In this document: positions 1 to 45,824 of the stretch, in pieces | Layout: every line of letters begins with the position of its first letter | Numbering within the stretch: the first letter of the stretch is position 1 | From: a virus | Reading direction: 5' to 3' (one strand) | Virus record (IMG/VR): IMGVR_UViG_3300009149_000063 | Location: 1 to 45,824 of that record | Length of the DNA stretch: 45,824 nucleotides | Translations under genes and position numbers: made by a program | The notes under the pieces: generated by a model | The model's database searches: none | The model's input: only the letters and a program-made list of their open reading frames with translations | Told to the model about the DNA's origin: nothing

Positions 1-20
1 AAAGGGAATATTCCCCTTTA
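1..20 (+). terminator. Possible terminator hairpin at the left edge
   Basis: AAAGGG (1-6) can pair with CCCTTT (14-19) around a 7-base loop. It may end transcription of a gene left of the window. There is no long T run after it, so this is weak. Confidence 0.3.
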
Positions 21-26
21 AGATAT

Positions 27-140
27 AGAAAGATAGCTCAATTGGTAGAGCCGTGGAGATTATCCATGTGAAAGAATTATAGTGATATGCATCTTACTAT
101 TTTTCAGGTATAGGTTCGAATCCCCTCCTCAATGGAGTAA
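27..140 (+). other. Degenerate or disrupted tRNA-like element
   Basis: A perfect D-arm (GCTC-AATTGGTA-GAGC, 36-51) and a T-loop consensus (GGTTCGAATCC, near 111-121) lie in tRNA order, but they are about 60 bases apart, no anticodon stem with U33 can be drawn, and the bases before the D-arm do not pair with those after the T-arm. It could be a decayed tRNA, a tRNA interrupted by an insertion, or a tRNA mimic. I assign no amino acid. Confidence 0.3.
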
Positions 141-147
141 TCCTAGA

Positions 148-221
148 TGTGTTGTCACCTTGAGAAAGTGATGGAAAGCGGAAAGAGTGTTAATGATTGT
201 TAGGAATACCACTACAACACA
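148..221 (+). repeat. Inverted repeat enclosing a structured noncoding segment
   Basis: TGTGTTGT (148-155) is complementary to ACAACACA (214-221). The segment lies between two tRNA-like elements, has no ORF, and may fold as a small RNA. No RNA family is recognised. Confidence 0.35.
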
Positions 222-243
222 AATGAGTCTCACACTTACCCTA

Positions 244-309
244 ATTGTTAAACTAACTGGTTGGAAATGACCAACTACTAGGTAAAAGATACAGGATTAG
301 TTTAACAAT
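244..309 (+). repeat. 13-bp perfect inverted repeat, possible structured RNA
   Basis: ATTGTTAAACTAA (244-256) pairs perfectly with TTAGTTTAACAAT (297-309), closing about 40 bases that contain an inner TTGG/CCAA hairpin. The size and branched shape are tRNA-like, but no T-loop consensus is present. Probably a structured RNA in the tRNA region; function unknown. Confidence 0.4.
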
Positions 310-329
310 GGGTGGAGTGTTTATTTAAT

Positions 330-430
330 AGTCAGGTGGCGAAACTGGTAGACGCATTGCATAGTAGGTATTCTAGTTCCGAAACGTGAGGAGTGCTAGA
401 CTCATGTAGGTTCGAATCCTGCCCTGACTA
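330..430 (+). tRNA. Leu-type (class II) tRNA-like gene, anticodon unresolved
   Basis: The acceptor arms AGTCAGG (330-336) and CCTGACT (423-429) pair perfectly and are followed by a discriminator A. The D-arm (GCG AAACTGGTAGA CGC) is typical of tRNA-Leu and the T-arm (GTAGG TTCGAAT CCTGC) is good. About 50 bases separate the D- and T-arms, more than a normal anticodon arm plus long variable arm, and no convincing 5-bp anticodon stem with a 7-base loop is seen. It is either a tRNA-Leu with an enlarged middle region or a nonfunctional derivative. Confidence 0.5.
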
Positions 431-606
431 CAACTATTTGGCTATGATTAGTAAAGACAACAGTTGTTTGGCTTTAATTGCCTCACCCTGACAGGAACGA
501 AAACCTAGAGGCTTCAAAGTGGGTGACTATTAGGAGAGACTAATTTTTATTAACTTAAATTTGAACTATGATTATTTTAAAATAATTACAAATAATTGTA
601 CTAAGA

Positions 607-638
607 TTAGGAATTGTCAAATAATAGCAGTATCTTAG
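607..638 (+). promoter_or_regulatory. Host-type promoter upstream of the RadA-like gene
   Basis: TTAG (607-610), 20 bases, then TATCTTAG (631-638). The element and its surroundings recur almost identically at 3905-3936. The transcript would begin near a hairpin, GGTGAG (646-651) with CTCATC (662-667). Confidence 0.55.
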
Positions 639-694
639 TATTGTTGGTGAGGGAAATGGTTCTCATCGTTGTTCAACTACTAAAAACTACTAAA

Positions 695-1876
695 ATGATT
701 ACAGCAAAAAATTTACTATCACCATCAGACTACTTAGTTAGTAAGTCTGAAAAGAAAATTCGAGTTAATGGTATCGAGAAACATATAGAGAGATTAGAAA
801 CAGAAGCACCGGAATTCATAGGGCAAGAAATCGAAGGATTTAAAATTCTAGGTAAAACTTCTGTTTTTCAACAATATATTGCAGAAAAAGGTTCTGATAC
901 TTTCGCTATTAACATTAAGCGTCAAGTAGGCGCAACAGCAACATCAAGAAATACTGCACCTGTTAAGGACTTATCAAAGATGAATCTAAAGACTAAACGT
1001 TTAAGAGACGTTCACTTTGATGCATCTATTTTTGTTCCTTTAGTTTCTGGAACACCTTTTGACCATTGTTTAAGTGCAAATGCTGACCATCCTTCTGGTG
1101 GACAAATGCCCGGTACTAATTATATCTTAATTGGTGACCCCGGTATCGGTAAGTCTTCACTTGCAATTGAACATGCTGCAAGAGTTCAAGATTATAACCC
1201 AGATAAGAAAGTACTTTTTATTAGTGGTGAAATGACTGAACTTGATATGATACCTTATACTAAAAGATTCCCATTGTGGTTAGACATTGAAACACTTTTC
1301 ATATCTGACTTAACAGAAGGTCTATATAAGGAATCTATTGAAGCAAAACTACAAGAAGGATTTGATCTTGTAACTGGTGATTCATTTGCAGAAATTACTG
1401 ATGCCATTAAGGGTGACTATAACGATACCGTTACTGGTGCCAATAAAAAGTCTTACAATGACATTGAAAAATGGTTAGTTGATTTGATGGTTAAGAATAA
1501 CAAAGCAGAAAATGATCTTAAAAAGAATACTGCATTTGTAATGATTCAACAAATGACTAAAGGTGGTGACTTCGTGGGTTCCAATAAGCTCAAACATAAC
1601 ACTACTGGTATGCTTGAACTTAGATACACTAAGTCTGGAGACAGAAAAATTGTAGTGACTAAAAACAGAAGGGGTTTCAATTATGACAATCTTCACTTTA
1701 GTTTCTCTAGTGATCCAGATAACCCTATTACTTATGATACCGATAGAATTTTGAGAGATAAGAGGGTTGAACAAGAAATTAGGAAAGCAGCATCAGAGCA
1801 ATTAGATCAAGAAAGAGAAACTGATGCTTGGTTTGAAAAATTAGGTATTGATAATGATGACAATATAGAAGATTAA
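695..1876 (+). CDS. RadA/RecA-family P-loop ATPase
   Basis: 393 aa from ATG 695; an upstream in-frame TTG at 614 is rejected because it lies inside the promoter. The central region has a Walker A motif GDPGIGKS (about 147-154), a following strand LFISGEM like the VLYVSGEE of RadA/Sms, a Walker-B-like region and a late KNRRGFN resembling the KNRFG motif of RadA. There is no N-terminal zinc finger and no Lon-like C-terminal domain. Family knowledge: RadA/DnaB/KaiC-like ATPases act on DNA in recombination or helicase loading. In this phage it may be the recombination or replication ATPase (UvsX- or gp41-like role), which is inference. The C-terminus is acidic and charged. It has its own host-type promoter and is followed by a tRNA-Met. 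Confidence 0.75.
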   Translation: MITAKNLLSPSDYLVSKSEKKIRVNGIEKHIERLETEAPEFIGQEIEGFKILGKTSVFQQYIAEKGSDTFAINIKRQVGATATSRNTAPVKDLSKMNLKTKRLRDVHFDASIFVPLVSGTPFDHCLSANADHPSGGQMPGTNYILIGDPGIGKSSLAIEHAARVQDYNPDKKVLFISGEMTELDMIPYTKRFPLWLDIETLFISDLTEGLYKESIEAKLQEGFDLVTGDSFAEITDAIKGDYNDTVTGANKKSYNDIEKWLVDLMVKNNKAENDLKKNTAFVMIQQMTKGGDFVGSNKLKHNTTGMLELRYTKSGDRKIVVTKNRRGFNYDNLHFSFSSDPDNPITYDTDRILRDKRVEQEIRKAASEQLDQERETDAWFEKLGIDNDDNIED

Positions 1877-1885
1877 ATTCTTCAT

Positions 1886-1959
1886 GGGCCACTAACTCAA
1901 TTGGTTAGAGTATCAAACTCATAATTTGAAGGTTACTGGTTCGATTCCAGTGTGGCCCA
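1886..1959 (+). tRNA. tRNA with CAU anticodon (Met, possibly Ile2)
   Basis: Acceptor arms GGGCCAC (1886-1892) and GTGGCCC (1952-1958) pair perfectly, followed by discriminator A. D-arm CTC/GAG, anticodon stem TCAAA/TTTGA with loop CTCATAA (anticodon CAT at 1920-1922), and T-arm ACTGG/CCAGT around TTCGATT. CCA is not fully encoded (CCG follows). Elongator Met and lysidine-modified Ile2 cannot be told apart by eye. Confidence 0.9.
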
Positions 1960-2001
1960 CCGTAAGTAGTAGAGTTGAACAAGTTCCTTATGGAACACAT
2001 A

Positions 2002-2036
2002 GGGTCTGAGGGGTAGTAGACTCAGACCCTTATTTT
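2002..2036 (+). terminator. Hairpin terminator after tRNA-Met
   Basis: GGGTCTGAG (2002-2010) pairs perfectly with CTCAGACCC (2021-2029), followed by TTATTTT. It would end the RadA-like/tRNA transcript. Confidence 0.7.
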
Positions 2037-2095
2037 AACCACTACAAAGAAATAAATTAGTAGTTTAAATTGAACAAAAACCCTGTGTGGTTATA

Positions 2096-2132
2096 GTCCT
2101 GAAAGTTGTAGTAGTCTTTCAGGACTTTTTTT
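2096..2132 (+). terminator. Intrinsic terminator before dCMP deaminase
   Basis: GTCCTGAAAG (2096-2105) pairs perfectly with CTTTCAGGAC (2116-2125), directly followed by seven Ts. A classic rho-independent terminator, the second in a row, so the next gene needs its own promoter. Confidence 0.85.
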
Positions 2133-2154
2133 AAATACAAACGAAATCAATACT

Positions 2155-2592
2155 ATGAATAACAATTGGGACAATAGATTTATGGAACTAGCTAAACACA
2201 TAGCAACGTGGTCTAAAGATACTAGTACTAAAGTTGGTTGTGTAATAGTTAACAAGGATAATAGATTATTATCACAAGGTTACAATGGATTTCCAACGGG
2301 TGTTGACGATTCTATAGAACACAGATATTCTCGTCCATATAAATACGATTTTACAGAGCATTCTGAGAGAAACGCTATTTACAATGCTGCAAGAATTGGT
2401 GTTTCTTTAGTTGATACAACTATGTATTCTACTCTATTCCCTTGTGTTGATTGTACTAGAGCTATTATTCAAAGTGGTATCGTTAGACTAGTGACTTACA
2501 GACCAGATTTTACACATCATAAATATGGGGAATCCTGGAAAATATCATTACAAATGTTAGGAGAAGTTGGTGTAGAGGTAATATATCTCTAA
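2155..2592 (+). CDS. dCMP deaminase
   Basis: 145 aa, the usual length for phage and ComEB-type deoxycytidylate deaminases. Zinc ligands and catalytic Glu are visible: HSERN (His69, Glu71) and PCVDC (Cys97, Cys100). The N-terminal substrate motif around GYNGFP is typical. It converts dCMP to dUMP, feeding dTMP synthesis in the cytoplasm, and fits with the phage RNR encoded later in the window. It is preceded by a terminator and a TTTAAATAC box about 20 bases before the ATG. Confidence 0.93.
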   Translation: MNNNWDNRFMELAKHIATWSKDTSTKVGCVIVNKDNRLLSQGYNGFPTGVDDSIEHRYSRPYKYDFTEHSERNAIYNAARIGVSLVDTTMYSTLFPCVDCTRAIIQSGIVRLVTYRPDFTHHKYGESWKISLQMLGEVGVEVIYL

Positions 2593-2635
2593 TGATACCC
2601 TGTTTTTAGGCCAAAATCCAAAAAAATCCAAAAAA

Positions 2636-2687
2636 CTTGCTTTTGTCCAAGATTATCACTATATTAGTATTGTAGATGATAGTCACC
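2636..2687 (+). promoter_or_regulatory. Host-type promoter with hairpin leader
   Basis: CTTG (2636-2639), 20 bases, TATATTAG (2660-2667), then a short hairpin GATGA-TAG-TCACC (2675-2687; one mismatch here, perfect in the sister copies at 3944 and 5108) and an A/T-rich leader to ATG 2718. Confidence 0.65.
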
Positions 2688-2717
2688 TCAATGTTTAACT
2701 CTTTAAAAACTACGATT

Positions 2718-2894
2718 ATGAAACGGAAAATGATTGATAGAATAGAAGAAATGAAACTACAAAGCAGTAGAAGATTTGCAAGACGAACTTACTTCGGTGA
2801 GAATATGAATAAAATTGATATTAACAATATTGATGAAGATAAATTACTTGGACTGTTTGAGCAAATGGTTCGGATACATTATGCGCAGATGTAG
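2718..2894 (+). CDS. Small basic hypothetical protein
   Basis: 58 aa from ATG 2718. An in-frame ATG at 2676 would add residues encoded by the conserved promoter leader and hairpin, so the downstream ATG is preferred. The N-terminal half is strongly basic (KRKM, SSRRFARR) and the second half acidic (NNIDEDKLL). No family recognised. It is the first gene behind a host-type promoter and overlaps the next small ORF by 14 bases. Confidence 0.55.
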   Translation: MKRKMIDRIEEMKLQSSRRFARRTYFGENMNKIDINNIDEDKLLGLFEQMVRIHYAQM

Positions 2895-2991
2895 TAATTT
2901 TTATTTAGAAGATACAACTTTCAAAATAACTGATTCTGAATTAAACGGAACTTACTTGTTTGATTACTGGGTTTCTCAATATTGTTGGTAA
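2881..2991 (+). CDS. Very small ORF overlapping the previous gene
   Basis: 36 aa, starting MRRCSNFYLEDTTFKITD. The composition is protein-like with few rare codons, and it starts inside the end of the preceding gene (14-base overlap), as in translationally coupled phage genes. No homology seen; could be fortuitous. Confidence 0.35.
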   Translation: MRRCSNFYLEDTTFKITDSELNGTYLFDYWVSQYCW

Positions 2992-3040
2992 CGGCTTAGA
3001 TAAACTTAATGCGATTTATAAACTGAAAATTTTAATTGAA

Positions 3041-3274
3041 ATGAAAACACCCGAACAAATATTTGATGAAGCAATAAAGGCTAAAGGGATTGATATTGTT
3101 TCTGTAAAAGATGCAGACCTTTACGAAGCTGGATTAGATGCTATAACCAAAGCATTAAGTTTAGCCAATGTTTTGTGGCAAAGCGAACAGTTGCCTACCG
3201 AGGAAGAGTTAAAGAAAGTATGGGAGGATTTGGAAAATAGTGAGCTTGATAAAAAACTTAAAAAATGGGATTAG
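3041..3274 (+). CDS. Small acidic hypothetical protein
   Basis: 77 aa from ATG 3041 (MKTPEQIFDEAIKAKG). The frame stays open upstream to 2960, but the internal ATG follows an A-rich leader and begins a sensible protein. Predicted mostly helical, ending in a charged coiled segment (LENSELDKKLKKW). No family recognised. It belongs to the run of tiny genes at 2.7-5.0 kb. Confidence 0.55.
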   Translation: MKTPEQIFDEAIKAKGIDIVSVKDADLYEAGLDAITKALSLANVLWQSEQLPTEEELKKVWEDLENSELDKKLKKWD

Positions 3275-3301
3275 TGAATTACCTACATCGTCTAGACTAA
3301 A

Positions 3302-3331
3302 AACCTTTTTGTTGAGTTCAACAAAAAGGTT
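3302..3331. repeat. 13-bp perfect hairpin
   Basis: AACCTTTTTGTTG (3302-3314) pairs perfectly with CAACAAAAAGGTT (3319-3331) around a 4-base loop. There is no T tail on either side, so it is not an ordinary terminator. It separates two small genes and is followed by CTACGGATTTGAAA, which recurs at about 4923. Confidence 0.6.
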
Positions 3332-3367
3332 CTAACCTACGGATTTGAAACAGTAAACTTAATTGAA

Positions 3368-3634
3368 TTGGAAGACATAAAAGACAATATACCAACGGTT
3401 GGAAAAAGATATTACATGTCGTTTTTTGAATGGGTCTACACAGAAGAGTATATGAACTCAATAAGCAATGACTTCTATGATAAGTTCCACGGTCATAGAT
3501 TTAAAGGTAAGTGGCTTGTGTGTGCATCTAATAGAGATAATGCTAGAATTGCAGTTGAAAATATGTTGAATGAAGGGGAAGGTGAAATAATGATTTTGAC
3601 TGCTAGAATAGAAAACTTAATAGTAGGGGATTAG
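3368..3634 (+). CDS. Small hypothetical protein, start uncertain
   Basis: 88 aa if it starts at TTG 3368, 72 aa from ATG 3416. The frame is open back to 3296 without an ATG. Aromatic-rich N-terminus (RYYMSFFEWVY) and a pattern NRDNARIAVENMLNEGEGE suggest a compact alpha/beta fold. No family recognised. The stop is followed by a palindrome-rich stretch (ACGTGCCACGT). Confidence 0.5.
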   Translation: MEDIKDNIPTVGKRYYMSFFEWVYTEEYMNSISNDFYDKFHGHRFKGKWLVCASNRDNARIAVENMLNEGEGEIMILTARIENLIVGD

Positions 3635-3701
3635 TAGGGTTACTGCCAACAACGTGCCACGTTTATGAACCGTTTGATATTTGAAATATTAAAATAGTAA
3701 A

Positions 3702-3812
3702 ATGATGAAAAAAAAGGCAAAAGACCAAAATAGCACCAATACCCAAATGAGTTATGATACGGGACTAGCACCAGTATTTGTTTATGAATTAGAATACTTT
3801 AAAAACAATTAA
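3702..3812 (+). CDS. Tiny hypothetical protein
   Basis: 36 aa (starts MMKKKAKDQN, ends ELEYFKNN). Basic N-terminus, hydrophobic middle. Directly followed by a 17-bp perfect palindrome. Too short to classify; supported only by its own start context and its position in the small-gene run. Confidence 0.35.
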   Translation: MMKKKAKDQNSTNTQMSYDTGLAPVFVYELEYFKNN

Positions 3813-3814
3813 TT

Positions 3815-3861
3815 CATAAGGTGCCAAAACTATGAAAAAAGTGGAGTTTTGGCACCTTATG
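3815..3861. repeat. 17-bp perfect inverted repeat
   Basis: CATAAGGTGCCAAAACT (3815-3831) pairs without mismatch with AGTTTTGGCACCTTATG (3845-3861) around a 13-base loop. No T tail. It is the strongest of several palindromes separating the small genes between 3.3 and 5.0 kb. Confidence 0.75.
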
Positions 3862-3904
3862 AAAAGTATGAAACAAAAATGTATCTAAAATAATTACTCT
3901 AAGA

Positions 3905-3956
3905 TTAGGAATTGTCAAATAATAGTCGTATCTTAGTATTGTAGGTGATAGTCACC
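3905..3956 (+). promoter_or_regulatory. Host-type promoter with hairpin leader
   Basis: TTAG (3905-3908), 20 bases, TATCTTAG (3929-3936), then a perfect GGTGA-TAG-TCACC hairpin (3944-3956). The block from AAGATTAGGAATTGTCAAAT onward nearly duplicates the promoter at 607-638. Drives the DUF551-like gene. Confidence 0.65.
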
Positions 3957-3986
3957 TTAATGCTTAACTCTTTAACTTTTACTACT

Positions 3987-4253
3987 ATGACAAATAATGA
4001 ATCAAAGAAGAACGAACAGCAATTACCTTTAGCCAGTGTTATAAACTGGGTGGCGGTTTCAGAGCGACTACCTAAGTTAAACATTGAAACTGATTATGGT
4101 AAGACCACTAAAGCTATTCTATGCTTACACACTGGTGGACATATGGAGAGCTGTAACTTAAACGAAGGTATTGACGAAGGTGATGAACCTTATTGGAGCT
4201 ATGAGCAAGACGGTGATTTATGCGAAACTGTTACTCACTGGGCAGATGTTTAG
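3987..4253 (+). CDS. DUF551-like small protein
   Basis: 88 aa from ATG 3987, which follows ACTACT. The upstream in-frame GTG at 3945 lies in the leader hairpin and is rejected. The pattern WVAVSERLP near residue 21 and the ending VTHWADV match the layout of DUF551 proteins (W-I/V-S-x-x-x-R-L-P at the start, V-T-H-W at the end), which are common in phages and prophages and of unknown function. The stop is followed by GCCACC/GGTGGC and GCACTATA/TATAGTGC palindromes. Confidence 0.7.
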   Translation: MTNNESKKNEQQLPLASVINWVAVSERLPKLNIETDYGKTTKAILCLHTGGHMESCNLNEGIDEGDEPYWSYEQDGDLCETVTHWADV

Positions 4254-4331
4254 CCACCTTGTTTATAACGCTCCTTATATGGTGGCGTATGAAATGCAAT
4301 GAAATATGCACTATACAAATTGTTATAGTGC
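4253..4331. repeat. Two nested-order palindromes
   Basis: GCCACC (4253-4258) pairs with GGTGGC (4281-4286); GCACTATA (4308-4315) pairs with TATAGTGC (4324-4331). ATGCACTATA also occurs at about 4533 and 4645. These may be ends of mobile gene cassettes or transcript-processing hairpins. Confidence 0.5.
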
Positions 4332-4361
4332 GTTAATTTAAGAACAAAAAAAAGAAACAAG

Positions 4362-4532
4362 ATGAAAAATTTTATAGCAAATAATATAGTAGGTAAAAAG
4401 GGTATTCACGGATGCGACTTTGTAGAAGTTGTGAGTATTATAGTAAACGGTTTTGTTAACGTAAAAAGTATGCACCCAAATGACAATGAAAAAGTGTTTA
4501 AAGCTCATATTGATGAAATAGAGTTTACCTAA
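4362..4532 (+). CDS. Small hypothetical protein
   Basis: 56 aa (MKNFIANNIVGKKG...), ATG after an A-rich leader AAAGAAACAAG. Regular alternation of hydrophobic residues (FVEVVSIIVNGFVNVKSM) suggests a small beta-rich fold. The opposite strand also carries an ORF here, but codon pattern and leader favour this strand. No family recognised. Confidence 0.5.
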   Translation: MKNFIANNIVGKKGIHGCDFVEVVSIIVNGFVNVKSMHPNDNEKVFKAHIDEIEFT

Positions 4533-4610
4533 TGCACTATAACGTTTATGGTATGGTGACGTTGCGACCTTACAGCGCAAAAATAATTAACAATTACAAA
4601 ACTTTGAGTT

Positions 4611-4844
4611 ATGAATAAAGATAGCAAAAAAACAGAAACCGAGCAATGCACTATACCAAGTGTTAGCAGTAGTTTTAAAGTAGGAACTTACACTTTGATT
4701 AAACAAGGTGGTAGTGGATATTGCCATTGGAGTAAGGGGCTTAAAATGGTTATAGAAAAAGACGGTGTAGTGATGAAATTAGAAGGTAAAGAAATAGAGA
4801 AGATAGTAAGAAGTTTGCCCCGAACGGTTGGAGGCACTTACTAA
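4611..4844 (+). CDS. Small hypothetical protein
   Basis: 77 aa (MNKDSKKTETEQ...). A polar N-terminus is followed by a beta-like stretch YTLIKQGGSGYCHWSKGLKM and a basic C-terminus. No family recognised. Its stop is followed within 10 bases by a long bulged palindrome. Confidence 0.55.
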   Translation: MNKDSKKTETEQCTIPSVSSSFKVGTYTLIKQGGSGYCHWSKGLKMVIEKDGVVMKLEGKEIEKIVRSLPRTVGGTY

Positions 4845-4849
4845 ATTAC

Positions 4850-4910
4850 GCCCAACGGTTTGGCTAAACTAAAGCGAAGCGACCCGCAGGGTTGAGTTTT
4901 AGCCGTTGTT
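4850..4910. repeat. Bulged palindrome, attC-like
   Basis: CAACGG (4853-4858) pairs with CCGTTG (4903-4908), and the stem continues inward through GGCTAAACT against AGTTTTAGC with bulged bases. The left end GCCCAAC (4850-4856) fits the RYYYAAC core of integron attC sites; the right end GTTGTTG fits GTTRRRY poorly. Possibly a cassette recombination site, otherwise an intergenic hairpin. From here to 5068 I see no gene, apart from an unconvincing 14-codon ORF at 4955. Confidence 0.4.
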
Positions 4911-5068
4911 GTAGGTATGTAAGTCTACGGATTTGAAAAAGAAAAATTTATATTATGCAATACAAAAAAGACAAGGTTCTTCTACTAAGATACGAATAAT
5001 TTTTTACAATAACAAATATTTTAACACTTTTTTTCAATAAAAAAACTATAAAATAATCAACCTTTTTA

Positions 5069-5120
5069 TTAGGAATTATAAAATAAAATGATTATATTAG
5101 TATTGTAGGTGATAGTCACC
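5069..5120 (+). promoter_or_regulatory. Host-type promoter with hairpin leader
   Basis: TTAG (5069-5072), 20 bases, TATATTAG (5093-5100), then a perfect GGTGA-TAG-TCACC hairpin (5108-5120) and the same leader TTAATGTTTAACTCTTTAAA as the sister copies, ending ACTACTATG. Confidence 0.7.
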
Positions 5121-5150
5121 TTAATGTTTAACTCTTTAAATTTTACTACT

Positions 5151-5516
5151 ATGAATACTACAACTAACTACCAAGAATTTTTAAAGATTGAAGATTTTCT
5201 TAAAGATATACAAGTTCCAATCAGTTCTCTAGATAAACTACCTAGAACTATCGAAAATGGTTTTACTACAATAGACGAACCAATTTCTATTGAACCAGAA
5301 TCTGCCGGTCCTCTGGCACCTATGTTCGATTCTATTGAACTAAAAGTTTCTTGGCTAACATTCATAACAAATAGAGAACAAAGAATCACTAGGTTGTTCC
5401 TTGAATATAAATATGAACACCCATCAGGTTCCAACGGTTATAGTGTTGATCTCTATTCAGTAGATGGTTCTGATTTTAGTGATTACAATACATCATTAAC
5501 TTTTCTTAAAGAATAA
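5151..5516 (+). CDS. Hypothetical protein
   Basis: 121 aa from ATG 5151 (MNTTTNYQEFLKIEDFLKD). The start is set by the ACTACTATG context shared with the gene at 3987; the in-frame GTG at 5109 lies in the leader hairpin. Acidic N-terminal half, then a beta-rich half (SIELKVSWLTFIT, RLFLEYKYEHPSG). No family recognised. The N-terminal NYQEFL slightly resembles the capsid tag seen elsewhere, but its position and the host-type promoter argue for an early cytoplasmic protein. Confidence 0.6.
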   Translation: MNTTTNYQEFLKIEDFLKDIQVPISSLDKLPRTIENGFTTIDEPISIEPESAGPLAPMFDSIELKVSWLTFITNREQRITRLFLEYKYEHPSGSNGYSVDLYSVDGSDFSDYNTSLTFLKE

Positions 5517-5548
5517 CACTAAGAATAACAAAACACATTATTAAAGAT

Positions 5549-5722
5549 ATGACAAATAAAAGAAAATATTTAATAGCACTTCCATGTTTTCCAAAGGCCA
5601 AAGGTTTTTGTCACCAAACAATATTAGTTTCTGCAATAGATATACCCAATGCCATAAATTTAGTATATCACATAAAAGGTAATACGGTTAATATCGGTGA
5701 TATTAAAGAAGTCAATTATTAG
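5549..5722 (+). CDS. Small hypothetical protein
   Basis: 57 aa (MTNKRKYLIALPCFPKAKG...). It has two Cys, one His and hydrophobic alternation; the phrase VSAIDIPNAINLVYHIKGNTVNIGDIKEVNY suggests a compact beta/alpha unit. It lies 32 bases downstream of the previous gene, probably in the same transcript. No family recognised. Confidence 0.5.
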   Translation: MTNKRKYLIALPCFPKAKGFCHQTILVSAIDIPNAINLVYHIKGNTVNIGDIKEVNY

Positions 5723-5747
5723 TATTAATAATTTTTCTTGTTTATTC

Positions 5748-5779
5748 CTTGGTTATATCAAAAAGTTTTCGTATATTAG
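5748..5779 (+). promoter_or_regulatory. Host-type promoter
   Basis: CTTG (5748-5751), 20 bases, TATATTAG (5772-5779); no hairpin leader here. It precedes the frameshifted small gene at 5795 and the CDS at 5925. Confidence 0.6.
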
Positions 5780-5794
5780 AACCAATTTAAAAAT

Positions 5795-5912
5795 ATGAAC
5801 TTAGAGCAATTAACAAATAAGAATAGAACCCGAGATACTTAAAGAACTTCAGGACAAAGCAAATGAAACACCCTTAAATCACAAAATCATACAGACTATA
5901 AAAAACATATAA
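5795..5912 (+). pseudogene. Small gene with a one-base frameshift
   Basis: ATG 5795 gives MNLEQLTN and soon runs into a stop, but the next frame continues RIEPEILKELQDKANETP and ends at TAA 5910-5912. Removing one A in AATAAGAAT (about 5816-5823) would join them into a 38-aa helical protein. Either a real frameshift or a sequencing/assembly indel. Confidence 0.4.
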
Positions 5913-5924
5913 ACATCTAAAACA

Positions 5925-6386
5925 ATGAACATAAAACAAATACTACTAGATGCGGTAAGTTATCACGCATTGAATGAAGGATGGATAGACACTCCACACT
6001 ATTACAAAGTAATATCACAAATCACTTTTTTGGATTATGAATCAAAACCCGATCAAGAAACAATCAAAACCGAATCAAAAGAATGGCAACCAAAGACAGG
6101 TGATATTGTGACCGTGTGGGATGATGATAATGAATATGATAAAAGGGAACTTATTTATCTTTGCACCCTTCCAAACTCTTCTACACCTTATTGCTGTGTA
6201 AGTGATGACTATTTAGAGCATTATTATTCTGGAACCATCAAATCGGTTTGGCAGTTTGAAAACATGTCTAATCTTGGACCGAAGAAACTAACGTTGTCTG
6301 AGATCGAGGAGAAACTAGGGTATGAGATTGAGATAATTAAAGATCATGAAAAAAGAACAGAGGGCATTAAAAAACACAAAGAATAA
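5925..6386 (+). CDS. Hypothetical protein with SH3-like middle
   Basis: 153 aa. N-terminal helix (MNIKQILLDAVSYHALNEGW), then KTGDIVTVWDDD followed by beta strands, reminiscent of small SH3-like barrels (weak), and a C-terminal LTLSEIEEKLGYEIEII segment. Similar endings are frequent in Bacteroidetes phage proteins of unknown role. Probably transcribed from the promoter at 5748. Confidence 0.65.
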   Translation: MNIKQILLDAVSYHALNEGWIDTPHYYKVISQITFLDYESKPDQETIKTESKEWQPKTGDIVTVWDDDNEYDKRELIYLCTLPNSSTPYCCVSDDYLEHYYSGTIKSVWQFENMSNLGPKKLTLSEIEEKLGYEIEIIKDHEKRTEGIKKHKE

Positions 6387-6535
6387 TTAGATAAATAGTT
6401 GTATTATTCCAAGAATTTTAATAATAAAAGTGGGATAAAGTGGTAGTAAGTGGGTTTAAAAGTGTTTAGGAATGTTGAATTGACATACACATAAATGTTA
6501 ACATAGACACAAACAAGAAAACTAAAATTAATAAG

Positions 6536-6700
6536 ATGGTACTAATAGACACAATATTTTACATTATAGTTTTATGGGTTAGTATCGTATTACTTAGGGG
6601 TATTAATAGAACAGAAACAACATCAACACTAATGGAGGTGTTGATTTGGTATATGATATTTGGGGTACTAAAGGGGATACTATTTTTATATTTTTTATAA
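6536..6700 (+). CDS. Small two-segment membrane protein
   Basis: 54 aa with two hydrophobic segments (TIFYIIVLWVSIVLL and LIWYMIFGVLKGILFLYF) joined by a short polar loop (RGINRTETTS). An ORF on the other strand covers the same region, but this frame gives a coherent membrane protein and lies directly before a second membrane protein. Could be a holin partner or antiholin; inferred only from context. Confidence 0.5.
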   Translation: MVLIDTIFYIIVLWVSIVLLRGINRTETTSTLMEVLIWYMIFGVLKGILFLYFL

Positions 6701-6778
6701 TTGTTAGAAATGGACACGACATATGTATATGTGTTGATAAGTAGATTAAATAAACTAATAAAAAATTGATATATACAA

Positions 6779-7021
6779 ATGGACGAGTTGACAAAGTGGA
6801 TGTTAGAGCAATTAGGGATGTTTATTGTTATGGGTGTTGTAATATGGTGGTTGAGTAAGCGATTAATAAAGGTTGAGGGAGAGAAGGAGAAGTTATCACA
6901 AGACGTAATTAAGTTAACTACCTTATGGGAGACGAAGGCGAATAAGATAGGAGAAGAGGGTAAAGAAACTCTGAAAGAAATACTAAATTTACTTAATGAG
7001 ATAAAGGGGTTATTAAAATAA
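6779..7021 (+). CDS. Holin-like protein (BhlA/UviB-like layout)
   Basis: 80 aa: short N-terminus, one transmembrane helix (MFIVMGVVIWWLS, about residues 14-26), then a charged coiled coil to the end. This layout matches BhlA/UviB-type holins and XhlA-like proteins, which form pores in the inner membrane. ATTAAATA (6745-6752) lies 26 bases upstream. Codon use (ATA, TTA, AGT, GGG, few C) matches the next two genes and differs from the rest of the window. The function is inferred from architecture only. Confidence 0.5.
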   Translation: MDELTKWMLEQLGMFIVMGVVIWWLSKRLIKVEGEKEKLSQDVIKLTTLWETKANKIGEEGKETLKEILNLLNEIKGLLK

Positions 7022-7087
7022 TTTTTTATAGGTATAAAGACTTAGTAATTTTCATTAGATTAAATAAAATAAAAAATAAAGTGATAG

Positions 7088-7618
7088 ATGGGTGGGATAA
7101 ATGTATTTGATATATTATTCACGAATAAGAAGAGTTCGAAATATCAGGAGGCTTTAGATTCAATAAGTAGAATAAGTTCTATAGTTAATAATGTAACTAT
7201 GGAATATCCGGATGTTAGTAGTAAAGAGATAAAGACGGTACAGAATCATTGGTTGGAGTTAACACATCCTATAGGAAAGGGTGTTCATGTTATGGGTTTA
7301 CATAGTGGAGATGATTATAAGAGTTTGTTATTACATTATCAGAGGGATAGTTATATATCGTCACATTTTCATAGTAAGGAGTGGGAAGTAGTAATGGTAT
7401 TAGACGGTAAATGTATAGACGAGTCAACGGGTACTGTATTAACAAAGGGGGATGTGTATATAATACCGAGGAATGCTGTTCATAATATAAAGACGGGTAG
7501 TAATGAGTGTTATATGTATGTTATGTACAGTAGTAACAAAAAGCATTTAAAGATTAGTGAGGATGAGCAAGAGATAGCGAAGCGATTAATAGGTAAGCGT
7601 CATAGTTTTAAGGCATAA
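7088..7618 (+). CDS. Cupin-domain protein
   Basis: 176 aa. A helical N-terminus of about 60 residues is followed by a cupin barrel: ISSHFHSKEWEVVMVLDG (cupin motif 1, with the His-x-His and Glu of a metal site) and TKGDVYIIPRNAVHNIKTG (motif 2 with its His). Single-domain cupins bind a metal or small ligand; the substrate is unknown. ATTAAATA at 7059-7066 precedes it. It sits between the holin-like and patatin genes and shares their unusual codon use, so the three probably arrived together. Confidence 0.75.
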   Translation: MGGINVFDILFTNKKSSKYQEALDSISRISSIVNNVTMEYPDVSSKEIKTVQNHWLELTHPIGKGVHVMGLHSGDDYKSLLLHYQRDSYISSHFHSKEWEVVMVLDGKCIDESTGTVLTKGDVYIIPRNAVHNIKTGSNECYMYVMYSSNKKHLKISEDEQEIAKRLIGKRHSFKA

Positions 7619-7650
7619 ACCTAAGTGGTTAAAAAAAGGGAATACATAAG

Positions 7651-8529
7651 ATGAATAATGGATTAGTACACTTAGGTATAAGTGGTGGTGGGTTCAAGAT
7701 ATCGGGATTAGCTGGTGGTGTAATAGAGTTATTAGATAGTGGTATTAGTCCGGATGTTATATCGGGAATATCTAGTGGATCAATACTAACATTTGTATTA
7801 TGTGGATCTAGTTCACCACGGAGTGTAATAGAGGATAATGCTATAGGATTTAATTCTAGTGATGTTTTTAGTAGATCACCTTTTAATAAACGAGGGGGAT
7901 TACGGGTTTCATCAATAATTAATGGTATTTTTAAAAATTATTTCACAAAGCAAGATCGGTTGTATACGTTATTATCGGGATATGTATCGGAGACTGAGTG
8001 GGAATATTATCGAGATAGTAAGTATAGTCCAGATGGTATAATAATGAGTGTTGATTTGATTAGGGGATCACGGGAGATTGTAAACTTAAAGGATTATAAT
8101 TATAAAGATGCTATTGGGTTAGTAATAGCGAGTTGTAGTATACCGGTTTATGTAAATCCGATTTACTTTAAGGAAATGGTATTAGTAGATGGTGGTATTA
8201 GAAATCACATATTAACGGAATGGATATTAGATGCGTATAATATAAAGGAGTCCTATAGTATTTTTAGTAGGTCATCAGATTTCAAGAAATATACAACAAA
8301 GGAGAAGTTAAAAACATTACCACAGGTATTGATTCGAACTATAGAAATTATGGAGAATGAAATTAGTAAAGGAGATGAATTATTGGCGGATTTAAAAGCT
8401 GCGAAGAAGGGTATTTACAACAAGAATTTTTACATATATGATATATTGGATAATGTGTATGACGATGACATAGAAAAGCAGCGATTTTTATATGAATTGG
8501 GTAAAAATACGGTTAGAAAAAATTTATAG
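7651..8529 (+). CDS. Patatin-like phospholipase
   Basis: 292 aa. All key patatin elements are present: oxyanion loop SGGGFK (11-16), nucleophile elbow GISSG with Ser41, and the catalytic Asp in VDGG (Asp180). Family knowledge: patatins are Ser-Asp lipid acyl hydrolases that cleave phospholipids; related enzymes act as bacterial toxins and as membrane-attacking effectors in defence systems. In a phage it could aid lysis or counter or mimic such an effector. No signal peptide is seen, so it should act in the cytoplasm or at the inner face of the membrane. Codons (CGA/CGG for Arg, ACG, AGT, ATA) contrast with the AGA-dominated neighbours. Confidence 0.85.
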   Translation: MNNGLVHLGISGGGFKISGLAGGVIELLDSGISPDVISGISSGSILTFVLCGSSSPRSVIEDNAIGFNSSDVFSRSPFNKRGGLRVSSIINGIFKNYFTKQDRLYTLLSGYVSETEWEYYRDSKYSPDGIIMSVDLIRGSREIVNLKDYNYKDAIGLVIASCSIPVYVNPIYFKEMVLVDGGIRNHILTEWILDAYNIKESYSIFSRSSDFKKYTTKEKLKTLPQVLIRTIEIMENEISKGDELLADLKAAKKGIYNKNFYIYDILDNVYDDDIEKQRFLYELGKNTVRKNL

Positions 8530-8530
8530 A

Positions 8531-8707
8531 TTAATTTTCAGAGTTTTCTTTTGGGTCATCTAGATTTTCTTTATTATCATCTTTTACTGATTTACTTTTT
8601 TCGGAGGATTTGTATACAGTAGTTTTGCCATCTTTTGTAACGGTCAATTTATCTAGATCTGCTAGTTCTTCGTTTACTTTTTGTTTAAAATAATTTAAGT
8701 TTTTCAT
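8531..8707 (-). CDS. Small capsid-tagged protein, minus strand
   Basis: 58 aa, read from 8707 down to 8531, starting MKNLNYFKQKVNEELADL. The start matches the tag of the gene at 23177 (MKNLNYFKN) and carries V-N-E at residues 11-13, close to the L/I-x-E cleavage pattern. The rest is a very polar Lys/Asp/Ser-rich tail (KSSEKSKSVKDDNKENLDD). It converges on the patatin gene with one base between the stops. Probably a small internal head protein; it is the only tagged gene on the minus strand. Confidence 0.6.
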   Translation of the reverse strand: MKNLNYFKQKVNEELADLDKLTVTKDGKTTVYKSSEKSKSVKDDNKENLDDPKENSEN

Positions 8708-8793
8708 ATCTTATATAATGGTTTAAAAAATGGCACTTTTTAAAATAAAGAATAAAGAAAGAGGTTTTAATATATATATATTAGAGATACAAA

Positions 8794-8931
8794 ATGGAAA
8801 TACAATTGAACCAAAGTATAAATTATTCAAAAGATTCTTTTCTTGGTAGAAGATTTGTAGTTGGTGATACACATGGTGGATTCAAAGCATTCATTGATGA
8901 TATGAAAATGTTTCCTGACCGTTACAAGTAG
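8794..8931 (+). pseudogene. Truncated metallophosphatase N-terminus
   Basis: 45 codons ending in TAG. LGRRFVVGDTHGGFKAF matches the start of the complete phosphatase at 9998 (KGRRLIMGDSHGGFKAF), but everything after the first metal-binding motif is missing. 24 bases (8870-8893) are identical to 10065-10088. It is a relic of a divergent copy, lying directly upstream of the GIY-YIG endonuclease gene. Confidence 0.7.
8870..8893 (+). repeat. 24-bp direct repeat, left copy
   Basis: Identical to 10065-10088, in the GDxHGGFKAF coding segment of the two phosphatase copies. The pair brackets the endonuclease locus (1,195 bp apart), so recombination across it could remove or replace the endonuclease. 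Confidence 0.8.
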
Positions 8932-9020
8932 TCTTATTTAGAATCATTATAAATATAGGTATCTAATAAAAATATCTTTAAAAAATACCTATATTTGATA
9001 TTTAAGTGATTAAATAGTAT

Positions 9021-9332
9021 ATGATAACAAGTAAAACAAGAACAACGAAACACACATCATATTTTTATATTGTGACTAATGAAATTAACGATTTGATTTA
9101 TTATGGGTCAGGTTGTAAGAAAGGTTATAAAGGTTCTGGTGCAGAACTGATGAGGGATATGGATTTGTTTGGTGCAGAACTATTCCACTTAAAAGAATTG
9201 TTGTGGTTTGAAACAAGACAAGAAGCATACGATTTTGAAGATAGATTTTTGAAGTTGTATAAGATTTCAAAAAGACCAAATACATATAATGACAAAGATG
9301 CAGCACAAGGATTTGGAGTTGGTAATCAATAG
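9021..9332 (+). CDS. GIY-YIG homing endonuclease, N-terminal part
   Basis: 103 aa. YFYIVTNEINDLIYYGSG contains the GIY-YIG strands (YIV and YYG), and RQEAYDFEDRFLKLYKISK fits the helix with the catalytic Glu. ATTAAATA (9009-9016) lies five bases before the ATG. TAG at 9330-9332 interrupts the frame, which then continues uninterrupted into the next ORF; the two were probably one protein of about 270 aa. The fragment keeps the nuclease core but lacks its DNA-binding part. Confidence 0.8.
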   Translation: MITSKTRTTKHTSYFYIVTNEINDLIYYGSGCKKGYKGSGAELMRDMDLFGAELFHLKELLWFETRQEAYDFEDRFLKLYKISKRPNTYNDKDAAQGFGVGNQ

Positions 9333-9365
9333 ACAAAGGGATTAGTTAGTACTAAGCACAATGGA

Positions 9366-9833
9366 ATGGTTACCAAAGAAGAATTTGATAGTGGTAATTA
9401 TGTTGGTGTTATGAAAGGACATAAACATACTACTGAATTTGCAGAAGTTAAGAGGCAACAGATAATAGAACAATATGAAAGTGGTATTAGAGTAAACCCA
9501 TTAAAAGATTCTGTTGCTACTACCGATGGTATTGTATCTAAAGAAGATTTCGATAATGGTAATTACACTGCAAATAGTAAGGGGTTAGTTAGTACTACAA
9601 AAGGTCAAGTAACACAAGAGGAGTTTGATAAGGGTGGATATGTTGGTGCAACGAAAGGAAATTGGACATATCAAAAGAGGTTAGTCATAGAAGGCGAAAC
9701 TAACAATGTCAAGACCTTTTGTGAACAATTTGGTGTAGAACGTCACAAAGACTTAAAGGATTACTTAGAAACAAACAATATAGAATACACAATAGTAAAA
9801 AAAAGAAATAGAAATGGAATTAGGAAAATTTAA
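9366..9833 (+). CDS. DNA-binding part of the GIY-YIG endonuclease
   Basis: 155 aa, same frame as the preceding ORF. It has three copies of a module of the form (M/I/Q)V-x-K/Q-E-(E/D)-F-D-x-G-x-Y followed by a KG: near residues 1-18, 56-73 and 82-99, typical of modular DNA-recognition tails of homing endonucleases. The C-terminus (KTFCEQFGVERHKDLKDYL) looks like a helix-turn-helix. It could be translated separately from ATG 9366, by read-through of TAG, or be a decayed remnant. Confidence 0.65.
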   Translation: MVTKEEFDSGNYVGVMKGHKHTTEFAEVKRQQIIEQYESGIRVNPLKDSVATTDGIVSKEDFDNGNYTANSKGLVSTTKGQVTQEEFDKGGYVGATKGNWTYQKRLVIEGETNNVKTFCEQFGVERHKDLKDYLETNNIEYTIVKKRNRNGIRKI

Positions 9834-10011
9834 ACCAGAAACAAAAGATACCGTTGCTTGGCATTTAAGAATAAGTGAAGAAACTGATATTAGATTTAGT
9901 AAGTTCCAAAAGGAACACGGAAAGCATAATAAAACACAATTAGTTGATTGGTTACTTCAACAATATATGGAACAAGAACAATTTAAAAAAGACAACGATG
10001 AAAACAAATAA
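9814..10011 (+). CDS. Small ribbon-helix-helix-like protein
   Basis: 65 aa (MELGKFKPETKDTVAWHLRIS...). A short strand (VAWHLRIS) followed by two helices (EETDIRFSKFQKEHG, NKTQLVDWLLQQYME) resembles the ribbon-helix-helix DNA-binding fold, with a charged tail. It overlaps the preceding ORF by 20 bases and the phosphatase by 14 bases, so the three are translationally linked. Function not established. Confidence 0.55.
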   Translation: MELGKFKPETKDTVAWHLRISEETDIRFSKFQKEHGKHNKTQLVDWLLQQYMEQEQFKKDNDENK

Positions 10012-10837
10012 AACAGATTACACTAAACCAAACTTCAAAGGAAGAAGGTTAATTATGGGAGATTCACATGGTGGATTCAAAGCATTCAAGGTGGCATTAG
10101 AAAGAGCAAACTTTGACTATGATAATGACTTGTTGATAAATCTTGGAGATTGTTGTGATGGTTGGAGTCAGTCTAAAGAGGTAATAGATGAGTTATTAAA
10201 AATGAAACATCTAGTATACTTACTTGGGAATCACGACGAGTGGTGCCTAGATTATTATGCTGGGGATATGAAAGTTAATAATAAAATATCACCGGTAGAT
10301 ATTTGGTATGTACAGGGCGGAGAAAGTACTATTAAATCATTAGGAGATTATGATAATCAAGACCCTAAATATTTAGATTTTCTAAGGAGTGGGTTGTTAT
10401 ATTATAAGATACAAGACGAGTGTGAAGATTTACCTATAATCTTTTCGCACGCTAATATACCTAATAAGATGTATAACATGGATAAATTAGTGCAGAATAA
10501 ACAAACCAATATTTTTATATGGGAGCGTTGGTTAATAAGGGAGGCTGCTAGAATGAGAAATACGTGGGATACTGTTGATGATAGGTTTAAAGAGATATAT
10601 TTAGGGCATAGTGCTATTAGTAATTTAATGGGTGTTGAAGAACATTGTTGGAAACCACAGAAGATGACAAACATATGGGGTATGGATACTAATGCTGCAT
10701 ATGATGGTAAGGTTAGTATAATGGATATAGACACTAAGGAGATTTATCAGAGTGATTTTGTTTTTAAATATTATCCTGATGAAAGGGGTAGGAATAAAGA
10801 AAGTTATAATGAGTATTTAAAAAGAGAATCTTTGTAG
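9998..10837 (+). CDS. Calcineurin-like metallophosphatase
   Basis: 279 aa from ATG 9998, chosen over an upstream in-frame start at 9944 that overlaps the previous gene more. The metallophosphoesterase motifs appear in order: GDSHGG, GDCCDG, GNHDEW, SHANIP and GHS. The family (lambda phosphatase-like) hydrolyses phosphoproteins or nucleotide phosphates using two metals; the substrate here is unknown. The gene is complete, while a relic of a second copy lies at 8794. Residues 25-35 coincide with the 24-bp repeat, suggesting that the 5' end was rebuilt by recombination. It ends in a terminator. Confidence 0.88.
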   Translation: MKTNKTDYTKPNFKGRRLIMGDSHGGFKAFKVALERANFDYDNDLLINLGDCCDGWSQSKEVIDELLKMKHLVYLLGNHDEWCLDYYAGDMKVNNKISPVDIWYVQGGESTIKSLGDYDNQDPKYLDFLRSGLLYYKIQDECEDLPIIFSHANIPNKMYNMDKLVQNKQTNIFIWERWLIREAARMRNTWDTVDDRFKEIYLGHSAISNLMGVEEHCWKPQKMTNIWGMDTNAAYDGKVSIMDIDTKEIYQSDFVFKYYPDERGRNKESYNEYLKRESL

Positions 10838-10850
10838 ATTCTCTTTTTTC
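10821..10850 (+). terminator. Intrinsic terminator overlapping the stop codon
   Basis: AAAGAGAATC (10821-10830) pairs with GATTCTCTTT (10837-10846) around TTTGTA and runs into a T tract. The TAG stop (10835-10837) lies in the loop and first stem base. Confidence 0.85.
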
Positions 10851-10856
10851 ATTAGT

Positions 10857-10864
10857 ATTAAATA
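10857..10864 (+). promoter_or_regulatory. ATTAAATA box, putative late promoter
   Basis: An exact ATTAAATA lies 18 bases before ATG 10883. Exact copies also start at 6745, 7059, 9009, 12837, 20259, 20876, 23152, 37523, 38203 and 43005, mostly 5-35 bases before a start codon. TTTAAATA occurs at 13645 and 39646, and the T4 late consensus TATAAATA itself at 29498. T4-like phages transcribe late genes from such a box with no -35 element. The AT-rich background makes some copies chance. Confidence 0.5.
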
Positions 10865-10882
10865 TTAAAAACTATATATAAT

Positions 10883-11413
10883 ATGAAAAGATTAAGTGAT
10901 TTCATAAACGAAGCTACCAATGAAGATAAGGGTTGTGCTATGTTGTATTTTGATTTTCCTGATATGAATAAGATACATAACATGATAGAGGGTGAAGATA
11001 TATATGATGATGAAACAGAGAAATATGGATTAGAGACTGAACCACATTGTACTATTCTATATGGTTTTCATTGTGGAAGTACAGATGGAAACAAGGTTAT
11101 AGAAATGTTGAAGTCTTCAAATATACCTAGTGAATTGAAATTAGAAAACGCATCACTATTCGAAAATGAATTTGATGTCTTAAAATTTGATGTGGTGGGT
11201 GATGGTTTAGCTGAAATGAATAAGTTGATGACGGATAATTTTGAATATTCATCAGACTATCCTGATTATCATCCTCATTGTACTATTGCATATTTAAAAA
11301 AGGGAATGGGCAAAAAATATGTTGAGAAACTAAAGGATCAAGTATTTAGTATTAAACCAGAATTAATAGTATATTCAGATTCGAAGCGGAATAAAACAAA
11401 GGAAAAATTATGA
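10883..11413 (+). CDS. Capsid-tagged 2H phosphoesterase (Acb1-like candidate)
   Basis: 176 aa. Residues 1-10 (MKRLSDFINE) are the capsid-targeting-like tag ending in I-N-E. The body is a 2H phosphoesterase: HCT at 55-57 (HCTILYGF) and HCT at 132-134 (HPHCTIAYLK) are the paired H-x-T motifs that hydrolyse 2',3'- or 3',5'-phosphodiesters in LigT/2H enzymes. T4 Acb1, which destroys cyclic nucleotide signals of CBASS immunity, belongs to this superfamily. If the tag works as in T4, the enzyme would be packed in the head and injected, ready to act at once. That combination is inference; the tag and motifs are direct. First gene of a tagged cluster; its stop overlaps the next ATG (ATGA). Confidence 0.8.
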   Translation: MKRLSDFINEATNEDKGCAMLYFDFPDMNKIHNMIEGEDIYDDETEKYGLETEPHCTILYGFHCGSTDGNKVIEMLKSSNIPSELKLENASLFENEFDVLKFDVVGDGLAEMNKLMTDNFEYSSDYPDYHPHCTIAYLKKGMGKKYVEKLKDQVFSIKPELIVYSDSKRNKTKEKL

Positions 11414-11994
11414 AAGATTACAAACATTTCTTGAACGAAAGTAATGAAACCCCAATATTATTGATAGATAAATTTTACAAATATGTATTGTTAAAAAAGT
11501 GGGATATTATTTCTGGTATAGAAAAACCCAAAAGAGCAAGAAACGTATTGTATAAATTCGAATATGAAACACCTAAAGGCAGAAAGGTTGATGTTACTTA
11601 TAATAAGTTTTACAAAAGTATAGTTATAAAAACCAATTATACTAAAAAGGTTTCTAATGAATACAAAGACTTAGACATGGTTGATAAAACCTATGATATA
11701 TTTGACCAACACTTGAAAGATGTCGAAAAAAGTATGTATTCTAAAAAAGAAAAAGAAAAACCATCGACACCTATCAAAGAAAAGAAAAAGAGTAAACTAC
11801 CTAACTTTAGAGATCACGGTAATTATATTCACATGTGGGTTGATAGTGATGGTGATATGTGGATTAAAAACGATGAAATTCATAATAAATTTGTTCATTT
11901 AAAAGATTTGAATGGTGTTCAATATAAAGGTTCTAATTGGGATGAATTGAATGATGTGAAATTGGCACAATTTTATTACGCTAAGAAAAAATAG
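11410..11994 (+). CDS. Capsid-tagged hypothetical protein
   Basis: 194 aa. Tag MKDYKHFLNE (1-10) with L-N-E. Then an alpha/beta region (residues 15-90), a Lys/Glu/Pro-rich linker (about 110-130, KKEKEKPSTPIKEKKKSK) and a C-terminal segment with repeated Asp/Trp (HMWVDSDGDMWIK). It starts on the ATGA overlap with the 2H gene. Likely an internal head protein; no enzymatic motif recognised. Confidence 0.65.
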   Translation: MKDYKHFLNESNETPILLIDKFYKYVLLKKWDIISGIEKPKRARNVLYKFEYETPKGRKVDVTYNKFYKSIVIKTNYTKKVSNEYKDLDMVDKTYDIFDQHLKDVEKSMYSKKEKEKPSTPIKEKKKSKLPNFRDHGNYIHMWVDSDGDMWIKNDEIHNKFVHLKDLNGVQYKGSNWDELNDVKLAQFYYAKKK

Positions 11995-12001
11995 AAAATA
12001 T

Positions 12002-12520
12002 ATGAAAAATTATAAACATTTCTTAAACGAGGGTTGTGATGAAGAATTAGAAGATGATGGTATATCTAAGGACGAGAAGAGGGAACAAAAAGAAACACAA
12101 GAAGAAAAAGAAAGACTTGCAAAGATAGAATTGCACGATAAAGAGGTACAAGAGATTTCTGAAAAATCTGAAGGTCGAATAATTAAAAAGATTAAATTTG
12201 ATATAGACATTAGATCGACAGATCATGCCATAGATAGATTGAATAGGAAAGATAAGGAAGGTAAGTCTGCATATGAACCGATAGATTTCAAAGAGGTTAA
12301 TTCTGTTATTAGTAGAGCAACAGAAGAGATGATTAGTGAGTTGGTTAAAGATGAAATGGATATTAACAAAGATCGTTTTATTTTGCAAAGGAAAACTGAT
12401 GGTTTAACGGTTGTGGGTATTATGGAATATCGGAAAGACTTATTGTATTTTGTGGTCATAACATTATTCCGTGGTGAAGATTTTAGAACGGGACCAAATC
12501 AAAAAATAATAAAAGTATAA
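12002..12520 (+). CDS. Capsid-tagged protein with toxin-like fold hints
   Basis: 172 aa. Tag MKNYKHFLNE followed by a long acidic/basic coiled stretch to about residue 55. The C-terminal two-thirds contain STDHAIDRLNRK and later GLTVVGIMEYRKDLLYFVVITLFR, a layout reminiscent of small RelE/DUF4258-like domains (H-A-x-x-R-x near the start, a beta sheet at the end). That resemblance is weak. Function unknown; probably delivered with the DNA. Confidence 0.6.
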   Translation: MKNYKHFLNEGCDEELEDDGISKDEKREQKETQEEKERLAKIELHDKEVQEISEKSEGRIIKKIKFDIDIRSTDHAIDRLNRKDKEGKSAYEPIDFKEVNSVISRATEEMISELVKDEMDINKDRFILQRKTDGLTVVGIMEYRKDLLYFVVITLFRGEDFRTGPNQKIIKV

Positions 12521-12841
12521 ATGAAAAATTACAATGATTTCTTAAATGAAGCAAAGACTGAAAGAATGTCACAAGATGAATTGAAGTCCATATATGATAC
12601 TTTAGATAAAGGTGATGAAGTAAAAATTGATTACGAATCAACTTTTAATGGATTATCAAGTGGAACGTTTACCGTTAAGAAAGGTAAAACTAAAGTAGGT
12701 AAAGCAAAAGTTGAAAGGATTACATTATTCAACAATGCAAAACCTAACGGAATGAAATATTATTTATATTACAGATCACTAGTTTCGTTTGCAATGGGAG
12801 ATATGGGTGCATCATTGGTTAAGATGGAAAAGGTAGATTAA
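12521..12841 (+). CDS. Capsid-tagged small protein
   Basis: 106 aa, starting on the base after the previous stop. Tag MKNYNDFLNE, then a helix, then a beta-rich domain (DEVKIDYESTFNGLSSGTFTVKK...KAKVERITLFN). It resembles a small SH3-like or OB-like barrel of a type seen in T4-like phage genomes without a known role. Last gene of the operon 10883-12841; ATTAAATA overlaps its stop. Confidence 0.6.
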   Translation: MKNYNDFLNEAKTERMSQDELKSIYDTLDKGDEVKIDYESTFNGLSSGTFTVKKGKTKVGKAKVERITLFNNAKPNGMKYYLYYRSLVSFAMGDMGASLVKMEKVD

Positions 12842-12852
12842 ATATTAAAAAG

Positions 12853-12884
12853 TTTGCAAAAGAAGATTTAATTTCGTATATTGT
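12853..12884 (+). promoter_or_regulatory. Host-type promoter (TTTG form)
   Basis: TTTG (12853-12856), 20 bases, TATATTGT (12877-12884), 38 bases before ATG 12923. Closest of the set to the canonical Bacteroidetes -33 element. Confidence 0.6.
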
Positions 12885-12922
12885 AACAAATATAAAATTT
12901 TCACTTTAAAAAATACTGAGAT

Positions 12923-13615
12923 ATGAAAAACTTAAATAAAATTATACAAGAACTTAACGAAAGTAGTCTTACTCGTATTTGGAAACACATAACAGATCAC
13001 GATGCTGCAATCATTACTGCATTCAGGGGTAAAAATGTTAAGTGTACACACGATACTGAAAAAGGAAAAGTATTTTCAAATTCTGAAAATAAAGAGCGAA
13101 ACAAGCAATTGATGGCAGCACTATTAAGAAAGAATTATAGTGTTAGTAGTCTTAAAGGTATTTATGTTGAAGGATATGGAACGGAAGATGCGATTGAGCA
13201 AAACGAGAATAGTTTTCTGGTTGTTAATCACAAGAACGACAGAAATTTCAAAAGGACTATTAGTGATTTAGGTGAATTGTATTGTCAAGATAGTATTTTG
13301 ATGATAGAGAAACAAGGTACTAATGCATATTTATTAGGAACTAATCACGATTGGCCAGGATTAGGTGTTGAAGTTTCACAAGGAAGATTTAAACCGAAAT
13401 CTGAAGGTGAATTTATGAGTAGAAAAGGAAATGCAAGTTTTGTATTTGTTAAAGAAAGTGAAGAGATTAGTGAAGATGAAAAGTTGTACAATAAGGTATA
13501 TGAAATAACCAGTGAATTTGAATGTTGGTCAGACAAGTCAAGAATGGGTAAATGGGCAATAGCGAGTTTTGCACAACCGGTAATTGAGTACTTAGATAGT
13601 AGAAAATCACAGTAA
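12923..13615 (+). CDS. Tagged protein with DUF3293-like body
   Basis: 230 aa. N-terminus MKNLNKIIQELNES is a variant of the capsid tag with L-N-E at residues 11-13. The body has AAIITAFRG, then ENKERNKQLMAALLRKNY, ENSFLVVN and LYCQDSILMI, matching the layout of DUF3293 proteins (ITA near the start, N-x-x-R-N, S-x-L-V, G-Q-D/N-A-I). That family has no known activity. It has its own host-type promoter, unlike the other tagged genes, so it may also be made early. Confidence 0.6.
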   Translation: MKNLNKIIQELNESSLTRIWKHITDHDAAIITAFRGKNVKCTHDTEKGKVFSNSENKERNKQLMAALLRKNYSVSSLKGIYVEGYGTEDAIEQNENSFLVVNHKNDRNFKRTISDLGELYCQDSILMIEKQGTNAYLLGTNHDWPGLGVEVSQGRFKPKSEGEFMSRKGNASFVFVKESEEISEDEKLYNKVYEITSEFECWSDKSRMGKWAIASFAQPVIEYLDSRKSQ

Positions 13616-13656
13616 TCATTTTTTTATTGTCCTCTTTTTTTTGTTTTAAATAGTAT

Positions 13657-14358
13657 ATGAAAACACTTCACATCGTTATTACTAGACTGGCAGTAAATTG
13701 GACCAATCACAGAAACTTTAAACAAGATTGGAATGTTTGGGTTGATGAAAGCATAGAGTTCATGGATAGTTTATGTAGAGAATCTTTAAAGAATCAAACA
13801 ACACAAAATTTTAAGTTACTTTCACTAGTTGATGAAAGTGTTACTAGTTTTGGTGATGTGTTACCTAATGAAGAAATCTTAATGATTAAATCTGATGGTG
13901 GTGATTATCCAAAGACTGATATTTTAAATCAAATTAACAAATACATTAAAAGCATATCAAGTGAATATGATGCAGTGATAGTTACTAGATTGGATAGGGA
14001 TGATTGTTTACACAAGGATTTTCTTGCAAATGTACAAAAATATTTTGAAAACAACACATCTAATTCATTCATAGATATTAGGAAATCAATCACTTATGAT
14101 TTAAGTAAAGGAAATGCACATGATTCACCAAAATATCATTCGATGATTTCACCTTTTGTTTCAACATTTGAAATTATAGTGGATGGTAAGATAGAATGTA
14201 TTTCTATGAAATATGACCATGCACATGTGAATAGACACTTGAATGGTAATAAAGTTAATAATTTAATGCCAATGCAAGTAATAACTGGAAAGAACATGTT
14301 AAACCGAATGTACGGAACACCTATAACAATTAACAAAAATGAATATGGAATTAAGTAA
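13657..14358 (+). CDS. Rhamnosyltransferase-like glycosyltransferase
   Basis: 233 aa. GT-A type layout: MKTLHIVITRLAVNW at the start and a DxD-like TRLDRDDCLHKDF near residue 113, with the LSLVDES strand before it. It resembles the putative rhamnosyltransferase family (Rhamno_transf). It would move an activated sugar onto an acceptor in the cytoplasm. First gene of a six-gene carbohydrate cluster with overlapping ends, preceded by TTTAAATA (13645-13652). It overlaps the next gene by 20 bases. Confidence 0.72.
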   Translation: MKTLHIVITRLAVNWTNHRNFKQDWNVWVDESIEFMDSLCRESLKNQTTQNFKLLSLVDESVTSFGDVLPNEEILMIKSDGGDYPKTDILNQINKYIKSISSEYDAVIVTRLDRDDCLHKDFLANVQKYFENNTSNSFIDIRKSITYDLSKGNAHDSPKYHSMISPFVSTFEIIVDGKIECISMKYDHAHVNRHLNGNKVNNLMPMQVITGKNMLNRMYGTPITINKNEYGIK

Positions 14359-14965
14359 GAATTTCTGCTTACATGCAGATTATCGTTCAAAGACCGATAT
14401 ATTTTTTCAAGATACTAAAGAAAAAACGGATGAATATCAAGATAAGGTTTATGAACTTTTTAGAAAAGTAATAAATGAATGTGGAATAGAAGAACCTAAT
14501 ATTGCAGACATTAGCGCTGGTTCTGGTTATAAACTAGAAAAATGGTTCCCTGAATTTATAGGTGAACGCATCACAGGATATGATTTAGCACCTACTGTAA
14601 AAATACTAAAAGAAAGATACCCAAATAAAACATGGGTTGTATCTGATTTTGATTCTAGTCCAAAAAAAGTAGATTTAGTTATTTGTGCAGATGTAATTGA
14701 ACATGTACTAAATCCTGATGAATTAATGCAATTCATTTTAAAGATGGACCCAGAACATTTAGTTATATCAACACCAGATAGAGACCTTCTAGTACAGTTA
14801 TTACAAAGAGATAATAATGGACCATCTAAAAATCCTTATCATGTAAGAGAATGGTCATTTGCGGAATTCGCTGAATATGTAACACAATTCTTTGACATTG
14901 TAGAACATGTAAATGACCCATCGGAATATAATCAATACATTCACTGTAAAAGAAAAGAATTATGA
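14339..14965 (+). CDS. Class I SAM-dependent methyltransferase
   Basis: 208 aa. Motif I ADISAGSGYKL (about 60-70), acidic end of strand 2 GYDLAP, motif post-I VVSDFD and motif IV LVICADVIEHV, the Methyltransf_11/23 pattern. The neighbourhood suggests that it methylates a sugar or glycolipid rather than DNA. Its stop overlaps the next start by four bases. Confidence 0.85.
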   Translation: MNMELSKNFCLHADYRSKTDIFFQDTKEKTDEYQDKVYELFRKVINECGIEEPNIADISAGSGYKLEKWFPEFIGERITGYDLAPTVKILKERYPNKTWVVSDFDSSPKKVDLVICADVIEHVLNPDELMQFILKMDPEHLVISTPDRDLLVQLLQRDNNGPSKNPYHVREWSFAEFAEYVTQFFDIVEHVNDPSEYNQYIHCKRKEL

Positions 14966-15573
14966 TATATAACACATTAGATGAACTAGCAATTAAATAC
15001 CAGACAGATAAATCATCTAAACATCACAATTTTGTTGTTTTTTATGAAAAATATCTAAAACATTTAAGAAATACTGAAATCAATCTTATTGAAGTTGGTG
15101 TGAAACATGGTGCTAGTATAAATATGTGGCGAGACTATTTCGAAAATGGTACTATTCACGGTGCTGATATAATTCCAGGAAGGGCAGTTCTAAATAAAAA
15201 TATAGAATTGCATAAAGTTGACCAAAACTCTAAATCTCAATTAGAAACTTTATTTAGAACACATGGACCATTTGATATTATTGTTGATGATGGTTCACAC
15301 AAAATGTCACACCAACAAAATACATTGGAAGTTGGACTAAAATACTTAAAACCTAGTGGTATATTTATTATGGAAGATTTACACACATCATATCCTCTAT
15401 ATGTTAAGTCACACCATGATAGATACCCAACAACTTTAGAAGTTCTAGAAACAATGAATTCTGAATACAATATAATATATCACGAACATCCAACACCAAA
15501 TATGGATAATCATTTGAGTAAAACTAGTATAATTATGAAAATCCTTAAAAATAAAAAACAATGTTATCAATAA
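14962..15573 (+). CDS. TylE-like sugar O-methyltransferase
   Basis: 203 aa. EVGVKHGASINMWRDYF and IHGADI form the SAM site, and DIIVDDGSHKMSHQQ is the metal-binding stretch typical of macrocin/rhamnosyl O-methyltransferase-type enzymes. These methylate sugar hydroxyls. Second methyltransferase in the cluster, consistent with a decorated glycan. Overlaps the next gene by 13 bases. Confidence 0.78.
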   Translation: MIYNTLDELAIKYQTDKSSKHHNFVVFYEKYLKHLRNTEINLIEVGVKHGASINMWRDYFENGTIHGADIIPGRAVLNKNIELHKVDQNSKSQLETLFRTHGPFDIIVDDGSHKMSHQQNTLEVGLKYLKPSGIFIMEDLHTSYPLYVKSHHDRYPTTLEVLETMNSEYNIIYHEHPTPNMDNHLSKTSIIMKILKNKKQCYQ

Positions 15574-16259
15574 TTATCCCAACATGGGGTGCTGAAAATT
15601 TCATCGAAGAGTGTTTGGATTCCATCGTTTCACAAAAGGCGTTATCTGATATAGAATATGAAATCATTTTGGGTATAGACCATTGTGAAAAATCATTGAG
15701 CAAAGTTAAAGAAATAAGACACAAATATGATTCAAATTTAAAAGTAATTTGGACAGAAAAGAATGGTGGATTATTTGTTACTATTAATACATTAATATCT
15801 GTTGCAAAATATGATTATATTTTAAAGTTTGATGCTGATGATATTATGTTACCAGATTTAATTGAAACTATTTGGCCACATAGGAATCAATATGATTTGA
15901 TTAGATTTGGTTTTTATTTTTATTATTCACAAAGTGACAAAAATAAACTATCACCAAGTTGTGCTCGAGGTGTTTTTTTAGCAAACAAAAGAATTTATGA
16001 AAAATTTGGTGGTTATAAATCTTGGAAGTGTTCTGCTGATAGTGAATTTTTATATCGTTTAGAATCAACCAACACAAAACAATTAAATTTAAGCAATAAA
16101 AGGTTGTTTTATTATAGACAACATACTAATTCACTTACTAACCATAAAGATACTGGTATGCGTTCACATCTTAGAGATTCTTATAGAAGAACTTATTATG
16201 GAAAACCAGTTACAAATATTTATGTTGAACCCGAAATCAATACTTATATAGAAATATGA
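15561..16259 (+). CDS. Family 2 glycosyltransferase
   Basis: 232 aa. GT2 signature: SIIIPTWGAENFIEECLDSI at the start, KNGGLFVTINTLI and a DxD motif in LKFDADDIM near residue 94. The C-terminal part carries the acceptor-site SADSEFLYRL motif. It transfers a nucleotide-activated sugar; the acceptor is unknown. Its stop overlaps the sulfotransferase start by four bases. Confidence 0.88.
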   Translation: MLSIIIPTWGAENFIEECLDSIVSQKALSDIEYEIILGIDHCEKSLSKVKEIRHKYDSNLKVIWTEKNGGLFVTINTLISVAKYDYILKFDADDIMLPDLIETIWPHRNQYDLIRFGFYFYYSQSDKNKLSPSCARGVFLANKRIYEKFGGYKSWKCSADSEFLYRLESTNTKQLNLSNKRLFYYRQHTNSLTNHKDTGMRSHLRDSYRRTYYGKPVTNIYVEPEINTYIEI

Positions 16260-16780
16260 AAACAATAGTTATATTAGGAATGCACCGAAGCGCCACTTCA
16301 TTATTAGCAAGGTCATTGCACGGTGAATGTTATGCTGGTTCTGATAAATGGTTCATTCCACCCGCACCTGACAACCCAAAAGGGTTTTTTGAAGATAGAC
16401 GAATCGTTTTGTTTAACGATGTGTTATTACATGCATGTGGTTCATCATGGGATAACCCTAAAGAAATAGATATTGAGTATTTGAAAAAGTGTAAATTAGA
16501 CAATGGATTAACAACCGTTGGATTTGCAAAGAATATACTAAATGATTTATATAGGGAAGCGAATCAAAAAACATTAGTGGTTAAAGACCCTAGAATGTGT
16601 CTATTAATTGACTTTTGGTGGCCACTATTGGAAAACTCACAAATCGTTTGCTCATTTAGAGATTCTATGGAAATTGCAAAGTCTTTGAATAAAAGAGAGG
16701 GTATGTCAATAGAAAAGGGTATAGAATTAACCGAATATTATAACAATGAGGTTAAAAGATTTATAAATAAAAATTATTAG
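16256..16780 (+). CDS. Sulfotransferase-like protein
   Basis: 174 aa. The 5'-phosphosulfate loop is GMHRSATSLLA (residues 8-18) and the 3'-phosphate region VVKDPRMCLL follows near residue 110, as in PAPS-dependent sulfotransferases. It would sulfate a sugar or other hydroxyl, consistent with the neighbouring glycosyl- and methyltransferases. Short for the family but with both cofactor regions. PAPS must come from the host. Confidence 0.78.
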   Translation: MKTIVILGMHRSATSLLARSLHGECYAGSDKWFIPPAPDNPKGFFEDRRIVLFNDVLLHACGSSWDNPKEIDIEYLKKCKLDNGLTTVGFAKNILNDLYREANQKTLVVKDPRMCLLIDFWWPLLENSQIVCSFRDSMEIAKSLNKREGMSIEKGIELTEYYNNEVKRFINKNY

Positions 16781-16781
16781 T

Positions 16782-17501
16782 ATGTTAGATGTTGCAGTGA
16801 GTATGCCAATTTACAATAGGAAAGAGATTACAAAAAAATGTATTGAATCATTCTTAGTAAATTCACCAAAAAACAGTAAATTATATTGTATAGATAATGG
16901 TTCTACTGATGGAACCAAAGAATTATTAAAACATTATGAAAATAATCCTAAAATAGATATTAAGTATTCTAATGTTAATCTATATCCTGGTTTATCACAT
17001 GTTGATAATTTAAGTCGTGCAAGCAAAGCGGAAATGTATTATTTGGCGGATAATGATTGTTTTTTTATCAATCACAATTGGTATGTATATCCCAAAGAAA
17101 TATTTAATAGGGAACCAGATGTTTCTATGATAGGAACAAGAACTAGTATATTTGAAAGACACGTACCAACAAATGATGATTTGAAAAACAAAAAAACGGT
17201 TCTAGATAGTTTCTATGTAGAATTTCCTTATCAAGCAGCATATACAATGATTAATGAAGAAGCAAAGGAATTGATAGTTAATCACATAGAAGGTAAATGG
17301 ATAGGTGGTTTTATAGTCCCGTTGATACAGAGATTATCTAGTACTAAAAAAGTGGTTTCTATATATCCTGGTATAGTTCCTGATTTGAGTGATTTCGATT
17401 TCAACAATCCAGAAAACTTACAATATTATGAAAACATATGGCAATCGAAAGGAAACATAACTGGTTTGAGGATGAGACAAACAAATCTGAGTATTAAATA
17501 A
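16782..17501 (+). CDS. Family 2-type glycosyltransferase
   Basis: 239 aa. DVAVSMPIYNRKEITKKCI, CIDNGSTDGTKELL and DNDCFFINHNW give the GT-A nucleotide-sugar pocket and a DxD-like DND motif. It ends the carbohydrate operon, 19 bases before the virion-protein gene. Sugar and acceptor unknown. Confidence 0.82.
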   Translation: MLDVAVSMPIYNRKEITKKCIESFLVNSPKNSKLYCIDNGSTDGTKELLKHYENNPKIDIKYSNVNLYPGLSHVDNLSRASKAEMYYLADNDCFFINHNWYVYPKEIFNREPDVSMIGTRTSIFERHVPTNDDLKNKKTVLDSFYVEFPYQAAYTMINEEAKELIVNHIEGKWIGGFIVPLIQRLSSTKKVVSIYPGIVPDLSDFDFNNPENLQYYENIWQSKGNITGLRMRQTNLSIK

Positions 17502-17520
17502 GAAAAGAAATATTTCTTAT

Positions 17521-19215
17521 ATGCCATCATATAAAATAGAAACTAATAAATCCGTTAAGTGTGACGAATTTGTACTTATCGAATTGAGTACTCCTATACA
17601 AAATCTTGATAGAATTACTAGTATTGTTGCACAGGGTAATAGTGCTAAAAATATAGTTATTGAATATCGGTATTCAAACGATGGTAGTATTTGGTCAGAA
17701 TGGGTTTCTTGGCCAGATTGGAACTACGTTCCTGAAGAACTAACTTGGCTTGGATTCAGGGTTAAATCTGATACTAGTTGGAATTTTACTGGTATAGATT
17801 TAGAATGGACTGGTGGTGAATTATTAGGAGAATGTAATTGTTCTATTATAAAATATAGTGAAGATTCATTTATTGTTGAATGTGGTACTAATAATCAATA
17901 CGAGTATAGTAATGCACTTGCAAGTGTAGGTATATGGTCTAAAATGTCACAAACAATTTTTGATAGATTTGGATGGCCCGTTGTATATTTTAAATGTGAT
18001 CCAATTAAACAATCGAGAGATGTAGTTTTTAAAGAGTACTCACTACTAGAAGTAAGAGAATGTAAACAAATTAAAGTGGTTATTCCAGATAATGATTTTG
18101 GTTCTGGTGATTTTCAATTTACTGAATTCGATATAGACTTTGCTGATGAGTTAGATTTTCAAATATCTAAAGAATCCTTTTGGACAGCCTTTGGTACTTT
18201 TGAACAACCGGCAGAAAAAGATTTTTTATATTTCCCGTTAGAAGGTAGAATGTATAGAATTAATTCAGTACAAGAATCTAAAGATTTTATGCGACAATCC
18301 TATTGGTGGAAAGGCACTTTGACTAAGTGGAATGAATCTGACAGTATAATAAAGGATGATGGTATACAAACTACTATTAACGAATTAACATTAAATTTTG
18401 AAGATGTTGGTTTTGATGAGGAAAGATCAATAGAAGAACTTGATATAGTGAAACCACAACAGTATGTTACTAGAGTTGTCAACACAACCGATAATGTTAG
18501 GGAAAGTGTTAATATAGAATGGGAATTAAATGGGATAAGAGAAGAAAAGTTAGATAATTATTTCACGGTTTTTAGTAAGTATCACTATGATTTAAATTAT
18601 AAAGATACTCCTATTCAAATAGCAGGTCAAACGGGACCAAATGGTGCAACTGCTATTGGATCAACAGCAACCAGTTTAATTACTTATCAAGATACTATTG
18701 ATATTAGTAACAATTTAAGTATTATGTTTTGGTATAATGCACAAGTAAGGACAACTACACAAGATGGAACTTGGAGAAAATTATTTTCTAATGGTATCAA
18801 TATTGAAGTTTTAGTAAGTGGTGCCGTTTTAACTAAACTGAAAATAGCTAATAAAGTTTTTGATGTAAACGTACCTTTGAATGATTGGTATGCTTATTAT
18901 ATAGGGTTCAACCGAGTTGATAATACTATGACATTAAGAATATGGGAAAGAGCAGATATTAGCAAGAAAACAACTAAGATGGGAATATTTTTCGAATGTA
19001 AAGGGAATATACCTAGTTCAGTAACAGGTACTTGGAAACCTATATTATTCAATAGTGGTGACCGAATGGCAGCATTAAGAATATTAAAGTACCCAGTAAC
19101 CCTTGAAAATCAAAGTGTATTATTTACAAAAATAGTTTTCCCAGATGATGGAAATTCGTTTATAATAGACGACAATTGGCCATTGATGTATCTAGAAAAA
19201 ATGTCAAATAGATAA
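17521..19215 (+). CDS. Virion protein with LamG-like domain
   Basis: 564 aa. Beta-rich throughout. The N-terminal region (YRYSNDGSIWSEW) looks like a carbohydrate-binding or discoidin-like beta sandwich. Residues about 385-500 (NNLSIMFWYNAQ, WRKLFSNGINIEVLV, LNDWYAYYIGFNR) form a concanavalin-A/LamG-like fold common in phage tail adhesins. It follows the glycan cluster and precedes tagged structural genes, so a tail, baseplate or capsid-surface role is likely. The exact place in the particle is not shown. Confidence 0.6.
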   Translation: MPSYKIETNKSVKCDEFVLIELSTPIQNLDRITSIVAQGNSAKNIVIEYRYSNDGSIWSEWVSWPDWNYVPEELTWLGFRVKSDTSWNFTGIDLEWTGGELLGECNCSIIKYSEDSFIVECGTNNQYEYSNALASVGIWSKMSQTIFDRFGWPVVYFKCDPIKQSRDVVFKEYSLLEVRECKQIKVVIPDNDFGSGDFQFTEFDIDFADELDFQISKESFWTAFGTFEQPAEKDFLYFPLEGRMYRINSVQESKDFMRQSYWWKGTLTKWNESDSIIKDDGIQTTINELTLNFEDVGFDEERSIEELDIVKPQQYVTRVVNTTDNVRESVNIEWELNGIREEKLDNYFTVFSKYHYDLNYKDTPIQIAGQTGPNGATAIGSTATSLITYQDTIDISNNLSIMFWYNAQVRTTTQDGTWRKLFSNGINIEVLVSGAVLTKLKIANKVFDVNVPLNDWYAYYIGFNRVDNTMTLRIWERADISKKTTKMGIFFECKGNIPSSVTGTWKPILFNSGDRMAALRILKYPVTLENQSVLFTKIVFPDDGNSFIIDDNWPLMYLEKMSNR

Positions 19216-19223
19216 AAATAGTT

Positions 19224-19739
19224 ATGAAACATTACAAACAATTCTTGAAAGAATCAAAGAAATACTACAAAGGTGTAGATTACAAAGACAAAGACGATAG
19301 AGAAGAACAATTCAAAAAACAAGCAAAAAAATCAGATGATTCAGATAGTGCATATAAAGAAGCACCAGGTGATGAAGAAGCTAGGGAAGAAGGAAAAGTC
19401 AAAAAAAGTAAACACACTAAGAAATATAATAAACTATACAAAAAAGAATCTGTAAATGAAGACTTGAATGGTAGTAAAATAGATGATGCTGATATTGAAA
19501 AGGCACTTGAAAAAAAATCAGATGAAACGGGTGTTAGTATGGATATTCTTAGAACTATTATGAAAAGAGGAATGGCCGCATGGAAATCTGGACACCGACC
19601 AGGTGCAACACAACAACAATGGGGTTATGCACGTATAAATTCCTTCTTAACTAAAAGTAGTGGAACGTGGGGCAAAGCGGATAAAGACATGGCAGAACTT
19701 GTTAAAGGCCGGGGACAGGATTCTAAATTAAAATCATAA
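19224..19739 (+). CDS. Capsid-tagged protein with GMAAWxxGHRPGA domain
   Basis: 171 aa. Tag variant MKHYKQFLKE (L-K-E), then a highly charged region of about 85 residues, a second candidate cleavage site (SVNED near residue 75), and a conserved C-terminal domain with DILRTIMKRGMAAWKSGHRP and QQWGYARINSFL. This GMAAW...GHRPGATQ..W..AR motif is widespread in T4-like and giant viruses, where its role is unknown. It may be a two-part internal protein whose C-terminal domain is released by the prohead protease. Confidence 0.65.
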   Translation: MKHYKQFLKESKKYYKGVDYKDKDDREEQFKKQAKKSDDSDSAYKEAPGDEEAREEGKVKKSKHTKKYNKLYKKESVNEDLNGSKIDDADIEKALEKKSDETGVSMDILRTIMKRGMAAWKSGHRPGATQQQWGYARINSFLTKSSGTWGKADKDMAELVKGRGQDSKLKS

Positions 19740-19760
19740 ACATTTTTTAAAAAATGTTAG

Positions 19761-19799
19761 AGGATTACTTGTTTAAGTAATCCTTTTTTTGTATATTAG
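19761..19799 (+). terminator. Terminator overlapping a host-type promoter
   Basis: AGGATTACTT (19761-19770) pairs perfectly with AAGTAATCCT (19775-19784), followed by a T run. The promoter element CTTG (19768-19771) lies in the hairpin, with 20 bases to TATATTAG (19792-19799). Read-through from upstream and start of the gene at 19835 are thus handled by overlapping sequence. Confidence 0.75.
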
Positions 19800-19834
19800 T
19801 AATCTAATAAGAGTTCAAATTAAATTATACTACT

Positions 19835-20185
19835 ATGAGTACATACGATGATTATAGAAAAAGGGTAAGTGAAATGGCAGATAAGTTGCCATCACCCAAA
19901 AAAGATATAGATCAAACATTATTGTGGTTAAAGGCATCCGTAACAGAAAGACTACAAAGGGATATTGAAACTTTAGATGTCGATGGTGAATTATATGTAG
20001 GCGAAGCCGGTAAAGATTCTTTTGGATTCAAAGAAAAAACTGTCAATCAACTATTACATTATGCATTTGAAGCAGGTAAAAAAGAAAGTGATGAAAAGAA
20101 CAAAAGTGTTATTAAAGACATGAAAGTATCTATTGAAGAAGTTATTAGTGCCGTAAGTGAATATATTGATATGCCATATTCTTAA
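19835..20185 (+). CDS. Hypothetical protein
   Basis: 116 aa, ATG in the ACTACTATG context. Mostly helical (DYRKRVSEMADKL, TLLWLKASVTERLQRDI, VNQLLHYAFEAGKKE), acidic. Driven by the promoter at 19768 and closed by the terminator at 20224, so it is a one-gene unit. No family recognised. Confidence 0.65.
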   Translation: MSTYDDYRKRVSEMADKLPSPKKDIDQTLLWLKASVTERLQRDIETLDVDGELYVGEAGKDSFGFKEKTVNQLLHYAFEAGKKESDEKNKSVIKDMKVSIEEVISAVSEYIDMPYS

Positions 20186-20223
20186 CATTTAAAACTTAAA
20201 ATTACACATTTTACATTAAAGTC

Positions 20224-20252
20224 AAAGGACACCCATATTGGATGTCCTTTTT
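20224..20252 (+). terminator. Intrinsic terminator
   Basis: AAAGGACA (20224-20231) pairs with TGTCCTTT (20243-20250), followed by more Ts. An in-frame ATG at 20242 for the next gene lies in this stem and is therefore rejected as a start. Confidence 0.75.
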
Positions 20253-20289
20253 AGTTCCATTAAATACAATAGAACTAACAACGAAATTT

Positions 20290-20880
20290 ATGTCAAAAAA
20301 AGATAACGACTACTTAAAAGATGAAATACTAGGATTGATTAACGATCAAGAACCAGCGAATTCTTTTCCAGCATTAGAAATTGACCCAATAGAACCCCTC
20401 AACTTAGCGGAAGTAGATAATCAAACAAAGACTAAAGCCCAAAAAATAGTTTTATCTTGTATGCAATTATATTTTGACGCAAAGATAATTAGTCAAAATG
20501 AATTCATGGCTGCAAAAGCAGCCGTCACAACTAGTAATATCAAAACACTATTTCGTCAAATACGCATATCAGAACACATGGTTGATAAGATTGTCAATGG
20601 AATTGATGCTGGTGATATGAATCCAAGATTGTTCGAAGTGGCTGGTCAATTACAAGGAAATATCATTGATATGTTAAAAAATGTTCAATTACATGTTATA
20701 TCAATGCAAGAAGAATTTAGAAGAATGCAAGGTGAATTACCACAAGCACAAGTAATTAATAAATCATTAGATATCACAGATAATAATGAAACTAAAGTTT
20801 ATACAAACGCAAAGGCTTTATTGAATGATTTAGATAATGAAGAAACTAATGATGATGATATAGTAGAGGATGTTGATTAA
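20290..20880 (+). CDS. gp16-like small terminase subunit
   Basis: 196 aa from ATG 20290, 24 bases after ATTAAATA (20259-20266). The layout follows T4 gp16: an acidic N-terminus, a central helical core (QNEFMAAKAAV, PRLFEVAGQLQGNIIDML, VQLHVISMQEEFRRM) parallel to the gp16 segment around MEVFATLMGQMTTTNREIL, then a linker, a segment ETKVYTNAKALLNDL parallel to the gp16 C-terminal FMGSPTELMDEI, and an acidic tail. It should assemble as a ring that recognises DNA and stimulates the large terminase (25086-29444). Assigned by architecture rather than strong motif identity. Confidence 0.7.
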   Translation: MSKKDNDYLKDEILGLINDQEPANSFPALEIDPIEPLNLAEVDNQTKTKAQKIVLSCMQLYFDAKIISQNEFMAAKAAVTTSNIKTLFRQIRISEHMVDKIVNGIDAGDMNPRLFEVAGQLQGNIIDMLKNVQLHVISMQEEFRRMQGELPQAQVINKSLDITDNNETKVYTNAKALLNDLDNEETNDDDIVEDVD

Positions 20881-20905
20881 ATAATAAATAAAAAAATAAG
20901 ACACA

Positions 20906-21205
20906 ATGAAACCATTAAATGAATTTCAAAATAAAACAGGTTTAGTATTAGAATCATTAGATTTTTCGGGAAAACCAGATAAAACATTAGAAGAAATAGG
21001 TAAAGCAATTGAAGGTACACCACTAACAAGTTGTGGTCCAATATTAGATAAACTGTTTGGGGCAAAAAACGTAACTGCATCATTTTCGCCACAATATCAC
21101 TTTGTGATTAAAGATAAAGGTAAAAAGATTGTTTTGATTAATAAAAAATATGTATCTGATGCAGAACTTATCGTTGATGATAATATTGCAGTAGGGTATA
21201 TGTAA
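20906..21205 (+). CDS. Probably tagged small protein
   Basis: 99 aa. MKPLNEFQNKTGLVLES is a loose version of the tag (M-K-x-L-N-x-F). The body (CGPILDKLFGAKNVTASFSPQ, KKIVLINKKYVSDAELI) is alpha/beta. ATTAAATA (20876-20883) overlaps the upstream stop. No family recognised. Confidence 0.55.
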   Translation: MKPLNEFQNKTGLVLESLDFSGKPDKTLEEIGKAIEGTPLTSCGPILDKLFGAKNVTASFSPQYHFVIKDKGKKIVLINKKYVSDAELIVDDNIAVGYM

Positions 21206-21218
21206 AATAAACATTAGA

Positions 21219-21782
21219 ATGAAAGCGTTAACACATTTCATAAACGAAGATAAAATACCGGGTGGTAAGTCAGACAATGCACCAGATTCAGATTTCGATG
21301 CAGAAGAACTTGCTAAAGGTATCAAAGTTGAATTAGAACATACTGATGATAAAGAATTGGCTAAAGAAATTGCTAAAGACCATCTTTCTGAATTCCCAGA
21401 TTATTATACAAGACTTATTGATATGGAAAAAGATGCAGAACAAGACGATTCTATAGAAATAGAAGTTGATCTAGATATCCCAGACGAAGATGATATAGAA
21501 GATTTAGATGAATCTGAATTGAATGAAAGAAAGGTTAGATTTACTAAGAAAATGAAGAATTCTGCAAAGGTAGTGCGGGAAACAACTGAAGAATTATTTG
21601 GAAAAGAAGGCTCAGCAAGACCCTTAGCGGATAAAGTTTTCAAGATTTTCAAAAGAGAATTAAGAATAAAAGCAAAAGAATTAGGTGTGAGTTTAGGACA
21701 AGTAAGAACTTGGAAAATAGTGCTTCGTGATATAGACAATCCAAAAGTAAATACCAATATAAGCGGAAAAAAACAAGATTAA
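21219..21782 (+). CDS. Capsid-tagged DUF5661-like protein
   Basis: 187 aa. Tag MKALTHFINE (I-N-E). Residues about 28-65 (GIKVELEHTDDKELAKEIAK, then DHLSEFPDYY) match the short DUF5661 motif, found in many phages and bacteria and of unknown function. An acidic stretch (DLDIPDEDDIEDLDE) is followed by a second candidate site (SELNE near residue 103) and a basic C-terminal domain, suggesting stepwise trimming in the prohead. Confidence 0.65.
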   Translation: MKALTHFINEDKIPGGKSDNAPDSDFDAEELAKGIKVELEHTDDKELAKEIAKDHLSEFPDYYTRLIDMEKDAEQDDSIEIEVDLDIPDEDDIEDLDESELNERKVRFTKKMKNSAKVVRETTEELFGKEGSARPLADKVFKIFKRELRIKAKELGVSLGQVRTWKIVLRDIDNPKVNTNISGKKQD

Positions 21783-21784
21783 TT

Positions 21785-21957
21785 ATGAAAAATTTAACGA
21801 ATTCCTAAACGAAGGGAAAAATTCTAAAAAGATTAAAGAAATTGAAAAGGAAATCAAGTCTTTGAAAGATGAAAACGCTGAAGGTTATGCAACTGAAATT
21901 AAAAACCTTGAATATGAATTATCTCAATTGAAAGAATCTTTAAACGAAGGAAAATGA
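21785..21957 (+). pseudogene. Tagged coiled-coil gene with a one-base deletion
   Basis: ATG 21785 reads MKNLTNS and stops, but the next frame reads FNEFLNEGKNSKKIKEIEKE and continues as a coiled coil to TGA 21955-21957. Adding one T to AAATTTAACG (about 21790-21796) restores MKNFNEFLNEGK, a perfect member of the tag family, giving a protein of about 57 aa. Either a real loss-of-function mutation or a homopolymer sequencing error. Confidence 0.55.
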
Positions 21958-22146
21958 AACATCAAGAAAGGTGACAAAGTAAAGATTAAAAAAGAATATT
22001 TAGATGACCCTAAAGAAGCAGACTTGATTTATGTTGTAAAGTCTAATCCTAATTCAAATAATAGAGTTGATATTGTTGACCCTAATTCTAAACTTAGTAT
22101 TCCTGGTATTGAAAGTGTTAAAGTTGAATACCTTGAAAAACAATAA
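21954..22146 (+). pseudogene. Small SH3-like gene with a frameshifted start
   Basis: After the TGA at 21955 the same frame reads NIKKGDKVKIKKEYLDDP and runs to TAA 22144-22146 (about 62 codons), with KGDKVKI typical of small SH3-like proteins. The only nearby ATG (21954) is out of frame; deleting one A from ATGAAACATC gives MNIKKGDKVK with the usual ATGA overlap. Two indels within 170 bases make sequence error or recent decay likely. Confidence 0.5.
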
Positions 22147-22163
22147 AATAATATAACTATGTA

Positions 22164-22487
22164 ATGAACATCAAAGAACTATTACTAAAATCACTATATA
22201 AAGAAGGTAAACCATCGTCATCAAGAATAATTGCAGCAAACATGCAAATGATTATATTTTTATTTGGGTTAACCGCTATAGGAATTGAAGTGTTCAATGC
22301 TGTTATACAATGGAAACAAGGTAAACAACACGTTATTCCATGGGAACATATAACTATTTTAGGTATGTGGTTAGCACATCAACTTACACTATTGGGGATT
22401 TACAAATCAAATGAAAGTAAAATTTCTAAGATTGGTGATTCGGTAAATATAAAAACAAGTGTTAAGGAAGATGTACCAAAAGATTAA
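22164..22487 (+). CDS. Two-helix membrane protein, possible holin
   Basis: 107 aa. Two hydrophobic segments: MQMIIFLFGLTAIGIEVFNAV (about 27-47) and ITILGMWLAHQLTLLGIY (about 66-83), with charged ends. This fits small phage holins or membrane-anchored proteins. It lies among tagged genes without carrying the tag. A second holin candidate is at 6779. Confidence 0.55.
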   Translation: MNIKELLLKSLYKEGKPSSSRIIAANMQMIIFLFGLTAIGIEVFNAVIQWKQGKQHVIPWEHITILGMWLAHQLTLLGIYKSNESKISKIGDSVNIKTSVKEDVPKD

Positions 22488-22590
22488 AGAATACACAGCA
22501 ATTATTGAATTAATGAAAGATATACACAAATTGGATTTAGTTTTAGAATATCAAGAAAAATTAAAAAAATTACAAGATGAAAAGATATAA
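22471..22590 (+). CDS. Tiny coiled protein overlapping both neighbours
   Basis: 39 aa (MYQKIKEYTAIIELMKDIHK...). It overlaps the membrane gene by 17 bases and the next tagged gene by 14, has AAGGAAG just before its ATG, and is a single amphipathic helix. This arrangement resembles nested phage lysis accessory genes. Confidence 0.45.
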   Translation: MYQKIKEYTAIIELMKDIHKLDLVLEYQEKLKKLQDEKI

Positions 22591-23107
22591 CCACTTCTTG
22601 AATGAAGAAAAAGAATATAAAAATCCTATTGATGATAAAAAGTTTATTGATGCATTAATCAAAACACTTAAATCTATTGGTATGGATGAAATTGAATTAG
22701 ATGGTAATGATTTAAGTTTTGTTAATCCAACACACTTAGATACTGGTTCTATTGGTAAAATGAAAGATTCTAAAAAAGTAGAACAAGTTATTAAAAAATT
22801 TGGTTACGATGATGATGAATTTATTATCAGAAGTAGTTTTATCGAAATTCCGAATGAATATGTAGTAGAAGGTTCTTATTTCGTGGGTGGAAATTCATAC
22901 AATATGAATGCTGATAGTATGGCTGCATATAATGATATGTCACCTAGTCAAAGAAAAATGTTAGATGATTATTGTAACACGAAATTTGGCAACCAATTTT
23001 TAAATTGTACTTATGATGAACAAAGCACCGCAAGGAGTGTTGTTTGGACAACTAAAGAAGATCCAGAAGAAATAGAACGACAAAATGACAAAGATGCGGA
23101 GTTTTAA
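22577..23107 (+). CDS. Capsid-tagged hypothetical protein
   Basis: 176 aa. Tag MKRYNHFLNE (L-N-E). The body is acidic alpha/beta with YVVEGSYFVGGNSYNMNADS and a C-terminal polar helix (EDPEEIERQNDKDAEF). No family or catalytic motif recognised. Confidence 0.65.
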   Translation: MKRYNHFLNEEKEYKNPIDDKKFIDALIKTLKSIGMDEIELDGNDLSFVNPTHLDTGSIGKMKDSKKVEQVIKKFGYDDDEFIIRSSFIEIPNEYVVEGSYFVGGNSYNMNADSMAAYNDMSPSQRKMLDDYCNTKFGNQFLNCTYDEQSTARSVVWTTKEDPEEIERQNDKDAEF

Positions 23108-23139
23108 TTTGCATTTTACATTTTTTTGTTGTATATTGG
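23108..23139 (+). promoter_or_regulatory. Host-type promoter plus ATTAAATA box
   Basis: TTTG (23108-23111), 20 bases, TATATTGG (23132-23139), followed by ATTAAATA (23152-23159) before ATG 23177. Two promoter types in tandem would allow both early and late expression. Confidence 0.55.
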
Positions 23140-23176
23140 GAAAAGTATTTCATTAAATACTAAAAATAGACTACAC

Positions 23177-23644
23177 ATGAAAAACTTAAATTATTTCAAA
23201 AATTTATTTGAAGCAGAAGATAATACGGGTGCAACCGCTGATAGTGCAAAATCAAGTACTGATATAGAAAAAGGAGAAGAAGATGTATTTATAGAATTAT
23301 TTTCTGATGAATCTTTCCTAGATGCTTTCAAAAATAGTATTAAACAATATGTGTCTGAAAACCTATTAGATGATGATTATAATTCTTTTTCTGTTTTACC
23401 ATTCATAGAAATAACATATAAAGACGAAACATATGGTATAAGTGTAGAATTCGAATCGGGTATATCTATTAACATAGATGATGATGGTAAAGTTATAGAA
23501 AATGACATATCAGATGTGGATATTATAAAATACAAAACCCCGTTGATGGACAATTTAACCTTAATGGAAAACGAAATAGGAAATGACACTATTGGATTAT
23601 TTGTAAAAGAAGCTCTACAAGACATCAAAAACGTATCTAGATAA
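23177..23644 (+). CDS. Tagged hypothetical protein
   Basis: 155 aa from ATG 23177; the frame extends upstream to an ATG at 23126, which lies in the promoter and is rejected. MKNLNYFKNLFEAED is a tag variant with F-E-A-E in place of L-N-E and is almost identical at its start to the minus-strand gene at 8531. The rest is acidic and beta-rich (FIEITYKDETYGISVEFESG). No family recognised. Confidence 0.6.
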   Translation: MKNLNYFKNLFEAEDNTGATADSAKSSTDIEKGEEDVFIELFSDESFLDAFKNSIKQYVSENLLDDDYNSFSVLPFIEITYKDETYGISVEFESGISINIDDDGKVIENDISDVDIIKYKTPLMDNLTLMENEIGNDTIGLFVKEALQDIKNVSR

Positions 23645-25089
23645 TGAAAAATTATAGAAAATTCTTATTTGAAAATAATAAAAATACATACATCGAATTA
23701 GTTCAATGGTTATCTACCAAGAACATTAGCGATAAAGTAAATTCTGATGATGATTCTTCGAGGTATTATGTAGAAAAAGAAACCACAAGTACAAAAACTA
23801 TAATCATATATGGTGAAACCCCAACAGATAGAGTTCTTCTAAAAAATGAACTATTAGATTTTTTAGAAAAAAATGAATTATCATTTACACACAATACCAA
23901 AATCGGAGGTACACATGGTAGAACTGAAATCAGCGAAGATACTAGTGGTATTGGGAAAAAACTACACATTCAATATAAATATTCTAGTAATAGTATAGAT
24001 ATACAAGAATTGTTAGTAGGTGCGCTAGTTTTAATAGGTGAATCACATAATGGTACATTGACATTAGTAGAATGTGACAACATTTTAAAAAAATGTAAAG
24101 GTACAATTACTAAAATCAAAGGAATAAAAGACCCCGAAAAGTTTTCTGAATTGACAAAGGGTAATTATTTAGATTTAGCACCTAGTATTTCATCTTGTAA
24201 TTCTATTTTAGAAATAATTAAAGCCGATGGTCAAATTATAAAAGATGCATATTGGACCGGTCAATCTTGGCATAAAGACATTAGATTCTTAAATCCACCA
24301 ATTGGTAATATTAAAGATTATAATTCATCTGATATCATATTTAAAACAAATGGTATTAATGGTGATGTTTTTTATGGTTTTTCCCTAAAAAAGAAAGGTA
24401 AACGAACAGATGCCGACCCGACGTTAATAAACAAAACAATTACGGGTAAAAGAAGTTTCTTGAAAGGTATAATTCCAGATAGTGAAATTAAAAAAATAGA
24501 AGATTCTAAAATAGAATTTTTCAAATTAGTATTGAAAGGTGAATTTAAAAATCTCAACCAATCTGTTATAAACAAAATGAAAGAAAATGAAATTAAAGAT
24601 TACATAAAGCAACTAAATAATGAAGATGTTGCTAAATATTTGAAATCTTCTGATAGTATATTTTTCAAAACTATTGGTGAAACACTACCTAAATATGCAA
24701 CTGATTTTATCAAAGGGTTTTTAGAGCTCATATTCAGGACTAAATTATCAAACACACTAGAAAGTACAGATTTTAAATTTAATTTGAACACAGGGATCGG
24801 TAGGGTTAATAAGAACTATGTTACAACAGAACCCGCAGAGAATAAAGATTTAGCAACAACTATAGAAGTATTAACAGATGTTTTCAATAGTAAATTAACT
24901 ATTGAAAAAACAAAAGGTAAACTACAAGCTTGGGATAAAGGTACAAAAGCAGCAAAAATATTTTATACTATATATTCGAATGCATTACCAATTCTAGACA
25001 TAGAAATAAGATATAAAGGTTCATTCACGGCAGAACCACAATTTCAAGCAACTGCAACACCTAATTTTAAAAACTTATTTAAAAATTAG
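23644..25089 (+). CDS. Large tagged protein, possible nuclease
   Basis: 481 aa, one-base overlap with the previous stop. N-terminus MKNYRKFLFEN is a tag variant (L-F-E). Around residues 228-262, SDIIFKTNG is followed by VFYGFSLKKKGKRTDADPTL, which resembles the D...(E/S)-x-K core of PD-(D/E)xK nucleases, where D and K bind metal; upstream ELLVGALVLIGE could hold the first acidic residue. This is suggestive only. It is the largest tagged protein. Its 3' end meets the large terminase gene tail to tail with a four-base overlap. Confidence 0.55.
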   Translation: MKNYRKFLFENNKNTYIELVQWLSTKNISDKVNSDDDSSRYYVEKETTSTKTIIIYGETPTDRVLLKNELLDFLEKNELSFTHNTKIGGTHGRTEISEDTSGIGKKLHIQYKYSSNSIDIQELLVGALVLIGESHNGTLTLVECDNILKKCKGTITKIKGIKDPEKFSELTKGNYLDLAPSISSCNSILEIIKADGQIIKDAYWTGQSWHKDIRFLNPPIGNIKDYNSSDIIFKTNGINGDVFYGFSLKKKGKRTDADPTLINKTITGKRSFLKGIIPDSEIKKIEDSKIEFFKLVLKGEFKNLNQSVINKMKENEIKDYIKQLNNEDVAKYLKSSDSIFFKTIGETLPKYATDFIKGFLELIFRTKLSNTLESTDFKFNLNTGIGRVNKNYVTTEPAENKDLATTIEVLTDVFNSKLTIEKTKGKLQAWDKGTKAAKIFYTIYSNALPILDIEIRYKGSFTAEPQFQATATPNFKNLFKN

Positions 25090-26963
25090 AACCAAATATC
25101 ACTTGCATCAAAATTAGTATCATTCGTACCTAAGTTGTTGAAATCGTCTATTAAGAAATCAGTACTTTCGTCTAAACTAACACCATTTTCCATTAATGTA
25201 TTGATATGTTGTTTGTTTTCATCATCTAACATTTCGAATGCCTCTGCCACTAAATCAATAAATATAACATCTCTAAATATTTCTACAAGATTAACACATG
25301 CCATAACAGTATCATCATGTCCAGTACTTGCTTCGTAAGATCCAGATTTATTCCTATTAAAATGATTAAATTCTTCACATGTCCACTTGTCAAATATAAC
25401 AATTGTCCTATTATCTATTAAATTCTTCACCTCTGCACAATTTCTCGGTTTAGTTTCTTTATCTTGTCTTAAACCAATTTTTTTCTTTATTGCACCTTTT
25501 CTATGATATGTTTTCAAATATACAGAATCATCATAAAGTGAACCCCCATATAAATGTTTCATCTTTTCATCGAAAAAAGATCCATATGTATTCCATTCTA
25601 AAACTATTCTAACTTTGTCTATATCAATAAATTTATTACTAAAAACGAAATTATATACTAGTTTAGCAAAATCTTCTATACCTACTAAATTATCTCTAAA
25701 TATTCCTATTTGCTCCAAATAAAAATGTTTCTCCAATTGAAAAACTTCGTTTTCTAAAACTGTTATATCCCTTTCTATCTTAGGACTAACTTTGAAAATC
25801 TGCATAACCGTATAATCCCTACCAACACCCTCTGCCAAATCTATACTAAAAAATAGTGTATCCCTTTTTAAATTTTCTATATCATACGATTTTTTAAATA
25901 ATAAATTTTCATAATTCAAATTAAAATTATCTAAATATTCAAATTCGTGATGAACAAAATCGGTAATGTTAGATTTTAAATAATTCAATTGTTTTGCCGA
26001 CAACAACAATAAATCACTTCTTTGAAACGCACAGGCAAATTGTTCATTAAATGCATCTGATCCCATAATAGCAATCTGTTGATCTGCCCAAGATTCATCT
26101 CTCCCCGGAACATCCCACCAAGGTATCATCATATGACTAAACCCATTCCTACCTTCTACTGCTTGTTGATATAATTCCTGAAACAATTCATATCCATTGG
26201 GTGTACTTGTCATTATTAACTTAGAATTTGGATCAGCCGCCATTACTGGATAAATATTGTCCCAAAAACTACGTTGTATGTTTTGTCTTACGTGAGCAAA
26301 CTCATCCAAAAACAACAAGTGTATGGTAAATCCAATCGCAGCCTTATCTGTAGTTGTAGTCGCCAATATCCTAGAATTAGCATCTGTCATCAAACTAAAC
26401 ATGTTCCAAGAAAATAAACCGGGTTTTAACCAAAAAGGTAGATGGGAAATGATAGACTTGACCTTTTCTAAAATCTCTTTACTTGTATCCCCTTTATTTG
26501 AGGCTATCATAATATTTTTATCTGGGTGAAAAATCAAAAACCAAGTTAAAAAGATTCCAGCAACCACAGTATTGTGACTTAGAATATCATTTGTATAATA
26601 TCTATGTTCAAGAGTATCAATAGTTAGATCAAACATACCAACAGAAACGGGGTATGATGTAATAGAAACTACCCTAGAGGCACCTTGCTTAGTATATAAA
26701 TAATCATCACAAGTTAAATCTTTAACATATTTTTCTTTTAATTCGTGTGTGAACACTATGTGATTATCTGCACATTCTAAAAATAATCCATTTTCTAATA
26801 AAAGTGTATAAACTTTATATGGTTGTGTTGTGTGTAATTTTGTTGCCTTGACCCAACCATTGTCAGATTCAACTTCTATATCAATATCAAAACTGTTTAT
26901 TAATTTCTTATCAACATCATTTTCATCTAAATCTATATTTCTATATTGATACTTTTCTATCAT
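25086..26963 (-). CDS. Large terminase, C-terminal part with C-intein
   Basis: 625 aa from ATG 26963 (MIEKYQYRNIDL); the frame extends 15 codons further to 27008. Residues 1-131 are the C-terminal part of an intein: a Hint sheet with LECADNHIVF (block B-like Asn-His), FDLTIDTLEHRYYTND (block F) and LSHN (block G, ending in Asn131). Thr132 then starts the C-extein TVVAGIFLTWFL, completing Walker A after GSRQIGK. The extein has Walker B LLFLDEFAHV, motif III TSTPNG, and RNase H-like nuclease acidic residues in FFSIDLAEG, VLEWNTYG and GHDDTV. Spliced to the product of 28881-29444 it would give about 632 aa, normal for a T4-like terminase. Confidence 0.92.
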   Translation of the reverse strand: MIEKYQYRNIDLDENDVDKKLINSFDIDIEVESDNGWVKATKLHTTQPYKVYTLLLENGLFLECADNHIVFTHELKEKYVKDLTCDDYLYTKQGASRVVSITSYPVSVGMFDLTIDTLEHRYYTNDILSHNTVVAGIFLTWFLIFHPDKNIMIASNKGDTSKEILEKVKSIISHLPFWLKPGLFSWNMFSLMTDANSRILATTTTDKAAIGFTIHLLFLDEFAHVRQNIQRSFWDNIYPVMAADPNSKLIMTSTPNGYELFQELYQQAVEGRNGFSHMMIPWWDVPGRDESWADQQIAIMGSDAFNEQFACAFQRSDLLLLSAKQLNYLKSNITDFVHHEFEYLDNFNLNYENLLFKKSYDIENLKRDTLFFSIDLAEGVGRDYTVMQIFKVSPKIERDITVLENEVFQLEKHFYLEQIGIFRDNLVGIEDFAKLVYNFVFSNKFIDIDKVRIVLEWNTYGSFFDEKMKHLYGGSLYDDSVYLKTYHRKGAIKKKIGLRQDKETKPRNCAEVKNLIDNRTIVIFDKWTCEEFNHFNRNKSGSYEASTGHDDTVMACVNLVEIFRDVIFIDLVAEAFEMLDDENKQHINTLMENGVSLDESTDFLIDDFNNLGTNDTNFDASDIWF

Positions 26964-26992
26964 TTGTATCAAAAATAGAATAAGTAATTTTA
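26932..26992. repeat. 61-bp direct repeat, copy in the C-intein gene
   Basis: Matches 27418-27478 at 60 of 61 positions. It spans the start codon and first codons of the terminase C-half (MIEKYQYRNI) and its upstream bases. Confidence 0.9.
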
Positions 26993-27377
26993 TGTTGTTT
27001 TTTAGCATTTAAATATATATTTTAACTATAAATTACCACTCGAAAAATAATTAGAAACTAACTATTTTTTCAAATTTGTAGTTTAATGTATAGTATTTAA
27101 ACAATCTAAATGTGATTATTTTCTAAAAACACATTAACATTTTCATTAGTCACTTCCTTAAATTCAGTTTTTCTAGCGTATAATTTTTTCGATTTTCTTA
27201 TTTATAATTATTATAAATATCACATTTGTTGAAAAATAATTAAAATAAATAAAATATTTTTTTTGTACGTGCATGTAATAATTGTATTAGTTCTCCGGGG
27301 GAAATATATATACTCTTAGTACTCTTAGGGAATTTGTTTTTAGTAGAAAGAATAAAGACTATTAGCCAAGATAATAG

Positions 27378-27403
27378 AAAAGGTTCTTTGTCCTTTGATA
27401 TAT
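27378..27403. repeat. 26-bp direct repeat with the N-intein end
   Basis: Identical to 28934-28959, which encodes the IKGQRTF region near the end of the terminase N-half; here the reading frame is different. Confidence 0.85.
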
Positions 27404-27417
27404 TATTTTCATATAAT

Positions 27418-27478
27418 TCTATATTTCTATATTGATACTTTTCTGTCATTTGTATCAAAAATAGAATAAGTAATTTTA
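27418..27478. repeat. 61-bp direct repeat, scar copy
   Basis: Partner of 26932-26992 with one mismatch (G for A at about 27445). It encodes MTEKYQYRNIE on the minus strand before diverging. Confidence 0.9.
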
Positions 27479-27638
27479 GGTTTTCCTCTTGTCATATTTA
27501 ACGATGAAAGTAAAAGTACAAAAACTGGGATTTAGAGCTTTTACCTGAAATATATGAATAGTTATTTAGAACCATTATGAATTATATTTTATTTGTCGAG
27601 AATCTACTATTATGTTACACTTTTTGATTCAATAGTAT

Positions 27639-28862
27639 ATGAATGAACTCAAAGAAGAAATAAAATCAGCAAATAGTTTAATAGGTAACAAAAAACTTAA
27701 CACTAAAATCAAAGAAGCGACTGCGGATTTAGATTGTAAAAGCATTAAAGAAAGAACATTTTGTGTTTTAAATGATGTTACAAAAATACCTAAATGTTCT
27801 TGTTGCTCAAAACAAGTAAGATTCGACAAATTAAAAAACGAATATAATAGATTTTGCTCATTGTCTTGTTATAGTATGTGGAGAAAAGAAAATAAACTGT
27901 TTAGAACTAATACTACAAACGAAAAACTACTTAAAGATAAAGATAACTATGTTCAATGTAAAGTCTGTGGAAGCGCTGTAAAATCAATAGCATCCCACGT
28001 AAAACTAAGTGGTGATGATATTCACAAAAACTGGGATTTAGAACGATATAAAAAAGAATTTCCAAATGAACCTATTATAGCAAAGAATACAAGTAAAATT
28101 CTGTCTGAAAAAAGTAAAGGTGAAAACAATGCTATGCATAGTAGTAAAACTACTAAAGAATTTAGACAATCAATATCACCATTTTCTATTGAATTTTACA
28201 AACGCAAATTTTCAAACGAATCTTTAGAACAACAAGAAAAAAGATTAAAAGAATTCATAAGTACTGTTGATTATGATAGTAGATTAACAGAAAGCCAATT
28301 AGATTATTGGATTGAAAAATGTAATGGTGATGTAGAACAAGCAAAAGAACTATACAAAGAAAGACAATCAACTTTTACAAAAGAAAAATGTATCAAGAAA
28401 TACGGTGAAGAAAAAGGCTTAGAAGTTTATAATGATAGACAAGAAAAGTGGAGTATAATAATGGAAGAAAAATACCAAAATGGTGAATATCATAGAAGTA
28501 ATGGTAGTAATATTAGTTCATTAAATTATGAAATAGTAGAATATTTACCAAAAACTAAATATTGTTTAGAAAATGAATGGTTCATACACACAGGTAAACG
28601 AATATATTATTATGATTATAAATTAGGAAACAAAATTATTGAATTTAATGGTGATTATTGGCATTGTAACCCAGAAATATATGAGAGTACTTTTTACAAT
28701 AAATCAAAACAAATGTATGCACAAGAAATATGGAATTTTGAAGTTATTAAATTACAAGCAGCAAAAGATAATGGTTTTGAGGTTTTAACGATTTGGGAAT
28801 CAGATTTTAAGAAACACAAAAAAGAAACCTTACAACGATGTGTGGATTTCCTAAAAGAATAA
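27639..28862 (+). CDS. Vsr-like homing endonuclease inside terminase
   Basis: 407 aa on the strand opposite the terminase. N-terminal zinc-finger-like clusters (CSCCSKQ...FCSLSC and CKVCG...SHVKLS), a NUMOD-type segment (KGENNAMHSSKTT), a K-x-Y-G-E-x-x-G-L-E-V-Y repeat, and a C-terminal very-short-patch-repair-like nuclease: YYYDYKLGNKIIEFNGDYWH with CNP, then EVLTIWESDF. This is the domain type of endonucleases found between halves of split-intein genes in metagenomic phage sequences. It probably cuts intein-free terminase alleles so that the whole fractured locus is copied in. Ends in a bidirectional terminator. Confidence 0.85.
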   Translation: MNELKEEIKSANSLIGNKKLNTKIKEATADLDCKSIKERTFCVLNDVTKIPKCSCCSKQVRFDKLKNEYNRFCSLSCYSMWRKENKLFRTNTTNEKLLKDKDNYVQCKVCGSAVKSIASHVKLSGDDIHKNWDLERYKKEFPNEPIIAKNTSKILSEKSKGENNAMHSSKTTKEFRQSISPFSIEFYKRKFSNESLEQQEKRLKEFISTVDYDSRLTESQLDYWIEKCNGDVEQAKELYKERQSTFTKEKCIKKYGEEKGLEVYNDRQEKWSIIMEEKYQNGEYHRSNGSNISSLNYEIVEYLPKTKYCLENEWFIHTGKRIYYYDYKLGNKIIEFNGDYWHCNPEIYESTFYNKSKQMYAQEIWNFEVIKLQAAKDNGFEVLTIWESDFKKHKKETLQRCVDFLKE

Positions 28863-28886
28863 AATAGGACAAAAATTGTCCTATTT
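28862..28886. terminator. Bidirectional terminator between convergent genes
   Basis: AAATAGGACAA (28862-28872) pairs perfectly with TTGTCCTATTT (28876-28886) around AAA. It serves both the endonuclease (plus) and the terminase N-half (minus), overlapping the stop of the latter. Confidence 0.85.
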
Positions 28887-29444
28887 ATCTAATTTACTAT
28901 ATGACCAATATAACCCGTATTTCAAATAATCTAAAAAGGTTCTTTGTCCTTTGATATATCTGAACCACAATTTATAAATAGGAATAGTACCAATACCTTT
29001 GACATTTACGTAAGTGCTTGATAATGAGCACTTTCCAATTTGTCTGCTGCCCACTAAAACATTATTTTTTTTTGTCTGATAGTTCAATAGCATTTGTTCT
29101 TGATAAGGATACAATTCTATATGACCTATACCTTTTGGTGTCATCAGTTGAACATATTTATTAGCAAAGTGTAATATGTCTTTTTTACATTTCTTAAACT
29201 CTACTAGTTCTTCTGGTGTCATTTGAAAAGCAACTCTACCTTTTCTAAGTTGTGGGTTTTTGTCAAAAAAGGGATTTTTTGCTTTGTTTAGGTCTAGACC
29301 ATAATTGTCAAATTTGTCTATTAGTTTATCTACTAGTTCAGTTGTCCATATTTCAGAATCGAATTCTGGCTCTTCTATGCTACTAAATTCTTCACCGAAT
29401 GATGGTATGAATTCTTTTTGTAGGAATCTTTGTTGTTTTGCCAT
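28881..29444 (-). CDS. Large terminase, N-terminal part with N-intein
   Basis: 187 aa. Residues 1-138 are the terminase N-terminus: the adenine-binding region IELYPYQEQML and Walker A NVLVGSRQIGK, which stops at the Lys. Cys139 starts the N-intein (CSLSSTYVNVKGIGTIPIYK...), a block-A-like stretch with no block B, and only 49 residues remain to the stop. The first 25 or so residues match the layout of the short N-inteins of atypically split terminase inteins (AceL-TerL type). The protein cannot hydrolyse ATP until trans-splicing with the 25086-26963 product restores GSRQIGKT. A terminator overlaps its stop, so read-through into the C-half is unlikely. Confidence 0.92.
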   Translation of the reverse strand: MAKQQRFLQKEFIPSFGEEFSSIEEPEFDSEIWTTELVDKLIDKFDNYGLDLNKAKNPFFDKNPQLRKGRVAFQMTPEELVEFKKCKKDILHFANKYVQLMTPKGIGHIELYPYQEQMLLNYQTKKNNVLVGSRQIGKCSLSSTYVNVKGIGTIPIYKLWFRYIKGQRTFLDYLKYGLYWSYSKLDK

Positions 29445-29497
29445 ATGTTATTTAACTTTATTAAATAAATCAAACACACTTTTTAAAATAATGTTTG

Positions 29498-29505
29498 TAT
29501 AAATA
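29498..29505 (+). promoter_or_regulatory. TATAAATA late-promoter-like box
   Basis: Exact T4 late consensus TATAAATA, 19 bases before ATG 29525, in the divergent region between the terminase N-half (minus) and the plus-strand genes. Confidence 0.5.
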
Positions 29506-29524
29506 ATCTTTAATATGTATAACT

Positions 29525-29878
29525 ATGGAATTAACAAATGACCAAATAGATGGGAAATTCAATAAGACATTGTTGACTAAATATATAGAGGGTGTTATTT
29601 CTACACAACCCTTGGACGGTGTTTTAGATAGTTTAACCTATCATTTAGAAGTTTATGGTGAAAATGAGTCAATTGAATCAATAGAAGCTATTGATAAAAG
29701 TAAAGTTGAATATGTTATTTTAGTTACTAAACTTTCAACTATGATAGAAATCTTTAATATATTAAAGAATGATGATAATATAGTTATGGTAGACGAATTA
29801 GAAAAAGAGATAATTAGATTCCAAGACTTAATTTCCGAATCTATTAAAAAAACCAATAAAGAGCTTATTAATGAATAG
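29525..29878 (+). CDS. Hypothetical acidic protein
   Basis: 117 aa, mostly helical and acidic, ending ISESIKKTNKELINE. Overlaps the next gene by eight bases; the run 29525-33462 looks like one operon leading into NrdA. No family recognised. Confidence 0.65.
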   Translation: MELTNDQIDGKFNKTLLTKYIEGVISTQPLDGVLDSLTYHLEVYGENESIESIEAIDKSKVEYVILVTKLSTMIEIFNILKNDDNIVMVDELEKEIIRFQDLISESIKKTNKELINE

Positions 29879-30086
29879 AATGAAAAAAGAAGAACGAATT
29901 ATTGAGTTTGTTACCAACAGAGGTGTCGAAATCAAACTACTAAAGAAAACCGAAAAATATTATATTTTAGTTTCTGATAGTAAAAAAAAGGTTAAAAATA
30001 AAAAAGTTTTTGATTCTTTAGATATGGATACGTCTATGCAACAATTCTTTAAAGTTTGTAATTTTTTCACCAAAGAACTGAGATAA
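29871..30086 (+). CDS. Small basic hypothetical protein
   Basis: 71 aa (68 from the second ATG at 29880). Beta-rich N-terminal half (RIIEFVTNRGVEIKLLKK) and a lysine-rich middle (SKKKVKNKK), possibly nucleic-acid binding. Its stop overlaps the nuclease start by one base. No family recognised. Confidence 0.6.
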   Translation: MNRMKKEERIIEFVTNRGVEIKLLKKTEKYYILVSDSKKKVKNKKVFDSLDMDTSMQQFFKVCNFFTKELR

Positions 30087-30958
30087 TGAAAAACCTTTTA
30101 CCAGAAAGAAGTATTGACCTAAGAGATAGAGGTGGGATTGTTTTTTATGAAGACACTCATGCTTATTACAATGTTGATGGTGTGAAATACACGGGTATGA
30201 CTACGTTTCTAAAGAAATTCGAAGGATCTGAGTTTGATAGTGAAAAAACCGCACGATACAAAGCAATTAAAGAAACCCTCCCAGAATTAGAATTTAAAAA
30301 ACTTAAAAAGTTAATAACTACAAAGTTACATGAACCAAGTAGAACAGCATGGACTAAGGTTCATTTGTTCTATGATAAATTGTGTGAAACCTCAGATGAA
30401 TTGCGTAATAATTTATCTGAAAAAAGACAAGGGTTTTTAAATGAATGGGAAAAGTCAGCGGTAGATGGATCTATTGAACACGATAAGAGAGAAAAAGATG
30501 TAATAGAAAATGGTATTACTTGGAACGGTAAATATTATCCATATGTTGATAAAACTATATTAGACATTACCGATAAAGATGTTTGTGTGATTCCAGAAAT
30601 CTTAGTGTGGAATCACGAGTATAAGTTATGTGGACTTATAGATTTACCTATATTTGATAATGGGAAGATTCATATTTTGGATTATAAAACAAATAAGAAA
30701 ATTGAAAAAAGTGGTTTTTTAGGAGCTAAGATGAAAGGACCATTTAGATCACATCAAGATTGTAACTATTCTAAATATTCGGCACAGTTACATGGATATC
30801 TAAAAATGGCATGTGATTTAACAGGGTTAGAATCTGGAGAGTGTTGGATCATCTGTACATCTAGTAAAGAACATAAAAGAAAAAAAGATATACACATAGA
30901 ATGTATTGATATGAGTAAAGAAATAAATGAAGCATTTAAAATCTTTAAAATAGGTTAA
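30086..30958 (+). CDS. RecB/Cas4-like PD-(D/E)xK exonuclease
   Basis: 290 aa. The C-terminal half has the RecB-family nuclease signature: Glu171 in PEILVWN, Asp186 in CGLIDLPIF, and Asp199-x-Lys201 in HILDYKTNKK, followed by QLHGYLKMA (the Q-x-x-x-Y motif). These enzymes degrade or process DNA ends in recombination. Residues 20-45 (YEDTHAYYNVDGVKYTGMTT) match the start typical of phage-encoded members. Likely works in phage DNA recombination or host DNA breakdown. Confidence 0.82.
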   Translation: MKNLLPERSIDLRDRGGIVFYEDTHAYYNVDGVKYTGMTTFLKKFEGSEFDSEKTARYKAIKETLPELEFKKLKKLITTKLHEPSRTAWTKVHLFYDKLCETSDELRNNLSEKRQGFLNEWEKSAVDGSIEHDKREKDVIENGITWNGKYYPYVDKTILDITDKDVCVIPEILVWNHEYKLCGLIDLPIFDNGKIHILDYKTNKKIEKSGFLGAKMKGPFRSHQDCNYSKYSAQLHGYLKMACDLTGLESGECWIICTSSKEHKRKKDIHIECIDMSKEINEAFKIFKIG

Positions 30959-30959
30959 T

Positions 30960-31208
30960 ATGATTAGTAAAGAAGACGAAAAAAAGGTATTAGAATTTTC
31001 TAAATTATATAGAAAACGAGCAGACAAAGTTAATGGGTATAAAGATCAATTACAAGAATTACAAGAAAGGATTACTAAGGAATTAGAAGACATGAAAGAA
31101 ATGAGGGAAAGTGAATTATCATTTTTAGATGAGTTAAGAAACAAGTATGATTCGACACCGGAAGAGATAATTCAATTAATACAAAAAATAATTACAATAA
31201 ATGAATAA
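30960..31208 (+). CDS. Small coiled-coil protein
   Basis: 82 aa, almost entirely a charged coiled coil (KDQLQELQERITKELEDMKE). Lies between the nuclease and NrdA genes with an eight-base overlap into NrdA. Role unknown. Confidence 0.6.
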   Translation: MISKEDEKKVLEFSKLYRKRADKVNGYKDQLQELQERITKELEDMKEMRESELSFLDELRNKYDSTPEEIIQLIQKIITINE

Positions 31209-33462
31209 AATTAATATTATCAAGCGTAATGGTACACTAGAAGAATTGAATATTGAAAAAATTAATAAAGTTTTAATATGGGCAACTAAAGATGTTTCTG
31301 ATGTTAGTGCATCAGAAATAGCTATGAATGCTAATTTGCAATTTTATGATGGTATATCAAGTTCAGATATTCAACAAGTTCTTATTAGTTCTTGTGTAGA
31401 TTTAATAAGTGAAGATTCTCCAAATTATGACTTAGTTGCTGGTAAACTTTATAATATGTATTTGAGAAAAAAAGTTTTCAATACATTTAATTATTTACCT
31501 ACACTTTATCATCACATACAGTCTATGGTAAAAAAAGGTTGGTATACTAAAGAATTATTAGAAAAATACACAAAAGAAGAAATTGATGATATTGGTAATA
31601 AAATTTTAAACCATAAAAAAGATTGGGACTATACATATGCATCTATTCGGCAAATGAGCGACAAATATCTAATAAAAAATAGAAAAAGTGGTGAAATTTT
31701 TGAAACCCCACAATTTATGTATATTGCTATTGCTATGTGTGTATGTGCAGGAATAGAAGATGATAAAAAAAGATTTCAAGATATCAAATCAAAATATAAC
31801 GATTATTCAGATTTTTATATATCTTTATCAACACCAGTTGTTTCTGGTATTAGAACAAATACAACACAATATAGTTCTTGTACACTTATAGAATGTGGAG
31901 ATTCTATTAATTCTATCAATGCAACATCTAATGCAATTGTTAGTTACACCGCAAAAAGAGCAGGTATTGGTATGAATGTGGGACGAATAAGAGCAGAAGG
32001 TGATTTAATTAGAAATGGTGAAGTTGTTCATACTGGTTTAGTTCCCTTTCTAAAGACTTTTGAAACAAATACTAAGGCAGTTCATCAAAATGGATTAAGA
32101 GATGGTGGCGGCACTGCACACGTACCTATATGGCATAAACAAATCGAGGATGTAATAGTTTTAAAAAACAACAAAGGTTCTGATGAAAAAAGGGTTAGAA
32201 AACTGGATTATAGTATACAGTTTTCTAAAATATTTTGGAAAAGATTCTTAGATAATGGTATGATTACATTATTTTCCCCAAATGATGTACCTGATTTATA
32301 TGACAATTTTGGATTAGAAGCCTTTGATAAACTTTATGAAAAATACGAAGCAGATTCTACTATATCTAAAGAATTTGTAAGTGCTAGGGAATTGATTAGT
32401 GATATTATACAGGAACGTTTTGAAACCGGTAGAATTTATATTATGAATATAGATAATGCTAATTCTCATAGTACTTTCGATACAGAAAATGGAAATAGAA
32501 TTTCTATGAGTAATTTATGCCAGGAGGTTTTACTCCCAGTGAGCCCCTTGAATCACGAGGACGATGGTAAAATGATTTTAAGGTATGTCCTCATAGAAAG
32601 TGATAAAGTTGAGCAATTTAGAGAATGGTACAAATCAAACGATATTTATATCACAGGAGATAGTTTTGGATCTTTAACTGAATTATTACATCCTTGTACC
32701 GGTAGGACAGATTTTGTAATTAGCACTAGTCAACATGCACCTAATGGTTTTGATGCGATCCCAGTAAAAGTTGAAGTAGTTTATGGTGACAAACCGGCTG
32801 AGATTGCATTGTGTACACTAGCAGCAGTTAATCTTGGTAAGGTAAGAGACTATAGGGAATTAGAAAGAATTACAAAGAATATTGTTGACACTTTAGAGTG
32901 GGTAATAGATAAACAAGAATATCCTATGTTTGCTGCGTTAAAAATGTTAAAACGTAGGAGTTTAGGTATAGGAGTTACTAATTTTGCGTATTGGATGGCA
33001 AAAAGAGGTTTCAATTACGAAGACCCATCAGCATTAGAAGAAATAGATCGTTTATTTGAACACTTTACATATTATTGTTTAAAAGCATCAAATGGGGTTG
33101 CAAAAGAAAAAGGTGCTTGTGAATGGTTTCATAGAACAAGAATGTCAAAAGGTGAATTGATTATTGATAATTATAATAAGAATGTTGATAAATTAGTTAA
33201 AAGAAAATTAGATTTAGATTGGGATGTTTTAAGAAAGGATATTAAACAATATGGTATGAGAAATTCTACCCTTATGTGTTTTATGCCAGTAGAAAGTTGT
33301 AATTTTTTTAAGACTAAAATAGAAGTTGATAATCCTATTTTTAGTATTGAATTAGAGGATGGTACAATCAAAGAGTTTTATTATAATGATGAAGTGTATC
33401 TTAATAATGGTGACTATAAATTAGTACAAGAAATAGTAGAAGGTGATGATATTATTATTTAG
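31201..33462 (+). CDS. nrdA: NrdA (class I RNR alpha), N-part with N-intein
   Basis: 753 aa. Residues 1-90 are an ATP-cone (IIKRNGTLEELNIEKIN). Catalytic residues: Cys227 in YSSCTL, Asn438-x-Cys440-x-Glu442 in NLCQE, and Cys538 in EIALCTL. Cys440 and Cys538 are 98 residues apart, against 23 in E. coli NrdA (Cys439, Cys462), so about 75 extra residues are inserted beside the active site. The N-extein ends MPVES; then a 54-residue N-intein starts with Cys700 (CNFFKTKIEV...) and has a Hint-like FSIELEDG...EGDDI segment. The rest of NrdA is at 34853. The enzyme reduces NDPs to dNDPs with NrdB (39668). Confidence 0.93.
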   Translation: MNKINIIKRNGTLEELNIEKINKVLIWATKDVSDVSASEIAMNANLQFYDGISSSDIQQVLISSCVDLISEDSPNYDLVAGKLYNMYLRKKVFNTFNYLPTLYHHIQSMVKKGWYTKELLEKYTKEEIDDIGNKILNHKKDWDYTYASIRQMSDKYLIKNRKSGEIFETPQFMYIAIAMCVCAGIEDDKKRFQDIKSKYNDYSDFYISLSTPVVSGIRTNTTQYSSCTLIECGDSINSINATSNAIVSYTAKRAGIGMNVGRIRAEGDLIRNGEVVHTGLVPFLKTFETNTKAVHQNGLRDGGGTAHVPIWHKQIEDVIVLKNNKGSDEKRVRKLDYSIQFSKIFWKRFLDNGMITLFSPNDVPDLYDNFGLEAFDKLYEKYEADSTISKEFVSARELISDIIQERFETGRIYIMNIDNANSHSTFDTENGNRISMSNLCQEVLLPVSPLNHEDDGKMILRYVLIESDKVEQFREWYKSNDIYITGDSFGSLTELLHPCTGRTDFVISTSQHAPNGFDAIPVKVEVVYGDKPAEIALCTLAAVNLGKVRDYRELERITKNIVDTLEWVIDKQEYPMFAALKMLKRRSLGIGVTNFAYWMAKRGFNYEDPSALEEIDRLFEHFTYYCLKASNGVAKEKGACEWFHRTRMSKGELIIDNYNKNVDKLVKRKLDLDWDVLRKDIKQYGMRNSTLMCFMPVESCNFFKTKIEVDNPIFSIELEDGTIKEFYYNDEVYLNNGDYKLVQEIVEGDDIII

Positions 33463-33542
33463 AATAATAAAATGAGTTCTACTGACATAAAAGAAAATAA
33501 TTTGATAACTTTATTGAGTAAATATACAAAACAATAATACTT

Positions 33543-34856
33543 ATGGAAATAAAGTTATCAAATTATTTACAAGAATATAAGAACAAACCAAATTGTGTTA
33601 TATCTTTTGTAAGAAACCTGAGTTTTTTTAATAAATTAGATTTTCTAACAGATCAGCAGTGGAAAGATATATGTGATTATTATATCAACTATACTGAAAA
33701 GTCTGTTGGTAAGTCTAATAAAATTATTTCAGTTAAAGGTGGGACAGCAATTAGAAGAATTATTACAGCATATTACAATTCTACTAGGTGGGTTTATATA
33801 TCAAAATATAATATGGTTATGTTTGTCAATTGGCGTATGCAAAATACCAAAGTACCTAATGCATCAATTGAGTTTATTTCAGCACTATTTAATGGTAAAT
33901 CTGAACATATTGAAAAATATCAATTAGATAAGAAGTCTAATCGAAAATCACAATATGACCCAGAATATGTATCTAAACGAGATGGTATTTCTTTAGAAGA
34001 AGCTAAAAATCAAATAGAAAAGTTCAAATCAGACAAGGCAACAACTAAAGAAAATTTCATTAAAAAACACGGTAAGAAAAGGGGGGAAGAAATGTGGGAA
34101 AGACACAAAACAGTTTCAAGACACTCTGAATCCATTTATATTGAAAAGTATGGTGAGGTTGAAGGTAAAAAGAAATGGCAAGAATATTTAGTTGCATTTA
34201 AAAAAGAAAATAGGCGGTGTATTGTATATTATACAAGTCGTGGTTATAGTAAAGACGATGCAATAGAAGAAGTTTCTAAATATCAAAAAGAAAATTCTGG
34301 TACACATCCTGATTATTATAGGAATCTTGGATATAGTGAAGATGAAATAAAAGAAATATTATCAAAAATTAATTCAAAGAAAGATGCGGCATCGTTAAAG
34401 TTTTATATTAATAAATTTGGTGAAAAGTTAGGAAAAGAAAAATATTACGATAATTGTGATAGATTATTTGAAATAGGGTCGAAAGGACTAGGAACAGGTG
34501 GTGTTTCTAAAATATCATTAGACTTATTTGAGAATTTAGGGGTTGATTACAACAGAGAGCTACCACTAAAAGACAAAACTAAAAACCGGAGTTATTTTTA
34601 TGACTTCAATATTGACAATAAAATAATTGAATTTAATGGTGATTACTGGCATTGTAACCCAATTAAATATAGTGCAGAGGATTTAGTAAAATATCCAGGG
34701 GGGTCTTTTCTAGCAAAAGACAAGTGGAAACAAGATAGACAAAAAATAGAATTTGCCAAATCACAAGGATATGATGTTTTAGTAGTTTGGGAATATGATT
34801 ATAAAAACAATAAAGAAGCAACTATTAATAAAATAAAAAAATTTTTAGAAACATGA
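33543..34856 (+). CDS. Vsr-like homing endonuclease inside NrdA
   Basis: 437 aa, same strand as nrdA. Contains three K-x-G/H-G-x-x-x-G repeats (KKHGKKRGEEMWER, EKYGEVEGKKKWQEY, NKFGEKLGKEKYYDN), probably DNA-recognition modules, and a C-terminal nuclease: IIEFNGDYWHCNP, then YDVLVVWEYDYK. The catalytic segment is nearly identical to that of the terminase endonuclease, so the two are homologous. Its stop overlaps the start of the NrdA C-part (ATGA), so both are co-translated. A 21-codon ORF at 33472 between it and NrdA-N is probably spurious. Confidence 0.87.
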   Translation: MEIKLSNYLQEYKNKPNCVISFVRNLSFFNKLDFLTDQQWKDICDYYINYTEKSVGKSNKIISVKGGTAIRRIITAYYNSTRWVYISKYNMVMFVNWRMQNTKVPNASIEFISALFNGKSEHIEKYQLDKKSNRKSQYDPEYVSKRDGISLEEAKNQIEKFKSDKATTKENFIKKHGKKRGEEMWERHKTVSRHSESIYIEKYGEVEGKKKWQEYLVAFKKENRRCIVYYTSRGYSKDDAIEEVSKYQKENSGTHPDYYRNLGYSEDEIKEILSKINSKKDAASLKFYINKFGEKLGKEKYYDNCDRLFEIGSKGLGTGGVSKISLDLFENLGVDYNRELPLKDKTKNRSYFYDFNIDNKIIEFNGDYWHCNPIKYSAEDLVKYPGGSFLAKDKWKQDRQKIEFAKSQGYDVLVVWEYDYKNNKEATINKIKKFLET

Positions 34857-35743
34857 AAGTTATCAATATAACAAAACGAGAAAACACTTCTATTAAATCA
34901 ATAGAGGATATTAATTTAGAACAAGGTTTAGATATGGAAATCTTACACAAAGAAAATAAACAACAATGGATTAACTTTGAAAAACCATTTTACGTACCTA
35001 CACTAGAAGGTAACAAAAAAGTTGATAAAATTTGGTTTAATGGTATTACTAAAATTAACGAAATAGTATTTGATGATGGTAATAGTTATAAAATGACCAA
35101 TAATCATAAACTTTTACTTTCTAATGGTGAGTGGGTCGAATCCAAAAAACTAAGAGTGGGTGACAAGATTCAAGATAAATCTCAAAATAAAACACATACT
35201 ATTACTGAAATAAAATGGCAATCTGAAGAAGTACCTACTTACGATATGGAAGTTTCAGATGTTCATCATTATTTCTTCGACAATGGGGTTGTTTCCCATA
35301 ATTCATCCGTTATTAGTAATAGTACAAATGGTTTAGAACCACCTAGAACACCTATACAAGTTAAGACTAGTAAAGCTGGTGCAATTAAAATGGTTATACC
35401 GGGATATTCTAGATATAAAAACAAATATACATACGCATTTGATATGAGTAGTAACGAAGGTATTATTAATATACACAGTGTTATTCAAAAGTGGACAGAT
35501 CAAGCTATTTCTTGTAATCACTATTATGACCCTAAGAAATTTGAAGATGGTAGAGTACCAATGGATATAGTAGCCAAAGATTTATTACAATTTTATTCAT
35601 ATGGCGGTAAACAATTATACTATGCCAATACATTTGATGGGAAAACCGAAGATCACACGGATAAAATGAATGAAAAACTAGAAGACTTACCAACAGAAGA
35701 CAACCCTTTGGAAAGTGGATGTGGAGATGCGTGTGTTTTATAA
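34853..35743 (+). CDS. nrdA: NrdA C-part with C-intein
   Basis: 296 aa. Residues 1-150 are the C-intein: a long N-terminal extension, the Hint segment IVFDDGNSYKMTNNHKLLLS (block B-like Asn-x-His), block F VPTYDMEVSDVHHYFF and block G GVVSHN with terminal Asn150. Ser151 begins the C-extein SSVISNSTNGLEPPR, which joins N-extein MPVES to recreate the conserved loop of RNR (E. coli MPSETSSQISNATNG). The radical-transfer pair YY in LYYANTFDG and a C-terminal Cys pair (CGDAC) are present. Spliced NrdA would be about 845 aa. Followed by a terminator. Confidence 0.92.
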   Translation: MKVINITKRENTSIKSIEDINLEQGLDMEILHKENKQQWINFEKPFYVPTLEGNKKVDKIWFNGITKINEIVFDDGNSYKMTNNHKLLLSNGEWVESKKLRVGDKIQDKSQNKTHTITEIKWQSEEVPTYDMEVSDVHHYFFDNGVVSHNSSVISNSTNGLEPPRTPIQVKTSKAGAIKMVIPGYSRYKNKYTYAFDMSSNEGIINIHSVIQKWTDQAISCNHYYDPKKFEDGRVPMDIVAKDLLQFYSYGGKQLYYANTFDGKTEDHTDKMNEKLEDLPTEDNPLESGCGDACVL

Positions 35744-35767
35744 GTAACTATCAATCAGAATATTACT

Positions 35768-35800
35768 AAACCCTATCATTAATTTGGTAGGGTTTTTTTA
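35768..35800 (+). terminator. Intrinsic terminator after nrdA
   Basis: AAACCCTA (35768-35775) pairs with TAGGGTTT (35788-35795), extended by a wobble pair, then a T run. Confidence 0.8.
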
Positions 35801-35817
35801 TAAAAAGTAAAATAAAA

Positions 35818-35849
35818 CTTGTTTTTTTCATTTTTAATGATTATATTAC
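35818..35849 (+). promoter_or_regulatory. Host-type promoter
   Basis: CTTG (35818-35821), 20 bases, TATATTAC (35842-35849), 22 bases before ATG 35872 with the ACTATTATG start context. Confidence 0.6.
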
Positions 35850-35871
35850 GAAGTGACCAAAGTATACTATT

Positions 35872-36642
35872 ATGAGTGATATAAAAAACAATACAATATT
35901 AGGACAAGATTTATTTGATTATGATTTCAAAGATTCATTAGTCTTACACATCCCACATTCAAGTCTATCTATCCCATCCAGACAAGATTATTTATTGACT
36001 GACGAAGAAATAAACAAAGAAATACTTAAATTGACAGATATAGGTACAAATGTCATTTTTGACTTAGATTGGCCAGTTAGAAAAGTTATATTCCCATGCA
36101 ATAGAATTTATTGTGATGTTGAAAGACTTCCAGATGTAGATGAAATAATGTTTCAATATGGTAGAGGATTCTTTTACACCAAAACAGACGATGGTAGGGA
36201 TTTAAGAACTGAACGCGATAAAGGATATGTGGAATATATTTATCAAAAACACCACGAAAATTTAACATCAGAAGTAAAAGACGCATTGCGAAGACAAGGG
36301 GTTGCAACTATTATTGATTGTCATTCATTTAGTGATACACCATTTGAAACCGATTTGATTAAAGAAGGTAATAGACCAGATATTTGTTTAGGTACCGATG
36401 AATTTCACACACCAGATTGGTTGACTAAGAAACTTAAAACTTATTTCGAAGGGTTAGGGTATTCAGTAAAGATAAACAATCCTTATAGAGGAACTATTGT
36501 GCCTTTAAAGTACTATAACAAAGATGTTAATGTTAACAGTATAATGATTGAGGTTAATAGGAAGTTATTCATTGAAAATCATAAAGTTGATTATTTCAAA
36601 TTACTTGGATTAAATAAAGTAATGAAAAATATGTTCAATTGA
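35872..36642 (+). CDS. N-formylglutamate amidohydrolase family protein
   Basis: 256 aa. VLHIPHSS near the start, DCHSF near residue 149, DICLGTD, NPYRGT and IMIEVNRKLF are the ordered motifs of the FGase family (zinc-dependent, related to carboxypeptidase A). Known members hydrolyse N-formylglutamate; phage members are of unknown purpose and may act on peptidoglycan-like or other amide bonds. No signal peptide. Driven by its own host-type promoter and overlapping the next gene by one base. Confidence 0.82.
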   Translation: MSDIKNNTILGQDLFDYDFKDSLVLHIPHSSLSIPSRQDYLLTDEEINKEILKLTDIGTNVIFDLDWPVRKVIFPCNRIYCDVERLPDVDEIMFQYGRGFFYTKTDDGRDLRTERDKGYVEYIYQKHHENLTSEVKDALRRQGVATIIDCHSFSDTPFETDLIKEGNRPDICLGTDEFHTPDWLTKKLKTYFEGLGYSVKINNPYRGTIVPLKYYNKDVNVNSIMIEVNRKLFIENHKVDYFKLLGLNKVMKNMFN

Positions 36643-37187
36643 TGAAATCCATAAAGGAACTTATAAAATATAATAACTATAAAAATAAAATGACCAACCA
36701 TATTATCATGGAAGGTTTTTTGTCATTAGACGAAGGAAAAACAAACGTAGATGTTGTTAAATTGATTCAAGATAATGAATTTGATTCAGACCCTAAAGAA
36801 TTTAAGAAATCTTTAAGTAAATCTAAACATCAAGAAATGTTGACTGAATATGATGTTAAGGATTTAAAGAAAATGAAACTTTTCAAATTGAAAGGTTATA
36901 ATATTGGATTTGCATTGAAGAAAAAAGATGGTAAACACCAAGAAATTGTTGCTGTTCATAATAACGAACCTAATGTTAAAGGTATCGGTAAAGACCTAAT
37001 GAAAGCCGCAATTGCTAATGGGGGTGTATATCTTGACCATTTTTCAGGATTCTTAGATAGTTTTTATTCTAATTTAGGATTTGTTGAATATGATAGGGAT
37101 GCATTTGACCCACAATATGATGAAGATGGTTCTTTTCGAGCTAAATATGGTGAAGCAGATGTTGTTTACCGAAAATTAAAGAAATAG
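36642..37187 (+). CDS. GNAT-like acetyltransferase with tag-like N-terminus
   Basis: 181 aa from ATG 36642. The N-terminus MKSIKELIKYNNYKNKM is followed by FLSLDEGK near residue 29, so a longer tag ending in L-D-E is possible. The body has strand YNIGFALKKKDGKHQEIVAV, the acetyl-CoA loop NVKGIGKDLMKAAI (Q/R-x-x-G-x-G/A variant) and FYSNLGFVEYDRD, as in GNAT acetyltransferases. It would modify a protein or small molecule; target unknown. Next gene follows after one base. Confidence 0.62.
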   Translation: MKSIKELIKYNNYKNKMTNHIIMEGFLSLDEGKTNVDVVKLIQDNEFDSDPKEFKKSLSKSKHQEMLTEYDVKDLKKMKLFKLKGYNIGFALKKKDGKHQEIVAVHNNEPNVKGIGKDLMKAAIANGGVYLDHFSGFLDSFYSNLGFVEYDRDAFDPQYDEDGSFRAKYGEADVVYRKLKK

Positions 37188-37188
37188 A

Positions 37189-37527
37189 ATGATTCATTTA
37201 AGTAATTTTCTAAATGAAGAAAAGAATGAAGGTATTGATTATAGATTTGAACACATTGATAGTTATGGTGGACAATCTAATTATGAACTAGGAATGTACT
37301 TGAATGGTAACATTTTAGGTATGGTAGAATACACACTATTTAACAAACAATTAACAGTTAGTAATATAATAGTTGTTCCTAAGTATAGAAGAAAGGGTGT
37401 TGCCTCTAGAATGATGCAAATGGTTAAAGATAAACACCCGGATTTTAAATATATACCTTCGATGAAAACTGACGATGGATCAAAATTTAAACATAAAAAA
37501 ATTAAAGACTTGTATAGTCTTGATTAA
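37189..37527 (+). CDS. Capsid-tagged GNAT acetyltransferase
   Basis: 112 aa. Tag MIHLSNFLNEE (L-N-E). The body is a minimal GNAT fold with the acetyl-CoA signature VPKYRRKGVASRMMQMVK (R-R-K-G-V-A). If cleaved after Glu10 in the prohead, an active acetyltransferase of about 100 aa could be injected and modify host proteins. ATTAAATA overlaps its stop. Substrate unknown. Confidence 0.7.
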   Translation: MIHLSNFLNEEKNEGIDYRFEHIDSYGGQSNYELGMYLNGNILGMVEYTLFNKQLTVSNIIVVPKYRRKGVASRMMQMVKDKHPDFKYIPSMKTDDGSKFKHKKIKDLYSLD

Positions 37528-37560
37528 ATATATAAAAGTAAATTAAAAAAGATATTACAA

Positions 37561-38121
37561 ATGAATAACCTAAGACAATTTATAAACGATGGTAGGGAAA
37601 CACACGGACTAGTTAAGACAAACGAATCAAAAACTATCAATGAAGGATTTAAAGTTGATGATGTTGTGTACAACACAAGAACTAAAACTATAGGTATTGT
37701 GAGGATGGAAGAAGAAAGGGGTGAAGTGAAAACGGATGCTGATGGCAATGTAGATGTAGATGAATTGGAGAAATACAATCCAATGAAATATAAACACCAA
37801 GAAAAAGCTGATATTGCACCATCTACTAAAAAAGAAATAGAAAAAAGAAAATTATTTAAACCGTTTTCGTTAGATGAATCAGAAGAAATAAACGAAGCAT
37901 CTTTTCCAGAACAAAAGAAAGCAATACAACAATTAGAAAATTTACTAAAGGCAATGAAAGAATTATCAGATTCTTGGACAGAAGATAGTACTGATTTTTA
38001 TCACGATAATTTAACAAAAGATTATCCGTTTGCTGGATCTTTTGACGATTTAACATACGATGCTACGACATGGGTTAAAGAATCTATCAAGAGATTGAAA
38101 AAAGCACAACCATCTGATTAA
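37561..38121 (+). CDS. Tagged protein with several cleavage-like sites
   Basis: 186 aa. Starts MNNLRQFINDG (tag variant, I-N-D), then has TINEG (about residue 24) and EINEAS (about 113), both I-N-E. Three candidate prohead-protease sites would divide it into a leader, an SH3-like part (FKVDDVVYNTRTKTIGIVRM) and a C-terminal helical part. No family recognised. Ends before a strong terminator. Confidence 0.6.
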   Translation: MNNLRQFINDGRETHGLVKTNESKTINEGFKVDDVVYNTRTKTIGIVRMEEERGEVKTDADGNVDVDELEKYNPMKYKHQEKADIAPSTKKEIEKRKLFKPFSLDESEEINEASFPEQKKAIQQLENLLKAMKELSDSWTEDSTDFYHDNLTKDYPFAGSFDDLTYDATTWVKESIKRLKKAQPSD

Positions 38122-38160
38122 AGACATACGTTTTTAGGACCGTATATAGCTTAGGCTAAT

Positions 38161-38197
38161 AAAAAGGAAAGAAGTTCGCTACTACTTTCCTTTTTTT
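38161..38197 (+). terminator. Intrinsic terminator
   Basis: AAAAAGGAAAG (38161-38171) pairs perfectly with CTTTCCTTTTT (38185-38195), followed by Ts. Confidence 0.85.
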
Positions 38198-38215
38198 ATT
38201 ACATTAAATATCTTG

Positions 38216-38527
38216 ATGAAAAGAAGTGTGTATATAATAAAGAACGTAGAAAATGAACACATAAAGATTGGTATAGGTTTTAATGCTTCCAAACGTCTCA
38301 AACAACTTCAAACTGGTTCATCTTCAAAACTAGAATTGGTTTACGAAAGAGAAGTTGAATATGCATCAAGAGTAGAAAAAGCATTACATTCAATTTATTC
38401 AATTTTTAGGGTACATGGTGAATGGTTTCAAATACCGGACTTAAATGTTAAAGAATTTGATTCACGAATAACTTTATATGAAAACAATTTCATTATACTG
38501 AATGAAAATGAAAACCCATTCATCTAG
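38216..38527 (+). CDS. T5orf172-like GIY-YIG domain protein
   Basis: 103 aa from ATG 38216, five bases after ATTAAATA. VYIIKNVENEHIKIGIGFNA, then KRLKQLQTGSSSKLELVYE matches the T5orf172 version of the GIY-YIG nuclease fold (Y-I-I and K-I-G). The Glu in ASRVEKALHSIY sits where the catalytic Glu is expected. Such small proteins act as DNA-binding or nuclease accessory factors in phages. Tail-to-tail overlap of eight bases with the next, minus-strand gene. Confidence 0.75.
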   Translation: MKRSVYIIKNVENEHIKIGIGFNASKRLKQLQTGSSSKLELVYEREVEYASRVEKALHSIYSIFRVHGEWFQIPDLNVKEFDSRITLYENNFIILNENENPFI

Positions 38528-39533
38528 TAATTATTTTAATATCTTTATTTATTAATCCACCTAAGTGATAAACATCCCCTTGTTTCATGTTTCTAATAAA
38601 CACATCTTCCATCGTTGGTAAATATGGTTTACAGTAATTAAGCATTTCATAATTTTTACAAGTTAAAAATTCATTATATGCTGCAACCATGACTAGTTTT
38701 CTTTCAAATTCATCAAAATTTTCATATTGTGCTAAATAAACATATCCTACTATATCGTGAGTGTTATTATTAGCGTACTTTAGACATTCACTATAGTTTT
38801 TAATGTTGTAGTATATCTTACATAAATTTTCTTTATATATTTCATTATCCGTGAATTCATACATTTTTTTGTTTATATATATCATAGTATCTAAAGATGG
38901 GTTCATTTCAATTAATTTATTACCCATTTCAATATCACCGCTTTCGAATCTTGTATACAACCAAGATTTATTTTTTATGCATCTATTTATGTAGATTTTT
39001 TGCATTTTTTCCTTATATTTTTCAGATATACTAATAATAGAATTATAAGTGGAATCATATTTCTCTATGTTTATTTGTTTAAAGTCATATTCTTTAGTTA
39101 ATACCAAAAAATATAAATAATTGATTTTTTCATCTCTATATTTTAGATTTTTATAGAATCTATATATATCATTTAATTCTTCTATAGATATATTTTTATT
39201 ACTCTTTGTATACCATAAATAATGTGCCTTTTTTTTCATTAGTTCTGGTGTTTCCCCAAAATATTTCATTCTATTTTCTAAAATAATAACGATAGAGTCT
39301 AAAATATTATCAGTATCTTTTCTGGTTTTCAATAAATTAATATAGGTGTTATAACCCATAATATACACATTTTCATCATAATCTGGGTACTCATTCAAGA
39401 TACTATATATCATTCTGGTACAATATTCATATTGTTTTTCATTGTATAGTTGATGTAAAAATCTATAGTCGTTTTCTTGCGAATAGGATTTTATGGATAG
39501 TATAAATACAATAAAGAATAATATAAGTTTCAT
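38520..39533 (-). CDS. Secreted TPR-like protein
   Basis: 337 aa. N-terminal signal peptide: MKL, hydrophobic LILFFIVFILSI, then KSYSQEN with a probable cut after the Ser of SYS; the S-x-SQ ending is typical of Flavobacteriia secreted proteins. The rest is a helical repeat array (LYNEKQYEYCTRMIYSILNE, YYNIKNYSECLKYANNN) resembling TPR/Sel1-type repeats. It should reach the periplasm or cell surface. It looks like a host-derived gene and may alter the envelope or exclude other phages; that is inference. It is alone on the minus strand between RNR operons. Confidence 0.7.
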   Translation of the reverse strand: MKLILFFIVFILSIKSYSQENDYRFLHQLYNEKQYEYCTRMIYSILNEYPDYDENVYIMGYNTYINLLKTRKDTDNILDSIVIILENRMKYFGETPELMKKKAHYLWYTKSNKNISIEELNDIYRFYKNLKYRDEKINYLYFLVLTKEYDFKQINIEKYDSTYNSIISISEKYKEKMQKIYINRCIKNKSWLYTRFESGDIEMGNKLIEMNPSLDTMIYINKKMYEFTDNEIYKENLCKIYYNIKNYSECLKYANNNTHDIVGYVYLAQYENFDEFERKLVMVAAYNEFLTCKNYEMLNYCKPYLPTMEDVFIRNMKQGDVYHLGGLINKDIKIITR

Positions 39534-39667
39534 ATGATGAATTTTTTTACTATGTATTTAAAATTTATAATTTAAATTCTACTTAAAATAATATCATCTT
39601 TATGTTAAGTTTTTGTTAACAAAAATATTATATATAAAAAACACATTTAAATAATAAAGAAAATAAT

Positions 39668-40768
39668 ATGTCAAAGGATAACGAATATATCGAAAGTATA
39701 ATAAATAAATTAAATTGCGACCACACCAAACAACCAATGTTTTTTGGTGAACCATTGAACCTTCAAAGATACGATAGAACTAGATATAAATCAAATCTAT
39801 CATTTTTTAAAGAACAACTTTCATTTTTTTGGCGACCAGAAGAAATTTCTTTAGAACAGGAATCTGCTGATTGGATAAAAATGTCAGATGCACAGAAACA
39901 CATATTTATTAAGAACTTATCATATCAAATTCTTTTAGATTCTGTTCAATCTAGGGGTATCAATAATATTATACAATACGCATCAAACCCCGAAATAGAA
40001 GCATTTGGTGCGGCGTGGTCATTTTCAGAAACAATTCATTCGTATAGTTATTCGTGGTTGATTATGAATTTATTTAGTAAACCAAGTGATGTTTTTGATG
40101 AAATTTTAAACGACGAAGAAATTTTGAAAAGGGCCAGTTCTGTTACAAAATACTATGATGAGTTAATAGAAAAAACTGGTGATGGTTCATCCGAAAAGGA
40201 TTTAAAAAAACAATTCTATTTGACACTAGTTTCTATTAATATTTTAGAAGGTATTAGATTCTATGTTTCATTTGCATGTGCATATGGTTTTGCGGAACGA
40301 CAATTAATGGAAGGAAATGCAAAAATTATTCAATTAATACAAAGAGATGAAAACTTACACTTAGGGTTTACTCAATTTGTGTTGAAAAAACTAAAAGAAG
40401 AACCTAGTGAAGGATTTCAAGAAATTGTTGAGGAATGTGAACCTTTAGTTATTCAAATGTATAAAGACGCTGCACAAGAAGAAATTGAATGGGCAAATTA
40501 TTTATTCAAAGATGGTGAAATGATTGGATTGAATTCTGAAATATTAAAACAATATATGATGTTTCTAACAAATAGTAGGATGAAAGTTATTGGTCTTAAA
40601 CCAATTTTCGATTCTATCAAGAATCCTATACCATGGATAAAAAATTGGACAGATTCTAAATCTATACAAGTTGCCCCACAAGAAACCGAAATAAGTTCAT
40701 ATGTCATAGGGTCAATGAAAAACAACATATCAAAGGCCAATTTCAAAGACTTTAAAAATTTATTATAA
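39668..40768 (+). CDS. nrdB: NrdB (class I RNR beta subunit)
   Basis: 366 aa, normal length. Di-iron and radical residues in E. coli-like spacing: Asp91 in LLDSVQSRG, Glu121 and His124 in FSETIHSYSY, radical Tyr128, then Glu in ILEGIRFYVSF, and Glu/His in QRDENLHLGF. It generates the tyrosyl radical for NrdA. Intact, unlike nrdA. TTTAAATA at 39646 precedes it. Its stop overlaps the next gene by one base. Confidence 0.95.
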   Translation: MSKDNEYIESIINKLNCDHTKQPMFFGEPLNLQRYDRTRYKSNLSFFKEQLSFFWRPEEISLEQESADWIKMSDAQKHIFIKNLSYQILLDSVQSRGINNIIQYASNPEIEAFGAAWSFSETIHSYSYSWLIMNLFSKPSDVFDEILNDEEILKRASSVTKYYDELIEKTGDGSSEKDLKKQFYLTLVSINILEGIRFYVSFACAYGFAERQLMEGNAKIIQLIQRDENLHLGFTQFVLKKLKEEPSEGFQEIVEECEPLVIQMYKDAAQEEIEWANYLFKDGEMIGLNSEILKQYMMFLTNSRMKVIGLKPIFDSIKNPIPWIKNWTDSKSIQVAPQETEISSYVIGSMKNNISKANFKDFKNLL

Positions 40769-41322
40769 TGATTCCTAAGAAATTACATTATGTGCATACA
40801 AAAAAATTAACTAAAGTTGAAAAAGAGTGGATTGAACAATCCAAAAAAAACAATCCCGATTTTTCAATTAACATATGGGACGAAAGTAATACAAATAATT
40901 TAGACATTTCGAAATCTAAAATAATTTCAAGAGAAGGTGGTATTTGTGTTTCTCCCAATATCGTTTTCGTAGATAAAATACCTAGTGAATGGTTAGAGTT
41001 TAAAGCAATAGTTTCTAAAAAAGATGACTGGTACTTATCTAGTGAAATAATGGGAGGTAATAAAAACTGTAGGTTTTTTGTTAATTTCTATACTGAAAAT
41101 TTTGATATTACGTCATTGGCATTCAAAACATTTGGACACTATTCTTTGAAAAACCCCAAAAATAACAAATTGGTCGATTCAGATTTATTTAAATGTTTAG
41201 AAAAACCTAAACTATTCCCACACAATTTTAAAAAAATATTGAAAGATGATAGTATTTATAAAAAAATGTGGGATAATATAACATCTAACAAAAAATCCAA
41301 GTTAAATGTAATAGAAATATGA
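40768..41322 (+). CDS. GT32-like glycosyltransferase
   Basis: 184 aa. IPKKLHYVHTKKL at the start and SREGGICVSPNIVFVDKI near residue 50 match the GT32 (capsular/OCH1-like) layout, but the usual D-x-D is replaced by EGG without a clear second Asp, so activity is uncertain. First gene of a second sugar cluster directly coupled to nrdB. Overlaps the next gene by four bases. Confidence 0.6.
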   Translation: MIPKKLHYVHTKKLTKVEKEWIEQSKKNNPDFSINIWDESNTNNLDISKSKIISREGGICVSPNIVFVDKIPSEWLEFKAIVSKKDDWYLSSEIMGGNKNCRFFVNFYTENFDITSLAFKTFGHYSLKNPKNNKLVDSDLFKCLEKPKLFPHNFKKILKDDSIYKKMWDNITSNKKSKLNVIEI

Positions 41323-42017
41323 CAAGTTTAAAAGTTAGTTGTATAACACCAACGTTAAATGTTTTACCCAAATTAAAAGTTGCTATTGAATGTTACTTGA
41401 ACCAAACACATTCTAATAGAGAAATGTTGATATTATTTTACGACCACGATGAAAAAACAAAAGAATATCTATTAGGTTTAAGTAAAGAATGGTGTAAAGA
41501 AAATAATATTAGAATTTTTCATTATCATCATGAAAGTAAAAACAAATTAGGCTCTATTATAAATTTCCTAATTAGTAAAGTATCTGGTGAATATACTATG
41601 ATTTGGGATAGTGATGATTGGCATCACCCACAAAGAATAGAATCTCAACTAAATCACTTGTTATTGAATAAAAAAATTTCATGTACATTAGATTCTGTTT
41701 TGATATACTCACACCGACATAAGGATATTGTAATTTCTAATAAAAGATTAGACACAGGGTGGGAACAAACCTTATTGTGCAAAACAGAATATATACCACC
41801 GTATGAAAATCAACAATCTAAATACGACACACCAGTATTATGTTATCTAGTTGACAATGAAATGAATTGTGTACTAGAAGAAACTAGTATGTATATGTAT
41901 ACTATACATAATAATGCAAATGCTAGTTCTAATAAACATATGGACAAATTATATGAAACCGGTACAAAAACAAAAATAGATTATACCAATATCATAAAAA
42001 AGATAACGAATGAATAA
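41319..42017 (+). CDS. Family 2 glycosyltransferase
   Basis: 232 aa. VSCITPTLNVLPKLKVAIECY and MIWDSDDWHHPQRIESQ give the GT2 nucleotide-sugar site (D-S-D-D). Similar along its whole length to the next gene, so the pair arose by duplication. Overlaps it by eight bases. Confidence 0.85.
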   Translation: MTSLKVSCITPTLNVLPKLKVAIECYLNQTHSNREMLILFYDHDEKTKEYLLGLSKEWCKENNIRIFHYHHESKNKLGSIINFLISKVSGEYTMIWDSDDWHHPQRIESQLNHLLLNKKISCTLDSVLIYSHRHKDIVISNKRLDTGWEQTLLCKTEYIPPYENQQSKYDTPVLCYLVDNEMNCVLEETSMYMYTIHNNANASSNKHMDKLYETGTKTKIDYTNIIKKITNE

Positions 42018-42696
42018 AGTATCATGTGTTACTGTAACTAGAAACCGTGTTGATTTGTTAAAGAAATGTATAGAATATTTCAATTATCAAACACACGAAG
42101 AAAAAGAATTAATAATTGTTTATTACAATACTGATATTGAAACCAAAAAGTTTTTAGATAACAATAAAGATTCACTAAATGAACAAAACATTTTTTTTCA
42201 CATGTTTGTTGAAGATATTGGGTTATATTTGGGGGCAATTAGAAATTATGCCATTCAAAAAGCATCTGGGGATTGGATTTGTATTTGGGATGATGATGAT
42301 TGGTATTCAAATGATAGAATAGAAAAACAACTGAATTTTTGTTTAGTTAATAATTTAATAGCCACATCATTGAGGAGTATATTAATTTATTCCAATAAAT
42401 ATCAAGATTTAAAATTATCTTTCGAAAGATCAGAAGGTTGGGAAGGTTCTTTATTTGTTAAGAAAGAACACATACCAAGATATAGGAATTTAGCAAAAGG
42501 TGAAGATACTCCAGTTTTATTAGATTTAGTTTATAATCACGAATATATGACACAATTCGAACCAGATCTATATGTTTATATATTTCACGATCAAAATATA
42601 TCTGGTAATAGACACAAACAAACTATTTTAGATAATTCATATGAATTAGATATTAAAAAACAAAGAACTTTTAAGCAAAAACTAGATTGGATATGA
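42010..42696 (+). CDS. Family 2 glycosyltransferase (paralog)
   Basis: 228 aa. VSCVTVTRNRVDLLKKCIEYF and CIWDDDDWYSNDRIEKQ; the shared phrases with the gene at 41319 (NQTH/YQTH, GWEQTLL/GWEGSLF, DTPVL) show that they are paralogs. Could act in sequence on the same glycan. Confidence 0.85.
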   Translation: MNKVSCVTVTRNRVDLLKKCIEYFNYQTHEEKELIIVYYNTDIETKKFLDNNKDSLNEQNIFFHMFVEDIGLYLGAIRNYAIQKASGDWICIWDDDDWYSNDRIEKQLNFCLVNNLIATSLRSILIYSNKYQDLKLSFERSEGWEGSLFVKKEHIPRYRNLAKGEDTPVLLDLVYNHEYMTQFEPDLYVYIFHDQNISGNRHKQTILDNSYELDIKKQRTFKQKLDWI

Positions 42697-42890
42697 AAAT
42701 TAATAAGTCCGAACACATAACAAGATATTTTATTTCATTAGAAAATAGAGAATATATTAGATTAGTAGAAAAAGATATACATAGTAAAAATAAAATTTCT
42801 TGGATGTTAATAGAAAATGATGTATACTATATGATAGAAGAAGAAGAATTTTCTGAATTAGAAAAAAAATTCTTAAAACAGTTAGAATGA
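42693..42890 (+). CDS. Small acidic hypothetical protein
   Basis: 65 aa from ATG 42693 on an ATGA overlap; a TTG at 42687 is less likely. Beta-strand start (HITRYFISLENREYIRLVE) and an acidic C-terminal helix (EEEEFSELEKKFL). No family recognised. Followed by a terminator. Confidence 0.6.
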   Translation: MKINKSEHITRYFISLENREYIRLVEKDIHSKNKISWMLIENDVYYMIEEEEFSELEKKFLKQLE

Positions 42891-42959
42891 ACTATTAAAC
42901 TTCTAAAGATGTGGTGATATTCTTTCACTTTTTCATAGAAAAGTAAGTTTAAATTTTTA

Positions 42960-42998
42960 AAAACCTCATATGTTTTTCATCACATATGAGGTTTTTTG
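42960..42998 (+). terminator. Intrinsic terminator
   Basis: AAAACCTCATATG (42960-42972) pairs perfectly with CATATGAGGTTTT (42983-42995), followed by Ts. Ends the nrdB/glycosyltransferase operon. Confidence 0.85.
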
Positions 42999-43028
42999 TT
43001 TTTGATTAAATAATAAAAAAGAATTCAG

Positions 43029-43556
43029 GTGTTAGATATAACATTAATCGAAAACATATACAATTTTCTTAGGGATATAGAAACCGATGGGTTCTTTGCA
43101 AGGGAAATTAACTTAAAGGTTATAACAAAATTGAGAAATGGTTCATATTATAAGAAATATAAATCATTAACAGATTTATATGAACAAAATAAAACTATAT
43201 TAGATAACTTCAAACCAAATAGATATTGTGTAGTTGGTGACTATTGCTTTATTGAAAACATAAAGTTTGAAAACACCGTACCTAACTACAATTCTGAATT
43301 TTTTTATTACAACATAACTAGTACAAACCCAACTATTAGGAACAAAACTAATTTTGATTATAAAAGAAACGAATTCTATGATTATGACAAAAGTAAATAT
43401 ATAGAATACTTAAAAAATTCATTACTTGAAAATTTGGAAAGAAATATAGATTTAGCTAATACTAGAATTAGTTCATATGTAGATGCATGTTATGTAGACC
43501 CAAATTACGTAGACGATATACCTAGAGTAAAGGATTCAATAATTAACGATTTCTAA
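43029..43556 (+). CDS. Hypothetical protein, GTG start
   Basis: 175 aa starting at GTG 43029, 16 bases after ATTAAATA (43005-43012). Rich in Tyr, Asn and Phe ([19 protein letters not shown]), with a helical, acidic C-terminal third. It lies directly before the tail fibre and is probably transcribed with it, so a minor tail or fibre-assembly protein is possible. No family recognised. Confidence 0.6.
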
Positions 43557-43572
43557 AAAATATTATACAATT

Positions 43573-45824
43573 ATGTCTGGAATAAATTACAGAGAAAATA
43601 AAAACCATCCACTAAGTCATAATGAATTAGATAATAATTTCAGATACAAAGAAGAGTGGACACCTAATTATCCTTATAAACAAGGTATGGTCGTTCTATA
43701 TGAAGGTGCAGACGGTCTATATTTTTATAAAGCTAAAAATGATGTACAATCACCAACTTTTAACCCATTACAATGGACTAAAATAGGACCAGGTGGATCA
43801 GGTGTTCCTGGTGCAACAGGACCACAAGGTATCAAAGGTGCAACCGGTTCAATAGGCATCAAAGGAGCTACTGGATCACAAGGAATAAAAGGAGATGTTG
43901 GTGCAACTGGTGTTAAAGGTGCTACGGGTCCACAGGGTATCAAAGGAGATTCAGGTTCTGTTGGTCCTAGTTCTACTATACCGGGACCAACAGGTGTGAC
44001 AGGTGCAAAAGGAGCCACAGGTGCAACAGGTGCTATGGGTGCAACATCTACCATTGCTGGTCCAACCGGTTCAACAGGACCAACAGGACCAACTGGTCCA
44101 ACAGGGATTGGTGGTGCTGGATTAAAAGGAACCAGCACATCAGCATTTTCATTAAAAAATGTTGGTAACATTTCATTCATACTAAGACCCAATTTTATAG
44201 AAGATGGTTACGCAACCGCATTTGTTGAAAATTCGTATATACACGTCGCAAAGGCAATAGATGCAACTAAATATCAAATTTCAGAAATAGTATCATATAA
44301 TGATGTTTCTGGAAGTATTACTATAAAACCACCTATATACGAATCACCTAATTCTGACACTATTGCCGATAATGATTGGATAGTAACTGGTAGTTCGGTT
44401 CCAGGTGCAACTGGACAAAAAGGTGCAACTGGACAAAAAGGTGCAACTGGACAAAAAGGTGCAACTGGTGAAAGTGGTGCAACAGGACCAAGTGGTGGAC
44501 CTGTAGGACCAACAGGACCAACGGGTCCAACCGGAGCCGAAGGTTTACCGGGAAATAATGGTGCAACAGGACCAACAGGACCAACAGGACCACAAGGAAA
44601 TAAAGGTGCAACGGGACCACAAGGAATCCAAGGGGTAACAGGAGCAACGGGTGCAACAGGTGCAAAAGGAGCAACTGGTTTTGGCGTAACTGGACCAACT
44701 GGTTTTGGTACCACGGGTGCAACAGGACCACAAGGAGTAAAGGGCGCAACGGGCGCAAAAGGAGCAACTGGATTTGGGGTAACTGGACCACAAGGAGTAA
44801 CGGGTGCAACAGGACCACAAGGAATACAAGGTGTAACAGGACCACAAGGTGCAACTGGTTCAAGTGTTACGTTATCAGGTACAAATGATTTTATCCCCGT
44901 ATTTAATGCAGCAGGTGATAATATAGAAGACTTCTTTATATCAGCCTCTCAGTCTCTTTCTTGGGGCACGGTTACTACTACTGGGACTAGGAAGATTCTC
45001 CTCACCCCAGACGAGACTGGAACTACATCTAACAGGGTCCAGATAGGACTAAGTGATTCTACTGTTCCAAATTTCCTAGAGGTACAGCTACTACCTAGTA
45101 ACGCTTTTGGTGGTATGAGCTTGGGTAATCTTAACAATCACCATTTACTGATGAGTGAGAATGGTAACGGATCATTTAATATAAAGAGAGGTTCATTTGT
45201 TATTCTAACCACTACCCAATCTGGTAACTTCACAGACGGACTAACCATTGATACTAGGAGTTTTACCTTAAAAGATACAGATGTCTTGGGTGGAGATGCT
45301 GTTTTTTCTGCTGGATCAAATCAGTTCCAGAATACATATAAACCGTTCCTAGTCAACCCAAATGATAATTCTGTTCCCTTCATGGTTAGGGCTCCAAGAA
45401 CTACAGCAGGATCTGGAACACAGTATTACTCAATAACAAATTTCAACCAATCCGGTGCAAACAATCTTGGGGTAATAATAAGTCATACAAATTTAGATTC
45501 TATTGCAAACGCTGGAACCAGACCAGCAACAGCCCACCTAATAATAAACAACAGCTCTGTATTCTCTACCGAGGGATTCACTAAAGATTACTCTACAGAT
45601 GCCTCTAGTATATTTAATGCCCCCCATTTGTGGCTTAGGGATAAGATACAGAGATCTACTTTAATAAGAGATGGGCATGTGGCACACACCTCTGATAACA
45701 ATATATCTGCCAGAGTAGATGGTGTTACTTATGATCTTATAAACGCAATTGGCACTAAGCCACTATCCACCTTAGCTAAGAGCCCGACTGCAACAGAAGA
45801 TGGATATATCTACTCTTACGATGA
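43573..45824 (+). CDS. Collagen-like tail fibre, truncated by window end
   Basis: At least 750 codons, open to the right edge. N-terminal region (about 1-75) includes a carbohydrate-binding-module-like segment [20 protein letters not shown] with Trp, likely the particle-attachment end. Two blocks of G-x-y repeats rich in GATGPQG/GPTGPTG (about 76-185 and 275-435) flank a non-collagen domain (about 186-274). From about 44935 (residue 455) the C-terminal receptor-binding part uses clearly different codons (CTC, GAG, CAG, AGG, ACC). Such Gly-x-y stalks are typical of trimeric phage fibres. Long reverse-strand ORFs here are mirror images of the repeats. Confidence 0.85.

Follow-up and report, generated by a model that had tools for sequence, protein, structure and literature searches.

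The fractured genes described by Dassa et al. in 2009 are reportedly conserved phage enzyme genes that a split intein divides in two, the halves being separated by a free-standing gene for an endonuclease related to Vsr. Split inteins of the AceL/Cat type, which are found in terminases and are atypical, are flanked by Glu-2 and Glu+2 (PMC11766414). An origin for naturally split inteins has been proposed before and is hard to see in sequence. Here, we analyzed a viral record of 45,824 nucleotides (IMGVR_UViG_3300009149_000063; the window, by which we mean this whole stretch). Its large-terminase gene (terL) is of the known fractured-gene kind, with further detail described below; the initial annotation had assigned it to this class, and we indeed find a split intein interrupting an enzyme gene and, within the gap, a free-standing endonuclease gene of the Vsr-related type. 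In all likelihood, two separate proteins are trans-spliced into the large terminase, and the split came from insertion of a homing endonuclease gene (HEG) into the hairpin turn of an intact intein and persisted afterwards.

The interrupted terminase gene and its intein

The break falls exactly within Walker A (GSRQIGK/T). ORF analysis confirmed the layout and the junctions GSRQIGK/C139 and SHN/T147 as first read (Table 1). Excising C139-K187 and M1-N146 from the window sequence restores GSRQIGKTVVAG, also as claimed, in a 632-aa product whose full-length alignment with the TerL of a related phage, L003, which is uninterrupted and 637 aa long, shows 79% identity. The empty site GSRQIGKTVVAG is uninterrupted in four relatives (L003, L004, L005, and L007).

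Table 1. Features of the fractured terL and nrdA genes in the window
Feature	Coordinates	Strand	Remarks
TerL-N ORF	29444-28881	-	187 aa; ...GSRQIGK, then C139
TerL N-extein, 138 aa, reaching Walker A ...GSRQIGK	29031..29444	-	PHROG terminase large subunit, E 2e-20; aligned with uninterrupted L003 TerL
N-intein, 49 aa (CSLSSTYVNVKG...KLDK)	28884..29030	-	C-terminal predicted helix; stop codon 28881-28883; homologous N-inteins in many loci
Hairpin, 11 bp, z -5.6, terminator-like, short T-tract	28862..28886		Located where TerL-N and HEG2 meet, tail to tail
HEG2, Vsr-like homing endonuclease, 407 aa, on the strand opposite to terL	27639..28862	+	Profile and fold matches
Partial second copy of C-intein start	27402..27482	-	94% to 26916-26996
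26-nt exact copy of N-intein coding DNA (28934-28959)	27378..27403	-	Fused to the C-intein copy at shared word ATATATCAAAG
Relic of a second, sense-oriented endonuclease (HEG1), 31 codons	27109..27201	-	55% identical to L002 HEG1; tblastn E 2.8e-4
TerL-C ORF	27008-25086	-	640 aa; ...ILSHN, then T147
C-intein, 146 aa, N-terminal helix (MLKNNIKLLILFLIQMIEKYQY), blocks B, F, G, terminal SHN	26571..27008	-	
TerL C-extein from T147: remaining ATPase and nuclease domain	25086..26570	-	Pfam Terminase_6N 1.6e-8, Terminase_6C 2e-3; PDB gp17 E 4e-34
NrdA N-half, ending MPVES, then 54-aa N-intein (33298-33459)	31201..33462	+	
Paralogous Vsr-like endonuclease between nrdA halves, sense orientation	33543..34856	+	34% identity to HEG2
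NrdA C-half: 150-aa C-intein ending SHN (34853-35302), then SSVISNSTNG...	34853..35743	+	

The intein carries class 1 residues: C139; H83, D127, and H135 of the C half; SHN; and T147 at +1. In block B, ADNH replaces TxxH (Thr to Ala). The split point lies between block A and block B, an atypical site that the initial annotation missed, and block B is in the C half. The C-intein had been given as residues 1 to 131, which is incorrect; counting from the first Met gives 146 aa, and only the internal Met16 gives 131 aa. A profile search of both parts had been proposed, and it identified the C half, which matches Pfam Intein_splicing below the curated cut-off and has sequence matches to the PDB inteins gp41-1 (E, 4e-5) and CatC (E, 3e-4). 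The short N half matched no Pfam or NCBIfam model, and TerL-N alone matches no intein model; its assignment to the intein is therefore based on contiguous homologues together with the empty site.

The fold was modeled with AF2 on the contiguous intein of a relative, L027, which stands in for the window's own halves. This model (pLDDT 95, pTM 0.88), in whose alignment many N-only rows sat on the second helix, shows a Hint fold that includes a helical hairpin (helices 32-46 and 50-64). Foldseek returned 65 PDB matches with E of ≤0.001; among the 50 matches listed, all were inteins and BIL domains, and the best match was the VidaL intein. On the contiguous-relative model, the HEG entry point is the hairpin turn, so each intein half retains one helix. 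Both halves have dN/dS values of 0.11 to 0.40, indicating purifying selection. By motif and fold, the window intein appears to be a Hint-fold intein of class 1 type and is predicted to splice. The central claim of the initial annotation, a split intein in TerL Walker A, is backed by the empty-site homologues, the intein profile and fold matches, and purifying selection on both intein halves.

Each half would carry a partial Hint-fold intein and one hairpin helix, the helix being taken from the contiguous-relative model. Pairing of the two helices would allow the Hint fold to form, and chemistry at C139, T147, and N146 would remove the intein and make the Walker A Lys-Thr bond; until then, the terminase ATPase would be inoperative. 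Predicted protein splicing would govern how Walker A of the packaging motor is assembled, a reaction that is essential and easily scored.

Two other explanations deny splicing of this gene product. The terminase could be a dying or misassembled gene whose halves are remnants, with another terminase doing the packaging; the region does contain relics and a duplication, and the 45.8-kb record is probably a fragment, so a second terminase could lie elsewhere. We consider this very improbable, as the reading frames of both halves are open, purifying selection acts on each, Walker A and the residues at the intein junctions are preserved, the layout recurs in a second IMG/VR record (L006), and split inteins are found at the exact terL site in dozens of other phages. 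The second record and these homologues also exclude an assembly error as the cause of the split. Joining of the halves at the RNA level by a trans-splicing intron, with no intein, has precedents of a kind, since group I introns interrupt terL in other phages (PMC12363816) and ICP1 terL is spliced at the RNA level (PMC10448857). It is nevertheless the least credible explanation here: beyond the exteins, the frames go on to encode a Hint domain that has C1, the residues of blocks B and F, and SHN/T, this domain is encoded in frame by contiguous relatives, and a single transcript is improbable with the HEG inverted.

The gap, its relics, and a second fractured gene

The gene in the gap, HEG2, had been described as a Vsr-like endonuclease gene on the opposite strand, and both parts of this description are borne out: the inverted ORF is real, the top fold match is the homing endonuclease I-Bth0305I (3r3p; probability, 1.00), followed by Vsr (1vsr; probability, 0.97), with weak E-values, and Vsr-related matches were obtained in the profile search (E, 0.02 and 0.5). 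A scan with HEG2 alone matched the twin record only. No second intact inverted HEG of the HEG2 type was found among the family loci; inverted HEGs of another type are present at L087 and L128. The supposed strong bidirectional terminator beside TerL-N proved to be a real hairpin, but its T-tract is short and its strength as a terminator is conjectural; the two terL halves may come from separate transcripts. Around the C half, 24 sigma-70-like sites were seen against 19 expected, not clearly beyond chance, and we therefore claim no promoter there.

The relics within 27100-27482 were absent from the initial annotation. The HEG1 relic is short (31 codons) and has a reciprocal counterpart: the window gap keeps a HEG1 relic, and a sister phage, L002, keeps the reverse relic. 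We propose that the window represents a late state, in which HEG2 lies inverted by the N half, the sense HEG1 relic adjoins the C half, and the two are separated by the scar of a duplication.

A second gene in the window, nrdA (31201-35743), is fractured likewise, which had been overlooked. nrdA is a known fractured-gene target (PMC3653736). A scan with the nrdA C-intein alone gave no match, and one with the whole NrdA C-half gave matches.

States of the terL site among relatives

Scanning of viral contigs yielded 408 stretches that encode relatives of the window intein; the best 80 of these 408, together with earlier matches, gave 71 de-replicated loci. At the one insertion site, we observed contiguous inteins without a HEG (L024, L027, L061, L108, and L137), splits with one HEG, splits with two HEGs in tandem (L125, L133, and L079), HEG-less splits with a HEG tail, and distant halves, which are 11 to 12 kb apart in the huge-phage records LR756501, G001, and G002. 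L073, scored "H1+H2," was rejected as a tandem, as a single ORF was matched by both profiles. HEG-less splits clearly keep the HEG C-terminal codons in seven loci (L081, L084, L094, L095, L099, L112, and L135), and the deletion joint is visible when L084 is compared with its HEG-containing relative L086. The relic search found no significant tail in L041, L105, L109, L111, L129, L138, or L139; in L109, L111, and L129, other ORFs occupy the gap. No HEG relic was seen in the contiguous alleles, in which the hairpin turn is kept.

The flanks of L022 and L023, which contain a HEG, are ∼96% identical to those of the contiguous, HEG-less L024, but ∼60 nt to the left and ∼80 nt to the right of their HEG match L027 rather than L024. 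This tract resembles a co-conversion signature, as left after homing, and, coming from a homologue, would bear indirectly on the window. Pairs of nearly identical phages of which only one has the endonuclease represent before and after states, making the insertion step testable at the bench.

Comparison of the relatives suggests that invasion of an intact intein by a selfish endonuclease gene generates such splits, which outlast the loss of that gene. Free-standing Vsr-like HEGs would insert into the hairpin turn of an intact intein gene, the inserted HEG providing the stop codon of the N half and the start signals of the C half. The endonuclease presumably cleaves the HEG-less intein allele, upon which the HEG, together with flanking DNA, would be copied into it. 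Subsequent events could include replacement of the HEG, arrival of a second one alongside it, a deletion that spares its last codons, or separation of the halves; whatever the fate of the HEG, the intein would remain split.

The split could still be a scar with the direction mostly reversed, split inteins being old and contiguous ones re-fused by recombination. Contiguous alleles are far rarer than split ones and are scattered on the tree; the tree counts changes, from which ancestral and recombination-restored contiguous alleles are not separable, and its deep placements are uncertain owing to several long branches. We regard this direction as unlikely, since contiguous alleles keep the turn and have no visible HEG relic, most HEG-less splits have relics, and the L023 tract accompanies the HEG, as homing predicts. 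Similarly doubtful is the idea that the split is kept as useful, the terminase staying inactive until both halves are abundant and packaging thereby being timed. A break inside Walker A should leave the unspliced motor dead, and separate halves do persist without a HEG and at 11 to 12 kb in the three huge-phage records, but the related phages L003, L005, and L010 manage without a split, and a benefit-free ratchet accounts for persistence equally well.

Returning to HEG insertion as the source of the split, we lean toward a broader reading, in which the terL site presents the full invasion cycle and natural atypical split inteins are near-irreversible HEG scars, the hairpin helices acting as a ready-made clamp that would permit splicing immediately after insertion. 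The order would be intein-free site, contiguous intein, HEG in the turn (split), HEG replacement or doubling, HEG deletion with the tail left, and separation of the halves. This family is also a source of many new split inteins that have a short N part, as well as contiguous counterparts, and would be useful for protein ligation.

Comparison with known systems

Among solved structures, VidaL and gp41-1 (PDB 6vgv and 6qaz) are the nearest in fold and sequence; they are smaller (145 and 128 aa) and, judged by length, have no room for the HEG-interrupted hairpin. HEG2 shares the fold of its C-terminal nuclease domain with I-Bth0305I (3r3p) and Vsr (1vsr) and differs in its length of 407 aa, its long extra N-terminal regions, and its location in an intein gap. 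The AceL-TerL, GOS-TerL, and Cat atypical split inteins (PMC11766414; PDB 6dsl) likewise have a terminase host, a short IntN, and block B in a large IntC. The window C part is similar to CatC (E, 3e-4), in a match that leaves the split-point hairpin uncovered. At 49 aa, the IntN of the window intein is longer than theirs; the window intein is split at a helical hairpin, and it appears to occupy a TerL insertion site different from that of AceL/GOS-TerL, judged from the flanks only (G-2/T+1/V+2 versus Glu-2/Glu+2). With the fractured genes of 2009, the locus shares an enzyme gene broken by a split intein and a Vsr-like endonuclease gene in the gap. It differs from them in the position of the break in terL Walker A, in its inverted endonuclease gene, in the two different HEGs that alternate in the gap and leave reciprocal relics, and in the same-site contiguous counterparts, co-conversion tract, and deletion scars found among its relatives.

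An intein between the Walker A lysine and threonine

Alongside its T4-like genes, the window, a 45,824-base IMG/VR record, holds the large terminase as two halves (TerL-N and TerL-C), each with part of a split intein. The initial annotation had placed the break inside Walker A, and the protein ends agree: TerL-N runs into GSRQIGK, Cys, and 48 further residues, and the first 146 residues of TerL-C end in SHN, with TVVAG... next. When TerL-N residues 1-138 are joined to TerL-C residues 147-640, the 632-aa product shows 79% identity with the uninterrupted TerL (637 aa) of a relative, L003. Because GSRQIGKTVVAG is uninterrupted in four relatives with an empty site (L003, L004, L005, and L007), the element sits exactly between the Walker A Lys and Thr. 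Pfam terminase and intein models, PHROGs, and PDB gp17 concur on the terL and intein identities. The hairpin in the window is stable, with a short T-tract; the halves would be made from separate transcripts.

Features of the window and of two related loci
Feature	Source	Position	Strand
TerL-N	window	29444-28881	minus
TerL-C	window	27008-25086	minus
407-aa ORF (HEG2, Vsr-like homing endonuclease gene)	window	gap between TerL-N and TerL-C	plus
Hairpin	window	28862-28886	
nrdA	window	31201-35743	
NrdA N-intein	window	33298-33459	
NrdA C-intein	window	34853-35302	
Small ORF	window	9021-9332	
Small ORF	window	38213-38527	
Open-ended ORF	window	43573-45822	
Truncated TerL paralogue	L009	5937-6749	
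Truncated TerL paralogue	L041 (L050)	about 6400-7090	

The C-intein half matches the solved inteins gp41-1 and CatC, and VidaL weakly, which upholds its identity as an intein. Since block B lies in the C half, the split falls between blocks A and B, an atypical site. A comparison of 18 diverse relatives shows no variation at three positions, the block B His (C-half H83), the block F Asp (D127), and the +1 Thr, and very little at the block F His. The C terminus is mostly SHN, with SSQ or NLN/SLN in some relatives, including huge phages; NLN or SLN replaces SHN in LR756501 (L008, L013), G001 (L034), and G002 (L043). Both halves are under purifying selection (omega 0.11-0.40; window, sister phage L002, and L058). 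An AlphaFold2 model of the contiguous relative L027 (pLDDT 95, pTM 0.88), built from an alignment mixing contiguous, N-only, and C-only rows, predicts a Hint-like fold whose early strands are separated by an additional hairpin of two helices (32-46 and 50-64), also in keeping with an intein. The alignment set many of the N-only rows against the second helix, and the fold is that of L027, not of the window's paired halves. VidaL heads the Foldseek matches listed, which are inteins and BIL domains. In the split relatives L022 and L023 the hairpin turn is where the break falls (residue 46/47). We infer that the two helices pair and that the halves splice.

Endonucleases and the states of the family

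The best Foldseek match of the HEG2 C-terminal domain is the I-Bth0305I catalytic domain (3r3p; probability 1.00, TM 0.66 by target), with Vsr also near the top. The E-values are weak (0.08 and 0.2), and a sequence profile search independently retrieves both proteins, bearing out a Vsr-like endonuclease, which would cleave DNA. Two small ORFs look GIY-YIG/T5orf172-type by eye and are possibly further homing endonucleases; an open-ended ORF that contains long runs of collagen-like G-x-T repeats is probably a tail or fibre protein.

A first profile scan yielded 30 loci and a second 408 stretches (80 kept), with four more in genome MAGs. The de-replicated set has 74 rows, of which 71 carry the intein and 3 lack it; states were called with HMMs for TerL-N, the C-intein, and two HEG types. 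The intein is contiguous, in one ORF, in L024, L027, L061, L108, and L137. Split forms carry a sense HEG2-type gene in 27 rows, HEG1-type (the second type) in sense in L002 and L058 or antisense in L087 and L128, a tandem pair in L125, L133, and L079 (at a contig edge), and no intact HEG in 14. Antisense HEG1-type genes also occur in L106 and L120, where the N half was not found. Antisense HEG2 is confined to the window and its twin record.

The halves lie ~12.4 kb apart in LR756501, ~12.3 kb in G002, and ~11.2 kb in G001, whose contig includes no more of the N half than its end; other genes occupy these 11- to 12-kb intervals in huge phages and relatives. The huge phage L010 (LR756502), with an uninterrupted TerL nested among intein carriers on the tree, either lost the element or was never invaded. 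Truncated TerL ATPase-domain paralogues adjoin split terL in two loci; they are too short for the nuclease domain and have another residue in place of the Walker A Lys (SRQMGIS, SRQTGYS).

Putative gains and losses, and relics

On the extein tree, whose deep part is unsure owing to long branches, state switches fall between close sisters, with at least six changes among free, contiguous, and split, their direction not given by the tree, and 11 changes in HEG presence among split rows. The sequences themselves establish the insertion site, anatomy, homology, selection, intermediate states, and relics; which way the states changed is inferred. L022 and L023 are 94-98% identical to L024 over long stretches; L024 has a single contiguous TerL ORF, and L022 and L023 have a HEG in the hairpin turn, its start overlapping the N-half stop (CTATGAGT). 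On either side of the HEG (~60 nt on the left, ~80 nt on the right) L023 leaves L024 and tracks L027 before an abrupt return, as would be expected of co-conversion during homing. The HEG of L086 is absent from L084 (84-89% DNA identity), whose 38-nt gap still codes TIEKCIKFISG, the end of that HEG, and whose N half now terminates in HEG-derived residues. Clear HEG tails also persist in L081, L094, L095, L099, L112, and L135.

The window and L002 share the split intein and its insertion site, but L002 carries HEG1 in sense. The L002 gap retains an antisense HEG2 relic (23 codons, 87%, E 7e-9; score 107, shuffled maximum 37), and the window gap a sense HEG1 relic (31 codons, 55%, E 2.8e-4; score 50, shuffled maximum 40). 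The simplest reading of these sequences is a common ancestor in which inverted HEG2 adjoined the N half and HEG1 the C half, and from which each lineage would have dropped one gene; L125 and L133 have tandem HEGs in that order. In the window gap, a copy of the C-intein start is fused, at the shared word ATATATCAAAG, to 26 nt that repeat N-intein DNA exactly, a scar of duplication or misrepair.

A split intein likewise interrupts the window's nrdA, following MPVES; its parts are 54 and 150 aa long, and a sense Vsr-like HEG paralogous to HEG2 (34%) accompanies them. The predicted spliced NrdA shares 687 of 845 residues with the uninterrupted NrdA of L003. In L141, from the L002 phage, nrdA is split without a HEG; the 60 nt between its halves encode TINKCKKFLGI, by eye (unscored) resembling the window HEG tail TINKIKKFLET. 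The 54-aa N-intein appears block-B-like after its first residues (IELEDGTIKEF...GDDI), and the C half has a complete block B (TNNH) as well.

In the accessible literature, a scope outside which the key 2009 paper falls, we found no prior description of the Walker A site, alternating HEGs with inversion, contiguous counterparts, or deletion scars. The terL arrangement itself is a member of the known fractured-gene kind, the class originally proposed for it.

What the first reader, a model, noticed from the sequence alone, without database searches (positions are those of the whole stretch)
28881..29027. Atypically short N-intein in terminase
Only 49 residues follow Cys139, carrying a block-A-like stretch; the block-B Asn-His motif is in the C-half. 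That puts the split far upstream of the usual position, like AceL-TerL-type inteins. Such short N-inteins are rare and useful.
Basis: partly seen in the sequence, partly recalled or inferred. Interest (0 to 1): 0.65.

Follow-up and report, generated by a model that had tools for sequence, protein, structure and literature searches.

The report
Terminase intein split by homing gene
A phage DNA-packaging gene is broken in two inside a self-splicing protein element, at an unusually early position where a DNA-cutting selfish gene sits, and relatives with and without the break suggest that such selfish genes cause it.

Summary
In detail: the terminase (TerL) N-half, 28881-29444(-), ends in a 49-residue N-intein starting at Cys139; the Asn-His block B is in the C-half, 25086-27008(-). 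Walker A is cut GSRQIGK|T, with Cys1, HN and Thr+1. The split zone is atypical, but the fragment is longer than AceL-TerL (25), Cat (30) or GOS-TerL (37): it has an extra conserved helix-like end, and the C-half starts with a matching one. By profile it is no nearer to Cat than to VidaL or gp41-1.

It belongs to a clade of Walker-A TerL inteins of large phages (20 tree rows: 18 split, 2 contiguous). The split lies at the tip of a predicted helical hairpin. In 15 of 16 tabulated split loci a large ORF, mostly of one EDxHD/Vsr-like homing-endonuclease family, lies between the halves. One split allele (L102) is a near copy of a contiguous one (L106) except for about 66+72 bp around the endonuclease gene, which match another lineage (L105): a co-conversion footprint.

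Best reading: homing-gene invasion at a non-canonical site fractured a contiguous mini-intein; the helices probably help the halves reassociate. Splicing itself is untested. New variant of a known kind.

The parts
29031..29444 (-). TerL N-extein, 138 aa, ending at the Walker A lysine (GSRQIGK)
28884..29030 (-). N-intein, 49 aa, Cys1 to Lys49; stop TAG 28881-28883
28884..28940 (-). last 19 codons of the N-intein: predicted helix 1 of the hairpin by homology to L105
28862..28886 (.). terminator-like inverted repeat read on both strands, between the convergent N-half and endonuclease gene
27639..28862 (+). homing endonuclease gene (407 aa), opposite strand to terL; EDxHD/Vsr-like family (weak)
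27378..27536 (-). composite of three fragments copied from the locus (19 bp of endonuclease gene, 81 bp of C-intein start, 26 bp of N-intein end)
26571..27008 (-). C-intein, 146 aa, ends HN before Thr+1
26937..27008 (-). first 24 codons of the C-intein: predicted helix 2 of the hairpin by homology to L105
26751..26780 (-). block B (LECADNHIVF)
25086..26570 (-). TerL C-extein with stop (TVVAG ... ; Walker B, nuclease region)

Best explanation
This is a split mini-intein in the Walker A loop of a T4-like phage terminase. The two halves are made from separate genes (shown by the sequence). The short N-intein docks on the large C-intein, helped by a helix that each half contributes (inferred), and protein trans-splicing (inferred) joins GSRQIGK to TVVAG and so restores the P-loop. 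The split arose when a free-standing homing-endonuclease gene inserted at the tip of a helical hairpin that contiguous relatives carry between block A/N2 and the next strand; it ended one reading frame and separated the other (inferred from relatives). The endonuclease gene spreads between phages by homing into contiguous alleles, carrying short flanks along (footprint shown in L102, cutting inferred).
For: Contiguous (L105, L106) and split alleles exist in one clade with the break at one place. In 15 of 16 tabulated split loci an ORF of at least 324 aa lies between the halves, 14 of one family. Co-conversion footprint: L102 follows L105 at 30 of 31 and 21 of 25 discriminating sites next to the endonuclease gene, but L106 at 112 of 116 and 194 of 207 outside. 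In L107/L109 the C-intein has dS 0.144 against 1.16 in both exteins. Hairpin predicted at 38-51 and 54-72 of L105; intein fold matches. The splicing residues are all kept. Intein dN/dS 0.11-0.42, exteins 0.04-0.15, in the pairs computed. The endonuclease profile matches I-Bth0305I best.
Against: No splicing or cutting was tested. Block A in the model is of low confidence (under 50), so docking of the N-part is not shown. L122 is split with no endonuclease ORF (185-bp gap), and LR756501, L110 and L119 have halves about 11-12 kb apart, so other events also occur. The window's endonuclease is on the opposite strand, unlike 14 of 15. In the clade, some C-termini deviate (LNLN|T, SSQ|T). The nuclease match is weak (E 0.023; Foldseek 0.08). 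Direction of change L106 to L102 is by parsimony.
Confidence: 0.75

Rival explanations
1. Plain member of the AceL/GOS/Cat TerL group: the short N-half is inherited from that group and the extra residues at its end are an irrelevant tail, so about 25 residues suffice.
For: Same protein, similar split zone; the CatN end KISMEDLYQRLA resembles TIPIYKLWFRYIK here; CatC is among the best solved matches. GOS-TerL 37-aa N-fragment could be cut to 27 (passage of PMC11766414).
Against: +1 is Thr, not Cys; VidaL and gp41-1 match as well as CatC; the extra end is conserved in the clade and present in contiguous relatives.
Confidence: 0.12
2. The split came first (a stop or frameshift, or genome rearrangement) and endonuclease genes settled later in the tolerated gap; contiguous L105 and L106 are later fusions.
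For: L122 has no endonuclease; LR756501, L110 and L119 have distant halves; the two contiguous rows sit within the split rows and deep order is unresolved; Delftia phage PhiW-14 is split with a tiny gap.
Against: Contiguous Walker-A inteins are common outside the clade (VAP7, VPALA, Kuja, ZQ1); the footprint in L102 shows entry of the endonuclease gene with flanks into an L106-like allele.
Confidence: 0.2
3. TerL in this phage is a broken gene (decay in progress), not spliced.
For: The composite scar 27378-27536 shows that the locus was rearranged; truncated TerL-like ORFs sit beside the split gene in two relatives.
Against: Both halves are open and constrained (extein dN/dS 0.07-0.08 against L081); no other TerL was seen among the window ORFs, though the window may be a fragment.
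Confidence: 0.04

Closest known systems
AceL-TerL / GOS-TerL / Cat atypically split inteins
   Same: TerL host, short N-fragment, block B in the C-fragment, similar split zone
   Different: Thr+1 instead of Cys+1; N-fragment 49 against 25/37/30; extra helix-like end and a matching start of the C-fragment; endonuclease gene between the halves here (not known to me for AceL)
Fractured genes with split inteins (Dassa et al. 2009, known only through citing papers)
   Same: Two half genes with a free-standing endonuclease gene between them
   Different: Break near the N-end of the intein, in a helical hairpin, not at the canonical place (that those are canonical is recalled)
Contiguous Walker-A TerL inteins of Ackermannviridae (VAP7, Kuja, ZQ1) and Vibrio phage VPALA
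   Same: Same insertion point GK|T and 36-40% identity over the C-part
   Different: Contiguous; the stretch between N2 and the next strand is not the paired-helix sequence
VidaL and gp41-1 inteins
   Same: Closest solved structures by profile and fold
   Different: Different hosts and split points (recalled)
EDxHD homing endonucleases (I-Bth0305I)
   Same: Best profile and fold match among solved structures for the endonuclease
   Different: Weak E-values; the window protein has additional N-terminal regions of unknown role

Membership tests
split intein, class 1 type | Nucleophile at position 1, block B His, C2 Asp/His, penultimate His, terminal Asn, nucleophile at +1 | tested here: met
   Cys1, ADNH, MFDLTID..EHRYY, HN, Thr+1
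split intein, class 1 type | Halves on separate reading frames that together complete the host protein | tested here: met
   (continuous intein-less relatives L002-L007)
split intein, class 1 type | Trans-splicing activity | not testable with these tools
   no assay
AceL/GOS/Cat TerL inteins | N-fragment without block B, split after the N2-like segment | tested here: met
AceL/GOS/Cat TerL inteins | Cys at +1 (same insertion point) | tested here: not met
   Thr+1 here; Cys+1 in the table of PMC11766414
AceL/GOS/Cat TerL inteins | Clearly closer to CatC than to other inteins | tested here: not met
   VidaL 1.2e-10, gp41-1 2.7e-10, CatC 5.3e-10; native AceL and GOS C-parts were not compared
fractured genes (split intein plus endonuclease gene) | Free-standing endonuclease gene between the intein halves | tested here: met
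   window, and 15 of 16 tabulated split loci
EDxHD homing endonuclease | Similarity of sequence and fold to I-Bth0305I or Vsr | tested here: inconclusive
   I-Bth0305I best but E 0.023 and Foldseek E 0.08, probability 0.99
EDxHD homing endonuclease | Cuts the unoccupied allele | not testable with these tools
   the footprint in L102 is indirect

The most novel reading that the evidence does not exclude
Natural atypically split inteins are made, and repeatedly re-made, by free-standing homing-endonuclease genes that invade contiguous mini-inteins at an N-proximal hairpin, a site where a fused endonuclease domain is not known. As a separate gene the endonuclease adds nothing bulky to the intein and so avoids the clash with the exteins that was proposed to forbid such sites, and the two hairpin helices act as a ready-made clamp that lets the break be tolerated.
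Probability: 0.5. Interest if true: 0.65.

Novelty: new variant of a known kind. Interest (0 to 1): 0.5.

Why it matters
How contiguous inteins become split, and why endonuclease domains inside inteins sit at one site only, are open questions. Beyer et al. (PMC6801210, passages) write that if free-standing endonucleases invaded at random, inteins with endonucleases at other sites should exist, and explain their absence by a clash with the exteins. Here one phage family offers contiguous and split alleles of one intein, an endonuclease gene at an N-proximal site and a conversion footprint, so the step can be tested directly. The paired helices might also give N-fragments that bind tightly, of use in protein ligation.

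Tried and rejected
Readthrough of the TAG stop: only nine further codons follow before the next stop (read from the sequence), so the N-intein is not longer by that route. A known RNA element at the locus: Rfam at gathering thresholds shows only two tRNAs in the window. The 72-aa ORF 27240-27458(-) is not a second intein gene: it is largely the composite repeat read in frame. Bacterial hosts or prophages: a scan of genome contigs with the C-intein alignment gave no confirmed relative, so the host is not known; relatives of the N-half among named phages include phages of Chryseobacterium, Flavobacterium and Tenacibaculum.

N-fragments aligned badly to L105 in MAFFT, so the structure job used the two contiguous rows, the N-fragment of L102 and the C-fragments (alignment A6); block A in the model is therefore of low confidence. 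The 49-residue N-intein alone gave only a chance match among solved structures. In one search the entries called N-extein for L107 and L109 include about eight intein residues, and one N-intein dS could not be computed. Near-duplicate loci (for example L101, L104, L108, L116-L118, L120) were left out of the table and the tree; L115 and L124 are near copies that stayed in the table. The print was cut in the middle; searches give the loci again. Literature: the searches listed no description of this intein clade or of such a footprint; the library lacks most subscription papers, and Dassa 2009 and Bachmann and Mootz 2015 are not held.

Full report
What is there. The window carries a T4-like terminase gene in two pieces on the minus strand. 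The N-half (28881-29444) is 187 aa, ends its extein at the Walker A lysine (GSRQIGK) and continues as a 49-residue N-intein that stops at TAG. The C-half (25086-27008) starts with a 146-residue C-intein ending ILSHN before TVVAG. Block B (LECADNHIVF) is in the C-half. Pfam sees Terminase_6N and, below its cut-off, Intein_splicing; PHROGs sees terminase in both halves. Between them lies a gene on the opposite strand (27639-28862) that matches PHROG 22677 (unknown function) and 3339 (homing endonuclease). It is convergent with the N-half across a terminator-like inverted repeat.

Relatives. Contig L001 is the same phage (7,490 bp at 99.96%). L081 is a second phage, about 70% identical, with the same split: N-intein 47 aa, C-intein 72% identical. 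L002-L007 have both parts of TerL in one run without an intein, so the insertion point is clear. Among named phage records the C-intein finds 318 at E up to 0.01. Of these I fetched nine: the 735-kb and 462-kb uncultured phage genomes LR756501 and LR756500 are split with the same ends; VAP7, VPALA, Kuja and ZQ1 have contiguous inteins at the same point; PhiW-14, SCTP-2 and VmeM-32 show a C-intein that starts its own frame. A scan of viral contigs with an alignment of four C-inteins confirmed 29 loci of 124 candidate stretches.

Anatomy of the clade. An N-half was found in 29 of 33 sources examined, near copies included. Where the Walker A motif was recognised, split N-inteins run 47-69 aa and end in a segment such as TFLEKIKIKLYKLLTHLD; the C-intein starts with a segment such as MLKKILKNIIYFLIEKIEKIEYKN. 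In L105 and L106 the intein is contiguous (192 aa) and the two segments follow each other directly. AlphaFold2 of L105 (mean pLDDT 72.6, pTM 0.66; residues 1-37 under 50) gives a helix at 38-51 and a helix at 54-72, then the strands of an intein. Foldseek and VIA-align return inteins, VidaL at Z 13.0 first. In L102, the split counterpart, the break falls at the tip of this hairpin.

How the split arose. Of 16 split loci tabulated, 15 have an ORF of at least 324 aa between the halves; L122 has only a 185-bp gap. Fourteen of the 15 are of one family; L081 has a different, larger endonuclease-like gene, plus a remnant of the last 23 residues of the window's gene in the window's orientation. The gene is on the terL strand in 14 of 15; only the window's is reversed. 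A profile of 14 proteins, 13 from terL loci and one from the window's nrdA locus, finds I-Bth0305I first (E 0.023), then Vsr; Foldseek of the modelled window protein (pLDDT 72.8, pTM 0.33) also puts I-Bth0305I first (E 0.08). I-Bth0305I exemplifies the EDxHD family (passages of PMC3943268). The strongest evidence is L102 against L106 and L105. L102 and L106 are near copies (98% and 96% over the two aligned stretches). Yet in the last 66 columns left and the first 72 columns right of the endonuclease gene, L102 follows L105 at 30 of 31 and 21 of 25 discriminating sites, while outside it follows L106 at 112 of 116 and 194 of 207. That is what co-conversion during homing leaves behind. In L107 and L109 the C-intein has dS 0.144 against 1.16 in both exteins, so the intein moved recently between more diverged terminases. 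The tree holds the hairpin clade together (20 rows, 18 split and 2 contiguous, support 86/79); its deep order is unresolved.

Is it working? Both halves keep the residues of an active intein, and Walker A is complete only after joining. In the five pairs computed, dN/dS is 0.11-0.42 for intein parts and 0.04-0.15 for exteins (dS is near saturation in several, one N-intein value failed). Selection to keep both halves is thus likely; splicing is inferred.

Against known systems. The N-fragment is longer than those of AceL-TerL, Cat and GOS-TerL, and +1 is Thr (passages of PMC11766414). The printed end of CatN (KISMEDLYQRLA) resembles TIPIYKLWFRYIK here, so some 20 residues are extra. The paired helices at the new ends are the distinctive trait. 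Endonuclease domains fused in inteins are said to sit at one conserved site, and insertions at its symmetry mate N35 were proposed to clash with exteins (passages of PMC6801210). Here a separate gene uses a more N-terminal site; by numbering that I recall it lies before the N35 turn, so it is not N35 itself.

Results against the reading. L122 shows that the split persists without an endonuclease gene. LR756501 and two relatives (L110, L119) have halves about 11-12 kb apart; in L113 no N-half was found on its 13-kb contig. The nuclease identity rests on weak scores. The direction of change between L106 and L102 is by parsimony. Some clade members end LNLN|T, SLN|T or SSQ|T, which may weaken splicing there. 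The composite scar at 27378-27536, three locus fragments out of order, is unexplained; it is also in L001 and no such composite was found in 13 relatives checked.

Noticed in passing
window 31201-35743 (+): NrdA is fractured too: 54-aa N-intein (33298-33459), a second gene of the same endonuclease family (33543-34856) and a 150-aa C-intein (34853-35302) before SS. The N-intein found no match among phage records. In relative L128 the halves are 60 bp apart with no endonuclease; L129-L132 have no intein.
   Followed up: partly
window 27378-27536: Composite of three fragments of the locus: 19 bp of the endonuclease gene, 81 bp (94%) of the C-intein start, 26 bp (100%) of the N-intein end, with C before N, opposite to genome order. 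Perhaps a scar of break repair or tandem duplication.
   Followed up: partly
L089 (LR756501), L110, L113, L126/L090 (LR756500): C-inteins of the clade end LNLN|T, SLN|T or SSQ|T instead of SHN|T, so the penultimate His or terminal Asn is lost.
   Followed up: no
L090 336-1151 and L122 4331-5284: Truncated TerL-like ORFs without intein sit beside the fractured terL; in L090 the Walker A lysine is lost (SSRQMGIS).
   Followed up: no
L089, L110, L119: TerL halves lie about 11-12 kb apart in three large-phage sequences, so the fracture can be followed by separation.
   Followed up: partly
L092 (Delftia phage PhiW-14), L095 (Salicola phage SCTP-2), L096 (Vibrio phage vB_VmeM-32): The annotated TerL starts at or near the C-intein, so the N-half is not annotated with it; SCTP-2 TerL also ends in a second N-intein and VmeM-32 has a second contiguous intein downstream.
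   Followed up: no
L109 against L107: Endonuclease genes nearly identical in their first part but diverged in the last third, where L109 resembles L103: the catalytic end seems to be swapped.
   Followed up: no
window 330-430 (+): Rfam tRNA match spread over 101 bases that ARAGORN does not call; a long arm or an insertion.
   Followed up: no
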